Notes under the pieces: model-generated
Told to the model about the DNA's origin: nothing
Database searches by the model: none
The model's input: only the letters and a program-made list of their open reading frames with translations
Shown here: positions 1 to 50,238 of the stretch, one piece after another
Layout: each line of letters begins with the position of its first letter
How positions within the stretch are numbered: position 1 is the stretch's first letter
Made by a program: the position numbers and the translations under genes
DNA from: Archaeoglobaceae archaeon
Lineage (GTDB): Archaea > Halobacteriota > Archaeoglobi > Archaeoglobales > Archaeoglobaceae
DNA: 50,238 bases
NCBI GenBank assembly: GCA_026985525.1
Contig: JALSQI010000016.1
Coordinates: 1-50,238 of the forward strand
Direction: 5' to 3'

Positions 1-335
1 TAGATGACTTAGAAAGGTTAGACATCTCGGAAGCTAAAAAAATAAGGTACAGCAAGTTTTTTCCAACCGGAACTAACGTTAACTTTGTAAGTTTTGACGG
101 AGAGTTGAAAATAAGGACTTACGAGAGGGGAGTTGAAGACGAAACTTTAAGCTGCGGTACTGGAAGTGTTGCAGCCTCAGCAATAGCTTACAAGCTTGGA
201 ATGTGCGGAAGTAAAGTTAAAGTTATTACAAGAGGGGGAGAGTTGGAAATCGAGCTTGTAGAGAACGACAGGCTTAGAGCGTACATGACTGGAAATGCTG
301 TAAGGGTTTTTGACGGCACTTTGAGGGAGTTGTAG
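1..335 (+). CDS. dapF: Diaminopimelate epimerase, C-terminal part (cut by window start)
   Basis: The reading frame is open from the first full codon at base 3, so the gene begins before the window; about 110 C-terminal residues are present. DapF converts LL- to meso-diaminopimelate in lysine synthesis, using two cysteines as acid and base. The segment PTGTNVNFV and the motif ETLSCGTGS, which holds the second catalytic cysteine, are both visible and are family hallmarks. The end is normal (GNAVRVFDG is the usual closing motif). The next gene starts 2 bases after the stop, so the two are probably cotranscribed. Identification is firm; the first catalytic cysteine lies outside the window. Confidence 0.93.
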   Translation, partial: DDLERLDISEAKKIRYSKFFPTGTNVNFVSFDGELKIRTYERGVEDETLSCGTGSVAASAIAYKLGMCGSKVKVITRGGELEIELVENDRLRAYMTGNAVRVFDGTLREL

Positions 336-337
336 GA

Positions 338-1126
338 ATGGACGTAAAAATGGACGTCTTATCGATTCTTCAATCAAAGAGAACGATTGAGGTTTTGAAA
401 GAGCTGAAAATGGGGTCGAATAAAAGCGAGATAAAGGCTAAGCTCAAACTGTCTAACTCTACTTTGTTGCAAATATTTTCAAAACTTTCCTCCTTAGAGT
501 TGATATCTGAAGAAGGGGTTACTACGAAAGGTGAACTCGTTCTAACGTGTTGCAGCGTCGTAGAGAGGTACTTTGAATTTCTTAAAAAATTAGATAACAT
601 AAACGAGTATTGCATAGAAGACATACCGAGAAAGCTCTTGAAAAGACTTTACGAGTTGAGTGAAATAAGGGTTGTGGAGAGAAAGAACGACACTTTTAGA
701 CCACACTTGGAATTTATGGAAGCAATTTTAAACGCAAAAGAAATATATGGTTATTCTACCATTTTCTTTCCAGAATACGTAAATACTTTTTTGAATCTTG
801 CGAGAGAAGGGGTTAAAATAGAGTTGTGCGTTAATAGGAAAACGTTTGAACACATAATTTCGAATTACTTTAAAGAGCTTTTGGAGGGTATTAGTTATAC
901 GAATGTTAAATTTTACGTTTCTAAAAAAGATTTTAGATTCAGTATGGTAGTTACTGATAGATATTTTTCCATATCTTTTTACTTTTTGAACGGTTTCTTC
1001 GATTACAGGAGAGATTTCGTCTGTCTTAGCGAAGACGGTCTTAGGTGGGGTAAAGACTTATTTAACTACGTAAAGGGTAAATCGATTAGGGTTGATGAAG
1101 ATTATATCAAAAGAACTAAACAGTAG
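338..1126 (+). CDS. Winged-helix transcriptional regulator, FilR1 (DUF1724)-like
   Basis: A 262-residue protein. Residues about 5-70 form an ArsR-like winged helix (SKRTIEVLKEL, then KAKLKLSNSTLLQIFSKL). Residues about 95-240 match the middle domain of archaeal FilR1-type regulators: an IP..LLKRLYEL segment, then a long region with LEFMEAILNAKEIYGYS. Such proteins are common in methanogens and Archaeoglobales and act as cytoplasmic DNA-binding regulators, FilR1 itself responding to quorum-type ligands; the target here is unknown. An alternative ATG lies 4 codons downstream. The gene follows dapF by 2 bases and polB starts 18 bases after it, so all three may be one transcript. Confidence 0.75.
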   Translation: MDVKMDVLSILQSKRTIEVLKELKMGSNKSEIKAKLKLSNSTLLQIFSKLSSLELISEEGVTTKGELVLTCCSVVERYFEFLKKLDNINEYCIEDIPRKLLKRLYELSEIRVVERKNDTFRPHLEFMEAILNAKEIYGYSTIFFPEYVNTFLNLAREGVKIELCVNRKTFEHIISNYFKELLEGISYTNVKFYVSKKDFRFSMVVTDRYFSISFYFLNGFFDYRRDFVCLSEDGLRWGKDLFNYVKGKSIRVDEDYIKRTKQ

Positions 1127-1144
1127 TAGTTCTAACTCTATTCG

Positions 1145-3520
1145 ATGATACAGGGATGGCTGTTGGATGTTGACTACGTAACCAAAAACGAAAGGGCAGT
1201 TATAAGGTTGTGGTGCAAGAATGAAGATGGTATATTCGTCGTTTACGACAGCTCTTTTAAACCATACTTTTACGCTTTCGTCGAAGAAGGTTTTAGCGAA
1301 AAAGATATACTCGACGTTAAAGTGGAGAGAAAAGGTGAATTGATTTCTCCAGAAAGCGTGGAAGTTGTAAAAGCTAAATATCTAGGAAAAGAAGTTGAAG
1401 CTTTTAAAATCTATGCAAAACACCCACAGCACGTTCCAAAGCTGAGAGAAGCTATTTCTTCAATGGGACTTGAAGTTAGAGAGGCGGACATACCTTTTGC
1501 TTACAGATACTTGATTGACAGGGACTTAGCTTGTATGGACGGAATTAAAGTTGAAGGAGAAAAAACCGTTAGAAGGTTGACGGAGTTTAAAGCTGAAAGG
1601 ATTGAAAGAATTGAAATGGAAGACTTTCCAGAGTTAAAAGTTCTCGCTTTCGATTGCGAGATGCTAACGAGAATAGGTATGCCAGATCCCGAAAAAGATC
1701 CTATAATTGTTATATCCGTAAAATGTGGAGACTTCGAAGAAATAATTCACGTTGGAGAAGGCATGAGTGAAAAAGACGTCATATCGAGATTTCTTCATCT
1801 TATCAGAGAACTTGATCCAGATGTCATAGTTGGTTACAACCAAGATGCTTTCGACTGGCCTTATATAAAGAAGAGAGCTGAAAAGTACGGTATTAAGTTG
1901 GAAATAGGTAGAGACCTTAGCTCTCTCATCTTTAAACCGGGAAATCCGAGAAGGCCAAAAATAGCTGGTAGGCTGGACATAGACTTGTACGATATAGCTC
2001 TTAGGAGTATAGACGTAAAGATAAAGAAACTCGAAAACGTGGCTGAATACTTGGGAACCAAGGTGGAGATAGCGGATATAGAGGCGAAAGATATTTACCG
2101 GAAGTGGAGCTCTGGAGATAGAGAGGCAGTTTTGAAATACGCCAAGCAGGACGTTTTAAACACTTACTACATAGCTGAAGAGCTTTTACCTATGCAGTAC
2201 GAGCTTAGTAAAATGATTAGAATACCTCCAGACGATGTAGCGAGGAGTGGTAGAGGTAAGCAAGTAGAGTGGCTTTTGATGAGTGAAGCACATAGGGCAG
2301 GAGAAATAGCTCCTAATCCGAGGGAAGGAGGAGAAACTTACGAAGGTGCGTTCGTTTTGGATCCGGTTAGGGGTTTACACGAGAACGTGATATGCTTAGA
2401 CTTTGCTTCCATGTACCCTTCCATAATGATTGCGTTTAACATTAGTCCCGATACTCTAACGAAGGATTGTAGAGAGGGATGTTATATAGCTCCAGAAGTG
2501 GGACACGCTTTTAAAAAAGAGCCGGACGGATTTTTTAGAAGAATTTTAAGAATGCTGATTGAAAAAAGGAGAAAAATTAAAAAAATTATGAAAAAACTCG
2601 ATAGAAATAGCAAGGAGTATAAGTTGTTAGACGTGAAACAGGCAACTCTGAAAGTTTTGACTAATTCCTTTTACGGTTATACTGGGTGGAGTATGGCAAG
2701 GTGGTATTGTAGGGAGTGTGCAGAAGCGACAACTGCTTGGGGAAGGCACTTCATAAAAACTTCTGTTAAAATAGCTGAAAAAGAAGGATACGAGGTTTTG
2801 TATGGAGATACGGACAGCATATTTGTTAAGAAAGACGAGCTTGATCTAAAAAGGTTGGAAAGAGAAGTTAAGAAACTGACGGGAATTCTCAAAAAGAGTA
2901 TGCCTATTCAAATAGAGATAGAAGAATATTACAAAACTATATTCTTTGTTGAAAAGAAGAGGTACGCCGGACTTACGGCTGACGGTAGAATTGTGGTAAA
3001 AGGACTTGAAGTTAGGAGAGGCGATTGGTGTGAATTGGCAAAAGAAGTGCAGAGAAATGTGATCGAGATAATTCTGAAGGAAAGAAACGTTGAAAAAGCT
3101 GTAGAATTCGTTAGAAAAACAATAGAAAATATCAAGGCTGGAAAGTATCCTCTCGAATATTATGTTATATATAAAAGCTTGACTAAGAAACCCAGCAAGT
3201 ACGAAAGTATGCAAGCTCACGTTAAAGCTGCTATGAAAGCGGCGAAGAAAGGCATAGTTTACACAATAGGCTCTAAAGTAGGATATATAGTTCTAAAAGG
3301 AGCTGGAAGCGTTAGCGATAGGGCTTTTCCAGTCGATTTAATAACGTCTTTTGACGGAGAGAACGTAATCGATGTTGACGGAAACGCTTACAAGCTGGAC
3401 AAAGATTACTACGTAGATAAACAGGTGATTCCAGTAGTCATGAGAATTCTCGAACGTTTTGGATTCTCGGAGAGTGAGATTAAAGGCAAAGGCCAAAAAA
3501 CGCTTGACGCTTTCTTCTGA
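1145..3520 (+). CDS. polB: Family B DNA polymerase with 3'-5' exonuclease and PIP box
   Basis: A 791-residue replicative or repair polymerase, full length for archaeal PolB. The exonuclease motifs are AFDCE (D170, E172), GYNQDAFDWPY and YAKQDVLNTYY. The polymerase motifs are LDFASMYPSI (D419), KVLTNSFYGYTGW, YGDTDS (553-558, with D555 and D557) and KKRYAG. The C terminus ends QKTLDAFF (784-791), a textbook PCNA-binding PIP box, so the enzyme should be clamp-loaded. Motif A has Ala-Ser-Met where many family members have Arg-Ser-Leu; the catalytic Asp is kept. No intein is seen in motifs A, B or C, which are frequent intein sites in archaeal polymerases. Confidence 0.97.
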   Translation: MIQGWLLDVDYVTKNERAVIRLWCKNEDGIFVVYDSSFKPYFYAFVEEGFSEKDILDVKVERKGELISPESVEVVKAKYLGKEVEAFKIYAKHPQHVPKLREAISSMGLEVREADIPFAYRYLIDRDLACMDGIKVEGEKTVRRLTEFKAERIERIEMEDFPELKVLAFDCEMLTRIGMPDPEKDPIIVISVKCGDFEEIIHVGEGMSEKDVISRFLHLIRELDPDVIVGYNQDAFDWPYIKKRAEKYGIKLEIGRDLSSLIFKPGNPRRPKIAGRLDIDLYDIALRSIDVKIKKLENVAEYLGTKVEIADIEAKDIYRKWSSGDREAVLKYAKQDVLNTYYIAEELLPMQYELSKMIRIPPDDVARSGRGKQVEWLLMSEAHRAGEIAPNPREGGETYEGAFVLDPVRGLHENVICLDFASMYPSIMIAFNISPDTLTKDCREGCYIAPEVGHAFKKEPDGFFRRILRMLIEKRRKIKKIMKKLDRNSKEYKLLDVKQATLKVLTNSFYGYTGWSMARWYCRECAEATTAWGRHFIKTSVKIAEKEGYEVLYGDTDSIFVKKDELDLKRLEREVKKLTGILKKSMPIQIEIEEYYKTIFFVEKKRYAGLTADGRIVVKGLEVRRGDWCELAKEVQRNVIEIILKERNVEKAVEFVRKTIENIKAGKYPLEYYVIYKSLTKKPSKYESMQAHVKAAMKAAKKGIVYTIGSKVGYIVLKGAGSVSDRAFPVDLITSFDGENVIDVDGNAYKLDKDYYVDKQVIPVVMRILERFGFSESEIKGKGQKTLDAFF

Positions 3521-3533
3521 AATACTACGTTCA

Positions 3534-3668
3534 CTACGTTCTCGCTTTGGCTTTTGGCCACGGATAGCAAAATCCACCGTTTATTATGTTGTACTCGCAA
3601 TTCCAGCATTCGACATCTACTACTTTAAGCATTTTTTTCTTTTCACAGAATACTACTTCACCTATCAT
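3534..3668 (-). CDS. Small four-cysteine protein, 44 aa, unknown function
   Basis: A 44-residue minus-strand reading frame with the pattern C-x12-C-x2-C-x9-C (Cys 8, 21, 24, 34; core ECWNCEY and GGFCYPW), which looks like a small metal-binding fold. The ATG at 3666-3668 has AGGA a few bases upstream, and a TATA-like element (ATTATATAG, near 3691) lies about 25 nt further up, so a short-leader transcript is plausible. A longer in-frame start at 3743 exists, but its extra N-terminal residues look non-coding. The frame occupies the 226-base gap between polB and the ClC gene. I do not recognise a family. The evidence is coding-like composition, the Cys spacing and the promoter placement only. Confidence 0.45.
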   Translation of the reverse strand: MIGEVVFCEKKKMLKVVDVECWNCEYNIINGGFCYPWPKAKART

Positions 3669-3746
3669 AAATCCTAAGTTGTAATAATGACTATATAATT
3701 GTTGCTGGACATTTTTTGACAAACAAAGAAAAAATATTGACAACTG

Positions 3747-5540
3747 CTATACTCTCCTACTTTCTTCAGCCATCTCCATAGTATATCTCGCGTAAGCTCT
3801 TATTATAGCTGGTCTGTTTATCATTCCCAGCAAAACTTTGGGATTGTCTCTTCTTACGACAGGTAACCTCCCAACTCCATACGTTGCTAACTTTATCAAA
3901 GCGTCACTCAAACTCTCATCTGGATAAGTAACTATCAAATGTCTCGACATGACATCTCTAACCTTAGTCACCTCTCTTAGTTCTTGTGGAACCCTCTCAG
4001 CATCTTCGAACGTTACTATGCCCACCAACTCTCCTTTTTCCATTACTGGAAATCCTATGTGTCCGTACTTTTCTATCAATTTCATTACTTCCATCACAGT
4101 AGTTTCAGGGCTGACTATTATCAGCTTTTCTTTTGGAATCATAGCGTCCTCAACTTTTATTCTTTTTAGAATGTCTATGGACATCTCTCTGCTGTGTACT
4201 GGGCTTTCAACTCTCGTATCGTACTGACCTTCGCAAAGAGTGTAACTTCCCGTTATGGCGTAGGATACTATCGATGCTATTGCAAGTGCTGGTAGTAAGT
4301 TGTAACTCCCAGTCATTTCAAGAACCATTATTATTCCTGCTAGTGGTGTTTTAAAAGCTCCAGCCAACATTGCAGCCATCCCAACGAGCATATAGCCTAC
4401 GGGACTGCCTACGAGTCCGGGGAAAGCGTTGTGTATTACATATCCTATAGCACCACCAAACATGCAACCTATCACGACTGCTGGGGCGAATAGACCACCA
4501 CTACCACCGCTGCCAACAGTTATAGTCGTAGATATAATCTTTACAATAGCTATTGCAAATAAAAGTGCAGCTATTGGATAGGCTCCGTGAATAGCTTTTT
4601 CAGCATAGCCATAGCCAGTTCCCAGTATGTAAGGAAATTTCCAGCCAATTAACCCGACTATTAAACCTCCTATTGCTGGTCTAATTGCTGTATGGATTGG
4701 CAAACTTTTGAAAAACTTTTTTACAGCTTTGTAAGTAAAAATGTAAAAAAGGCTTAGCAACCCACAAGCTATACCCAACATTAAGTAAGTTAGCAGTTCA
4801 AAAGGAGATTTTATTATTACGGGGGGCGTTGAAAATATTCTCAACTCCCCAAACGGCATTCCAGCAAAGTAATCGAGAATTGACGTAAAAACTGCAAAAG
4901 ACACTATTGAAGCTATTACAGCTGGAATTATTGCTTCAACTTCGTAATCTTTTTTGTAAAGAACTTCTATACCGAATATAGCTCCTCCAAGGGGAGCCAT
5001 GAAAACAGCACTCATTCCCGCACCGATTCCACTCGCTATCAGTATTTTTTTGTCTTTTTCACTTATCTTCAATCTGCCTCCTATTATTGAGCCCATTCCT
5101 GCTCCTATCTGCATGATTGGCCCTTCTCTTCCACCACTCCCTCCGCTGCCTATCGTTAGACCAGTTACAATTACTTTTACGAATGGTACCTTGCTTGCTA
5201 TTCTTTCCTTAAGATGATGAAAAGCCTTTACTGCCTGTCCTGAACCGCCTCCAAGAGTTTCAGGAGCTAAGTAATAACCAACTATGCCGCATAAAAGTCC
5301 ACCTATCGCCGGTATTACGAATAGGGGCAGTATTCCGAGGTGGAAGTGGAAGTGAAAAATTTCAACTTCTCCAAAGGAGTGCGGTGCTGTATAGCTATCC
5401 AACCCTGAGAGAAAGAATTTACTGCCCAATTCTATTGCTGCTGCGAGAAAGAACGCCATTATACCTGTTGCAAGGCCTACTAAAACTGATATGACTGTGA
5501 GTGTGAATAACCTTGTTTTAAGATAGACCTTGCTGAGCAT
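3747..5540 (-). CDS. ClC-type chloride transporter/channel with two CBS domains
   Basis: A 597-residue membrane protein. The ClC core spans about residues 10-440 with the selectivity-filter loops GGGSGQ (97-102, in place of GSGIP), GREGP (137-141, with gating glutamate E139) and GSGGSGGLFAP. Two CBS domains follow (VEDAMIPKEKL... and VRDVMSRHLIV..., about 455-590); these bind adenine nucleotides and usually regulate gating. It moves chloride across the cytoplasmic membrane, either as an H+ antiporter or as a channel; I cannot decide which. The start ATG has GGAGGT 4-5 bases upstream. A run of alternating Phe and His (FHFHFHLG, about 62-69) in an external loop is unusual. The gene is divergent from the ferredoxin gene. 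Confidence 0.92.
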   Translation of the reverse strand: MLSKVYLKTRLFTLTVISVLVGLATGIMAFFLAAAIELGSKFFLSGLDSYTAPHSFGEVEIFHFHFHLGILPLFVIPAIGGLLCGIVGYYLAPETLGGGSGQAVKAFHHLKERIASKVPFVKVIVTGLTIGSGGSGGREGPIMQIGAGMGSIIGGRLKISEKDKKILIASGIGAGMSAVFMAPLGGAIFGIEVLYKKDYEVEAIIPAVIASIVSFAVFTSILDYFAGMPFGELRIFSTPPVIIKSPFELLTYLMLGIACGLLSLFYIFTYKAVKKFFKSLPIHTAIRPAIGGLIVGLIGWKFPYILGTGYGYAEKAIHGAYPIAALLFAIAIVKIISTTITVGSGGSGGLFAPAVVIGCMFGGAIGYVIHNAFPGLVGSPVGYMLVGMAAMLAGAFKTPLAGIIMVLEMTGSYNLLPALAIASIVSYAITGSYTLCEGQYDTRVESPVHSREMSIDILKRIKVEDAMIPKEKLIIVSPETTVMEVMKLIEKYGHIGFPVMEKGELVGIVTFEDAERVPQELREVTKVRDVMSRHLIVTYPDESLSDALIKLATYGVGRLPVVRRDNPKVLLGMINRPAIIRAYARYTMEMAEESRRV

Positions 5541-5612
5541 GGACTTACCTCCACAACGTTGTTAATAACTTTTCCGCAAAATAGAATTCAGAAACGATTA
5601 AAACACAGAAAC

Positions 5613-5621
5613 GTATATTTA
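5613..5621 (+). promoter_or_regulatory. TATA box for ferredoxin / geranylgeranyl reductase operon
   Basis: TATATTTAA lies only 4-12 bases before the first ATG of the ferredoxin (5625). Archaeal transcription starts about 25 nt after the TATA centre, that is near 5643, where an in-frame GTG lies. This suggests either a leaderless start at 5640/5643 or a different promoter for the ATG. Confidence 0.45.
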
Positions 5622-5624
5622 ATC

Positions 5625-5813
5625 ATGCCTTCCAAAGAGGTGGTGGTTGACAGGTTTAAATGTGCGTACTGCGGTGCGTGCGTTTCTGTTTGCAAAAACA
5701 ATGCAAATGAACTCGTGGAAACTTTCTTGGTAATAAATCGAGAGCTCTGCAATTGCTGTGGTTTATGCGTTAAAGTTTGTCCAATGAATGCTCTCAGAAT
5801 TGAGGAGGTGTAA
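5625..5813 (+). CDS. Ferredoxin, 2 x [4Fe-4S], paired with geranylgeranyl reductase
   Basis: About 62 residues with two cluster-binding motifs, CAYCGACVSVC and CNCCGLCVKVCP, so it should carry two [4Fe-4S] clusters. It is a soluble electron carrier. The next gene, a geranylgeranyl reductase, begins 3 bases after this stop and needs an electron donor, so this ferredoxin is likely its partner for saturating archaeal lipids. The start is uncertain: ATG 5625 begins MPSKEVVVDRF, but the TATA box at 5613-5621 is too close for it and favours leaderless initiation at GTG 5640 or 5643. Upstream in-frame starts are unlikely because they precede the promoter. Confidence 0.88.
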   Translation: MPSKEVVVDRFKCAYCGACVSVCKNNANELVETFLVINRELCNCCGLCVKVCPMNALRIEEV

Positions 5814-5816
5814 CAA

Positions 5817-7001
5817 TTGAACGATGTTGATGATGTTTACGATGTTGTAGTTGTTGGAGCTGGTCCAGGCGGGAGTATGGCTGCTAAAACAGCAGCAGAG
5901 CTGGGATTAAAAGTTTTAATGGTAGAAAAAAGGCAGGAAATCGGAGCTCCAGTAAGATGTGCTGAAGGCGTAAGTAAAGAAGAACTCTCTTCCTTAGTCG
6001 ATGTTAAGAAAGCTTGGATTGCCGCAGAAGTGGCTGGAGCAAAGATATACTCTCCAAGCAATGAAGTAATAACCTTGTCAGCTGAGCAGGCGGGTAATGA
6101 AGTAGGATACATTCTTGAGAGAAAAATTTTCGATAGGTGGTTAGCAAAGCAGGCTGCAAAAGCTGGAGCGGAAGTTATGGTAAAAACAACAGCAATAGGG
6201 ATAGAAAAGAAAAAAGAGAGCCTTAAAATAAAGTTGAGGAGGATGGGTGAAGAATTTGACGTTTATGCGAGCATAGTGATAGGTGCGGATGGTGTTGAGA
6301 GTAGAGTTGGTAAGTGGATGGGGATAGACACAACTCTAAGGTTGAACGAAATAGAGAGTTGTGTTCAGTATTTAATAACAAATTTGAAATACGACATGGA
6401 TTATTGCCACTTTTGGCTGGGGCATAACAGATCTCCCGGTGGATATATCTGGATGTTCCCAAAAGGCAACAGTTCTGGAAACTTTGGTATAGGTGTAATG
6501 CCTTCAATGGCTAAAAAACCTGCAAAGGCTTACCTTGACGATTTTCTTGAAAAAGAGGGAGTTGACACTACTCATGTAGTTGAAGTTGTAGCTGGAGGAG
6601 TTCCAGTAAGTCCAATGGAAAAGGCTTCTGCTGAAAGGTGTTTGCTCGTTGGAGATGCTGCGAGACATGCAGATCCAATAACTGGAGGAGGAATTATAAA
6701 TGCAATGAAAGGTGGTAAAATTGCTGGAGAAGTTGCAGCTGAAGCTGTAAAAAGAAACGACTTTTCAGCTAAATTTCTTAGTGTTTACGACAGGAGGTGG
6801 AAAGAAGACTTTGGAAAAACTCTTGAGAGAAATAAAGCTCTACAGAAAAAACTGCTCAAAATGAGCGATGAAACTATGGACAAACTCGTTAGGTGTTTGA
6901 AAGATTGCGATTTAAAAGATATGAGCGTTGGGAGTATAGTGAAAGCTCTCATAAAGAAAAATCCGAAACTTTTCTGGGATTTAAAGGATTTGTTTTTATA
7001 A
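5817..7001 (+). CDS. Digeranylgeranylglycerophospholipid reductase (FAD-dependent)
   Basis: A 394-residue flavoprotein of the geranylgeranyl reductase family, which saturates the isoprenoid chains of archaeal membrane lipids. Features: the Rossmann FAD motif [13 protein letters not shown] near the N terminus; the P-x-x-C segment [10 protein letters not shown], which is a family signature; YIWMFPKG and NFGIGVMPS in the substrate region; and the second FAD motif [18 protein letters not shown]. The start is TTG at 5817, chosen because GAGGAGGTG sits 6 bases before it. It is translationally close-coupled to the upstream ferredoxin, the likely electron donor. Members also include menaquinone-specific reductases, so the exact substrate is inferred. 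Confidence 0.9.
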
Positions 7002-7141
7002 CTTTTTGAATCGATTTTCGAACATAAAAAATAAGAAAAGTATATACTTTCTCAATTTTTTCTATTATCTGTATTTTCTGAAAATATATGTAGAAAATTT
7101 AATAAAATTTTAAAAATTATGTTTTTCAAGAGGTGCTTAAA

Positions 7142-7897
7142 ATGCCAAAGGAAAGGATGAGAGTGGGTATAAACTCTTCCGCACTCGGAAAGTTTGGATA
7201 CCTGAGAGATACATTTGACTTCGTCGAGTTATCAATAGCAGAATTAAGACCTGAAGAGTGGGAAAATGCGGTAAAAGCATTTAAAGGAGTTGATCTAACA
7301 ATTCATGCGCCCTACCAAAACTCTCCAATTAAATCGACGAGAATTGACCTCGCAAACAACGTTGGAATAAAAGTAGTGGAAAAAGTTCTCAAGTTTGCAG
7401 AAAAAGTTAATGGAGAAGCTGTTGTTTTTCACTGTGGGGATTATTCAAGCAGTAAATGCATTGAAAACGTGATAAGAAATCTTAGAAATCTTGAAAAAAT
7501 AAGTGATGTTGAAATTGTAGTGGAAAACCTCTACACTGATGAAAGTGGAATAACAAGGGTTGGAGAGATGCCTGAAGAAATGCTGAAAATAGTTGAAAAT
7601 TGTAGAAGCGTATCTATAAACTTCGATGTCGGACATGCGTACATAGCTTCTCTGCAGTACAGAATTAATTTAGTTGATTACTTCAAAGTACTCAACGGCT
7701 ACGTTAGACATATGCATGTACACAACAACTTTGGAACTTGGACAGTTCCTTATGACGAACACAATCCAATTTTCAGAGGTTTAATTGATTACGGAGAACT
7801 CAGAAGGTATATAAAATGCAGAAGAGTAGTTTTAGAAGTGAAAAGAGGTAATAGAGAAGAATTGGTGCAGAGCGTTAGCTTTTTAAAAAGCTTATAA
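7142..7897 (+). CDS. Xylose isomerase-like TIM-barrel protein (AP endonuclease 2 family)
   Basis: A 251-residue single-domain TIM barrel. Motifs typical of the metal-dependent sugar-isomerase/endonuclease IV superfamily occur in order: LTIHAPY, VVFHCGDYS, IVVENL, INFDVGHAY, HMHVHNN and LIDYGELRRYI. The His, Glu and Asp residues in these strands would bind divalent metals. The substrate cannot be read from the sequence: sugar phosphate isomerase/epimerase and endonuclease IV-like activity are both possible. ATG 7142 is preferred over GTG 7133 because AAGAGGTG lies 6 bases before the ATG. The preceding 140 bases are very AT-rich and hold candidate TATA boxes (for example AGTATATAC near 7040) but no other gene. 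Confidence 0.8.
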   Translation: MPKERMRVGINSSALGKFGYLRDTFDFVELSIAELRPEEWENAVKAFKGVDLTIHAPYQNSPIKSTRIDLANNVGIKVVEKVLKFAEKVNGEAVVFHCGDYSSSKCIENVIRNLRNLEKISDVEIVVENLYTDESGITRVGEMPEEMLKIVENCRSVSINFDVGHAYIASLQYRINLVDYFKVLNGYVRHMHVHNNFGTWTVPYDEHNPIFRGLIDYGELRRYIKCRRVVLEVKRGNREELVQSVSFLKSL

Positions 7898-7992
7898 AAA
7901 ATTACTTATAAAAAATTTTAGCTTTTTAATAGAAATTATTTACCAAATAATTTGACAAAGCTTCTAAATACTCCCCTGACAGATTTTCTGAC

Positions 7993-8973
7993 ATGAAGAT
8001 AATAGCATTCGTCGGTTTACCGCTCAGTGGAAAGAGTACCGCATCTTCCGTTGCAAGAGAGATGGGGGTACCCGTAATTGTAATGGGTGATGTAGTTAGA
8101 GAAGAAGTTAAAAGGAGGGGATTGGAATTAACTGATGAAAACGCTGGAAAAATCGCGAGTGAGTTGAGAGAAAAAGAAGGTATGGACGCAATAGCAAAGA
8201 AATGCATACCCAAAATAAGAGAACTCAACTCAGACGTCGTTGTAATTGATGGTATTAGAGGTATTGCGGAAGTTGAGAGATTTAAAAAAGCCTTTGGCGA
8301 GGATTTCGTTTTAATAGCAATAGAGAGTCCAATTGAATTGAGGTTTGAGAGGGCTTTGAAAAGATGCAGAGATGATGATAGGGATATAAAGTCCATTGAA
8401 GATTTAAAGAAGAGAGATGAGAGGGAAATATCTTGGGGAATGTTAGAAGCTATGAAAGTTGCAAACTTGACAGTCGAAAACTCTGGAGACATAGAAGACT
8501 TTAAAGACAAGATTAGAAGAATTCTTAAAGCTTTTACTAAGTGTTTGGAGGCTGAAATTTACACTAAGGTAAATCCAACTGAGGATGTTGAAAAAGTTAG
8601 AAGAGCTATTGAAAATCTGTTTCCGGAAATAGAATTAGAATTTGACGATAGTACAGGAGTTTTGAAAGGTAGAGTTGAAAAGCTGGACAGGTTTAGAGAG
8701 CTTTTAAGGATGCAGAGAATTTTAGACACTGCGAGAGCTGAGCTTAGAAGAGGGTGGAGAGGAAACGAATCAACTGTTTACCTCAACAAGCAAGCTGCTA
8801 CAGTTTCAAGAATAAACTTTACTGATGAGAATAGCGTACTTTCACCGATCGCCGTTGTATTTAGAGTTTATGGAGTAAACTTTGAGAGGTTTATAGATTG
8901 GTTAGCTCCGGAAACTAAGGATGGAAAACCTGTTAAGGAAATAGAACTTTGGAGCAATTCAGATAGCGATTAA
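7993..8973 (+). CDS. UPF0200/UPF0201 fusion: nucleotide kinase-like plus RNA-binding-like domain
   Basis: A 326-residue fusion. Residues 1-180 are a P-loop kinase of the UPF0200 family, related to dephospho-CoA kinase and adenylate kinase: Walker A GLPLSGKST at 8-16, GDVVREE, VVIDGIRG and a DDRD lid. Residues about 183-320 are a UPF0201 (DUF54) domain (AEIYTKVNPTEDVEKVRRAI... to VFRVYG). The same fusion is known in A. fulgidus (the UPF0200/UPF0201 family), while the two are separate genes in many archaea. The fusion hints that they act together, perhaps on a nucleotide or RNA substrate, but no reaction is established. It is a single gene with a short AT-rich leader. Confidence 0.9.
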   Translation: MKIIAFVGLPLSGKSTASSVAREMGVPVIVMGDVVREEVKRRGLELTDENAGKIASELREKEGMDAIAKKCIPKIRELNSDVVVIDGIRGIAEVERFKKAFGEDFVLIAIESPIELRFERALKRCRDDDRDIKSIEDLKKRDEREISWGMLEAMKVANLTVENSGDIEDFKDKIRRILKAFTKCLEAEIYTKVNPTEDVEKVRRAIENLFPEIELEFDDSTGVLKGRVEKLDRFRELLRMQRILDTARAELRRGWRGNESTVYLNKQAATVSRINFTDENSVLSPIAVVFRVYGVNFERFIDWLAPETKDGKPVKEIELWSNSDSD

Positions 8974-9033
8974 TTTTTACGACACTTGACGTTAAAGCAT
9001 CTTTAAATACTTTCTCGAAATACAAACCAATAC

Positions 9034-9759
9034 TTATTGATTATAATTTCTCAGTCTCTCTCTGACTTTGACGACTTCTCCAACGACAATTATTGCTGGG
9101 CCTTTTACACCTTTCGCTTTCTCGGCTATGTCTCTCAGAGTTCCTACAATTACTTTTTGTTCAGGAGTGGTTCCGTTTTCCACAACGGCTACTGGTGTAT
9201 TTTCATCCCTACCCGCTTTTATCAAGTTGTCGCATATACTGCTCAGCGTATCTCTTCCCATAAGTACAACAATCGTACCTTTAAGGGGGGCTTTTTTCCA
9301 CTCTTCAATGTCGTCTCTACCAGCAACAACTAAAATAGACGAAGAGTGGTTGGGATGAGTTAGTGGAATTCCAGCTGTTGCTGGTACAGAATTTATACTG
9401 CTAACCCCGGGAATTATTTCAAATGGTATATTTTCCTTTGCTAAGAATTCAGCTTCTATACCACCTCTACCGAAAACAAAAGGGTCTCCACCTTTAAGCC
9501 TTACGACGATTTTGCCTTCAAGTGCAAACTTTTTCATCATCTCGTTTATTTCTCTCTGCCTATCCATACCTCTTTCCTTGCTGTTCTTTCCAACGTATAT
9601 TGCCTTTTTTCCGAGCTTTTTTATCTCTTCTACTATCTTTTCTCCAACAAGTTTGTCGTACAGTATTACATCAGCTCTCTTTATTAGTTTTACCGCTTTT
9701 ACTGTCATTAACTCAGGATCACCCGGTCCAGCACCAACTATGTAAACTTTCCCAGTCAT
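9034..9759 (-). CDS. cobA: Uroporphyrinogen-III C-methyltransferase (SUMT)
   Basis: A 241-residue SAM-dependent methyltransferase that adds methyl groups at C2 and C7 of uroporphyrinogen III to give precorrin-2, the branch point to siroheme and cobalamin. Signatures: VYIVGAGPGDPELMTVKA at the N terminus, VRLKGGDPFVFGRGGIE, and GIPLTHP. It has only the methyltransferase domain, with no CysG-type dehydrogenase fusion. It is divergent from dsrA, with 159 bases between; since DsrAB needs siroheme, coordinated expression makes sense. ATG 9759 is preceded by GGGTGATC. Bacterial annotations also use the name cysG(A)/sumT. Confidence 0.95.
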   Translation of the reverse strand: MTGKVYIVGAGPGDPELMTVKAVKLIKRADVILYDKLVGEKIVEEIKKLGKKAIYVGKNSKERGMDRQREINEMMKKFALEGKIVVRLKGGDPFVFGRGGIEAEFLAKENIPFEIIPGVSSINSVPATAGIPLTHPNHSSSILVVAGRDDIEEWKKAPLKGTIVVLMGRDTLSSICDNLIKAGRDENTPVAVVENGTTPEQKVIVGTLRDIAEKAKGVKGPAIIVVGEVVKVRERLRNYNQ

Positions 9760-9873
9760 TCGATCACCCTCATTCGAAGGGTATTTGAATTCATTCCTAA
9801 TTGAATTTTCTTCAACTTAAGATTGCTTTGATTAACAATACGTCAAATAACGGATGGATAAACTTCGAAAGGC

Positions 9874-9892
9874 TTATATATTCTAAGAATAT
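9874..9892 (+). promoter_or_regulatory. dsrA promoter: TATA box overlapped by a 15-bp palindrome
   Basis: A TATA box (TTATATATT, 9874-9882) with purine-rich BRE-like CGAAAG just upstream lies at the right distance for a transcript starting near 9903, just before the dsrA ribosome binding site GGAGGTGA (9907-9914). ATATTCT-A-AGAATAT (9878-9892) is an inverted repeat with 7-bp arms and a 1-base centre; it overlaps the downstream half of the TATA box. A repressor bound there would block TBP/TFB, so this is a candidate operator for the dsr operon. Confidence 0.6.
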
Positions 9893-9918
9893 GCTAAATC
9901 TTAAACGGAGGTGAGAAT

Positions 9919-11214
9919 TTGTCAGAAACACCTTTGCTTGACCAGATTCCCGATGGGCCTTGGCCCAGTTTTGTAAAGGAAATTAAAAAGACTGCCGAAA
10001 TGCAGGACAAAGCTGTTGCAGAGGGTAAAGAAATAAAAATGCCCGGTTCTGCTAGAGCTCTTTTGAAACAGATTGAGATTAGCTATAAAGACAAGAAAAC
10101 GCACTGGAAACACGGTGGTATAGTTTCAGTTGTCGGTTACGGTGGTGGAGTTATAGGTAGGTATTCAGATCTTGAAGATATCGTGCCAGAGGTACACCAC
10201 TTCCACACAATACGTGTTAACATGCCTACTGGATGGTTCTACTCCACGAAAGCTCTCAGACAGCTAATGGATGTATGGGAGAAGTGGGGTAGTGGTATTA
10301 CGAACTTCCACGGTTCTACTGGAGACATAATCTTGCTGGGTACGAGGAGCGAATACCTCCAGCCCTGCTTCGAAGACATGATGAAGCTTGACCCACCGTT
10401 TGACATCGGTGGTTCCGGTTCTGACTTGAGAACACCCTCAGCGTGCATGGGTCCAGCTCTTTGCGAGTTTGCATGCTACGATACTCTGCAAGTATGTTAC
10501 GACATAACCATGGAATATCAGAACGAGCTTCACAGGCCGATGTGGCCTTACAAGTTCAAGTTCAAGTTCTCTGGCTGTCCAAACGATTGTGTTGCCGCTA
10601 AGGCAAGAGCAGATTGTGCGGTTATTGGAACTTGGAAGGATGAAATACAGATTGATCAGGATGCTGTTAAAGAGTATGCAGAATGGATGGACATAGAAGA
10701 AGAAGTAGTTAAGCTTTGTCCAACGGGAGCTATAAGCTACGATGCGGAAAAGAAGGAGATCAAGATAGACAATTCAAACTGTGTTAGGTGCATGCACTGC
10801 ATAAACAAGATGCCCAAAGCCCTCAAGCCTGGTAAGGAGAGAGGAGCAACAGTACTCATTGGAGCTAAAGCTCCATTCGTAGAAGGTGCAATAATTGGAT
10901 GGGTAGCTGTACCTTTCATACCAGCTGACGAGCTATTTGACAGACTCTGTGAAATGGCTGAAAAGATCTGGGAATGGTGGGACGACATAGGCAAGTTCAG
11001 AGAAAGAGTAGGAGAACTAATATGGAGAAGAGGCATTGGAGAATTCTTGAACGTTATAGGACAGGAAGCTGATGTAAGAATGATCAAGCATCCAAGAACG
11101 AATCCGTTCATGTTCTTCAAAGAAGAAGAGCTTGTGCAGTCGGAAGTTGTTAAGAAACTTAAGGAGAAGGGTATTAAGTGGAGATCATTTGAATATGAGG
11201 AGGAGGAGATTTAA
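9919..11214 (+). CDS. dsrA: Dissimilatory sulfite reductase, alpha subunit
   Basis: A 431-residue cytoplasmic subunit of the siroheme [4Fe-4S] enzyme that reduces sulfite in sulfate/sulfite respiration. The siroheme-cluster cysteines fit C-x5-C...C-x3-C: C176 and C182 (ACMGPALCE), C220 and C224 (GCPNDC). A ferredoxin-like domain is inserted around residues 260-300 ([11 protein letters not shown] and NCVRCMHC...MP). The start is TTG 9919, 4 bases after a strong GGAGGTGA; no better start exists. dsrB follows with no gap. The sequence is full length compared with A. fulgidus DsrA and shows no disruption. Confidence 0.98.
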
Positions 11215-12327
11215 ATGCAGCAGCAGGAGAAACCTCCCTGGTGGAAGACCGACTTTGGTCCACCATACTTTAAAGACTTGATGCACCCCGTGTTAAAGAA
11301 GAACTATGGCAAGTGGGCTTACCACGAAGTTATAAGGCCGGGTGTAATAAAGAGAGTAGCTGAAAGTGGGGATGTGGTTTACGTTGTAAGATTCGGTACT
11401 CCGAGACTTATAAGCATCTATACAATCAGAGAGCTTTGTGACATTGCAGACAAGTACTGTGACGGTTACTTGAGATGGACAAGCAGACACAATGTTGAGT
11501 TCATATTAACTGATGAGAGCAAGATAGATGATCTTATAAAAGAAGTAGAAGAAAAAGTAGGCTTCCCGTGCGGAGGTACTTGGGACACTCCGAGAGGTAA
11601 GTATGGTCTTACGAACATAATACACACTCAGGGATGGATACACTGCCACACTCCAGCTATTGACGCTTCAGGTATCGTTAAGGCAATAATGGACGAGCTT
11701 TACGAGTACTTCGTTGACATGAAACTACCTGGGCTGTGTAGAATAAGTCTTGCTTGCTGTGCGAACATGTGCGGTGCTGTCCACGCGTCTGACATATCCA
11801 TAGTAGGTATTCACAGAACTCCACCACTCGTAGATGACGATGCTGTTAGAAGGATGTGTGAATTGCCTTCAACAGCAGCAGCATGCCCAACCGCTGCTAT
11901 AAAGGTTAAAGCGAAGGAGAAAACTCTTGAAGTCGATGGAGAGAAGTGCATGTACTGTGGAAACTGTTACACAATGTGTCCAGGTATGCCCCTATTCGAC
12001 CCAGAGAACGATGGTGCTGCTATACTCTGTGCCGGTAAAGTTTCTGATGCAAGGCACCCACCAGAACTTTCAAAAGTCGTTGTTCCATGGGTACCAAACG
12101 AGCCACCAAGGTGGCCAACTCTCGTTGAAAAAGTTAAGAGTATATTCATGGCTTGGGCAAACAACGCTAAGAAGCACGAGAGAATGGTTGAGTTCATAGA
12201 GAGAATAGGCTGGGAGAGGTTCTTCGACCTCGCAGGGCTTGAATTCTCGTGGCACCTAATAGATGACTTTAGAGTACCACCGTTCATGTACGCCTCCTAT
12301 AGAGTGGGTACTCAGTTCAGATGGTAA
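11215..12327 (+). CDS. dsrB: Dissimilatory sulfite reductase, beta subunit
   Basis: A 370-residue partner of DsrA in the alpha2beta2 enzyme. The cluster/siroheme cysteines are C175, C181, C182 and C186 ([14 protein letters not shown]). The ferredoxin domain carries CPTAAIKV and [13 protein letters not shown]. The ATG directly follows the dsrA stop codon and uses a GAGGAGGAGG run at the 3' end of dsrA as ribosome binding site, so translation is coupled. It is a paralogue of DsrA, as expected for the family. Length and motifs are intact. Confidence 0.98.
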
Positions 12328-12372
12328 AACTATTTATTCCTTAATATTTTTAAACTATTAGTGGTGATACAC

Positions 12373-12612
12373 ATGGCTGAGATAACTTATACGGAAGAAG
12401 ACAAACAAAAAGTGTTAGAAAAACTTGACCAGAAAACATGGAAGATAAAGGATTTGGCCAAGGTACTTAGAATGAACAAGAAGGTTGTGCAGAAAATTGT
12501 TATGGATTTGATCGAAGAGGGAAAAGCAGCATACTGGTCTTCTGGTTCAACAACTTACTACGCAACTCCAAGATATATTGAGGAATACGAGAGGAGAAGA
12601 GCCGAAGGTTAA
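12373..12612 (+). CDS. dsrD: DsrD, winged-helix activator of dissimilatory sulfite reductase
   Basis: A 79-residue winged-helix protein (KQKVLEKL..KTWKIKDLAKVLRMNKKVVQKIVMDLIEEGKAAYW). DsrD always lies just downstream of dsrAB in sulfate reducers and has been shown to stimulate DsrAB activity rather than act as a classic DNA-binding regulator. ATG 12373 is chosen over GTG 12361: GGTGAT lies 4 bases before the ATG, and the resulting length fits the family (about 78 residues). The gap from dsrB is 45 bases, so it belongs to the same operon. Confidence 0.93.
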   Translation: MAEITYTEEDKQKVLEKLDQKTWKIKDLAKVLRMNKKVVQKIVMDLIEEGKAAYWSSGSTTYYATPRYIEEYERRRAEG

Positions 12613-12624
12613 AGTTCTTTCTTA

Positions 12625-12636
12625 TTTTGTTTTTTT
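12625..12636 (+). terminator. T-rich terminator after dsrD
   Basis: A TTTTGTTTTTTT run lies 13-24 bases after the dsrD stop and before a new TATA box. This is the usual form of an archaeal intrinsic terminator, a U-tract without a needed hairpin. It suggests the following ferredoxin has its own promoter. Confidence 0.5.
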
Positions 12637-12641
12637 CGAAA

Positions 12642-12650
12642 CTTATAAAT
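12642..12650 (+). promoter_or_regulatory. TATA box for dsr-linked ferredoxin
   Basis: CTTATAAAT, with CGAAA just upstream as a BRE-like element, lies about 50 bases before the GTG start at 12700. That predicts transcription from about 12672 and a leader of about 28 nt containing the GGAGGTG ribosome binding site at 12687-12693. Confidence 0.5.
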
Positions 12651-12699
12651 CAAAAAGTTTAAATTTGGTCGGAGTTTACTTCGCTTGGAGGTGGTAAGT

Positions 12700-12888
12700 G
12701 TGGTAAATATAGTTGTCGATCACGACAAGTGTGATGGCTGCGGTGAATGTATATCTGTCTGTCCGGAAGATGTTTTTGAGCTGAACGATGAAGGAAAATC
12801 CGTGCCCGTAAACATGGAGAACTGTTCAGTTTGTTGTTCTTGTGTTGAGAGCTGTCCAAACGGAGCAATTTCACACGATGAGTGCTAA
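12700..12888 (+). CDS. Ferredoxin, 2 x [4Fe-4S], next to dsrABD
   Basis: A 62-residue ferredoxin with CDGCGECISVCPEDVF and CSVCCSCVESCPNGAI, i.e. two [4Fe-4S] sites. GTG 12700 is the start because GGAGGTG ends 6 bases upstream; the in-frame TTG at 12685 would place the ribosome binding site inside the gene. The position just after dsrD suggests an electron-transfer role around sulfite reduction, as for the ferredoxin found in the same place in A. fulgidus; direct donation to DsrAB is an inference. The second motif has an extra cysteine (CSVCCSC), which leaves the ligand set slightly open. Confidence 0.9.
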   Translation: MVNIVVDHDKCDGCGECISVCPEDVFELNDEGKSVPVNMENCSVCCSCVESCPNGAISHDEC

Positions 12889-12970
12889 ATTTTTAAATTT
12901 TTAAATTGTGATTTGAATTCTATTACTGTTTTTACTGTCTTAATTTAACTGTTTTAATTTATCAAAAACG

Positions 12971-12977
12971 CTATATA
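12971..12977 (+). promoter_or_regulatory. TATA box for the ccmC operon
   Basis: CTATATA lies about 26 bases before the ATG of ccmC at 13001, the spacing expected for a leaderless transcript. The 112-base gap before it holds AT-rich sequence and nothing else recognisable. Confidence 0.55.
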
Positions 12978-13000
12978 CCTTTCTTTTAAAAAATTCAGGC

Positions 13001-13645
13001 ATGAAGAAAGCTTTAGTTCCCATGGTTCTGGCATTGATACTATTTGCGTACGGATCTTACGTCGGCTTAGTAGTTCTACCACCAGCTGTCGAACCGATAC
13101 TTCACAACAATTACAGAATTCTATTCTTCCACCTGCCTTCTGCAATAACTGCTTACACAGCTTTTACAGTTACCTTGATAACTGCAATAGCTTACCTCAT
13201 AAAGAGGGAGGAGAAATGGGACATCATAGCCGTTTCATCTGCAAAAGCTGGGTTTTTTATGATTACAGCTGCACTTATAAGCGGTTCTATATGGGCTAAA
13301 GCTGCTTGGGGAGCTTACTGGAATTGGGATCCGAGGGAGACTACAGTTCTAATACTCTGGGCTGCTTATGCAGCTTATTTTGCAATAAGGGCATCTATAG
13401 AAGATCCAGTAGAAAAAGCGAAAGTATCGTCTATTTTAGCAATTCTATGCTATGCGACAATTCCACTAAGTTATTTATCAGCAAAAATGTTTTTTTCTTT
13501 ACATCCAACAACGCAGTCATTGCAGATTGGGTTTAACGTTGGTAGAGCTCTTGGCCCAATGATACTCTCGTTTTTGCTGATGTACGTTGCGTTTTTAATT
13601 CTGGATGTTAAGATAACAGAACTTGAAATGGAGGTGAAAGATTGA
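13001..13645 (+). CDS. ccmC: Cytochrome c maturation protein CcmC (heme handling)
   Basis: A 214-residue integral membrane protein with six predicted helices. The tryptophan-rich heme-handling motif WGAYWNWDPRET is complete, and flanking histidines (FFHLPSA, and SLHPTT near the C terminus) match the conserved axial ligands of CcmC/HelC. CcmC binds heme at the outer face of the membrane for delivery to c-type cytochromes. No ccmE, ccmF or ccmH is in the window, though two pentaheme cytochromes lie at 29.7-30.9 kb. The ATG appears leaderless. The 3' end carries GGAGGTGA, which serves the overlapping next gene. Confidence 0.9.
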   Translation: MKKALVPMVLALILFAYGSYVGLVVLPPAVEPILHNNYRILFFHLPSAITAYTAFTVTLITAIAYLIKREEKWDIIAVSSAKAGFFMITAALISGSIWAKAAWGAYWNWDPRETTVLILWAAYAAYFAIRASIEDPVEKAKVSSILAILCYATIPLSYLSAKMFFSLHPTTQSLQIGFNVGRALGPMILSFLLMYVAFLILDVKITELEMEVKD

Positions 13646-13755
13646 GCGACTTTGTAGCAGTATTTGAAGCGGCAATGGTGGTAATGGCACTCGTATTCCT
13701 CATGTTTCTGACAACTCTCAAAAAAGCTATGGACATAGAAAAGAGATTGAGGTGA
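13642..13755 (+). CDS. CcmD-like small membrane protein, 37 aa
   Basis: A 37-residue protein starting at TTG 13642, which overlaps the ccmC stop (ATTGA) and sits 4 bases after GGAGGTGA (13630-13637). It has one hydrophobic helix (about residues 8-24, AAMVVMALVFLMFL) followed by a charged tail (KKAMDIEKRLR). Size, topology and position directly after CcmC match CcmD, a tiny helper that keeps CcmC in complex with its partners. CcmD sequences are barely conserved, so the assignment rests on context. It is translationally coupled at both ends; the next gene starts 4 bases after its stop. Confidence 0.75.
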   Translation: MSDFVAVFEAAMVVMALVFLMFLTTLKKAMDIEKRLR

Positions 13756-13759
13756 TAAG

Positions 13760-14965
13760 TTGCCCATATCGACGAGGCCAACTTTGAGAGATGTATGGGA
13801 ATGCATTGTTGCACTTTTTTTATGCACGACTGGAGATTTGATTACTGGCCTCGTCATGGGACATTCTTCTTCAATTTTTCTTTTAGTCCCGGCTTTAATA
13901 ATTCTAATACCTCCAAGTGCAGGTTTGAGAGGTAACGTTTTCTCTTCTCTCGGCTCAAGGTTTAGTTCTTACCTTCACACTGGAAGATTACCTCCATCTT
14001 TTAAACCGAATGACTTGCTAAATCAAAACATCCTTTCAGCCCTATTTCTCCTGATGTTCTTTGGATTCGTGGATGGAATTCTCGCTTCTGCAATAGCCTA
14101 TTACCTCGGAATAAACAAAAACTTTTTTTTAACAGCTTTAAACTTGGTACTTGTTGCTGAAATAACAGCTTTCATATCTTTTAGCATTCTCGTCCCTGCA
14201 ACTGTGTTCTTGGCTATTGGTAGCTTTAGATGGGGATGGAATCCGGATCATACGACTATACCGATAGTAACTCTATTTGGTGATATGATCACTCTCCCCG
14301 TTCTTTTTGCTGCGACAATTTTCGTCGTTAAAGTTGGATTTGAAGAAAAAACTCTCGCTTTAATATTAGTGTTAATTGTTATATTACTTGTCTTTAACTC
14401 TGTTAAATCTGACTTAGGTATTAGAATTATAGCGGAAAGTGCACCCATACTGGCTATATGCGTGGCTTTAGATTTTGGTTCAGGTACTATTTTGGGAGAT
14501 AAACTTGAGAAGTTCATAGCTACTGCTGGTTTGCTAACTCTCGTCCCCGCTTTTCTCGAAGATGGTGGAGCGATGGGTGGTATCTTAGCAGCTCGCTTTT
14601 CTTCACTACTCCATCTGGGTTTGCTTGAACCGAAGGCAAAACCGGATGGAGATGTTTTTTACACTTTTGCTGTAATGCACTTAGTAGCAGCGTTTATGTT
14701 TACAATGGTTGGAGTTTTTGGTTATACTGCTAACGTTCTGTTGCACATACCTACGATCTCTCTTCCGAGAATGGTTTTAGTTACCTTAGTTGCGGGACAG
14801 CTGATAATGTTCATAATTGACGCTATGGCGTACTACTTCTCAATATTCTCCTTTAGAAAGGGAATTGATCCAGATAATGTTGGAATACCAATAATAGCGT
14901 CTTTCATGGACGTTGCTGGAACGGCATGCTACGTCTTTGCCTTAAAAATTCTCGGGGTGATATAG
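13760..14965 (+). CDS. MgtE-type divalent cation transporter, duplicated membrane domain
   Basis: A 401-residue protein with about ten membrane helices and two copies of the MgtE (SLC41) integral domain. Copy 1 has LLVPALIILIPPSAGLRGN and NPDHTTIPIVTLFGDMITLP; copy 2 has LLTLVPAFLEDGGAMGG and DPDNVGIPIIASFMDVAG. The Asp residues in the GD/MD segments correspond to the metal pathway of MgtE. It lacks the cytoplasmic N and CBS domains of bacterial MgtE, as in eukaryotic SLC41 and many archaeal members. Mg2+ is the likely substrate, but other divalent ions are possible. The start is TTG 13760 behind GAGGTGA. It lies in the ccmC operon, an odd context. Confidence 0.82.
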   Translation: MPISTRPTLRDVWECIVALFLCTTGDLITGLVMGHSSSIFLLVPALIILIPPSAGLRGNVFSSLGSRFSSYLHTGRLPPSFKPNDLLNQNILSALFLLMFFGFVDGILASAIAYYLGINKNFFLTALNLVLVAEITAFISFSILVPATVFLAIGSFRWGWNPDHTTIPIVTLFGDMITLPVLFAATIFVVKVGFEEKTLALILVLIVILLVFNSVKSDLGIRIIAESAPILAICVALDFGSGTILGDKLEKFIATAGLLTLVPAFLEDGGAMGGILAARFSSLLHLGLLEPKAKPDGDVFYTFAVMHLVAAFMFTMVGVFGYTANVLLHIPTISLPRMVLVTLVAGQLIMFIIDAMAYYFSIFSFRKGIDPDNVGIPIIASFMDVAGTACYVFALKILGVI

Positions 14966-15540
14966 TGTTAGTATCCTTAATTTCGGCAGGAATAGATTCG
15001 CCAGTTTCGAGTTATTTAGTCTTAAAATACCGGCCAGTGTTTCTTCACTTCGAGCAAGGAAATTCTCTGCAATACGTTTCTGAGTTGTTAAGAGTTCTTG
15101 GAGGAGGAAGGCTTTTTTCTGTAAAGCATGAGGAATTAATAAAATTAGTAAAAAAGTTTTCATCAAAAAAAGATATTTGTGTATATTGTAAGTCTGGTAT
15201 GCTCCTCGTGGCGGAAAAACTTGCTGAAGAGCTTGGATGTCTGGCTATAGTTACTGGTGATAGTCTTGGGCAAGTTGCAAGTCAAACAATACTTAACCTC
15301 AAGTCTGAAGAGGAGTTGATTGATATTCCAGTAATAAGACCTTTAATAGGTCTCGACAAAGTTGAAATAGTTAATATAGCAAAGAAAATAGGTACTTACG
15401 AAATTTCTATAAGCTTTAAGGGAAAATGCGTTTACTCTCCTAAGCATCCAGTTACTTCTGGTTGTTGCTTAAATCCAAAGTTCAGAGATGAAGTTAAAGC
15501 TTTTGACTTTAATTTTTCGGAGCTGGTAATTAATCCTTAG
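14965..15540 (+). CDS. THUMP-less ThiI-like PP-loop sulfurtransferase
   Basis: A 191-residue protein equal to the catalytic half of ThiI. The PP-loop reads SAGIDSP rather than SGGIDSP; then come ICVYCKSGMLLVAEKLAEELG and VTGDSLGQVASQT, both diagnostic of ThiI, and GKCVYSPKHPVTSGCC near the end. ThiI makes 4-thiouridine in tRNA and normally has NFLD and THUMP domains for tRNA binding; neither is present. It may need a partner or thiolate a different molecule. GTG 14965 shares one base with the mgtE stop and follows GGGGTGAT, so it is coupled to the ccmC operon. Confidence 0.8.
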   Translation: MLVSLISAGIDSPVSSYLVLKYRPVFLHFEQGNSLQYVSELLRVLGGGRLFSVKHEELIKLVKKFSSKKDICVYCKSGMLLVAEKLAEELGCLAIVTGDSLGQVASQTILNLKSEEELIDIPVIRPLIGLDKVEIVNIAKKIGTYEISISFKGKCVYSPKHPVTSGCCLNPKFRDEVKAFDFNFSELVINP

Positions 15541-15591
15541 AGCTAAATTTAAATAACCATCAACTTCTGCTTTCGAAAGGAGGTGAAAGAC

Positions 15592-15867
15592 ATGGCAGAG
15601 GAACGTGTGGTTTACGTGGGTAACAAACCCGTAATGAACTACGTGCTTGCTGTGTTGACCCAGTTTAACGAAGGTGCAAGTGAAATTGTAATAAAAGCGA
15701 GAGGTAAAGCCATAAGCAGAGCTGTCGATGTTGCAGAGATTGTCAGGAACAGATTTATGCCCAACGTTGACGTGAAAGACATTAAGATAGACACTGAAGA
15801 GCTTATGTCCGAAGGTAGGAGCGTTAACGTTTCGACTATAGAGATCACTCTGGTTAAGAAGGAGTGA
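15592..15867 (+). CDS. albA: DNA/RNA-binding chromatin protein Alba
   Basis: A 91-residue Alba protein, an abundant archaeal chromatin component that binds DNA and RNA as a dimer. Signatures: [19 protein letters not shown], where the lysine of GNKP is the known acetylation/binding site; [23 protein letters not shown]; and the beta-hairpin before [14 protein letters not shown] 15592 is preceded by AAGGAGGTGA at 6 bases, so the in-frame GTG 15583 is rejected. ATTTAAATAA near 15546-15555 is a likely TATA box. The start is close to the end of the PP-loop gene, but the gene has its own promoter. A T-run after the stop may terminate it. Confidence 0.96.
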
Positions 15868-15882
15868 TTGTTTTTTAATTCT

Positions 15883-16203
15883 TTATTTATCTGTAAGGCT
15901 TTTTAAAGCGTTTTTGCACACTTTCTCAGCACTTTCGTAGAATTCCAGTAATTTTTTCCCTTCCGTAGTTAAAATAGTCTTACCTCCCTCCTTTCCACCC
16001 CTTTCTCTTTCGACTATTTTTACGCCCATTACTTCCTCGATCCTGTTTATGTACATCCAAGCAAATCTGTAAGACATGCCAAGGTGCTTTGCTGCTTTTG
16101 AAATGGACTTAAACTCTTCAATAGCTTTCAGTATTTCAGCCCCACCTTTTCCCAACACATGTTCTCCATCTTTTTCTATCCATACTCTGCACTTTACTTC
16201 CAT
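15883..16203 (-). CDS. ModE-like winged-helix regulator (DNA-binding domain only)
   Basis: A 106-residue protein matching the N-terminal LysR-type winged helix of ModE: GKGGAEILKAIEEFKSISKAAKHLGMSYRFAWMYINRIEE, then an IVERERGGKEGGKTILT wing. The C-terminal molybdate-binding TOBE domains of bacterial ModE are absent, as in many archaeal versions. It lies downstream of the molybdate/tungstate permease and binding protein on the same strand, 70 bases after the permease stop, which supports control of Mo/W uptake. How it senses the oxyanion without TOBE domains is unclear. Confidence 0.85.
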   Translation of the reverse strand: MEVKCRVWIEKDGEHVLGKGGAEILKAIEEFKSISKAAKHLGMSYRFAWMYINRIEEVMGVKIVERERGGKEGGKTILTTEGKKLLEFYESAEKVCKNALKSLTDK

Positions 16204-16273
16204 ACCCGAATTAGTGTCTTGCTTAAAATTACTTTATTACTTTTACTTAATTCCCAAATTCCATACTTTAGTC

Positions 16274-17044
16274 TTACTTTAAACCATCTCTCCAAAGAGT
16301 TAGCCTTATTAAACCGAAAATTGCCAGAGTTATAAGTATTAGCAAAACAGCTATTGGTTCAGCTGAATTTAGTCCCTCACTTAGGTATCTGTCGTATATC
16401 AGGGTTGATGCAACTAATGGGTAGTAGGCTATAACAACGATAGCTCCGAACTCGCTGACAGCTCTCGCCCATGCTACTATAGCCCCAGCTGCTATATTTC
16501 TTATAGATAATGGCAGAGTTATCGTTAAAAAAGCCCTAAACTCATTAGCACCCAAAGTTCTTGCTACATCTTCTAATCTTCTGTCAACTTTTGCAAATCC
16601 TTCTCTGGCACTGTTCAAAAATATTGGAAATGAGACGAAGAACATAGCTGCAATTACTCCCGGCAGTGTATCAACGAACTTTACGGGCGAAAACTTTCCA
16701 ATTAGTCCGGAACTTCCCAATACAGATAGCAAAGCAATTCCAGCTACTGTGTGGGGTATAACTGCTGGTAGATCTGCAAAACTCTCTACCAGTCTCTTCA
16801 TCGGAAAGCTATACCTCTCCAGTACGTAAGCGAGAGGTACGCCAAACAAAACTGAAAAAAGAGTTGAGAGCATAGCTGCGAAGTACGTCAAAGCTATAAC
16901 GCTCCAAACGTTGACGTTTAAAAGAGTTGACGTGAAAGATTTAATTGATGTAAACTGAGTGAGTATTAGATTTATTACTGGTAGAGATACGAGAACAAAA
17001 GATAAAGCTGAAAAAATGCATATAAAAAATTTGAAAAACCTCAA
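16274..17044 (-). CDS. wtpB: Molybdate/tungstate ABC transporter permease
   Basis: A 256-residue inner-membrane permease with about six helices and the ABC interaction loop (EAA motif) VARTLGANEFRAFLTITLPLSIRNI. It follows the binding-protein gene by 4 bases. The family (WtpB/ModB) forms the channel of the Mo/W importer; choice between the two ions depends on the binding protein. No ATPase gene (wtpC/modC) follows, although that is the usual order; a ModE-like regulator is there instead. The ATPase must be encoded outside the window or supplied by another system. Confidence 0.88.
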   Translation of the reverse strand: MRFFKFFICIFSALSFVLVSLPVINLILTQFTSIKSFTSTLLNVNVWSVIALTYFAAMLSTLFSVLFGVPLAYVLERYSFPMKRLVESFADLPAVIPHTVAGIALLSVLGSSGLIGKFSPVKFVDTLPGVIAAMFFVSFPIFLNSAREGFAKVDRRLEDVARTLGANEFRAFLTITLPLSIRNIAAGAIVAWARAVSEFGAIVVIAYYPLVASTLIYDRYLSEGLNSAEPIAVLLILITLAIFGLIRLTLWRDGLK

Positions 17045-17048
17045 TTAG

Positions 17049-18107
<1,059 letters not shown>

Positions 18108-18108
18108 C

Positions 18109-18115
18109 TATATAC
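18109..18115 (+). promoter_or_regulatory. TATA box for the symporter operon
   Basis: CTATATACTTTTT follows an A-rich BRE-like stretch. Transcription is predicted near 18137, leaving a short leader with the GGGGGTG ribosome binding site for the GTG start at 18148. Confidence 0.55.
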
Positions 18116-18147
18116 TTTTTACATTTCCGCCGGATGGGGGTGTAAAA

Positions 18148-18312
18148 GTGCTGAGTGCGGAAGGATGGGCTTTGCTATTGATACCAACTTTTCTTGCTGT
18201 AATCGTTATGTTGCTTTACGGGTTTTGGGATAAGATAACGGGTATGGAGTACTACGTAGATGATGAAATACTCGGCTACGACGAGAAGATGGTGAACATA
18301 GAAAGGAGGTGA
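18148..18312 (+). CDS. Small membrane protein, 54 aa, companion of the Na+/solute symporter
   Basis: A 54-residue protein with one membrane helix (about residues 7-27, ALLLIPTFLAVIVMLLYGFW) and an acidic cytoplasmic tail. GTG 18148 follows GGGGGTG by 5 bases and lies just after the predicted transcription start; the in-frame ATG at 18058 precedes the TATA box and cannot be used. Its stop codon sits inside the GGAGGTGA that serves the next gene, a solute:sodium symporter, so the two are coupled. Small proteins in this position are annotated elsewhere as symporter small accessory proteins. A stabilising or regulatory subunit role is inferred from position. Confidence 0.75.
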   Translation: MLSAEGWALLLIPTFLAVIVMLLYGFWDKITGMEYYVDDEILGYDEKMVNIERR

Positions 18313-18316
18313 TTTT

Positions 18317-19903
18317 TTGGAAGGTATTCTTGTAGGTATCGTCGTTTACCTCATAATCTTGATGGCAATAGGGATTTGGGCTAATAGATATACCGAAAAC
18401 GAAGACCAGTACTTTGTTGGAGGAAGAAAAGTTTCGATAATTGCTGCAGCTTTGAGTGATAAAGCAAGCGACTTCAGCGGATGGCTTATGCTTGGTTACC
18501 CCGGACAGGCGTTTAAATCTGGGTTGGGAGCTTTTTGGGCGGCGGTAGGCTGTCTTTTTGGGACTCTCGCCGATTACGTCTTCGTCGGTCCAAGGCTCAG
18601 AATATATTCTGGTAGGTTTAGAGCTATTACCGTTCCAGATTACTTGGAAGCGAGACTCATGGACGACACAAAACTCATTAGAATACTCGGAGCTCTTATA
18701 ATTCTAATATTCATGACCGTTTACGTTTCAGCACAATATGCAGCTGGAGGAAAAGCTCTTGCTCAGGCTTTTGGGATTGGTGTAAACACGGGAGTTGTAA
18801 TAACGGCAGTAGTGGTAATGATTTACGTTCTAATGGGCGGGTTTTTTGCTGTTGTGTGGACAGATGTAGTTCAAGCAATGTTCATGGTTGCAACTCTCGT
18901 TTTAATGCCCGTTCTTGCTTTGGGTGTTCTGGGTGGTTTTGATAGAGCGACTGCTTTGATGTCCTCAACACACCTCGACCCCTTTGGAGGTAGAACCGGT
19001 TTTGCAGCGTTGGTTTTTGCAATAGGTTACGCATCTTGGATAGTTGGTTACTTCGGGCAACCCCACATAGTCACGAGGTACATGAGCGTTGAAGACCCAA
19101 GAAAGTTGAGAAGACCGGGCATATTTATAAGTGGAATATGGACTATTATAGTGCTGTGGGGAGCTTTCTTTTCAGGATTTTTGGGTTACGCTATGTTCAA
19201 AGCGGGTATAGTTCACGTATCGGACCCTGAAAGAATAATTCCTGCAATGGCAATGGTTTTGCTTCCCGGATGGCTTGCGGGATTCGTAATAGCTGGAATA
19301 TTGGCAGCTATAATGTCCACAGCAGACTCACAGCTTTTAGTAGCGTCTTCAGCTGTTGCGAGGGATGTTTTGCACATGGTTTTTGGAGTAGAATTAGAGG
19401 AAAATACGATGGTAAACTTGGGTAGGGTCGTAGTATTTACTTTAACGGCAATCGCAATATACCTCGCGTTAAGTGGTAGCAAAATAGTTTACGACATAGT
19501 CGCTACTGCGTGGGGTGGTTTAGCAGTAGGATTTGGACCAATAATTCTACTTACTCTGTGGTGGAGTAGGGTTACTAAGGAAGCGGGAATAGCTGGAATG
19601 GCGTATGGATTGATTTCTGAAGTGATCTTGGAATCTAAGATTTATGGTTGGGCGTTTAACGCTAAGGCACCGGGAATATTTGGAGTTATTGGTGCTAAAC
19701 TCGCAGGAGTTCCAGTATTCTTCGTAAACTTCTTTATTACTCTGGGAGTTATAGTTTTGGTCAGCCTTTTAACAAAGCCACCGGAAGAAGTCGTTAAAAC
19801 ACACAGAGAAATCTTCAAAAAAGTTCCAGTGGAAAGAGCAATTAGTCAGGCTGAACACGTAGCAAGATTTGCTGAGGAGATAGGTCTTATGCGAGAAAGT
19901 TAA
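18317..19903 (+). CDS. Sodium:solute symporter, PutP-like
   Basis: A 528-residue SSS-family transporter with about 13 helices. Strong PutP-like signatures: SDKASDFSGWLMLGYPG in helix 2, the region lining the Na+ and substrate site, and GILAAIMSTADSQLLVASSA in helix 9, whose Ser-Thr pair matches the Na2-site residues of the proline carrier. The substrate cannot be fixed: proline is the closest guess, but archaeal members may take up acetate or other small acids. The start is TTG 18317 behind GGAGGTGA. It is preceded by, and probably coupled to, the 54-residue membrane protein, and is divergent from wtpA. Confidence 0.87.
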   Translation: MEGILVGIVVYLIILMAIGIWANRYTENEDQYFVGGRKVSIIAAALSDKASDFSGWLMLGYPGQAFKSGLGAFWAAVGCLFGTLADYVFVGPRLRIYSGRFRAITVPDYLEARLMDDTKLIRILGALIILIFMTVYVSAQYAAGGKALAQAFGIGVNTGVVITAVVVMIYVLMGGFFAVVWTDVVQAMFMVATLVLMPVLALGVLGGFDRATALMSSTHLDPFGGRTGFAALVFAIGYASWIVGYFGQPHIVTRYMSVEDPRKLRRPGIFISGIWTIIVLWGAFFSGFLGYAMFKAGIVHVSDPERIIPAMAMVLLPGWLAGFVIAGILAAIMSTADSQLLVASSAVARDVLHMVFGVELEENTMVNLGRVVVFTLTAIAIYLALSGSKIVYDIVATAWGGLAVGFGPIILLTLWWSRVTKEAGIAGMAYGLISEVILESKIYGWAFNAKAPGIFGVIGAKLAGVPVFFVNFFITLGVIVLVSLLTKPPEEVVKTHREIFKKVPVERAISQAEHVARFAEEIGLMRES

Positions 19904-19907
19904 ATAG
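19899..19907 (+). promoter_or_regulatory. TATA-like element for hisG
   Basis: GTTAAATAG overlaps the last codon of the symporter gene and lies about 27 bases before ATG 19930, consistent with a leaderless hisG transcript. Confidence 0.4.
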
Positions 19908-19929
19908 ACGTCAAATTTTGCTAAGAAGT

Positions 19930-20835
19930 ATGATTAAGGTTTACTTTCCAGATGGGCATTTAGAAAAACCGGTGTGGGAATCCTTAGTTGAAGCGGGGTA
20001 TAAGCTACACAAGAGCAAGAGAGGTTACATGATCAGCGTAGATCACCCAGAAATAGTGTTCAAACAGGTAAGACCTCAAATAATGCCGTTTTACGTTATG
20101 ATGGGTAAAGGTGACGCTGGATTTACGGGAGAAGATATACTCGAAAACTCAAAGCTTAGGTATGACTTGAGTAACGTCGTAGTCGTCGAAAAACTGCCTT
20201 TAAGGCCAACTAAGTTGGTTGTTGCTATAAGCGAAGAAGTCTATCCAGACGTAAAGAGCATAGAAGACTTCAAACAAGTGGTAGGAGATAGAAAAGTGAT
20301 GTTCGCATCTGAATTTCCAGAGCTTGCTAAAAAGTACGCTGAAACAGTTGGCTTAAACGCTGTAGTTTTCGATCCAATAGGTAAAACTGAAGCGGCTTTG
20401 CTACCACCTGAGCCGGAAGCTGATTTGATACTCGAAGTCACAGAATTTGGAACAACTCTTAGAGAGAACGGGTGCAGGATAATAGATGTATTCAAAGATC
20501 CAGTTTACTCCGTTTTCATAGCTAACAAAGAAGCTTACGAAGATAGTAGGAAGAGGGAGTTAATGGACAACCTTATTACTGACGTAAGGGAAGTACTATC
20601 TTCGAGAAACCTCGTAAGCTTACTGTTCAACGTTCCGAATGAGGAAGACATACCTGCTATAAAAGAGTTCTTAGTTAAAGAAGGGTTTAATCCGACCATA
20701 TCCACTCTGGCTGGCGGCGGAGTAGCTATGCACATAATACTTGACAGGGCGAAAGTGAAGTTTCTAAAACCAAAGTTGAGGGAGTTAGGAGCGAGGAGAA
20801 TAGCTACATCTCCTGTAATAACTTTTGGAGATTGA
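19930..20835 (+). CDS. hisG: ATP phosphoribosyltransferase (long form)
   Basis: A 301-residue enzyme of the first step of histidine synthesis, condensing ATP and PRPP. The sequence has the long-form layout: catalytic domains with GDAGFTGEDIL, ASEFPELAKKYAE and the PRPP/phosphate loop around LILEVTEFGTTLRENG, then a C-terminal ACT-like regulatory domain of about 75 residues (NVPNEEDIPAIKEFLV... to GARRIATSPV), the site of histidine feedback in this family. ATG 19930 is preferred to the in-frame TTG at 19918 because of the TATA spacing and the usual MIKVYFPDGHL start. hisC, a later pathway gene, is also in the window but 24 kb away. Confidence 0.92.
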   Translation: MIKVYFPDGHLEKPVWESLVEAGYKLHKSKRGYMISVDHPEIVFKQVRPQIMPFYVMMGKGDAGFTGEDILENSKLRYDLSNVVVVEKLPLRPTKLVVAISEEVYPDVKSIEDFKQVVGDRKVMFASEFPELAKKYAETVGLNAVVFDPIGKTEAALLPPEPEADLILEVTEFGTTLRENGCRIIDVFKDPVYSVFIANKEAYEDSRKRELMDNLITDVREVLSSRNLVSLLFNVPNEEDIPAIKEFLVKEGFNPTISTLAGGGVAMHIILDRAKVKFLKPKLRELGARRIATSPVITFGD

Positions 20836-20872
20836 TTTTTAATTTAAATTTTTGTTTTATTTTTTGTTTTTA
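20836..20872. terminator. Bidirectional T/A-rich terminator between hisG and archease
   Basis: The convergent gap after hisG contains repeated T-tracts (TTTTTAATTT, TTTTTG, TTTTTTG, TTTTT), typical of archaeal termination. On the minus strand the archease gene ends nearby, followed by its own T-tract. Nothing else is seen in these 72 bases. Confidence 0.5.
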
Positions 20873-20907
20873 CGTTAAACGATTATGGATAAAGGTTTTT
20901 TTAGATT

Positions 20908-21321
20908 TTAGATGTCCACGATAAAAAATGCTTTGTAGAAGTCATTTTTTTCGACTTTAAACTTGTGGAGAGTTATAGCTTTTGGTTCTACTTTTACAGC
21001 TTCACTGCTAAGTTTTCCTCCCTTTAACTCCCCCTTTACTACTCCATCAACTTTTACTTTTACGTCTAAGGCTGCAAAGTGTTCGGCATCGAATAGGTAT
21101 AGCAACTCGTTTAACCAGTCGTAAAGTGCGTATTCCAGCTTTTCTTCTTCGCTCTCTCCTTCTAACTTTACCGTTATTTCTCTTTTCTCTTCGCCTTTAA
21201 CTTTTTCAGGGAAAACAAAAGCATCTCTAAACGCGAGAGTGGCATTTCTAAACAGTTCTTCCACTGTTTTTCCGTAAACTTCTATAGCTATATCCGCAGT
21301 ATGCTCAACAAACTTGTACAT
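20908..21321 (-). CDS. Archease, activator of tRNA ligase RtcB
   Basis: A 137-residue archease. Signatures: HTADIAIEVYGKTVEELFRNA at the N terminus, YDWLNELLYLFDAE in the middle and KAITLHKFKVEKN...AFFIVDI at the C terminus, where the conserved acidic residues bind Ca2+. Archease speeds guanylylation of the RNA ligase RtcB in tRNA splicing. RtcB is not in the window, but RtcA (RNA 3'-phosphate cyclase) is, at 47.8-48.8 kb. A TATA-like GTTTAATAA about 26 bases upstream predicts a leaderless message. It is divergent from mer. Confidence 0.95.
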   Translation of the reverse strand: MYKFVEHTADIAIEVYGKTVEELFRNATLAFRDAFVFPEKVKGEEKREITVKLEGESEEEKLEYALYDWLNELLYLFDAEHFAALDVKVKVDGVVKGELKGGKLSSEAVKVEPKAITLHKFKVEKNDFYKAFFIVDI

Positions 21322-21397
21322 ATTTTGAATTCTGTCTCAAATTATTAAACGTTTAGGAAATAGAAAAAGACTTATTGCGTGATATTTAGTGGCAAAC

Positions 21398-22381
21398 ATG
21401 AAATTTGGTGTGGAATTCGTTCCGAACGTAAAGCCTTATGAAATTGAATACTTGTCTTCGATAGCAGAGGATTTCGGTTTTGACAGCGTGTGGATAACTG
21501 ATCACTACAACAACAGAAATGCTTACTCGATACTTTCGATTTTGTCAATAAAAACTATGAAAGTTAGCCTCGGCGTCGGAGTTGCAAATCCCTATACGAT
21601 CCATCCAGCCGTAATAGCATCTGCTATGGCAACTATAAACGAAATGAGTGGTGGAAGGGCTATACTGGGGATTGCTGCTGGGGATAAAATGACTCTACAG
21701 AGGCTCGGAATTGGTTGGGATAAACCTCTTACGAGAGTTAAGGAAGCGGTTGAAATAATTAGAGGCTTGATTTCTGGAAATATAGTTAACTACTCCGGAA
21801 AAACGTTTGAAGTAAAAAACGCTAAACTCGATTACGGGATAGAAAAATTTCCAATTTACATAGGAGCACAGGGGCCAAAGATGTTGAACCTCGCTTCTGA
21901 GATAGGAGATGGCGTACTAATAAACGCCTCTCACCCCCTCGACTTTAAGGAAGCTTTTAAGTGTTTTGGAGAGTTAAAAAAAGGATTTGACGTTGTAGCT
22001 TACACTTCTATGAGCATAGACAAGGATAGAGAGAAGGCGAGAGAAGAAGCGAAAATAGTAGTATCTTTTATAGTGTCTGGTTCTCCAGATGTAGTTTTGG
22101 AAAGGTACGGCTTGAAAGAAGAAGCAGAAAAAGTTAGAAAGGCTTTAAACGACGCTTTTTCTGGTGGTAGCTGGGCTGACGTTAAAAAAGCTGTTAGCGA
22201 CGAAATGATCGACGCTTTTTCGATAAGCGGCACACCAGAAGAAGTCGTCGAGAGAATTGAGGAACTAAAAAAAGTTGGGGTAACTCACGTTGTTGCTGGA
22301 AGTCCGATTGGTGTCGATAAAGCTAAGGCAATAAAATTGCTTGGGAAGAAAGTAATACCAGTTTTCAAGGATAAAGTCTAA
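21398..22381 (+). CDS. mer: 5,10-methylenetetrahydromethanopterin reductase (F420-dependent)
   Basis: A 327-residue luciferase-like TIM-barrel enzyme that uses coenzyme F420 to interconvert methylene- and methyl-tetrahydromethanopterin; in Archaeoglobales it belongs to the C1 (reverse methanogenesis/acetyl-CoA) pathway. The signatures KFGVEFVPN, WITDHYNNRNAYS, GVGVANPYTIHP and GRAILGIAAGDK are almost identical to methanogen Mer. ATG 21398 is used because homologues start MKFG(I/V)EFVP and an AT-rich TATA-like element lies about 25 bases upstream; GTG 21389 is a weaker choice. It shares a 76-base divergent control region with archease. Confidence 0.96.
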   Translation: MKFGVEFVPNVKPYEIEYLSSIAEDFGFDSVWITDHYNNRNAYSILSILSIKTMKVSLGVGVANPYTIHPAVIASAMATINEMSGGRAILGIAAGDKMTLQRLGIGWDKPLTRVKEAVEIIRGLISGNIVNYSGKTFEVKNAKLDYGIEKFPIYIGAQGPKMLNLASEIGDGVLINASHPLDFKEAFKCFGELKKGFDVVAYTSMSIDKDREKAREEAKIVVSFIVSGSPDVVLERYGLKEEAEKVRKALNDAFSGGSWADVKKAVSDEMIDAFSISGTPEEVVERIEELKKVGVTHVVAGSPIGVDKAKAIKLLGKKVIPVFKDKV

Positions 22382-22408
22382 ATTTCGGTTAGAGCAAAAT
22401 CTAACGAA

Positions 22409-23731
22409 ATGAAGTACGTACTCGATGGAGAGGAAATAGACATATGGAGCGATGAGTATGTAGAATACCATTCAAAAAGCATAGCAGATTACGTAAGAGA
22501 GAACTTGCTAAAAAAAGACGTGTTTGGTGAAATAGTTGGAAAAAACGTCGAAAAAGAATTGGTGAAAAACGCCTTAATGAGTGGATCGAGCATACTGTTT
22601 AGAGGTAGAAAGGGATACGGCAAAACTACTTTCGCTAAGGCGATAGCAAAACTTTTGCCAGAAAAACTACTTGCCATAAAGGGTTGTAAGATAAACGACG
22701 ATCCAGTAAATCCAGTATGCTTTTCTTGCAGAAAAAAGCTCGAAAAAGGAGTAGTCGAACTTGAGTGGGTAAAACCAAGGTTTGTTAGAATATGCGGAGA
22801 TCCAATGATGACGACGAGACAGCTCATAGGTGGTATAAGTCTTCAGAAGATAAGAGAAGGTTACGACTTAGATAGCCCAGAAGTGTTTACTCCGGGAAGA
22901 ATTCTAAAAGCTAATAGGGGGATAGCTTACGTTGACGAATTGGGTGCAATTCCCTCAGCTTTACAAACTCTACTTCACGAATTACTTGAAGAGAAGCAGA
23001 TAACAACTCCTGAGGGGGATATAGTTCCAATGAAAATAGATGTTCTATTTATTGCTTCTACTAATCCTTCTAATTACAGAGGTGTTTCGGACATAAAGGA
23101 GCCTTTGCTCGACAGAATGGAGGTCATAGAAATTGGTCCTCCAGAAACAGTTGAGGAGGAAATAGAAATTGCGATGAGAAATTCAAACGAGTGGTTGAAA
23201 GAGAAAGTCATAATACCAGAGTGGCATAGAAAAACTTTGGCGAGAGTCGTTAGGCTTGCAAGAGGTGATGAGGTTAGGCTACCCGCTAAGGTGGAAGTTG
23301 AACCGTCTTGCAGAGCTACTATAAAAGTATTCGATCACGTGATGTCTTCTGCAGTAAGGAGAGGACACAAAGCTGTTATGATTTCTGATTACGGCGTTAA
23401 CGGAGATTTTAGTAATATAGTTTTGGGCGTAAGGGGTAGAATCAAATTAGAGTTTGAGCAGGAAAAAGTTGAAGAAGTCGTAAACACTCTCGTAAACGAC
23501 GCTCTCGAAATAACCTGTTCGGAAGTTTTTAATTCGATGCAGAAAGAAATGTCCTTATTAGCTAAGGAATTAAAGAAAAAAGAGGAAATAAACGTTTATA
23601 AAGATTACAAAGAATTTTCCTTCTTGCCAAAAGGAATGGAAGAATCGGCTCTTGAATTCATGCTTGAATCTCTTGCGAGGTGTGTTGAAGTTGCTGAAAG
23701 GAAAGGAGACGGAATATACATTTACGTATGA
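22409..23731 (+). CDS. ChlI/MoxR-like AAA+ ATPase with cysteine-rich insert
   Basis: A 440-residue AAA+ protein resembling the magnesium-chelatase ChlI subunit. Walker A is GRKGYGKTT (about 70-78), Walker B GIAYVDELG, sensor 1 FIASTNPS, and the arginine region follows in PLLDRMEVIE. Between Walker A and B a segment of about 45 residues carries four cysteines (GCK, CFSC, ICGDP), which could bind zinc. The next gene overlaps by 4 bases and encodes a VWA protein, giving the classic ChlI-ChlD or MoxR-VWA pair. Such pairs act as chelatases or as metal-insertion/remodelling machines; no CobN/ChlH subunit is nearby, so the target is unknown. Confidence 0.78.
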   Translation: MKYVLDGEEIDIWSDEYVEYHSKSIADYVRENLLKKDVFGEIVGKNVEKELVKNALMSGSSILFRGRKGYGKTTFAKAIAKLLPEKLLAIKGCKINDDPVNPVCFSCRKKLEKGVVELEWVKPRFVRICGDPMMTTRQLIGGISLQKIREGYDLDSPEVFTPGRILKANRGIAYVDELGAIPSALQTLLHELLEEKQITTPEGDIVPMKIDVLFIASTNPSNYRGVSDIKEPLLDRMEVIEIGPPETVEEEIEIAMRNSNEWLKEKVIIPEWHRKTLARVVRLARGDEVRLPAKVEVEPSCRATIKVFDHVMSSAVRRGHKAVMISDYGVNGDFSNIVLGVRGRIKLEFEQEKVEEVVNTLVNDALEITCSEVFNSMQKEMSLLAKELKKKEEINVYKDYKEFSFLPKGMEESALEFMLESLARCVEVAERKGDGIYIYV

Positions 23732-24900
23732 CTTGCAGTAGAAGACTTGAGGAGAGATATAGAATTCAATCTTTTTTGGAAAATTTGTGTGTTAGTTTAT
23801 TCGATGAAGAATTAACAAAAAAGCTCAAAAAAGAATCTCTAAAAGTTAGAGAGCTTGTGAAAGATAAAGTAGAGAAGGCTTCAATTAACAAGTCTATCTA
23901 CTACTTAACGAAGGAAATGGAAAAATTGGAAGGAACAGAAGAATACGAGAAAGCTTTTTCCATTTTTAGAGCTTGTTCGAATAAAAGAAGAGAATTGTGG
24001 GAAGAAGTTAAATCTTATATAGCTTCTGGAATTGAACCTGAAAATCCAATTGAAGTTTACGACTCTTTTAGGAAGGAAGTAATAGACGAAATGGAAACTT
24101 TTGGTTTAATAAGGAGAGAAGGTAATAGAATTTTTTTCACGAAAAAAGCTGAAAGGATTATTGCTAAGAGGGCTTTGAAATTTATACTCGAAAGGTTAGA
24201 TAAGTCAGATGGGTTAGATGAGTTCCTTAGCGGTAACTCAAACTCGTTGTTTCCGGAAAGAATTATTGAGTTCGACGAATTTTTGCACACTTTTGACATG
24301 ATTGACATTCAGGAAAGCTTAATCAACGAAATTAGAGTTAGTGGAAAGGTTGGGCTGGAAGATAACTTACTTGCGAGAGAATACGAAAAAACAGGTAAAG
24401 CTGTATTTATAATCTTAATAGATACGAGCGACTCTATGAAAGGAGAAAAACTTAAAGCAGCAGTAAGAGCCGCTTTAGCCTCTAAAATTCTGTTAGAAAA
24501 GAAAAACATAAGGAACTTCAAGATTTTTGCTTTTAATCATTCAGTTAGAGAGATGAAAGATGGGGATATAGTGAACCTTAGAGCGAGGGGCAGAACTGAC
24601 ATTTCCAAAGCTTTGATGAAAGCTGTCAACGTAGCTAAGGGTATGTCTCCAAAAGTTTTTCTTATAACTGATGGAGAGCCAACATGTCCTAATGATCCAG
24701 TTAAAAAAGCTATTGATGCAGCTGAAATGCTCGGAAAAGTTGAAGGATCATCCTTAGCCTTAATAATGCTCAGCAAGGACAAAAAGTATGATGAGTTTTG
24801 CGAAAGGATTACGAGGAAAGTAAAAAATTCTATTTTTATGAAACTTAATCCGGAAGATTTGAGTTTTGTACTCGTTAAAACTTTTACTCAACTAAGGTAA
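23728..24900 (+). CDS. VWA-domain protein paired with AAA+ ATPase (ChlD-like)
   Basis: A 390-residue protein. Residues 1-210 are mostly helical and charged, with no recognised domain. Residues about 220-385 are a von Willebrand A domain with a full MIDAS metal site: DTSDS, RGRTDIS and ITDGEPT. It overlaps the AAA+ gene by 4 bases (ATGA), so the two proteins are probably made in fixed ratio and work as one complex, the VWA part docking a substrate or partner through the MIDAS metal. It is convergent with rad50; the two genes overlap by 17 bases at their 3' ends. Confidence 0.8.
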   Translation: MTCSRRLEERYRIQSFLENLCVSLFDEELTKKLKKESLKVRELVKDKVEKASINKSIYYLTKEMEKLEGTEEYEKAFSIFRACSNKRRELWEEVKSYIASGIEPENPIEVYDSFRKEVIDEMETFGLIRREGNRIFFTKKAERIIAKRALKFILERLDKSDGLDEFLSGNSNSLFPERIIEFDEFLHTFDMIDIQESLINEIRVSGKVGLEDNLLAREYEKTGKAVFIILIDTSDSMKGEKLKAAVRAALASKILLEKKNIRNFKIFAFNHSVREMKDGDIVNLRARGRTDISKALMKAVNVAKGMSPKVFLITDGEPTCPNDPVKKAIDAAEMLGKVEGSSLALIMLSKDKKYDEFCERITRKVKNSIFMKLNPEDLSFVLVKTFTQLR

Positions 24901-27541
24901 TTCCATTCTCCTTTCTCAACTTTACAGCATTGCCTACTACTTCTTCGAAGCTGTCGTCATGACTTATTACGAATATCTGTTTGAAACCTTCTACTCTCGA
25001 AATCTGATTTGCTAAGTTTCTTCTCCTGATTTCGTCCATGTTTTGAGTTGGTTCATCGAAAAAGGCTATGCTTGTAGAAGAAAGCAACTTCAAAAGTGCA
25101 AGTCTTACTGCTATCGCTGCACACATTTGTTCTCCACCGCTCATTTGGGTTAGTTCTATCTCTTTTCCTCTGTAAATTGCTTTTATAGAGTAATCTTTTT
25201 CCCACCTTATCTCCCAAGAATAATCTTCCATCAGTTCGCAGAAAATTCTGTTAGCCTCTATAGATACGGCATCAGTGTAAGCTTTGGTTATTTCGGGTAT
25301 AGCTTTTTTGAATACGTCTCTCAAGTCTTTAACAAATAAGTACTTTTTTTCAACTCTTTTTTTCTCTTCTACTATTCTTTTCAATTCCTCTTCCACGCTA
25401 CAAAGCTTTTTTACTTCTTCTACAAGAGCGTTCGCTCTACTCTTTAACTCGTCAACTCTTCCCTTTAACTCGTAGTATCTCTTTCTCAGCTCTTCAACGC
25501 TTTCTTTAACGGAATAATAATTTTCTTCTGAAAAATTCTCTTCTTCAATTTTTAGCTCTTCTTCGATTTTTTCTATCTCTGCGCGCAGCTTCCTCGCTTC
25601 TTCACTTTTTTCTTTAACTTTTCTTTCTAAATCTTCTCTCTCCTCAGCAATCCTTCTTAGAGAAACGTACTCGTTTAATACTGGCTTTAACTCCTTAAGC
25701 CTTTCTTTACTCTTTTCAATCTCCTCTTTTAACTCTCTCAACTTTTTCTCTACTTCAGGGTACTCTTTTACCTCCCCTCTTAGCTTGAATGCTTTCTCTT
25801 CTAATTCTTTCAACTCTTTTAGCATTTCTTCTTTCTGTCTTAACCTTTCTTGGACTTCTGCAAGCTTTTTTTCTGAGCCTTTAACTTCTCTTAACTTCTC
25901 TCTAATTTCCTCTATTTTTTTAGTTCTATTCTTCAGCTCTTCTAACTCAGTTTTTATTTTCTCCAAATCTACTTTCTTTTCTTTTATTTCTTCTTCTATT
26001 TCTTCCAAGTTCTTGAGCTCAGAATTTATTTCTCCGAGCTTTTCTTCCATTTTTTTCTTTAGTTCTAAAGCTTTTTCAGCTTTTTCAAGTTTCAACTTCA
26101 AAGCTTTCAGCTTTTTCAACTTCTCTTCGAATTCTACCTTTCTCTTTTTTCCCTCTTCCACTATTCTGTTGCAATCCTCTTCGAGTATTGGACAAGTGCC
26201 TTTTAACATCTTTTCTATCTGTTCTTTGTCCATTCTTAGCTTTGTTTTTAGATAAACATAAGCTTCGTTTGCCTTATCTCTGATCTCTTCTACATTCTTT
26301 AACTTTTCAAGTTTTTTCTCTACTTCTGCTTTCTCTTTTATCAATTCTTCTTTTTTCTTGATTTTTTCAATTTTTTTACTTATTTCTTCAAAGAGGTATT
26401 TTTTCTGCTTTTCGAGACCGTTTATTTTTTCTTCAATAACTTCGAGTTCTCTAAGTTCATTTTCAAGTTTTTTCTCTACTTCTGCTTTCTCTTTTAGTTT
26501 TTCTACTTTACACCTCAAACTCTCGATATCAGAAACATTGGCTTTTAAGCTCTCAACTCTCTCCCTAATTGATTTTAGCTCTTCAACTTTTATGGTTAGC
26601 TCCATTATTCTCTTTTCAAGTTTTTCTTTGTATTTTTCCAACTTTTCAACTCTTTCTTCGATTTGTTCGCACTCTTCTGCTTTCTCTTTTAGCTCTTCAG
26701 CCCTTTTTTCAGCTTCTATTGCCTTTTTCAGTTCCTCTTTTTTGCTTTTAACTTCAGTTAAAACGGACATTAGTTCTCCTTTAACTTCTTCAAGCTTTAA
26801 CTTGCTTTTTTGAATTCTTTCCTTTAAATCTTCTAAGTTTTTTAGTTTTTCTTCTTTTTCTACCAAAATTTTGGATATTTTTTCTACTTCTCCTTTTAAG
26901 GAATTCATCAAGCTCTCAGTTTTTTCAAGCTCTTCTTTCCTTTTTTTCAGATTTTCAACTTCACTTTTAAGTTCCGCTTCTCTGACTTCTAAGTCTCTCA
27001 ATTTATCTCTTAACCAATTTTCATACTCTCTACTCCTTTCGTAAGCCTTTCTATAACTTTCCACACCTATGACTGGTGAAAACGTCGCTTCTCTTGCGTT
27101 TGGTGGATTTAAAAATTGAGAGACCATCATTCCCTGCCTAACTCCCATCACGTTTTCGAACATCGTTTTTGGATCGCTTTCAAATCCAAAGTTCTCTTTT
27201 ATCCAGCTGAGTACTTCTTCCCTGCCCTCAGCTATTCTTCCAAGCTCTAAATCCTCTACGTAGTATTCAGTGGTTCTACTTTCCTCTATTTTTCTTACGA
27301 CTCTGTAAAGCCTGTCATCTCTTCCTCTAATTGTAACTCTAATTTCACCTCTCTTTTCACCTCTCCTCAAAAACTCTCCTATCTTGTAAGGCAGGGAATC
27401 AAACAAAGCGAAGCCTATAGCCTCTATAATCGTTGTTTTTCCAGCTCCGTTCTCCCCCAGTATCGCATTTACACCCTCTGTAAAATTTAATTTTGTATCA
27501 GAATGACTTTTAATGTTTACGAGTCTTACTTCTATGATCAT
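24884..27541 (-). CDS. rad50: DNA double-strand break repair ATPase Rad50
   Basis: An 885-residue SMC-like ATPase that acts with Mre11 in break processing. Walker A GENGAGKTT lies in the N-terminal part, then two long coiled-coil arms, then Q-loop/signature LTQMSGGEQMCAA, Walker B IAFFDEP, D-loop and VISHDD at the C terminus. The central hook, normally C-P-x-C, reads CPILEEDC (Cys 450 and Cys 457), giving C-x6-C. Start ATG 27541 follows GGGAGGAG and overlaps the mre11 end by 32 bases; an upstream in-frame start at 27580 lacks support. It is in the same operon as mre11. Confidence 0.96.
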   Translation of the reverse strand: MIIEVRLVNIKSHSDTKLNFTEGVNAILGENGAGKTTIIEAIGFALFDSLPYKIGEFLRRGEKRGEIRVTIRGRDDRLYRVVRKIEESRTTEYYVEDLELGRIAEGREEVLSWIKENFGFESDPKTMFENVMGVRQGMMVSQFLNPPNAREATFSPVIGVESYRKAYERSREYENWLRDKLRDLEVREAELKSEVENLKKRKEELEKTESLMNSLKGEVEKISKILVEKEEKLKNLEDLKERIQKSKLKLEEVKGELMSVLTEVKSKKEELKKAIEAEKRAEELKEKAEECEQIEERVEKLEKYKEKLEKRIMELTIKVEELKSIRERVESLKANVSDIESLRCKVEKLKEKAEVEKKLENELRELEVIEEKINGLEKQKKYLFEEISKKIEKIKKKEELIKEKAEVEKKLEKLKNVEEIRDKANEAYVYLKTKLRMDKEQIEKMLKGTCPILEEDCNRIVEEGKKRKVEFEEKLKKLKALKLKLEKAEKALELKKKMEEKLGEINSELKNLEEIEEEIKEKKVDLEKIKTELEELKNRTKKIEEIREKLREVKGSEKKLAEVQERLRQKEEMLKELKELEEKAFKLRGEVKEYPEVEKKLRELKEEIEKSKERLKELKPVLNEYVSLRRIAEEREDLERKVKEKSEEARKLRAEIEKIEEELKIEEENFSEENYYSVKESVEELRKRYYELKGRVDELKSRANALVEEVKKLCSVEEELKRIVEEKKRVEKKYLFVKDLRDVFKKAIPEITKAYTDAVSIEANRIFCELMEDYSWEIRWEKDYSIKAIYRGKEIELTQMSGGEQMCAAIAVRLALLKLLSSTSIAFFDEPTQNMDEIRRRNLANQISRVEGFKQIFVISHDDSFEEVVGNAVKLRKENGITLVE

Positions 27542-28862
27542 AAGTTCTCCTCCAATCCCATACTTCTTCTTCATCTTCATCTTTCATCTTTAATTCAGCT
27601 TTTTCTATTTTTTCGGTTTCAGCTTTACATTTACCTATTACTTCTTTTTTCTTTGCTATTTCTTTTTCTATATCTTTATTTTCCTTAGACGTTTTAGTAA
27701 TTTTTTTAACTTTTTTGGAGTTAACAAAAATTTCGTCAACGAACTCGTCTATTTTTTCTAAGCTAAACTTTCCGCAGAATGCATTTTTGAGCGTTACGAC
27801 TTCTTCGCTTATATTTCCATAGCTGTAGTTTTCGAGTATTTGCGATATTACTGAAAGCTCTATGTCTTCTTTTTCGAACTTGACTACGGGAGAGAATTCG
27901 TCAAAAATTTCCCACCTAATTTTTAACGCTATCGGGTTAACTTTTATAGACCTCTTAATCTCTTCTTCATCTAAAACTTTTCTCATACTTCTACTGCACT
28001 TAATGTTTAAGTAAATTACAGGCCTTTCGACCTTTATGTTAGAAAGCCTACTCTTTAAATTTTTAATGTCTTCTTCGTTTTTTATTTCAGCATTTATGAT
28101 TTCGAATTCTCTCCCTCCAACTCTTTTTAATTTAGCTTTGACTTCTCCATTGACTTCAACTATAAAAAATCCTCTGTCGTATTTCAATTCACTTATATCG
28201 CAGACCTCTAAGCTACCGGGATTGTGTATTTTTCCTTCAATGAAGCTCATGTGTATGTGCCCTAAGGCTATGTAATCAACGTTAAGTTTGTGAAATCTCG
28301 AAGATGGTACGCAACCCTGAATATTTACGTATCCCTCCACGCCAGCATGAGCAACAAAAATCGTAAATCCCTTCTTTTTTATTTTCTTGGAATACATTTC
28401 TAATACTTTTTCTGTCATCGAACCGTAGTACTTCATCCCGTAAACTCTGACGCCGCACTCCAAGTCAACGTAAGCACCGCTACTTCCATCCCACTCTTCC
28501 ACTACCATGTCTTCTTCAAAGTTAGGTTTTAAGTTAATCAGAAGGTTTTGATGTGCTAAGTAGTCAAGCCAAGAAAACGTATCTCTAAAGTACGCAGAAT
28601 CGTGATTTCCTTCAACTGCAATAACTGGTACATCTCTCTCCTTTGCAATTTCCAGAACTTTTATTGCCTGAGTTAGTGTTAATGGATCCATGTCGCTTTT
28701 TCTGTGAAACATATCCCCAGCAATTATTATGAAGTCAACTCTTTCTTTTACAGCTTCTTTCATCGCTTTTAAAAACGCTTGAGCAAAGTCTATCGCCCTT
28801 TCTTCACTACCATACTGTCTGTATCCGAGGTGTAAATCAGCCATATGAGCAAACTTTACCAT
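27510..28862 (-). CDS. mre11: DNA double-strand break repair nuclease Mre11
   Basis: A 450-residue Mn-dependent nuclease. The five phosphoesterase motifs are intact: ADLHLGY, GDMFHR, EGNHDS, VAHAG and ALGHIH. The long, lysine-rich C-terminal region (KKITKTSKENKD... onward) is the expected Rad50-binding tail. ATG 28862 gives the usual start MVKFAHMADLHLGY; an in-frame TTG at 28907, which overlaps the stop of the upstream regulator, would add 15 atypical residues. Upstream on the same strand lies an XRE-CBS gene, overlapping by 4 bases if that TTG is used. herA and nurA, frequent neighbours in thermophiles, are absent. Confidence 0.96.
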   Translation of the reverse strand: MVKFAHMADLHLGYRQYGSEERAIDFAQAFLKAMKEAVKERVDFIIIAGDMFHRKSDMDPLTLTQAIKVLEIAKERDVPVIAVEGNHDSAYFRDTFSWLDYLAHQNLLINLKPNFEEDMVVEEWDGSSGAYVDLECGVRVYGMKYYGSMTEKVLEMYSKKIKKKGFTIFVAHAGVEGYVNIQGCVPSSRFHKLNVDYIALGHIHMSFIEGKIHNPGSLEVCDISELKYDRGFFIVEVNGEVKAKLKRVGGREFEIINAEIKNEEDIKNLKSRLSNIKVERPVIYLNIKCSRSMRKVLDEEEIKRSIKVNPIALKIRWEIFDEFSPVVKFEKEDIELSVISQILENYSYGNISEEVVTLKNAFCGKFSLEKIDEFVDEIFVNSKKVKKITKTSKENKDIEKEIAKKKEVIGKCKAETEKIEKAELKMKDEDEEEVWDWRRTYDHRSKTRKH

Positions 28863-28903
28863 TAACAGAATATCGCGTAAATTGATTTTGAATTTATCGG
28901 ACG

Positions 28904-29479
28904 TCAAAACCTTATCGCTTTCATTACGTCGTGCTTGGTAATTATTCCTAAAAGCTTACTTCTCTCACTCACCAAAACGGCTGGACTACTCAACAGGAGT
29001 TTTGATATTGTGTCGAGACACTCATCCTTAGATACTGTTGGGAAAGGTGCTTCCATACACTCTTCAACTCTTATCTTTCCGGCAGCTACACCTTTTTCTA
29101 ACATTATTTTAACGACTCCGCTTTCAGTAATACTGCCAACGACTTTACTCTTTTTAACTACTGGCATTTGAGAAATCCCGTGTTTCATCATTATCTCTAC
29201 AGCTTCTCTAAGTCTCGCAGTTGTTTCTACGACTTTTACTGGTGAATTCATAATTTTTTCAGCGTTTATGGCTTTTCCTTCAACTTCTTCTAATACTTCA
29301 AATATCCTCCTAACGAGGGAGAGTTTTGGGTCAAAATCTCCGGACTCTATTCTTGCTATTAAGGGCTGGCTAACCCCTACTAATTCCGCAAGTTTTTTCT
29401 GCGTTAATCCGAGTCTCTTTCTCTTTATTTTGATCATTTCTATTTCCGGAAACATTTGGTGGAACTCTAACTGTTGCAT
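28904..29479 (-). CDS. XRE-family regulator with two CBS domains
   Basis: A 191-residue protein. Residues about 18-70 are a Cro/XRE helix-turn-helix (RKRLGLTQKKLAELVGVSQPLIARIESGDFDP). Two CBS domains follow (IMNSPVKVVETTARLREAV... and CMEAPFPTVSKDECLDTI...), which usually sense adenine nucleotides or SAM. This architecture is widespread in archaea and of unknown target. The start may be ATG 29479, or ATG 29452 (MFPEIEMIKIK), which looks like the usual N terminus. A TATA-like AAAATATAAC near 29519-29528 (minus strand) fits. It heads the strand containing mre11-rad50 and may control them. Confidence 0.85.
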   Translation of the reverse strand: MQQLEFHQMFPEIEMIKIKRKRLGLTQKKLAELVGVSQPLIARIESGDFDPKLSLVRRIFEVLEEVEGKAINAEKIMNSPVKVVETTARLREAVEIMMKHGISQMPVVKKSKVVGSITESGVVKIMLEKGVAAGKIRVEECMEAPFPTVSKDECLDTISKLLLSSPAVLVSERSKLLGIITKHDVMKAIRF

Positions 29480-29666
29480 TAATAGACTTAACGATTTTAC
29501 CCGACTCCTCCATAATTTGTTATATTTTAATGGTTTAAGTTTATAATTTATTAAAGACGAGTTGAGATTTAACAGTAAAATTGTTTTTAGGCGAGACTTT
29601 ACGGAAAGCGAATAAACACTTTAATGCTTGATTACAATGCTTTATTTCTAAAAATCGAAAGACTAA

Positions 29667-29673
29667 AATATAC
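29667..29673 (+). promoter_or_regulatory. TATA box for the cytochrome pair
   Basis: AAATATACT, preceded by ATCGAAAG as a BRE-like element, predicts transcription near 29696, with GGAGG (29702-29706) then serving the ATG at 29714. The 234-base gap between the XRE-CBS gene and this operon otherwise shows only AT-rich sequence and the opposing promoter. Confidence 0.5.
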
Positions 29674-29713
29674 TATTCTTCAAAACTAAACTGCCCGGAA
29701 TGGAGGGATGACA

Positions 29714-30313
29714 ATGAAAAAGCTGTTTATGTTGTTAATACTGGTTGTATTGGTATCGGGATTCGTTGCTGGATGTGCTCAGCAAAATACGACACCTAAG
29801 GCAACTCCAACACCCACTCCAACACCAACTCCAACTCCAACCGCTACGTCTAAGGCAACTCCAACCCCAACACCAACTGCTACGGAAACGGTTAAAGCCG
29901 CTACTACGAGTAGTAATGCAAAAGTTAACTGTTTGCTCTGCCACACCAAGGCAGCTGATTATCAGGCTCACAAGGATCCGAATGGTTGTACTAAGTGTCA
30001 TGGTAGTGACCCGCACAAGATTCACTGTGGGCCTGGAACTATAAACCTACAGTGTTCTGTTTGCCACGGCACTGGAACTCACGTTCACATACCTAAGGCT
30101 CCAAATGGAGGCTCACCCTGTATGCTTTGTCACAACCCGAAGAACCCAGTAAAGCCTGTTACGAACTACGTTGAAGTTCACTTACCAAAGGGTGTTTACT
30201 GTACTGCATGCCACACTCAGCCAATTGCCCAGCTTCACAGTGCAGCTAACCAGTACGTTAACAAAACAACACCACTCCCAGTTTACGAGCCTGTAACAGG
30301 AAAGCTCGGTTAA
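29714..30313 (+). CDS. Pentaheme c-type cytochrome, lipoprotein with Thr-Pro linker
   Basis: A 199-residue secreted protein. The signal peptide ends with lipobox FVAGC (Cys 21). A low-complexity Thr-Pro spacer (about residues 29-57) comes next, then a heme domain with five CxxCH motifs (CLLCH, CTKCH, CSVCH, CMLCH, CTACH) and several extra His residues as possible axial ligands. It should sit on the outer face of the membrane and pass electrons at the surface. ATG 29714 is 7 bases after GGAGG. I do not recognise a named family. It probably forms a unit with the next gene, which starts 1 base after its stop. The acceptor is unknown. Confidence 0.88.
   Translation: MKKLFMLLILVVLVSGFVAGCAQQNTTPKATPTPTPTPTPTPTATSKATPTPTPTATETVKAATTSSNAKVNCLLCHTKAADYQAHKDPNGCTKCHGSDPHKIHCGPGTINLQCSVCHGTGTHVHIPKAPNGGSPCMLCHNPKNPVKPVTNYVEVHLPKGVYCTACHTQPIAQLHSAANQYVNKTTPLPVYEPVTGKLG
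29797..29882 (+). repeat. Thr-Pro coding repeat, two copies in 54-base register
   Basis: The 15-mer TAAGGCAACTCCAAC occurs at 29797-29811 and 29851-29865, each followed by runs of CCAACA/CCAACT units. It encodes two tandem KATPTPTP...TAT blocks in the cytochrome linker. Such runs can change length by slippage, so the linker length may vary between strains. Confidence 0.7.
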
Positions 30314-30314
30314 C

Positions 30315-30929
30315 ATGGCCATGAGGTCTGTTATTTTTTTACTTATTTTTGCACTGGCTACAGCTGCCGCTTTGAGCATGTGTGTTCAAACAGAGAAAGT
30401 AAAATTAAACGCAACACCTGAGAAAAAAGTTGTAAAAGTTGTAACAAAAAAAGTAGAGCAAAACGTAACTAAGCAAAACGAGTCCGTGTCAATCAAAGCT
30501 GCAGTGACTAAACCTATTGGTGGAGAGTGCTTAGGCTGTCATTACAACCCCAAAACACAGTACATACCACAGGTTGATAAAATACCCGGACACTTAAACG
30601 CCACGAAGTATTGTATTTATTGCCACGTACCAAACGTAACTCACAAGACGAGAAAGCAAATAGACGAATACATTGCTGAGTTACATCACAACACGACTTG
30701 GGCTAAGGAAGGTAAATGTTCTTTCTGCCACAAAACGACTACTGAAAACATGAGAGATTGTGGAGCTTGCCACGGATATCCAAATCCTGTATCGCCGAGT
30801 AACGGGAATGTATTTGTGATACACTCACCACATGGGGTTGATTGCCAAGACTGTCACGGACATGTCTTTATACTCATCCACTACTACCACAAGCCGTTTC
30901 CACCTCAGTTCCCAATACCTGTTAAATAA
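30315..30929 (+). CDS. Second pentaheme c-type cytochrome
   Basis: A 204-residue secreted protein with five CxxCH motifs (CLGCH, CIYCH, CSFCH, CGACH, CQDCH) and additional His pairs (ELHHNTT, HYYHKPF). The N-terminal hydrophobic signal ends ALSMC at Cys 23; Met before Cys is atypical for a lipobox, so lipid anchoring is uncertain. The region before the hemes is lysine-rich and, like the heme domain, has several N-x-S/T sequons, suggesting surface glycosylation. Starts at ATG 30315 or 30321. It is probably cotranscribed with the preceding cytochrome. The 3' end overlaps the convergent DUF523 gene by 8 bases. Confidence 0.87.
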   Translation: MAMRSVIFLLIFALATAAALSMCVQTEKVKLNATPEKKVVKVVTKKVEQNVTKQNESVSIKAAVTKPIGGECLGCHYNPKTQYIPQVDKIPGHLNATKYCIYCHVPNVTHKTRKQIDEYIAELHHNTTWAKEGKCSFCHKTTTENMRDCGACHGYPNPVSPSNGNVFVIHSPHGVDCQDCHGHVFILIHYYHKPFPPQFPIPVK

Positions 30930-31359
30930 TTTTCCTTATTTTTATTCCATTTTTTAAGAATAATGCCGTAGTTACGCCTACACCTTTAACTCTTTTCCCG
31001 CTAAAAGAGCCGTCGTATATACTTTTCACACCACACGATGGACTAAGGTCTTTTAATATAGCATCACTTGCTTTAACGATTCTGCAAATCTTGAGAGTCA
31101 TTTTTGCCCCTTTCAAAAACAACTCTGTGACGTCTTTACCGCTTTCAGTTAAAACTCTTGCTTTTCCATTTATTACGTCGAATCCATCTCCTCCAACGAT
31201 CTCGCACTTCTCTCTTGGGGTTGGAAAACCTGCAAGCTGTTCTGGGCAAACGGGAATAGTTATGCAATCTTTTAACTTATCACTTAAATCTGCAAAAGCT
31301 TTTCCGTCATACCTGCACTCAAGTCCGAGAATACACGAACTAACAATAAAAATCTTCAT
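30922..31359 (-). CDS. DUF523 family protein
   Basis: A 145-residue protein with the DUF523 (YbbK-like) signature: SSCILGLECRYDGKA at the N terminus, VCPEQLAGFPTPREKCEI, and LKDLSPSCGV with a conserved Cys. The clustered cysteines suggest metal or Fe-S binding, but no function is established for the family. It is the last gene of a minus-strand run that begins with the Dph6-like gene; the gap from the metallophosphoesterase is 22 bases. Confidence 0.85.
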   Translation of the reverse strand: MKIFIVSSCILGLECRYDGKAFADLSDKLKDCITIPVCPEQLAGFPTPREKCEIVGGDGFDVINGKARVLTESGKDVTELFLKGAKMTLKICRIVKASDAILKDLSPSCGVKSIYDGSFSGKRVKGVGVTTALFLKNGIKIRKII

Positions 31360-31381
31360 AAATTTTTTAAAAATTTTTAAA

Positions 31382-32008
31382 TTATATTTTTATAAATCTA
31401 ACTATTACGTTTTCGAAACTCTCATCGATATCTATCACTGCTGCTTTTCCATTCATTACAGTTCCGAGTTTTACTATTAGCGTATCCTTTGCTTTCGCTA
31501 CTCCTTCGTATTCGTGGATGTGAGCACACACAAGTATTTTTGGTTTTTTCTCTTTCATCCACTCTTCAACAGCCTTACTACCCACGGAATTACCAGCAAT
31601 CCAGTCAAAATAGCCAAAAGGTGGTGTGTGTATTAAAGCAACGTCACACTCTATTTTTTCTAAAACGCTTTTTATTTCATCTTCACTCAGTTCAAACGGT
31701 GTGTTGAATGGGGTTGGATTGCTACCACCAAGCCCACCAAAAGTAACTCCGTCAACTTTAACTGTTTTTCCGTGAATAGAAATACCTTCACTCTCAAGGA
31801 AGCTCAAAACATCCTTTACGTCCATGTTTCCCGGAACGGCTAAAATCTTCGTATCGGGAAAGTTCTCTTTTAATTTTTCTACAACTTTTTTTGCAAATTC
31901 AACACCATCTGCATTTGTAAAATCCCCAACAACAATGACGACATCTACGTCTTCATCTATTTTTCCAAACTCTCTATTGTGTATATCTGCCATAGCAAGT
32001 ATTTTCAA
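31382..32008 (-). CDS. Metallophosphoesterase (YfcE/calcineurin-like)
   Basis: A 208-residue phosphoesterase with metal-binding motifs MADIHN, VVGDFTNAD, VPGNMD, LIHTPPFG and CAHIHEYEG. GNMD replaces the more common GNHD, and the second-half histidines are kept. The substrate is unknown; phosphodiesters or nucleotides are likely. TTG 32006-32008 is chosen as start because GAGGAGGTGA ends 5 bases upstream; the in-frame GTG 3 codons earlier lies inside that ribosome binding site. It starts 13 bases after the gatD stop, so the two are cotranscribed. Confidence 0.85.
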   Translation of the reverse strand: MKILAMADIHNREFGKIDEDVDVVIVVGDFTNADGVEFAKKVVEKLKENFPDTKILAVPGNMDVKDVLSFLESEGISIHGKTVKVDGVTFGGLGGSNPTPFNTPFELSEDEIKSVLEKIECDVALIHTPPFGYFDWIAGNSVGSKAVEEWMKEKKPKILVCAHIHEYEGVAKAKDTLIVKLGTVMNGKAAVIDIDESFENVIVRFIKI

Positions 32009-32021
32009 ATCTATCACCTCC

Positions 32022-33257
32022 TCAATACTCCGCCTCCCAATACCTCGTACTCGAAGTTATTTCACCAACGATGTTTTTCCTTACCAATTCTCTCGCTTCT
32101 TCCAATTCATAATTGCCGAGTAACCACATAAGCTTTACGAGAGCAACCTCTGGTAGCATATCTTCTCCTTCTACGACTCCTGCTTTCAGCAAATACCTGC
32201 CAGTGTCGTAAACTCTATCACAAATTCTTCCCCACAAACACTGCGATGTCATTACGACTAAGCTATCTTCTGTTACCTTTCTCAGCGTGTCTATCCAGTC
32301 CGTGGAAACATGTCCGAGTCCAGTCCCTTCTAAAACAAATCCTCTGTAACCTTTCGAGTAGTAGTATTCGAGAATGTCCGGTTTTAAGCCGGGGAAGAAC
32401 TTTATTAACACGACTTTTTCTTCCATTCTATCTTTAATGCTAAGCTCTTTTTCGTTTCTTCTAATTCTATCTGCAATCCAGGTAATTTTTCTGGTATCGT
32501 AGATAACTTTACCGAGAGGGGGGTAGTTTATAGACTTAAAAGCGTCTCTCCTCGAAGTATGACACTTTCTCACCTTTACAGCTCTGTGGATGTAGCAGTA
32601 ATCATCGCTCGTCGTCGCGTGCATGACTACGACGACTTCTCCTAAGTCTGATGTAGCTGTTAATGCTGAGCAAACGAGGTTCATTGCAGCATCGCTCGAT
32701 GGCCTGTCGCTACTTCTCTGTGCCCCAACAAAAACAACAGGTTTTGGCGTAGATAGCATGAAAGCTAAGGCTGAGGCGGTGTAAGCCATAGTATCAGTTC
32801 CGTGGGTAACTATAACTCCCTCGTACTTTTTTAGAGATTTGTAAACTTCTCTTGCCAGTTTAACCCAGTGCTCGACTTTCATGTTCTCGCTTAGTATGTT
32901 GTATAGTAAGCAAGCATCTACGTTGCAAATCTCTGCCAGCTCAGGAACGTCTCCTACTATCTCTTCAGCCGTAAATTGACTTGTTACAGCACCGGTTCTG
33001 TAATCTACTTTACTAGCTATCGTTCCACCAGTCGATATTATTTTTACGTTTGGTAGCTTAGGATTTTTAAAAATAGGTGGTTTTTCTTCTCTTCTCTCTA
33101 AGTCTTCAACTTCTATAACTTCGTAGTCAACAAACCCTACGTTGTATCCGTTGTTTAGCTTTAAAACGAGTGAACCGGTTGTGGAAGGCATGACTATTCC
33201 TTCGAAAATTCTACCTTTGGCTTTTATTTTGACTTTTTTTCCTACTATTTCTTCCAT
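32022..33257 (-). CDS. gatD: Glu-tRNA(Gln) amidotransferase subunit D
   Basis: A 411-residue archaeal GatD, an L-asparaginase-like glutaminase that releases ammonia for GatE, which amidates Glu-tRNA(Gln). Residues 1-70 form the N-terminal barrel (KVKIKAKGRIFEGIVMPSTTG). The asparaginase core has IISTGGTIAS with the nucleophilic Thr, VTHGTDTMAYTASAL with the second Thr and Asp, and VGAQRSSDRPSSDA. gatE is not in the window. ATG 33257 is preferred over the in-frame TTG at 33272; neither has a strong ribosome binding site. It lies in an operon between the amidotransferase-like gene and the phosphoesterase. Confidence 0.94.
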   Translation of the reverse strand: MEEIVGKKVKIKAKGRIFEGIVMPSTTGSLVLKLNNGYNVGFVDYEVIEVEDLERREEKPPIFKNPKLPNVKIISTGGTIASKVDYRTGAVTSQFTAEEIVGDVPELAEICNVDACLLYNILSENMKVEHWVKLAREVYKSLKKYEGVIVTHGTDTMAYTASALAFMLSTPKPVVFVGAQRSSDRPSSDAAMNLVCSALTATSDLGEVVVVMHATTSDDYCYIHRAVKVRKCHTSRRDAFKSINYPPLGKVIYDTRKITWIADRIRRNEKELSIKDRMEEKVVLIKFFPGLKPDILEYYYSKGYRGFVLEGTGLGHVSTDWIDTLRKVTEDSLVVMTSQCLWGRICDRVYDTGRYLLKAGVVEGEDMLPEVALVKLMWLLGNYELEEARELVRKNIVGEITSSTRYWEAEY

Positions 33258-33278
33258 GTTTACTGTAATCAATTACTG

Positions 33279-33806
33279 CTATATTTTCTTTGCCAAGAAG
33301 TTCTCTATTACTTCTGGATTCAGAACTTCTGGGTGGAAAGAAACTCCGTAAAAATTTTTTTCCTTCACTTTAAAAGCGGCTACCTCACTACATATAGATA
33401 AAATTTCTATTTCTTCGTATTTTTTCTCTGGAATTGCCAATTCGTGCAGGAAGTAAGCTTTAAATTTCTTTTTACTTGTTAATCCGTTCTGTCTTACGTT
33501 TTTAACTTCGTAAACTCCAATTTTTTCGATTCTCTCAAGCCTTAGAGAATACGCCTTAGCGAGCATCTGATATCCTGAGCATATTCCGAGGTAACTCTTA
33601 CATTTCTTTATCCATGAAACGTCTTTTTTCAGGTATTCAAAATCTTTTAAAGCCGTTCCGCAGACGATTACTTTTTCTCCCTTAAAATCCAATTCTTCGT
33701 CGATTCTGACTACCTCAACATCTTCAACTCTACTTACTATTTCGACAACGGGCCTAACAAATTCTTCTTCGTGGAGTTTGTATTTGCAAACGGATACAAC
33801 AATCAT
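33279..33806 (-). CDS. Class I glutamine amidotransferase-like protein (GuaA-type)
   Basis: A 175-residue glutamine amidotransferase domain with the nucleophile elbow YLGICSGYQMLA and the catalytic His-Glu pair in VSFHPEV. Class I GATases hydrolyse glutamine and channel ammonia to a partner. Size and motifs resemble the standalone GATase subunit of archaeal GMP synthase, but identity is low and no synthetase subunit is nearby. Its start overlaps the end of the Dph6-like gene by 4 bases; that enzyme also needs ammonia for an ATP-dependent amidation, so a partnership is possible. This is inference from gene order only. Confidence 0.72.
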   Translation of the reverse strand: MIVVSVCKYKLHEEEFVRPVVEIVSRVEDVEVVRIDEELDFKGEKVIVCGTALKDFEYLKKDVSWIKKCKSYLGICSGYQMLAKAYSLRLERIEKIGVYEVKNVRQNGLTSKKKFKAYFLHELAIPEKKYEEIEILSICSEVAAFKVKEKNFYGVSFHPEVLNPEVIENFLAKKI

Positions 33807-34471
33807 AATCGTATTAGTTCCGCTCTCTTTATAATTAAAGTTGCCTCGTATTCGTTTTTCTTAGTAACTTCACTCTCTATTATCTTTATTCTTTTCCTAA
33901 AATGTGGGGCGTACAAAACAAAAGTCTCGTATTCCCCACCTTCTCCGGCAACATTCACAAACTTTCTCATTTTTTTCAGTTCGCTTAACACTTTTCTGTT
34001 TATTTTTGCTCCAAGAAATCTCTCGCTCAGTCCTGCAACTCTTACAATTATAGTTTCGAATCCGAGTTTCAAGATTTCTTCCAGTATAGAAGTCTCTTCT
34101 CTCAACCAAAGTGGATTGAAACACCACAAGTTTAGTTCTTTGCAAACTTTCTGAAACCTCGTAGCTTGGTATGTTGACCTTATAGCTCCCGTTACAACCC
34201 CTTCTACCCCCATTTTTTTCACTCTTTTTAAACCTAATTTTAAAGCGTTTAGACTCTCTTTTTCATCATCTAAGCAGTTAACTAAAATTAAGGGGATGTC
34301 AAGAGCTTTTGCTTGCAGTTTGACTAATTCCACGTTTGGATAGTGAAAAATTTCGCTCTCCTCAGATTTGGGTTTTAGAGATACCAGACATTTAACTTCA
34401 AAGCACTCCATTGCTTTTACCAACGCTAAGTTTGAATCTTTACCGCCAGAGTAGAGTACACACACCTTCAT
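33803..34471 (-). CDS. Dph6-like ATP-dependent ammonia ligase (diphthamide synthesis)
   Basis: A 222-residue adenine nucleotide alpha-hydrolase with PP-loop YSGGKDSNLAL (about 7-17) and the Dph6 signature GEGGEYETFVL near residues 185-195; GAIRSTYQ and NPLWLRE are also family-typical. Dph6 amidates diphthine on elongation factor 2 to give diphthamide, using ammonia. Archaeal members are usually standalone like this one. It is the first gene of a five-gene minus-strand operon and is divergent from lonB across a 65-base control region. Confidence 0.88.
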   Translation of the reverse strand: MKVCVLYSGGKDSNLALVKAMECFEVKCLVSLKPKSEESEIFHYPNVELVKLQAKALDIPLILVNCLDDEKESLNALKLGLKRVKKMGVEGVVTGAIRSTYQATRFQKVCKELNLWCFNPLWLREETSILEEILKLGFETIIVRVAGLSERFLGAKINRKVLSELKKMRKFVNVAGEGGEYETFVLYAPHFRKRIKIIESEVTKKNEYEATLIIKRAELIRL

Positions 34472-34502
34472 CTCGTTACGAAATCCTGAAACTCCATAAA
34501 AA

Positions 34503-34514
34503 CTTATTTAATAC
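34503..34514 (+). promoter_or_regulatory. TATA box for lonB
   Basis: CTTATTTAATAC lies about 28 bases before ATG 34537, matching leaderless transcription of lonB. The element is AT-symmetric and could also serve the divergent Dph6-like operon. Confidence 0.5.
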
Positions 34515-34536
34515 TATTTTACCTGTTTTGATTGGC

Positions 34537-36408
34537 ATGTTAGATGATGGAGAGAAAAGTGAAGATAAGGTAGATGAGTTGTTGGGAAACCTGAAGTTCG
34601 AGACAACTGCAGAAATAGAAGTACCAAAAAAGCTAATTGATCAAGTTATTGGTCAGGATCACGCGGTCGAGGCAATAAAGAAAGCTGCAGTTCAGAAAAG
34701 GCATGTAATGCTTATCGGCTCACCGGGTACCGGAAAATCGATGCTCGCCAAAGCGATGGCTGAACTCCTTCCAAAAGAGGATTTAGAAGATATACTTGTA
34801 TATCCAAACCCCGATGATCCCAATCAGCCAAAGATTAGAACAGTTCCTGCTGGAAAGGGTAGGGAGATAGTTGAAGCTTATAAACAGGAAGCGATGAAAA
34901 AAGCTCAGGCGAGAAACTTCTTTTTGATGATGCTATTGTCCTTCATAATCCTCTACTCAGCTCTTGAAGGTCAGATGATCTGGGGGATTATAGCTGCTGC
35001 AATGCTATTCCTCGTTGCCAGGTATATGATGCCAAAAGAAGAAAGAAACATTCCAAAGCTTTTAGTTAACAACGCTGATAAAAAAACAGCACCTTTCGAA
35101 GACGCTACTGGAGCTCACGCTGGAGCTTTGTTTGGAGATGTAAGGCATGACCCATTCCAAAGTGGCGGATTGGAAACTCCCGCACATGAGAGGGTTGAAG
35201 CTGGAGCGATTCATAGAGCTCACAAAGGAGTTTTATATATCGATGAAATAAACACGCTAACCATAGAATCTCAGCAAAAGTTGTTAACAGCTCTACAGGA
35301 AAAGAAGTTTCCGATAACTGGGCAAAGCGAGAGGTCAAGTGGAGCAATGGTTAGAACTGAACCCGTTCCGTGTGACTTTATACTCGTCGCTGCAGGTAAC
35401 TTAGACGCTTTAATGGGTATGCATCCCGCTCTTAGAAGCAGAATTGAGGGGTACGGTTATGAAGTTTACATGAACGATACAATGCCAGACACGGAAGAGA
35501 ACAGAAGAAAGCTCGTTAGATTTGTTGCTCAGGAAGTGGTTAGGGACGGTAAGATACCTCACTTCGACAGATACGCTGTTGCGGAGATAATAAAGGAGGC
35601 TAAGAGAAGAGCTGGAAGGAGAAAGAGGTTAACTCTTAGGCTTAGAGAACTTGGAGGTTTAGTCAGAACTGCTGGAGATATAGCAAAAAGCGAAGGGGCT
35701 GAAATCGTAACTCAAAAACACGTAATAGCGGCTAAGAAAGTTTCAAAAACTATAGAGGAGCAGATGGCTGATAGATACATAGAGAGAAGGAAAGACTACA
35801 AGCTGTTTATGAATGAAGGAGAAATAGTTGGTAGAGTAAACGGTCTTGCTGTAATTGGAGAATCTGCTGGAATAGTTCTACCGATAATAGCAGAAGTAAC
35901 GCCTTCGATGAGCAAATCTGAGGGAAGAGTTATAGCAACTGGTAGATTGCAGGAAATAGCAATGGAAGCTGTTATGAACGTTTCTGCTATAATAAAGAAG
36001 TTCACTGGAAAAGACATATCGAGTAAGGATGTTCACATCCAATTCGTTGGCACTTACGAAGGGGTTGAAGGAGACTCTGCAAGTATAAGCATAGCTACAG
36101 CAGTTATATCGGCAATAGAGGGGATACCCGTTGACCAAAGCGTTGCGATGACAGGTAGCTTGTCTGTTAAAGGAGATGTGTTACCAGTTGGTGGCGTAAC
36201 TCAGAAAATAGAAGCTGCAATTCAGGCAGGGCTTAAAAAGGTCATAATACCAAAAGATAACGTTGAAGACGTTATGCTCGATGCAGAACACGAAGGAAGA
36301 ATTGAAATAATTCCCGTTTCGAGAATAGATGAAGTGTTAGAGCACGCTTTAGTAGAAGTAGATGGCAAAAAAGAAAAGTTGTTAGAGAAGCTTAGAAAGA
36401 TTAATTAA
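34537..36408 (+). CDS. lonB: Archaeal membrane-bound Lon protease (LonB)
   Basis: A 623-residue ATP-dependent protease, close to A. fulgidus LonB in length. Walker A is GSPGTGKS (61-68); two membrane helices (FFLMMLLSFIILY and IWGIIAAAMLFLVA, about 128-165) are inserted in the AAA+ domain and anchor it; Walker B is VLYIDEIN. The protease domain has the Ser-Lys dyad S514 (VEGDSAS) and K557 (GGVTQKIEAA), 43 residues apart as expected. ATG 34537 is selected because the TATA box spacing predicts a leaderless start and the length fits; upstream in-frame starts precede the promoter. Confidence 0.96.
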   Translation: MLDDGEKSEDKVDELLGNLKFETTAEIEVPKKLIDQVIGQDHAVEAIKKAAVQKRHVMLIGSPGTGKSMLAKAMAELLPKEDLEDILVYPNPDDPNQPKIRTVPAGKGREIVEAYKQEAMKKAQARNFFLMMLLSFIILYSALEGQMIWGIIAAAMLFLVARYMMPKEERNIPKLLVNNADKKTAPFEDATGAHAGALFGDVRHDPFQSGGLETPAHERVEAGAIHRAHKGVLYIDEINTLTIESQQKLLTALQEKKFPITGQSERSSGAMVRTEPVPCDFILVAAGNLDALMGMHPALRSRIEGYGYEVYMNDTMPDTEENRRKLVRFVAQEVVRDGKIPHFDRYAVAEIIKEAKRRAGRRKRLTLRLRELGGLVRTAGDIAKSEGAEIVTQKHVIAAKKVSKTIEEQMADRYIERRKDYKLFMNEGEIVGRVNGLAVIGESAGIVLPIIAEVTPSMSKSEGRVIATGRLQEIAMEAVMNVSAIIKKFTGKDISSKDVHIQFVGTYEGVEGDSASISIATAVISAIEGIPVDQSVAMTGSLSVKGDVLPVGGVTQKIEAAIQAGLKKVIIPKDNVEDVMLDAEHEGRIEIIPVSRIDEVLEHALVEVDGKKEKLLEKLRKIN

Positions 36409-36420
36409 AGAAAAGATTGG

Positions 36421-37153
<733 letters not shown>

Positions 37154-37173
37154 GTTAGTATGTCGTACTGCGA

Positions 37174-37183
37174 GTATTTAAAA
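37174..37183 (-). promoter_or_regulatory. TATA box for secG-engB
   Basis: On the minus strand TTTTAAATAC is centred about 26 bases before the secG ATG. The remaining 113 bases to the TIP49-like gene hold plus-strand TATA candidates (TTATATACTATTT near 37211 and CTTTTATATT near 37251) and no gene. Confidence 0.5.
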
Positions 37184-37296
37184 CTTACCCGCTTTTGAGC
37201 CTAATTTATCTTTATATACTATTTATTTTTATACATCATTACTAACGATACTTTTATATTGAACTACAAATCTACTGAAATTTGCAGGTGGTCAAT

Positions 37297-38631
37297 ATGG
37301 CTGAAATAAGAGAAATTACGAGGTTTGAAAGGATAGGAGCACACTCTCACATTAGGGGACTGGGATTGGATGAAAACCTCAGGGCAAAAAAAGTAGCTGA
37401 CGGATTGGTTGGACAAGTAAAGGCAAGAGAAGCAGCGGGAGTAGTTGTTAAACTTATAAAAGCTGGAAAAATGGCTGGCAGAGGAATACTAATAGCAGGA
37501 CCACCCGGAACGGGTAAAACAGCGATAGCTGTTGCAATAAGCAAGGAATTAGGGAAAGACGTGCCTTTTGTTCACGTTTCTGCGAGCGAATTTTACAGCA
37601 CTGAAATGAAAAAGACTGAAGCTTTAATTCAGGCTATAAGAAAGGCTATAGGTGTTAGAATTAGGGAAAGGAGGGAAGTTTTGGAAGGAGAAGTCGTAGG
37701 TCTTGACTACAACATGGTGCCTAATCCGTACAATCCGACTCAAAAGATTCCTGAATCCGCAACGCTAACTCTTGCAACTAAGGATGAGAGAAAGACGTTT
37801 TCTATTTCTGGAAGACTTGCAATGACATTTTTATATCAGGGTATAGAAGTGGGAGATGTAATAGTAATAGACAAAGAAACTGGCAGAGTTTCCAAATTGG
37901 GTAAAACAGAGAAAGCGAGCAGAAAATACGACATAGGTGGTGAGGAAATAGTAGAAGTCCCTTCTGGTAGCGTTGAAAAAGAGAAGGAATTCACCTACGT
38001 CGTAACGCTTCACGACTTGGATGAAGCTAACGCGAGAAGCGGTTCTCTCTTCTTTATGCTATCAAGTAGAGAAATAGACAGCGAAGTTAGAAACGCTGTT
38101 GACGAAAAAGTGAAGAGGTTAGTGGAAGAGGGGAGAGCTGAATTAGTGCCGGGAGTTTTGTTCATAGACGAAACTTATCTGTTGGATATAGAGTTATTCG
38201 CTTTTATGAACAGAGCTATGGAATCAGAAATGGCTCCTATAATTATACTTGCGTCTAATAGGGGTTTTGCAAAGATAAGAGGTACTGATATAGTTGCACC
38301 CCACGGAATACCTCTCGACTTACTCGACAGGTTACTTATAATAACTACGGAGCCGTATAACGAAGAGGAAATAAGAGTAATCTTAGAAATAAGAGCGAGC
38401 GAATCTGGTATGGTTCTAGAAAAAGATGCACTTGATATGTTGACGCAGCTTGGAGTTAAAAACAGCCTCAGGTACGCAGTTCAGCTATTAGCTCCAGCTT
38501 ATGAATTTGCAAAACTTAGAAATTCAAGAAACATTACCGTTGATGACGTTAAAAGAGCAGCAGAATTATTCGTTGACGTCAATCAGAGTTCGAGCTATTT
38601 AAAGAAGTGGGAAAGCAAAATGCTCTCTTAA
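37297..38631 (+). CDS. TIP49/RuvB-like AAA+ helicase (archaeal Pontin/Reptin homologue)
   Basis: A 444-residue AAA+ ATPase. N terminus: TRFERIGAHSHIRGLGLDENLRA, a hallmark of RuvBL1/2 proteins. Walker [12 protein letters not shown] (about 69-79); an OB-fold-like insertion (domain II) about 115-240; Walker B GVLFIDETYLLD; sensor 1 ASNRG. Eukaryotic homologues serve in chromatin remodelling, snoRNP assembly and Holliday junction work; the archaeal role is unknown, but a C/D box sRNA gene lies under 1 kb downstream. ATG 37297 is preceded by AGGTGGT; the in-frame TTG 37282 is less likely. Confidence 0.92.
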   Translation: MAEIREITRFERIGAHSHIRGLGLDENLRAKKVADGLVGQVKAREAAGVVVKLIKAGKMAGRGILIAGPPGTGKTAIAVAISKELGKDVPFVHVSASEFYSTEMKKTEALIQAIRKAIGVRIRERREVLEGEVVGLDYNMVPNPYNPTQKIPESATLTLATKDERKTFSISGRLAMTFLYQGIEVGDVIVIDKETGRVSKLGKTEKASRKYDIGGEEIVEVPSGSVEKEKEFTYVVTLHDLDEANARSGSLFFMLSSREIDSEVRNAVDEKVKRLVEEGRAELVPGVLFIDETYLLDIELFAFMNRAMESEMAPIIILASNRGFAKIRGTDIVAPHGIPLDLLDRLLIITTEPYNEEEIRVILEIRASESGMVLEKDALDMLTQLGVKNSLRYAVQLLAPAYEFAKLRNSRNITVDDVKRAAELFVDVNQSSSYLKKWESKMLS

Positions 38632-38721
38632 CTTTTATAACTTTTATAATTTTTCATAATTTTTTTGCTTTCGTTAGTTTAATTTTTAAATAGTATCTTT
38701 TAAATATCATTAAGTTTCATA

Positions 38722-39445
38722 ATGATACCCGTCCAGTACTGGGTTTACACGAGTATGGGCTTGAGTCCAAAGCTTGCTATACTAACGGCGTTTGGGACGA
38801 ACTTGGCAGTTGTGTTGCCTACTGCAATCAGCGGAGCCTTAGGACACAGCAGAAAGAATGCCGTTATCTGGAAAGCGGCACTTTTACTTGGAATAACTGG
38901 GGCTATAGGTGCTTTTTTCGGTTCAAGCTCGGCTACAATGTTACCCGCAAAAGTGCTTAAAATCGCTTTTGGAGTAGCAATTCTCGCTGGTGCTATCAGA
39001 ATGTTAACTGCTAAGAAAGCGGAAATTGGGAAAAAACCAAACCTTTCTACTGCATCTCTCGTGTTCTGGGGAATTTTGCTTGGTACTGCTACTGGTATAA
39101 TTGGTGGCCGGTGGAGTACTTATGGTACCAGTTATGGCAGTAATCCTCAGATTTGGTATGCGTAGAGCAGTTGGAACTTCTACTGCAGTAATGATTTTCA
39201 CTTCTGCTGGAGGGTTAATAGGGTACATCGTTAACGGACTTCACACCAATGTGTTTGGGCAATATCCAGTTGGATACATGATAGGATACTTCAATCCGGA
39301 CTCTTGGTTAGCTCTTGCAGCTACAAGCGTACCTATGGCTCAAGTTGGAGTAAAAGTTGCGCACATACTACATCCAAAGAAGTTAAAGTACATCTTTGCA
39401 GCGGTAATGGTTTACATGGCACTGAAAATGATCGGAGTTTGCTAA
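38722..39445 (+). pseudogene. TauE/SafE family membrane transporter, truncated and frameshifted
   Basis: Two frames together cover most of a TauE/SafE permease (family exports sulfite or organosulfonates). Frame 1 (38722 to about 39108) begins at MIPVQYWVYTSMGLSPK, equivalent to the segment just after the first G-G-G loop, so the first helix is missing; the 90 bases upstream are non-coding. Frame 1 reaches TGIIGG at the second glycine loop, then runs into unrelated residues. Frame 2 continues from about 39104 (VAGGVLMVPVMAVILRFG...) to the normal C terminus at 39445. A one-base gain (or two-base loss) near 39105-39112 would explain it. Either a decayed gene or a sequencing error at the shift; the missing N terminus favours decay. 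Confidence 0.8.
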
Positions 39446-39467
39446 AAAATGGAAAATAGAAATTGGA

Positions 39468-39530
39468 AAAGTCAGACGCGGGCTATTTCATCATCGCTAA
39501 GGCTCAGAATTGGATTCATTCATCATTCCT
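39468..39530 (-). ncRNA. C/D box guide sRNA (2'-O-methylation guide)
   Basis: Minus strand, in the gap between the tauE remnant and hsr1. In order: C box ATGATGA (39520-39526), 12-nt guide (39508-39519), D' box CTGA (39504-39507), 9-nt spacer, C' box ATGATGA (39488-39494), 12-nt guide (39476-39487), D box CTGA (39472-39475). Equal 12-nt guides and perfect boxes are the canonical archaeal design. The D guide is complementary over 10 nt to ACGCGGGCUA, which I recognise in archaeal 16S rRNA (CUACACGCGGGCUACAAUGG, about E. coli 1225-1245); the fifth-nucleotide rule points to the second G of ACGCG. The D' target (AAUUGGAUUC) is not assigned. A TATA-like CTATTAA near 39551-39557 sits about 26 nt upstream. 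Confidence 0.87.
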
Positions 39531-39582
39531 GCTTTTCTTTTAGCTTGGGGTTAATAGATTTTACTTCGCATACCAATACGAC

Positions 39583-39597
39583 CAAAAACTTTATATA
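39583..39597 (+). promoter_or_regulatory. hsr1 promoter (BRE and TATA box)
   Basis: CAAAAACTTTATATA: a purine-rich BRE-like stretch then TTATATA (39591-39597). Transcription is predicted near 39620, at the downstream edge of the HSR1-type operator that follows. Confidence 0.65.
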
Positions 39598-39605
39598 CCA
39601 TTTTA

Positions 39606-39620
39606 CTAACCTAAGGTTAG
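39606..39620 (+). promoter_or_regulatory. HSR1-type operator CTAAC-N5-GTTAG
   Basis: CTAAC CTAAG GTTAG is a perfect inverted repeat with a 5-base spacer, 8 bases after the TATA box of hsr1. As I recall, the same consensus (CTAAC-N5-GTTAG) was reported as the binding site of the A. fulgidus heat-shock regulator HSR1. A bound repressor would cover the transcription start, giving autoregulation of the operon. Confidence 0.8.
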
Positions 39621-39653
39621 TAACAAGTAAATCAGTTAGAAATGGTGATTGTC

Positions 39654-40319
39654 ATGGATTCAGCTGAGATGCTACTGGAAGTTCTGGGAAACGAGAGCAG
39701 GAGGAGGATACTAGCTTTGCTATCAAAGAAACCTTGCTATGTAAGTGAGATATCTTACTCTCTGAAAATGGCACCGAAAGCAGTGTTGGAACACCTCGAA
39801 AAGCTTGAGAGAGCAGGAATAGTTAGAAGCTTTGAAGAGGGAAGAAGGAGGTACTACTGCATAGACAAAAGCATCAGAATTGAGATAACAATTACTCCCC
39901 ACGTATTCGAAACTTCTGTAATCACCGGAACCAACAACACGAACTTTGAAAGAGTTGTAAGCAGTGCAAAGAAGGTTTTGGATAGTCACTTCAATGAAAT
40001 AAGCGTGTCTCAGCTCAGCAACACAATTCAGGAAATAGAGAGAATTAAAAGAGACATCTCAAGGATACAGAGCGTAATAAACCAGAAAATAAACGAGGCC
40101 TTCGAGAGGTTGACTGAGGAACTCTCTAAGGATTTTACTAATGAGGTTGAAAGAACAGTTGTAATCGGAATAAGCAAGGGTATTTGCAGTGCTGAGGAAA
40201 TAGCTGAGCAGTTTGGCTTGCCTTATAGCGAAGTAAAGAAAACTCTCGAGAATTTGGAGAAAAGAGGAATCGTCGCTAAGGTAATCAGTAAGAATGGTGA
40301 AATCTGGAAGCTTAAATGA
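39654..40319 (+). CDS. hsr1: Heat-shock regulator HSR1-like (ArsR-type winged helix)
   Basis: A 221-residue regulator with two winged helices: an N-terminal ArsR-like domain (EVLGNESRRRILALLSKKPCYVSEISYSLKMAPKAVLEHLEKL) and a C-terminal one (GICSAEEIAEQFGLPYSEVKKTLENLEKRGIV), joined by a coiled region suited to dimerisation. The order hsr1-cdc48-hsp20 is that of the A. fulgidus heat-shock operon, and a perfect HSR1-type operator lies 33 bases before this gene. ATG 39654 has GGTGAT 4 bases upstream; the earlier in-frame ATG (39642) overlaps that site. It probably represses its own operon until heat shock. Confidence 0.9.
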   Translation: MDSAEMLLEVLGNESRRRILALLSKKPCYVSEISYSLKMAPKAVLEHLEKLERAGIVRSFEEGRRRYYCIDKSIRIEITITPHVFETSVITGTNNTNFERVVSSAKKVLDSHFNEISVSQLSNTIQEIERIKRDISRIQSVINQKINEAFERLTEELSKDFTNEVERTVVIGISKGICSAEEIAEQFGLPYSEVKKTLENLEKRGIVAKVISKNGEIWKLK

Positions 40320-40377
40320 AATTTAGCGATAATGAGATGAAGTAAAATTAGATAATTTGAAAATTAATAAAATATAA

Positions 40378-42600
<2,223 letters not shown>

Positions 42601-42680
42601 TTTAATTATTCTAAAAATTTTTTAAATATTATGTGTAAAATAAAAATTTAGAAAATTTAGAAAATTTGGAGGTGATTCGT

Positions 42681-43214
42681 ATGGCTTGGTGGAGGAGGAG
42701 AAGAGAAAGAGATAGAGAGGACGACTTCGATTGGTTTGGATTTGGGTTTAGAGACTTCGACGTCTTTGACGACTTGTTTGAAAAAATGATGAGGGATTTA
42801 GACGAAATATTTAGAAGAGCTACAAGTGGAGAAATAAAGCCAATAGTCAGAGGTTTCTCAATAAGGATAGGGCCTGACGGAAAGCCTGAAATAAGAGAAT
42901 TCGGAACTAAGGAAGCTGGACAGGGGGTAGAGGAAAGGAAGCCACTGGTTGATGTGATGGAAACAGACGACGAAGTTCAGATAATCGCTGAAATGCCCGG
43001 AGTTAACAAGGAAGACATAGACGTTAGTGCTTCAGAGAAGTCTGTGGAGATAAGAGCAGAAGGAGAAAACAGGAGGTACTACGAAGTTGTAGATCTACCC
43101 TGTGAAGTCATACCAGACTCAGCCAAGGCAAGGTACAACAACGGCGTCTTAGAAGTCGTGTTTAAGAAGAAGTATCCTAAGAAGTCTGATAAGAAGAAAA
43201 TAAAGATAGAGTAA
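42681..43214 (+). CDS. hsp20: Small heat-shock protein Hsp20 (alpha-crystallin)
   Basis: A 177-residue chaperone. Residues 1-75 are an Arg- and Asp/Phe-rich N-terminal region (WWRRRRERDRE, then DWFGFGFRDFD); residues about 90-165 are the alpha-crystallin domain (PLVDVMETDDEVQIIAEMPGV... to YNNGVLEVVFKKK). It prevents aggregation by binding unfolding proteins as an oligomer. ATG 42681 has GGAGGTGAT 4 bases upstream; an in-frame start at 42666 lies before it. It closes the heat-shock operon, 80 bases after cdc48, and is convergent with the dehydrogenase (3-base gap). Confidence 0.93.
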   Translation: MAWWRRRRERDREDDFDWFGFGFRDFDVFDDLFEKMMRDLDEIFRRATSGEIKPIVRGFSIRIGPDGKPEIREFGTKEAGQGVEERKPLVDVMETDDEVQIIAEMPGVNKEDIDVSASEKSVEIRAEGENRRYYEVVDLPCEVIPDSAKARYNNGVLEVVFKKKYPKKSDKKKIKIE

Positions 43215-43217
43215 TTT

Positions 43218-44198
43218 CTAAATTTTTTTTGCAACTTCTCTTGCCATTTCCATAGTCTTTAAGTTTCCTCCTAAATCTGGTGTTGTTTTTCCTTCTACGA
43301 AAGTTTCCTCTAATGCTTTTTCAATTCTGTTCGCTTCGCTTGTGTAGTTAAAATGTCTTAACATCATACATACTGTTAAAATCATTGCTGAAGGGTTTGC
43401 GATTCCTTTACCTGCTATGTCCGGAGCAGAGCCGTGTACGGGTTCGAAAATAGCGTGTTTTTCTCCTATGTTTGCAGATGGAGCTAAACCAAGCCCTCCA
43501 ACTAATCCCGCTGCTAAGTCGCTGACTATGTCTCCAAACATGTTCGTAGTTACTATTACATCAAATCTTTGAGGATTCATTACGAGGTACATACATGCAG
43601 CATCAATGTAGTAGTCGTTGAACTCTATTTCCGGATAACTGAGGGCAACTTTTTTACAAACATCTCTAAAAAGACCGCAAGTCTTTTTCATTACGTTTGC
43701 TTTGTGCAACGCCGTAACTTTTTTTCTACCTTCTTTCTTAGCGAGTTCAAACGCAAACTTTGCTATTCTTTCACTACCCTTCTTAGTTATCACTCTTATA
43801 CCCTCTGTAACTCCATCTGCAATTTCAAATTCCAAACCTTTATATAAACATTCTGTATTTTCTCTAACAATTACTATGTCAACATCTTTGTATAAACAAT
43901 TTATACCTCTGTAAGACTTTGCAGGCCTTATATTTGCAAAAGTTTCTAATTCAAACCTGAGTCTGACTATAACATCTGCAGCTGTCTCTCCCGCAGCACC
44001 AAAAAGCACAGCATCACTCCTTAAACACTCTTCAAGCGTTTCGTCTGGTAAGGCTTTTCCGTACTTCTTTAATGCCTCGTCTCCTGCCTCCATCCAGACG
44101 AACTCGAAAGGCAAATCAAACTTTTCTAAAACCAGCATTGCTGCGTCCATGACTTCCTTTCCAATTCCATCTCCCGGAATTACCGTTATTCTGTGCAT
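43218..44198 (-). CDS. leuB: 3-isopropylmalate dehydrogenase-type beta-decarboxylating dehydrogenase
   Basis: A 326-residue NAD-dependent dehydrogenase. Signatures: VIPGDGIGKEVMDAA, RFELETFANIRPAKS with the substrate-binding arginines, VRENTECLYKG, ALHKANVMKKTCGLF with the catalytic Lys, NMFGDIVSDLAAGLVGGLGLAPSANIG and FEPVHGSAPDIAGKGIANP. LeuB acts in leucine synthesis. Archaeal paralogues act on homoisocitrate or malate analogues (AksF), and these are hard to separate by eye, so LeuB is the more likely of two options. No other leucine genes are adjacent. The gene stands alone on the minus strand. Confidence 0.85.
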   Translation of the reverse strand: MHRITVIPGDGIGKEVMDAAMLVLEKFDLPFEFVWMEAGDEALKKYGKALPDETLEECLRSDAVLFGAAGETAADVIVRLRFELETFANIRPAKSYRGINCLYKDVDIVIVRENTECLYKGLEFEIADGVTEGIRVITKKGSERIAKFAFELAKKEGRKKVTALHKANVMKKTCGLFRDVCKKVALSYPEIEFNDYYIDAACMYLVMNPQRFDVIVTTNMFGDIVSDLAAGLVGGLGLAPSANIGEKHAIFEPVHGSAPDIAGKGIANPSAMILTVCMMLRHFNYTSEANRIEKALEETFVEGKTTPDLGGNLKTMEMAREVAKKI

Positions 44199-44275
44199 GC
44201 TCGCTGTAAGAATTAATCGTTAAAAAATTAATCGCTACACAAAACGTAAAAAGCCAGAAGTGTTAAGTACGAAAC

Positions 44276-44422
44276 ATGGAAGTGGAGCTGTATGTTGATG
44301 GAAAGAAAGTGCCTATGAACTCCTACGTTAAAAGTGTGTTTTTTAGAGTCGTTTCAGCTTTGATATCCACGTTAAAAGGTGTTGAGGAGTGGGAAAAAGC
44401 TGAACTCAGAATTTCTAAGTGA
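44276..44422 (+). CDS. Small conserved-looking protein, 48 aa, upstream of hisC
   Basis: A 48-residue protein (begins MEVELYVDGKKVPMNSYVKSV, ends ELRISK) with a beta-hairpin-like start and an amphipathic helix (FFRVVSALISTLKGV). Short archaeal proteins with a V-E-x-Y-x-D/N-G-K-x-V-P-M-N opening are common, but I know of no function. Its stop overlaps the hisC upstream region (TGAGAGGT), so translation may be coupled. No strong ribosome binding site precedes the ATG, so a leaderless start is possible. Confidence 0.65.
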   Translation: MEVELYVDGKKVPMNSYVKSVFFRVVSALISTLKGVEEWEKAELRISK

Positions 44423-44433
44423 GAGGTAGGGTT

Positions 44434-45513
44434 ATGCAATTTGTTAGAGAAGAGATAAGGAGAATGAAAGCGTACGAACCGGGAAAGAGTGAGGATTACG
44501 TAAAGAGAAAATACGGTTTGAGCAGAGTCGTAAAGTTAGCGTCTAACGAGAATCCCTATGGCGTTAGTCCAAAGGCAATAGAGTCATTGAGAAAATTCAA
44601 TTCAGAGTTGTTAAGCAAGTATCCTGAAACTTTTCCCCCTCAACTTTTAGAGGCTATCGAATCTTATATCGGATGGCCTAAGGACATGGTAGTTGTCGGT
44701 GCAGGTTTGGATGGAGTTCTCGAGACGATTTTCAGACTTTTTATCAATAGGGGAGATTCAGTATTGCTACCAGTTCCAACATATCCGTACTACCATACAG
44801 TCATTCAGGTTTTTGGTGCTAAAGGAGTTTTTGTGGAGAGGAATGAAGAATTTAGAATTGACGTGGATAGGATTATAACTACTGCCAAAAGAGAAAAACC
44901 AAAACTGATAATAGTATGCTCTCCCAACAATCCAACTGGTTTGGCTGAGAGAGAAGAGGACGTAAGAGCTTTAATTGAGTCTTGTAATTGCCCAGTTTTT
45001 ATAGATGAGGCGTATGGAGAGTTTGCAGATTACGATGGAGTCAGCTTGAAACACTTATTCGATTACGAAAACGTTATAATCGGTAGAACTATGTCTAAAG
45101 CCTTTGGCTTAGCTAATCTTAGAATAGGCTACGCAGTTATGAGCGAAGAACTTAGAAAAGAATACCTCAAAGCAACCACTCCTTTTCCAGTTTCCACTCT
45201 TTCCGCTAATGCAGCTGCTAAGGCACTCGAAGATAAAGAGTTTTTGCATTACGTTTTAAAGAAAAATGCTGAGGAGAGGAAGAGGCTAATCAAAGAATTG
45301 GGAAATTACTTCAAAGTTTATAGGAGTAATGCGAACTTTGTTTTTGCTGACGTAGGTAATGCCTCAGAATTCGTAGAGAGCTTAATGAAGATGGGAATTA
45401 TAGTCAGGGATTGTTCTAAATTTTATGGATGTTGCAGAGGACATGTTAGAATTACCGTTGGCAGAAAAGAAGAGAACGACTTGCTTATATCTGCAGTTAG
45501 TAAGCTGAGGTGA
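44434..45513 (+). CDS. hisC: Histidinol-phosphate aminotransferase
   Basis: A 359-residue PLP-dependent class I/II aminotransferase. Signatures: KLASNENPYGVSPKA, VVVGAGLDGVLE, VCSPNNPTG, FIDEAYGEFA and TMSKAFGLANLRIGY with the PLP-binding lysine, then RITVG near the end. HisC converts imidazole-acetol phosphate to histidinol phosphate. ATG 44434 gives the typical MQFVREEIRRMKAY start with AGGT upstream; GTG 44419 overlaps the small upstream gene. The Fap7-like gene follows after 4 bases. Confidence 0.92.
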   Translation: MQFVREEIRRMKAYEPGKSEDYVKRKYGLSRVVKLASNENPYGVSPKAIESLRKFNSELLSKYPETFPPQLLEAIESYIGWPKDMVVVGAGLDGVLETIFRLFINRGDSVLLPVPTYPYYHTVIQVFGAKGVFVERNEEFRIDVDRIITTAKREKPKLIIVCSPNNPTGLAEREEDVRALIESCNCPVFIDEAYGEFADYDGVSLKHLFDYENVIIGRTMSKAFGLANLRIGYAVMSEELRKEYLKATTPFPVSTLSANAAAKALEDKEFLHYVLKKNAEERKRLIKELGNYFKVYRSNANFVFADVGNASEFVESLMKMGIIVRDCSKFYGCCRGHVRITVGRKEENDLLISAVSKLR

Positions 45514-45517
45514 TTTT

Positions 45518-46051
45518 TTGAAAGCGTTAGCTTTAACTGGGACTCCCGGTGTTGGAAAAACGAGCGTAGCAGAAGTGTTAAGAAGAAAAGGGTACGAAGT
45601 AATCAGTTTTAACGAACTGGCGAGAAAATTCGACTGCATTATTGGTTGTGAGGACAATTGCTTTGTTGTCGATTTAGAAAAGTTAAAAGAAAAGTTTAAA
45701 CCGAAAAAATTTGTCATAATTGAGGGGCATTTATCTCACCACCTCGCCGATACAGCAATAGTTTTGAGGTGCAATCCTCTAATCCTGAAGAATAGACTTC
45801 TTTGCAGAGGGTGGAGAGAGGAAAAAGTCATGGAAAACGTTGAAGCGGAGCTAATAGATTCCATACTAATTGAAGCCTTAGATGTTTGCAGAGAAGTACA
45901 CGAAATAGATACTTCTAATAAGAGTATTAATGAAGTAGCGGATGAAGTGATTTCAGTAGTGGAAGGTAAGGCTAAATATCCTCCCGGTAAAATCGACTGG
46001 ATTTCTGAGTTAGATAATGACATTGAAGAAGTCATAAGGAAAACGTTTTAA
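45518..46051 (+). CDS. Fap7/hCINAP-like adenylate kinase family NTPase
   Basis: A 177-residue P-loop kinase: Walker A GTPGVGKTS (8-16), ISFNELARKF, the Walker B-like VIIEGHLSHH and the lid region LCRGWREEKVMENVEAE. Fap7-type proteins have adenylate kinase/ATPase activity and help late maturation of the small ribosomal subunit (with Rps14/uS11) in eukaryotes and archaea. TTG 45518 is the start, behind GAGGTGAT at the 3' end of hisC, so the gene is coupled to hisC. Confidence 0.85.
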   Translation: MKALALTGTPGVGKTSVAEVLRRKGYEVISFNELARKFDCIIGCEDNCFVVDLEKLKEKFKPKKFVIIEGHLSHHLADTAIVLRCNPLILKNRLLCRGWREEKVMENVEAELIDSILIEALDVCREVHEIDTSNKSINEVADEVISVVEGKAKYPPGKIDWISELDNDIEEVIRKTF

Positions 46052-46075
46052 TTTTCTAAGTTATTCGGATTAAAC

Positions 46076-47113
46076 ATGGTATTCAAGCTAAAAGACGGGA
46101 TAAAAGTAAAAAGAGAAAACAAAACGACCGATATCGTTAAGAGAAGGGGAGTTATAACTGCGAAAAACGTTCATCTGAAAAAATTCCCCATAGACAATCC
46201 CGTCACGATTTTCAATGCATCAATAGATGTCGAAGGAGACGAAATCATTGTTTACGGCAGAATAGTCCTCGGTTATTTCACATACGCTAGTGCAGTAGCG
46301 GAGTTTAGAGTTCCGCTAAACGATGTTTTGAACGGTTTTGAAGCTGGTCACTATACAGCAGATATATGTGTTTTTCCAGACAACAAGTACGATCTCTGGG
46401 GAGTCGAAGATCCAAGAGTTTACAGAATAGATGGAAAAAGGGTAATGACTTACTGCGGGAGAACTGTTCACTACTTCGACCCTTCAGTTAGGGTTGAAAG
46501 AACTCTGCCAGTAACTGCTGTTTGCGAAGGTGGAAAGTGGGTTAAGCTTTGTGCTTTCAGAGTTCCGGAAGAGTTTAGAGGATTTGTAATAAGTGATAAA
46601 GACTCGTTCTTAGTTGAAATGGACAAGTGCTATCTTTTCCACAGATTGCACATGAGAGATGAGAACTTTTACTTGGTTAAAAGCGTCGTAAATTGCGACG
46701 TTTTTAGCAGGAAAGAGCTTGGAGACGTTATAGTAAACGATACAGAAACTGTACTCGAACCGGCAAAGTACGAAGAAAAGCTCGGATGGAACACTCCACC
46801 AGTAAAAGTTGACGGAGAGTATCTATTGTTACTGCACGCAGTAGATGCAGAAACAAAAGCTTACAGGGTTTTTGCCATGCTTATGGATGGAGAAGGAAAA
46901 GTTACATCAGTTACTCCTCACTACATAATGGAGCCTAAGGAATGCTACGAAATATATGGAGATAGGCCTTACACAGTATTTCCGTGTGGAGCTATCTTAG
47001 TAGATGATGAGCTGTTGATATCTTATGGGGCATCTGATTCTGCAGTTGGTTTTGGGACTGTAGAGTTAAGTGAGTTAATGGATATGTTGGAAAAAGGCAG
47101 AATTGAACAATGA
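46076..47113 (+). CDS. GH130-like mannoside phosphorylase/hydrolase family protein
   Basis: A 345-residue five-bladed beta-propeller-type protein. GVEDPRVYRI (catalytic-type Asp at about residue 112) and the C-terminal block YEIYGDRPYTVFPCGA...LLISYGASDSAVGFG match glycoside hydrolase family 130, whose members phosphorolyse or hydrolyse beta-mannosides. It is cytoplasmic (no signal peptide). Similarity is moderate, so the substrate is open; a mannose-containing compatible solute or glycan is a guess. The next gene (HAD phosphatase) overlaps by 4 bases, so a product phosphate might be handled there. Confidence 0.72.
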   Translation: MVFKLKDGIKVKRENKTTDIVKRRGVITAKNVHLKKFPIDNPVTIFNASIDVEGDEIIVYGRIVLGYFTYASAVAEFRVPLNDVLNGFEAGHYTADICVFPDNKYDLWGVEDPRVYRIDGKRVMTYCGRTVHYFDPSVRVERTLPVTAVCEGGKWVKLCAFRVPEEFRGFVISDKDSFLVEMDKCYLFHRLHMRDENFYLVKSVVNCDVFSRKELGDVIVNDTETVLEPAKYEEKLGWNTPPVKVDGEYLLLLHAVDAETKAYRVFAMLMDGEGKVTSVTPHYIMEPKECYEIYGDRPYTVFPCGAILVDDELLISYGASDSAVGFGTVELSELMDMLEKGRIEQ

Positions 47114-47775
47114 TAAGGGCGATTGCTGTCGATATAGATGGGACTATAACTTACAAGAATAGAAGCCTTAACTGTAGGGCTGTAGAAGCACTCAGAAAAG
47201 TCAAAGTCCCAGTAATTTTATCTACTGGTAATATTTCCTGTTTTGCGAGAACAGCTGCAAAGCTGATAGGAGTATCGGACATGGTTATATGTGAAAACGG
47301 CGGTGTTGTAAGGTTTAGCTACGATGGAGAAGATGTAGTTTTAGGAGATAAAGAAAAATGCCTTAAAGCAGCAGAAAAACTTTCACACTATTTTAAACTC
47401 GAATTCTTAGATGAAGAGTACAGAAAGTCTGAAGTTTGCGTTAGAAGGACTTTTCCGGCTGAAAAAGCGAGAAAAATAATTGAAGGTTTAGGAGTAAAAC
47501 TCTTGGATTCGGGTTACGCTTACCACATAGTCGATTGTAAGGTCAGTAAAGGTAACGCCCTTAAATACATGGCTGAAAAGATTGGAATTGACGTAAAAGA
47601 TTTTGCCGCCATAGGTGATTCTGAAAACGATATAGAGATGCTAAAAATTGCTGGAATCGGAATAGCTGTTGCAAATGCTGATTTAAAGCTTAAAAAAGTA
47701 GCTGACATAGTAGTTCCCGGAAAAGATGGCGATGGAGTCGTTCAATCGCTAAAAATTTTGGGGTTGATACAATGA
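47110..47775 (+). CDS. Phosphoglycolate phosphatase-like HAD hydrolase
   Basis: A 221-residue HAD phosphatase of the archaeal PGP/Cof-like (TA0175) group: motif I AVDIDGTIT with both Asp residues, motif II LSTGN, the lysine in KVSKGNAL, and motif IV AAIGDSENDIEM. A C2-type cap lies between motifs II and III. Phosphoglycolate is the family substrate in Thermoplasma; with the GH130-like neighbour a sugar phosphate is also possible. It overlaps both neighbours by 4 bases (ATGA at each junction). Confidence 0.88.
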   Translation: MIRAIAVDIDGTITYKNRSLNCRAVEALRKVKVPVILSTGNISCFARTAAKLIGVSDMVICENGGVVRFSYDGEDVVLGDKEKCLKAAEKLSHYFKLEFLDEEYRKSEVCVRRTFPAEKARKIIEGLGVKLLDSGYAYHIVDCKVSKGNALKYMAEKIGIDVKDFAAIGDSENDIEMLKIAGIGIAVANADLKLKKVADIVVPGKDGDGVVQSLKILGLIQ

Positions 47776-48782
47776 TTAAAATGATTAAAATTGACGGTAG
47801 TTATGGAGAGGGAGGAGGGCAAATTCTAAGGACTGCAATAGCGCTTTCTTGTATAACTGGTGAGGCTGTGGAGGTTTACAACATAAGAGCTAATAGGCCT
47901 AAACCGGGGTTGGCGATGCAACACGTGAAAGGAATAGAAGCAGCAAGAGAAATCGCTAATGCTAAAGTGGAAGGGTTAAAAAAGGGATCTACCAAAATCA
48001 CATTCTTTCCCGGAAAAGTTAAAGGTAAACAACTCAAAATAGACGTGGGAACGGCTGGGAGCGTAACTCTAATTCTTCAAGTAATTTCTCCAATATCTAT
48101 GGTGGCTGAAAGAGAAGTAGAAGTTTTTATAAAAGGTGGGACTGACGTTAACTGGTCTCCTCCCGTCGATTACATGAAAAACGTTACTTTTTACGGATTG
48201 AAGAGGATGGGTGGTAAAGCTGAACTACTAGTTCTTGAAAGAGGGTATTACCCAAAAGGGGGAGGTAAGGTCAGAGCTTTTTTCGAACCCTCTAAGTTGC
48301 TGGGTTTGGAGTTTAAACCTGAAAAAGTGAAAGTTGTTAAAGGCGTTAGCCACTGTCAGAATTTACCCGCTCACGTAGCGGAAAGACAGGCAAAATCTGC
48401 TAAGGAATTGCTACCTTTTGAAACGGAAATAGAAATAGAAGTTAGGAAAGGTATCTCTACTGGTAGTGGAATAACTTTGTGGTGTGGGTTGATAGGCGGT
48501 AGCTCTCTTGGTGAGAAGGGTAAAAAAGCTGAAGTTGTTGGTAGAGAAGCAGCTAATAGATTTCTTGAAGGAGTTAATAGCAAAGCCGCTCTTGATGAAT
48601 GGGTTGGGGATCAAATAATGGTTTTTGCCTCTATTGCGAGTGGTGTAACTAAGTACACAGTTTCTAAGATTACTATGCACCAAATAAGTAATGCTTACGT
48701 TATAAACAAATTTTTCGATAACTGCGTTAAAATAGACGAGGAGAAGAGAGAGATTTTAATTAGGGGAGCGGGAATAACTTAG
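47772..48782 (+). CDS. rtcA: RNA 3'-terminal phosphate cyclase
   Basis: A 336-residue enzyme that turns RNA 3'-phosphate into 2',3'-cyclic phosphate with ATP. Signatures: DGSYGEGGGQILRTAIALS, NRPKPGLAMQHVKG, GTAGSVTLILQ and ERGYYPKGGGKV. The adenylation histidine is in TMHQISN (about residue 303). ATG 47772 overlaps the previous stop (ATGA); ATG 47781 is three codons downstream and also plausible. Archease, the RtcB activator, is at 20.9 kb, so two RNA-end-processing genes are in the window. The 3' end overlaps the convergent membrane-protein gene by 23 bases. Confidence 0.93.
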   Translation: MIKMIKIDGSYGEGGGQILRTAIALSCITGEAVEVYNIRANRPKPGLAMQHVKGIEAAREIANAKVEGLKKGSTKITFFPGKVKGKQLKIDVGTAGSVTLILQVISPISMVAEREVEVFIKGGTDVNWSPPVDYMKNVTFYGLKRMGGKAELLVLERGYYPKGGGKVRAFFEPSKLLGLEFKPEKVKVVKGVSHCQNLPAHVAERQAKSAKELLPFETEIEIEVRKGISTGSGITLWCGLIGGSSLGEKGKKAEVVGREAANRFLEGVNSKAALDEWVGDQIMVFASIASGVTKYTVSKITMHQISNAYVINKFFDNCVKIDEEKREILIRGAGIT

Positions 48783-49554
48783 ATAAACACTGAATCAGTT
48801 TTTCTTCTGCAATCGAGTGTTCTTTGAAGTGTTTATTTGGATCGGAGAACAGCGTGTAGTACCAGTATATACCCGCAATTCCAGCAGTTGCAACGCTGAG
48901 TAAAAAGTACATGACCGTATCCCTATCTGGATAGTAAATTTCAAGCTCTATTTCACTTTCCAATTCTCTATTAAAGATTTCGGAAAACATATCGTAAATC
49001 AATTCTTCGTACTTGCTGTGCTTGAAGAAATCTCTCGTCAGAAAGTGATATATGTACGGAATTGCAAAGAAATTTACTACAGGTATTAAGGAAAGTACTA
49101 CCCACCCAGCTACGTTTTTCTTTCCCGTTTCGACTTCGCACCTCTTTACGTACTCTTTGATTTTCCAAGCTTCTTTTTTAAAACCCTTCTCCTCGAAAAC
49201 TTTTGAAATAGCATTGTAAAGGTTAGAAGTTCTTTCGAAGTGAAAATTTCTTCTCGAAATCAATACTGATAATATATAAATATTCAATATCTCTGAAACG
49301 GCAAAAACTATTGATGAGACTATGCTCAACGGAGTTAAGTGGTAAGGATACGTGTAGTATGAGTAAGGCTGAGTGTAGGTATGAAAACCGTAGTAGTAAA
49401 TTTTGCTGTGTAAAAAATTAAAAGTTATTTTTTCAATGTTTGATGCAAAAACGATTATGGACGAGATAATAGCCAAAGTCATCTGCAAAACCATCCAGGC
49501 GGGACTGAATATTTTATCTCCACCAATGTATTTCTCGACTCCTTCTAACTCCAT
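48760..49554 (-). CDS. Multi-pass membrane protein of unknown function
   Basis: A 264-residue protein with about four membrane helices (MVLQMTLAIISSIIVFAS; LSIVSSIVFAVSEILNIYIL; VAGWVVLSLIPVVNFFAIPYIY; MYFLLSVATAGIAGIYWYYTLF). Between helices 1 and 2 is a very Tyr-rich loop (KIYYYGFHTYTQPYSYYTYPYH), probably external. The C-terminal segment TAGIAGIYWYYTLFSDPNKHF resembles DUF4234-type proteins, but I cannot assign a family with confidence. No start-codon alternative looks better. It is convergent with, and overlaps, rtcA. Confidence 0.7.
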   Translation of the reverse strand: MELEGVEKYIGGDKIFSPAWMVLQMTLAIISSIIVFASNIEKITFNFLHSKIYYYGFHTYTQPYSYYTYPYHLTPLSIVSSIVFAVSEILNIYILSVLISRRNFHFERTSNLYNAISKVFEEKGFKKEAWKIKEYVKRCEVETGKKNVAGWVVLSLIPVVNFFAIPYIYHFLTRDFFKHSKYEELIYDMFSEIFNRELESEIELEIYYPDRDTVMYFLLSVATAGIAGIYWYYTLFSDPNKHFKEHSIAEEKLIQCLSKLFPLP

Positions 49555-49633
49555 GAACTCTCGTAGTTTCAGAATACTTTAAAATTTTCGTTTCTATCGG
49601 AGTAGATTATCAAAGTAAACATTGCAAACAAAA

Positions 49634-49645
49634 TTTTTAAATAAT
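49634..49645 (+). promoter_or_regulatory. TATA box for the 148-aa membrane protein gene
   Basis: TTTTTAAATAAT is centred about 25 bases before ATG 49665, again a leaderless arrangement. The 110-base gap shows nothing else. Confidence 0.45.
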
Positions 49646-49664
49646 TCTTTTCTATTTTAACTTC

Positions 49665-50111
49665 ATGAGCGATAGACCTACTGGAGTTACAGTTTTAGGT
49701 ATCTTGTCTATAATTATAGGGGCTTTAAACTTGATTGGAGGTATAATGTTATTTGCGTTGGGACCAGCGTTTCAGAGTGCGATGATGAGTAGAAGCATGG
49801 GGCCGTCGATAGTACACGTATTTGGAGCCTTAGGAGCAATCAACATCGTCTTCGGAGCAGTCTTTATTTTGATTGGATACGGACTTTTAAATGGTATGAG
49901 TTGGAGCTGGTGGTTAACAGTTATATTCTCAGCAATAGGCATAGTCATAAACGTTGTATCTATCTTAGGCACATTTCCAGCCCTGTTAGGCCCAACAGCT
50001 CCGTTAGGCGCAGCAATAATAATATTTCCATTGTTAGGCGTAGTAATCAACGGAATTATACTGTACTACTTCTTGCAACCGCACGTAAAGTACTACTTCG
50101 GACTTGAGTGA
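49665..50111 (+). CDS. Small four-helix membrane protein, unknown function
   Basis: A 148-residue, very hydrophobic protein with four helices (GVTVLGILSIIIGALNLIGGIMLFAL; HVFGALGAINIVFGAVFILIGYGL; WWLTVIFSAIGIVINVVSIL; AAIIIFPLLGVVINGIILYYF). It begins with RPTGVTVLGILSII, an opening shared by a broad group of archaeal and bacterial small membrane proteins of unknown role, and ends with a short HVKYYFGLE tail seen in the same group. It stands alone with its own promoter. Confidence 0.75.
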   Translation: MSDRPTGVTVLGILSIIIGALNLIGGIMLFALGPAFQSAMMSRSMGPSIVHVFGALGAINIVFGAVFILIGYGLLNGMSWSWWLTVIFSAIGIVINVVSILGTFPALLGPTAPLGAAIIIFPLLGVVINGIILYYFLQPHVKYYFGLE

Positions 50112-50184
50112 ATTTTTTATATTTCTTATTATTTTATATTTTGCTTTGCAATTCAATATAATTCAAAAATTTTTATTAATTTAA

Positions 50185-50238
50185 TTAAGATTTGATAAAC
50201 TCAGAAAGCCTCCTCATAGCCTCCTCTATGTTCTCTTT
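50185..50238 (-). CDS. C-terminal end of a gene running off the window, possibly an aminotransferase
   Basis: The last 17 codons before a TAA at 50185-50187 read KENIEEAMRRLSEFIKS on the minus strand. The form IEEA..RL.EF is the usual C terminus of class I aminotransferases, but 17 residues are too few for a firm call. Confidence 0.45.
   Translation of the reverse strand, partial: KENIEEAMRRLSEFIKS

Follow-up and report, generated by a model that had tools for sequence, protein, structure and literature searches.

Published work describes the CXXC zinc hook as conserved across all domains of life, in the Rad50s of archaea, humans and viruses alike, and as an intermolecular Zn(Cys)4 site that is required for function (PMC5093744, PMC9569753). 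Two further reports give stable dimerisation as the basic role of the canonical hook, with an SMC hinge able to replace it in yeast (PMC6969161), and state that the P. furiosus hook can substitute for the B. subtilis Smc hinge (PMC5344682). A zinc hook motif is likewise ascribed to the SMC-like ATPase ASRP (ClsN/Sph) (PMC9389158). The portions of the open-access literature that our search returned contain no mention of a wide-spaced (CX6C) Rad50 hook.

The window, by which we mean the entire 50,238-nucleotide stretch of DNA analysed here, encodes a Rad50 with such a spacing. Canonical CPxC Rad50s (model NF003034; the P. furiosus structures PDB 1L8D and 6ZFF; the protein of the Archaeoglobus genome G001) and the window protein have in common the ABC head motifs, a long, in the present case predicted, antiparallel coiled coil with a central Cys-Pro...Cys apex, an mre11 gene upstream and, often, a nurA gene nearby. 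They differ in the distance between the two cysteines, which is C-x2-C in the canonical proteins and C-x6-C here, and the leucine found four residues past the second cysteine of the canonical hook has no certain counterpart in the window protein. The gene and its parts are:

24884..27541, minus strand: rad50, 885 aa, with ABC ATPase head halves flanking the predicted antiparallel coiled coil
27434..27457, minus strand: Walker A, GENGAGKT, residues 29-36
26195..27019, minus strand: coiled-coil arm 1, about residues 175-449
26171..26194, minus strand: hook motif C450-P451-I452-L453-E454-E455-D456-C457 (C-x6-C), from the translation
26162..26170, minus strand: post-hook residues N458-R459-I460, from the offset profile of relatives (class consensus C-D-R-I)
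25352..26170, minus strand: coiled-coil arm 2, about residues 458-730
25127..25141, minus strand: ABC signature, SGGEQ, residues 801-805
25034..25063, minus strand: Walker B and D-loop, FFDEPTQNMD, residues 827-836

The best-scoring NCBIfam model for this protein is Rad50 NF003034 (E=1e-79; 268 bits, where the cut-off is 700), which outscores both the SMC models (at most 73 bits) and the ASRP model NF045487 (98 bits, cut-off 300, with a model length of 593 versus 885 residues), and its PDB matches are Rad50 ATPase head structures. It falls below the cut-off of every curated archaeal equivalog (NF003034, NF041034, NF002244, NF041035 and NF002572), as do the relatives tested from family f4, from haloarchaea and from the set with x7 hooks described below; the G001 Rad50 scores 1091 with NF003034. 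GENGAGKT, SGGEQ and FFDEP are invariant or nearly so in an alignment of 34 orthologues (A1), which identifies a split ABC ATPase head. Both arms display a 3.5-residue periodicity that none of 2000 shuffles matched in strength, and from the split head we infer that the arms would fold in antiparallel fashion. PADLOC returned generic SMC/ABC similarity and nothing more specific.

The initial annotation had drawn attention to the motif CPILEEDC at the apex, with the proline after the first cysteine kept and no other CxxC in the arms. The translation bears out the C-x6-C spacing at residues 450-457. The motif is central in the coiled coil, preceded by 449 residues and followed by 428. Seven cysteines are present (291, 344, 450, 457, 714, 768 and 807), and no C-x-x-C is formed by any of them, at the apex or elsewhere in the 885 residues. 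A search of 59 Archaeoglobi genomes recovered two kinds of Rad50, and alignment A1 comprises 34 sampled sequences of the window's kind, drawn from its own genus, other genera of its family and one genus each of a second and a third family; the other members are 31-59% identical to the window protein. C-P-x5-C stands at the apex in all 34, and the departure from CPxC is genuine. Moreover, C450, P451 and C457 are the sole invariant columns among the 556 of the coiled coil (residues 175-730), where the majority residue has a mean frequency of 43%, and chance retention of the hook residues is therefore excluded. The remaining arm cysteines (291, 344 and 714) occur in just one or two of the 34 sequences. 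Around the motif, position 455 is E in 30/34, position 459 is R in 31/34 and position 460 is I, V or L throughout, while 454 is mostly K, N, D, G or E and 456 mostly S, D or E. The earlier proposal that three acidic residues between the cysteines select a different metal was accordingly dropped, E455 being the only conserved one.

The second kind of Archaeoglobi Rad50, found in Archaeoglobus genomes like G001 (which we take to be A. fulgidus-like) and others, has CPxC throughout and is about 26-33% identical to the window query. Genome G019 contains both kinds, and the D-loop sets them apart: PTQNMD (window 25034-25051) is invariant in 34/34 proteins of the window's lineage, whereas the canonical Rad50s of the same class mostly have PTPFLD. 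The idea that Archaeoglobus has CPVC and that the window protein is hence a local oddity was rejected, as the G001-type Rad50 is a separate lineage. Every close relative in the alignment has C-x6-C, the CPxC proteins being distant, and the refuting case named in the initial annotation, close relatives with C-x2-C together with signs of a sequencing error, is not borne out. As a separate observation, a few Archaeoglobi carry a further CPxC Mre11-Rad50 pair (L039 in G019, L040 in G003 and L054 in G054), and the Rad50s of L039 and L040 cluster with proteins of other families in the head tree. Divergent second NurA copies are found in G003, G019, G031 and G045, and together with the extra pairs they look like a transferred accessory set.

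The genes upstream of the window's rad50 are:

27510..28862, minus strand: mre11, about 450 aa, Metallophos domain (NF041029 Mre11, E=2e-36)
28904..29479, minus strand: protein with HTH and CBS-like domains, upstream of mre11 (domains read by eye from the translation)

In the window, mre11 and the beginning of rad50 share 32 bp, and at every intact locus of this lineage the gene immediately upstream of rad50 is mre11; the protein thus has the partner gene typical of a Mre11-Rad50 pair. The HTH/CBS-like gene is possibly co-transcribed with mre11. In many Archaeoglobi nurA adjoins rad50; none was found in the 95%-complete genome G000, and it is present in 5/5 sampled congeners. Since the canonical profile A2 found no second Rad50 in seven Archaeoglobi genomes of the window's lineage, G000 included, the wide-hook protein seems to fill the Rad50 role alone in them.

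To trace the wide hook beyond the class, profile A1 was run against 393 Halobacteriota genomes and the loci of the best matches were read. Extended-hook members outside the class were recognised by their motif, so that strict invariance of the thiols can be claimed for the 34 alone. Seventeen such relatives have C-x6-C or C-x7-C with both cysteines and the proline kept. C-x6-C recurs in a class represented by seven genomes (CPYTxxxC) and in G076 and G085. The short-armed Rad50s found in families f11, f12 and f36, as well as the longer ones of f36 and f37, mostly have C-x7-C (CPILxGVEC and similar). The short-armed form is present in 4/4 genomes of the f11 order, two of which are presumably Methanocella. 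The short-armed Rad50s (768-786 aa) of these and related genomes resemble the window protein in their extended hook and upstream mre11; they differ by one extra hook residue (mostly C-x7-C), usually a glycine in the loop, and a length about 100 residues shorter. At eight loci (L095-L099, L101, L102 and L104) the Mre11 partner of the short-armed form is intact. A search for related loci among the genome contigs gave two remote and uninformative matches.

In a tree of 106 Rad50 heads, all 51 extended-hook proteins fall within one clade of 63 (SH-aLRT 99), whose other members are haloarchaeal second-copy proteins annotated as SMC family ATPase. The latter share the heads of this clade and an upstream mre11, but have a CPTC hook, unlike the C-x6-C of the window; the haloarchaeal genomes checked (G390, G299 and G265) additionally carry a Rad50 gene of the kind usual in haloarchaea. 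The fewest changes between wide and narrow hooks on the head tree is two, and the tree of the partner Mre11 proteins gives the same minimum, although grouping the wide hooks as a single clade is not rejected (p-AU 0.30). Three histories are hence compatible with the trees: a single origin of the wide hook, with the haloarchaeal group as its neighbour; two origins of the wide hook; or a return to the narrow one. Long branches counsel caution in choosing among these. The haloarchaeal second Mre11-Rad50 pairs of this clade were read at L075 and L077-L087, similar genes occur on plasmids of Halorussus, Natrinema and Halobaculum, and these pairs are possibly mobile or defence-related.

The initial annotation had pictured the hook as a wider loop. 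The cysteine spacing is indeed wider, but the loop itself is doubtful, as L453, C457 and I460 are predicted to lie in the core stripe of arm 2. This prediction comes from the hydrophobic periodicity at positions -50 to -10 and +14 to +55 relative to C450, extrapolated to the hook. In the window's lineage the core stripe of arm 1 reaches position 449 (-1; score 0.97), which is T in the window protein and mostly I, V or L in relatives. On the arm-2 side the scores are 1.0 for L453, 0.70 for C457 and 1.0 for I460 (+3, +7 and +10), with C450 at 0.70. The CPYTxxxC class has a similar heptad phase, and in two CxxC groups the second cysteine is out of phase (-0.78 and -0.61), as a coil broken by a beta-hairpin would predict. 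These patterns suggest a tip that is tighter and more helical than the canonical hook, with part of the apparent loop being helix. Two relatives have a proline at +6 (CPILDEPC and CPILGEPC) and most x7 loops, typically CPILxGVEC, contain a glycine and look non-helical, which argues against a fully helical start; helix 2 may thus begin near 454-455. Single-sequence AlphaFold2 rendered the hook fragment as one unbroken helix, a result that cannot represent the complete fold, and in the same mode gave helix-loop-helix for the canonical control, the protein L141 from a viral-database contig. A PDB search with the hook fragment yielded no relevant match. A model in which Leu and Cys were exchanged within a motif of equal length (CPVCGREL versus CPILEEDC) was dropped as the sole explanation because x7 forms exist and because, once the second cysteines are aligned, both hook types share an Arg two residues further on.

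Taken together, the strictly kept cysteine pair and proline, in a protein paired with Mre11, are best explained by the same job being done with another spacing. We propose, with a probability of about 0.6 for the explanation as a whole, that the window protein is a member of a separate and old lineage of Rad50 with an alternative cysteine dimerisation hook, most likely a metal site of four cysteines shared between two protomers, at a tighter and helical tip. As a modification of a familiar device, the wide hook is real, old and spread through the whole lineage; that it dimerises, binds zinc and has a helical tip is deduced from its residues and their periodicity, with zinc as the default guess for the bound metal. 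In this proposal Rad50 would act with the Mre11 encoded beside it, and its arms would fold back around C450-P451 to place both cysteines of each protomer at the apex. Two apices would then meet head to head, as they do in ordinary Rad50, and so link the arms of the complex with Mre11, and the bond would most likely be a zinc site of four cysteines common to both protomers, in a tip tighter and more helical than the canonical 14-residue beta-hairpin.

It is also conceivable, though we regard it as distinctly less probable, that the motif represents an ancient second hook of non-canonical geometry, that is, a tight helical hairpin with the cysteines of C-P-x5-C or C-P-x6-C in its core stripe and possibly another metal, arranged for example as two two-cysteine sites or across the chains. 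One point counts against the single four-cysteine site: were helix 2 to start at P451, ideal helix geometry would put C450 and C457 about 10 angstrom apart along one helix, too far for one chain to chelate an ion. A single Zn(Cys)4 would then be feasible if residues 450-456 were not helical or if the ligands came together across the chains.

That disulfides within a chain (450-457) or between chains (450-457') close the apex, making the tip covalent or redox-switched in place of a metal hook, appears unlikely. Every one of the 51 extended-hook sequences in the tree keeps two thiols, C-x6-C fits a disulfide-closed hairpin, and thermophilic archaea use intracellular disulfides. However, the Methanocella-like genomes with the extended hook are, we presume, those of mesophiles, so that the hook does not track temperature and the thermostability version in particular is weakened, and the nearest sister proteins bear the canonical CPTC zinc-hook motif. 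Dimerisation by coiled-coil packing is similarly doubtful: here the cysteines would sit in the helical core, or form two two-cysteine sites with E455 or other residues, and no single Zn(Cys)4 would exist. The core-stripe phase of C450, L453, C457 and I460, the i,i+4 spacing of E455 and R459, which resembles a helical salt bridge, and the all-helical AlphaFold2 fragment speak for it; the proline at +6, unfavourable within a helix starting at +1, the non-helical look of the x7 forms with their loop glycine, and a strictness of cysteine conservation beyond what packing needs speak against it. We give very little weight to another cofactor, such as Fe, Fe-S or a different soft metal suited to strict anaerobes; organisms of this lineage are anaerobes and the four cysteines of a dimer could bind one, but no Fe-S motif is recognisable and the haloarchaeal sister proteins keep CPTC. 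An error of sequencing or assembly is ruled out, as is a protein in decay that has lost its hook function, by conservation in 34/34 separately assembled genomes, several of them single-contig, with open frames, and by this being the sole Rad50 found in its genome.

Most of one archaeal class and several other archaeal lineages thus rely on a Rad50 that lacks CXXC yet keeps the cysteine pair and proline, so that a component considered universal also exists in another, ancient form. The natural variation in spacing (x2, x6 and x7) makes it possible to test what a hook needs, be it metal affinity, tip geometry or mere dimerisation, and how the apex communicates with the head. As the wide hook occurs in cultured species (presumably A. 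veneficus, A. sulfaticallidus, Ferroglobus, Geoglobus and Methanocella), the proteins can be purified for this purpose. Annotation by hook motif and the present equivalog models miss them.

In the viral database IMG/VR, two contigs (L141 and L143) have adjacent Mre11 and Rad50-like genes. The hook of L141 is CPIC; L143 has no CxxC, and its 898-aa frame shows CSGSVRDAC at residue 471 instead, another wide cysteine pair, without the proline. On the other side of rad50 in the window, genes for a MoxR-like AAA ATPase and, after it, a VWA-domain-like protein (22409-24900) converge on rad50, with an overlap of 17 bp at its 3' end. Farther upstream (29708-30929) lie two consecutive genes for small multihaem cytochromes c that look secreted, with about five haem-binding CxxCH motifs in each.
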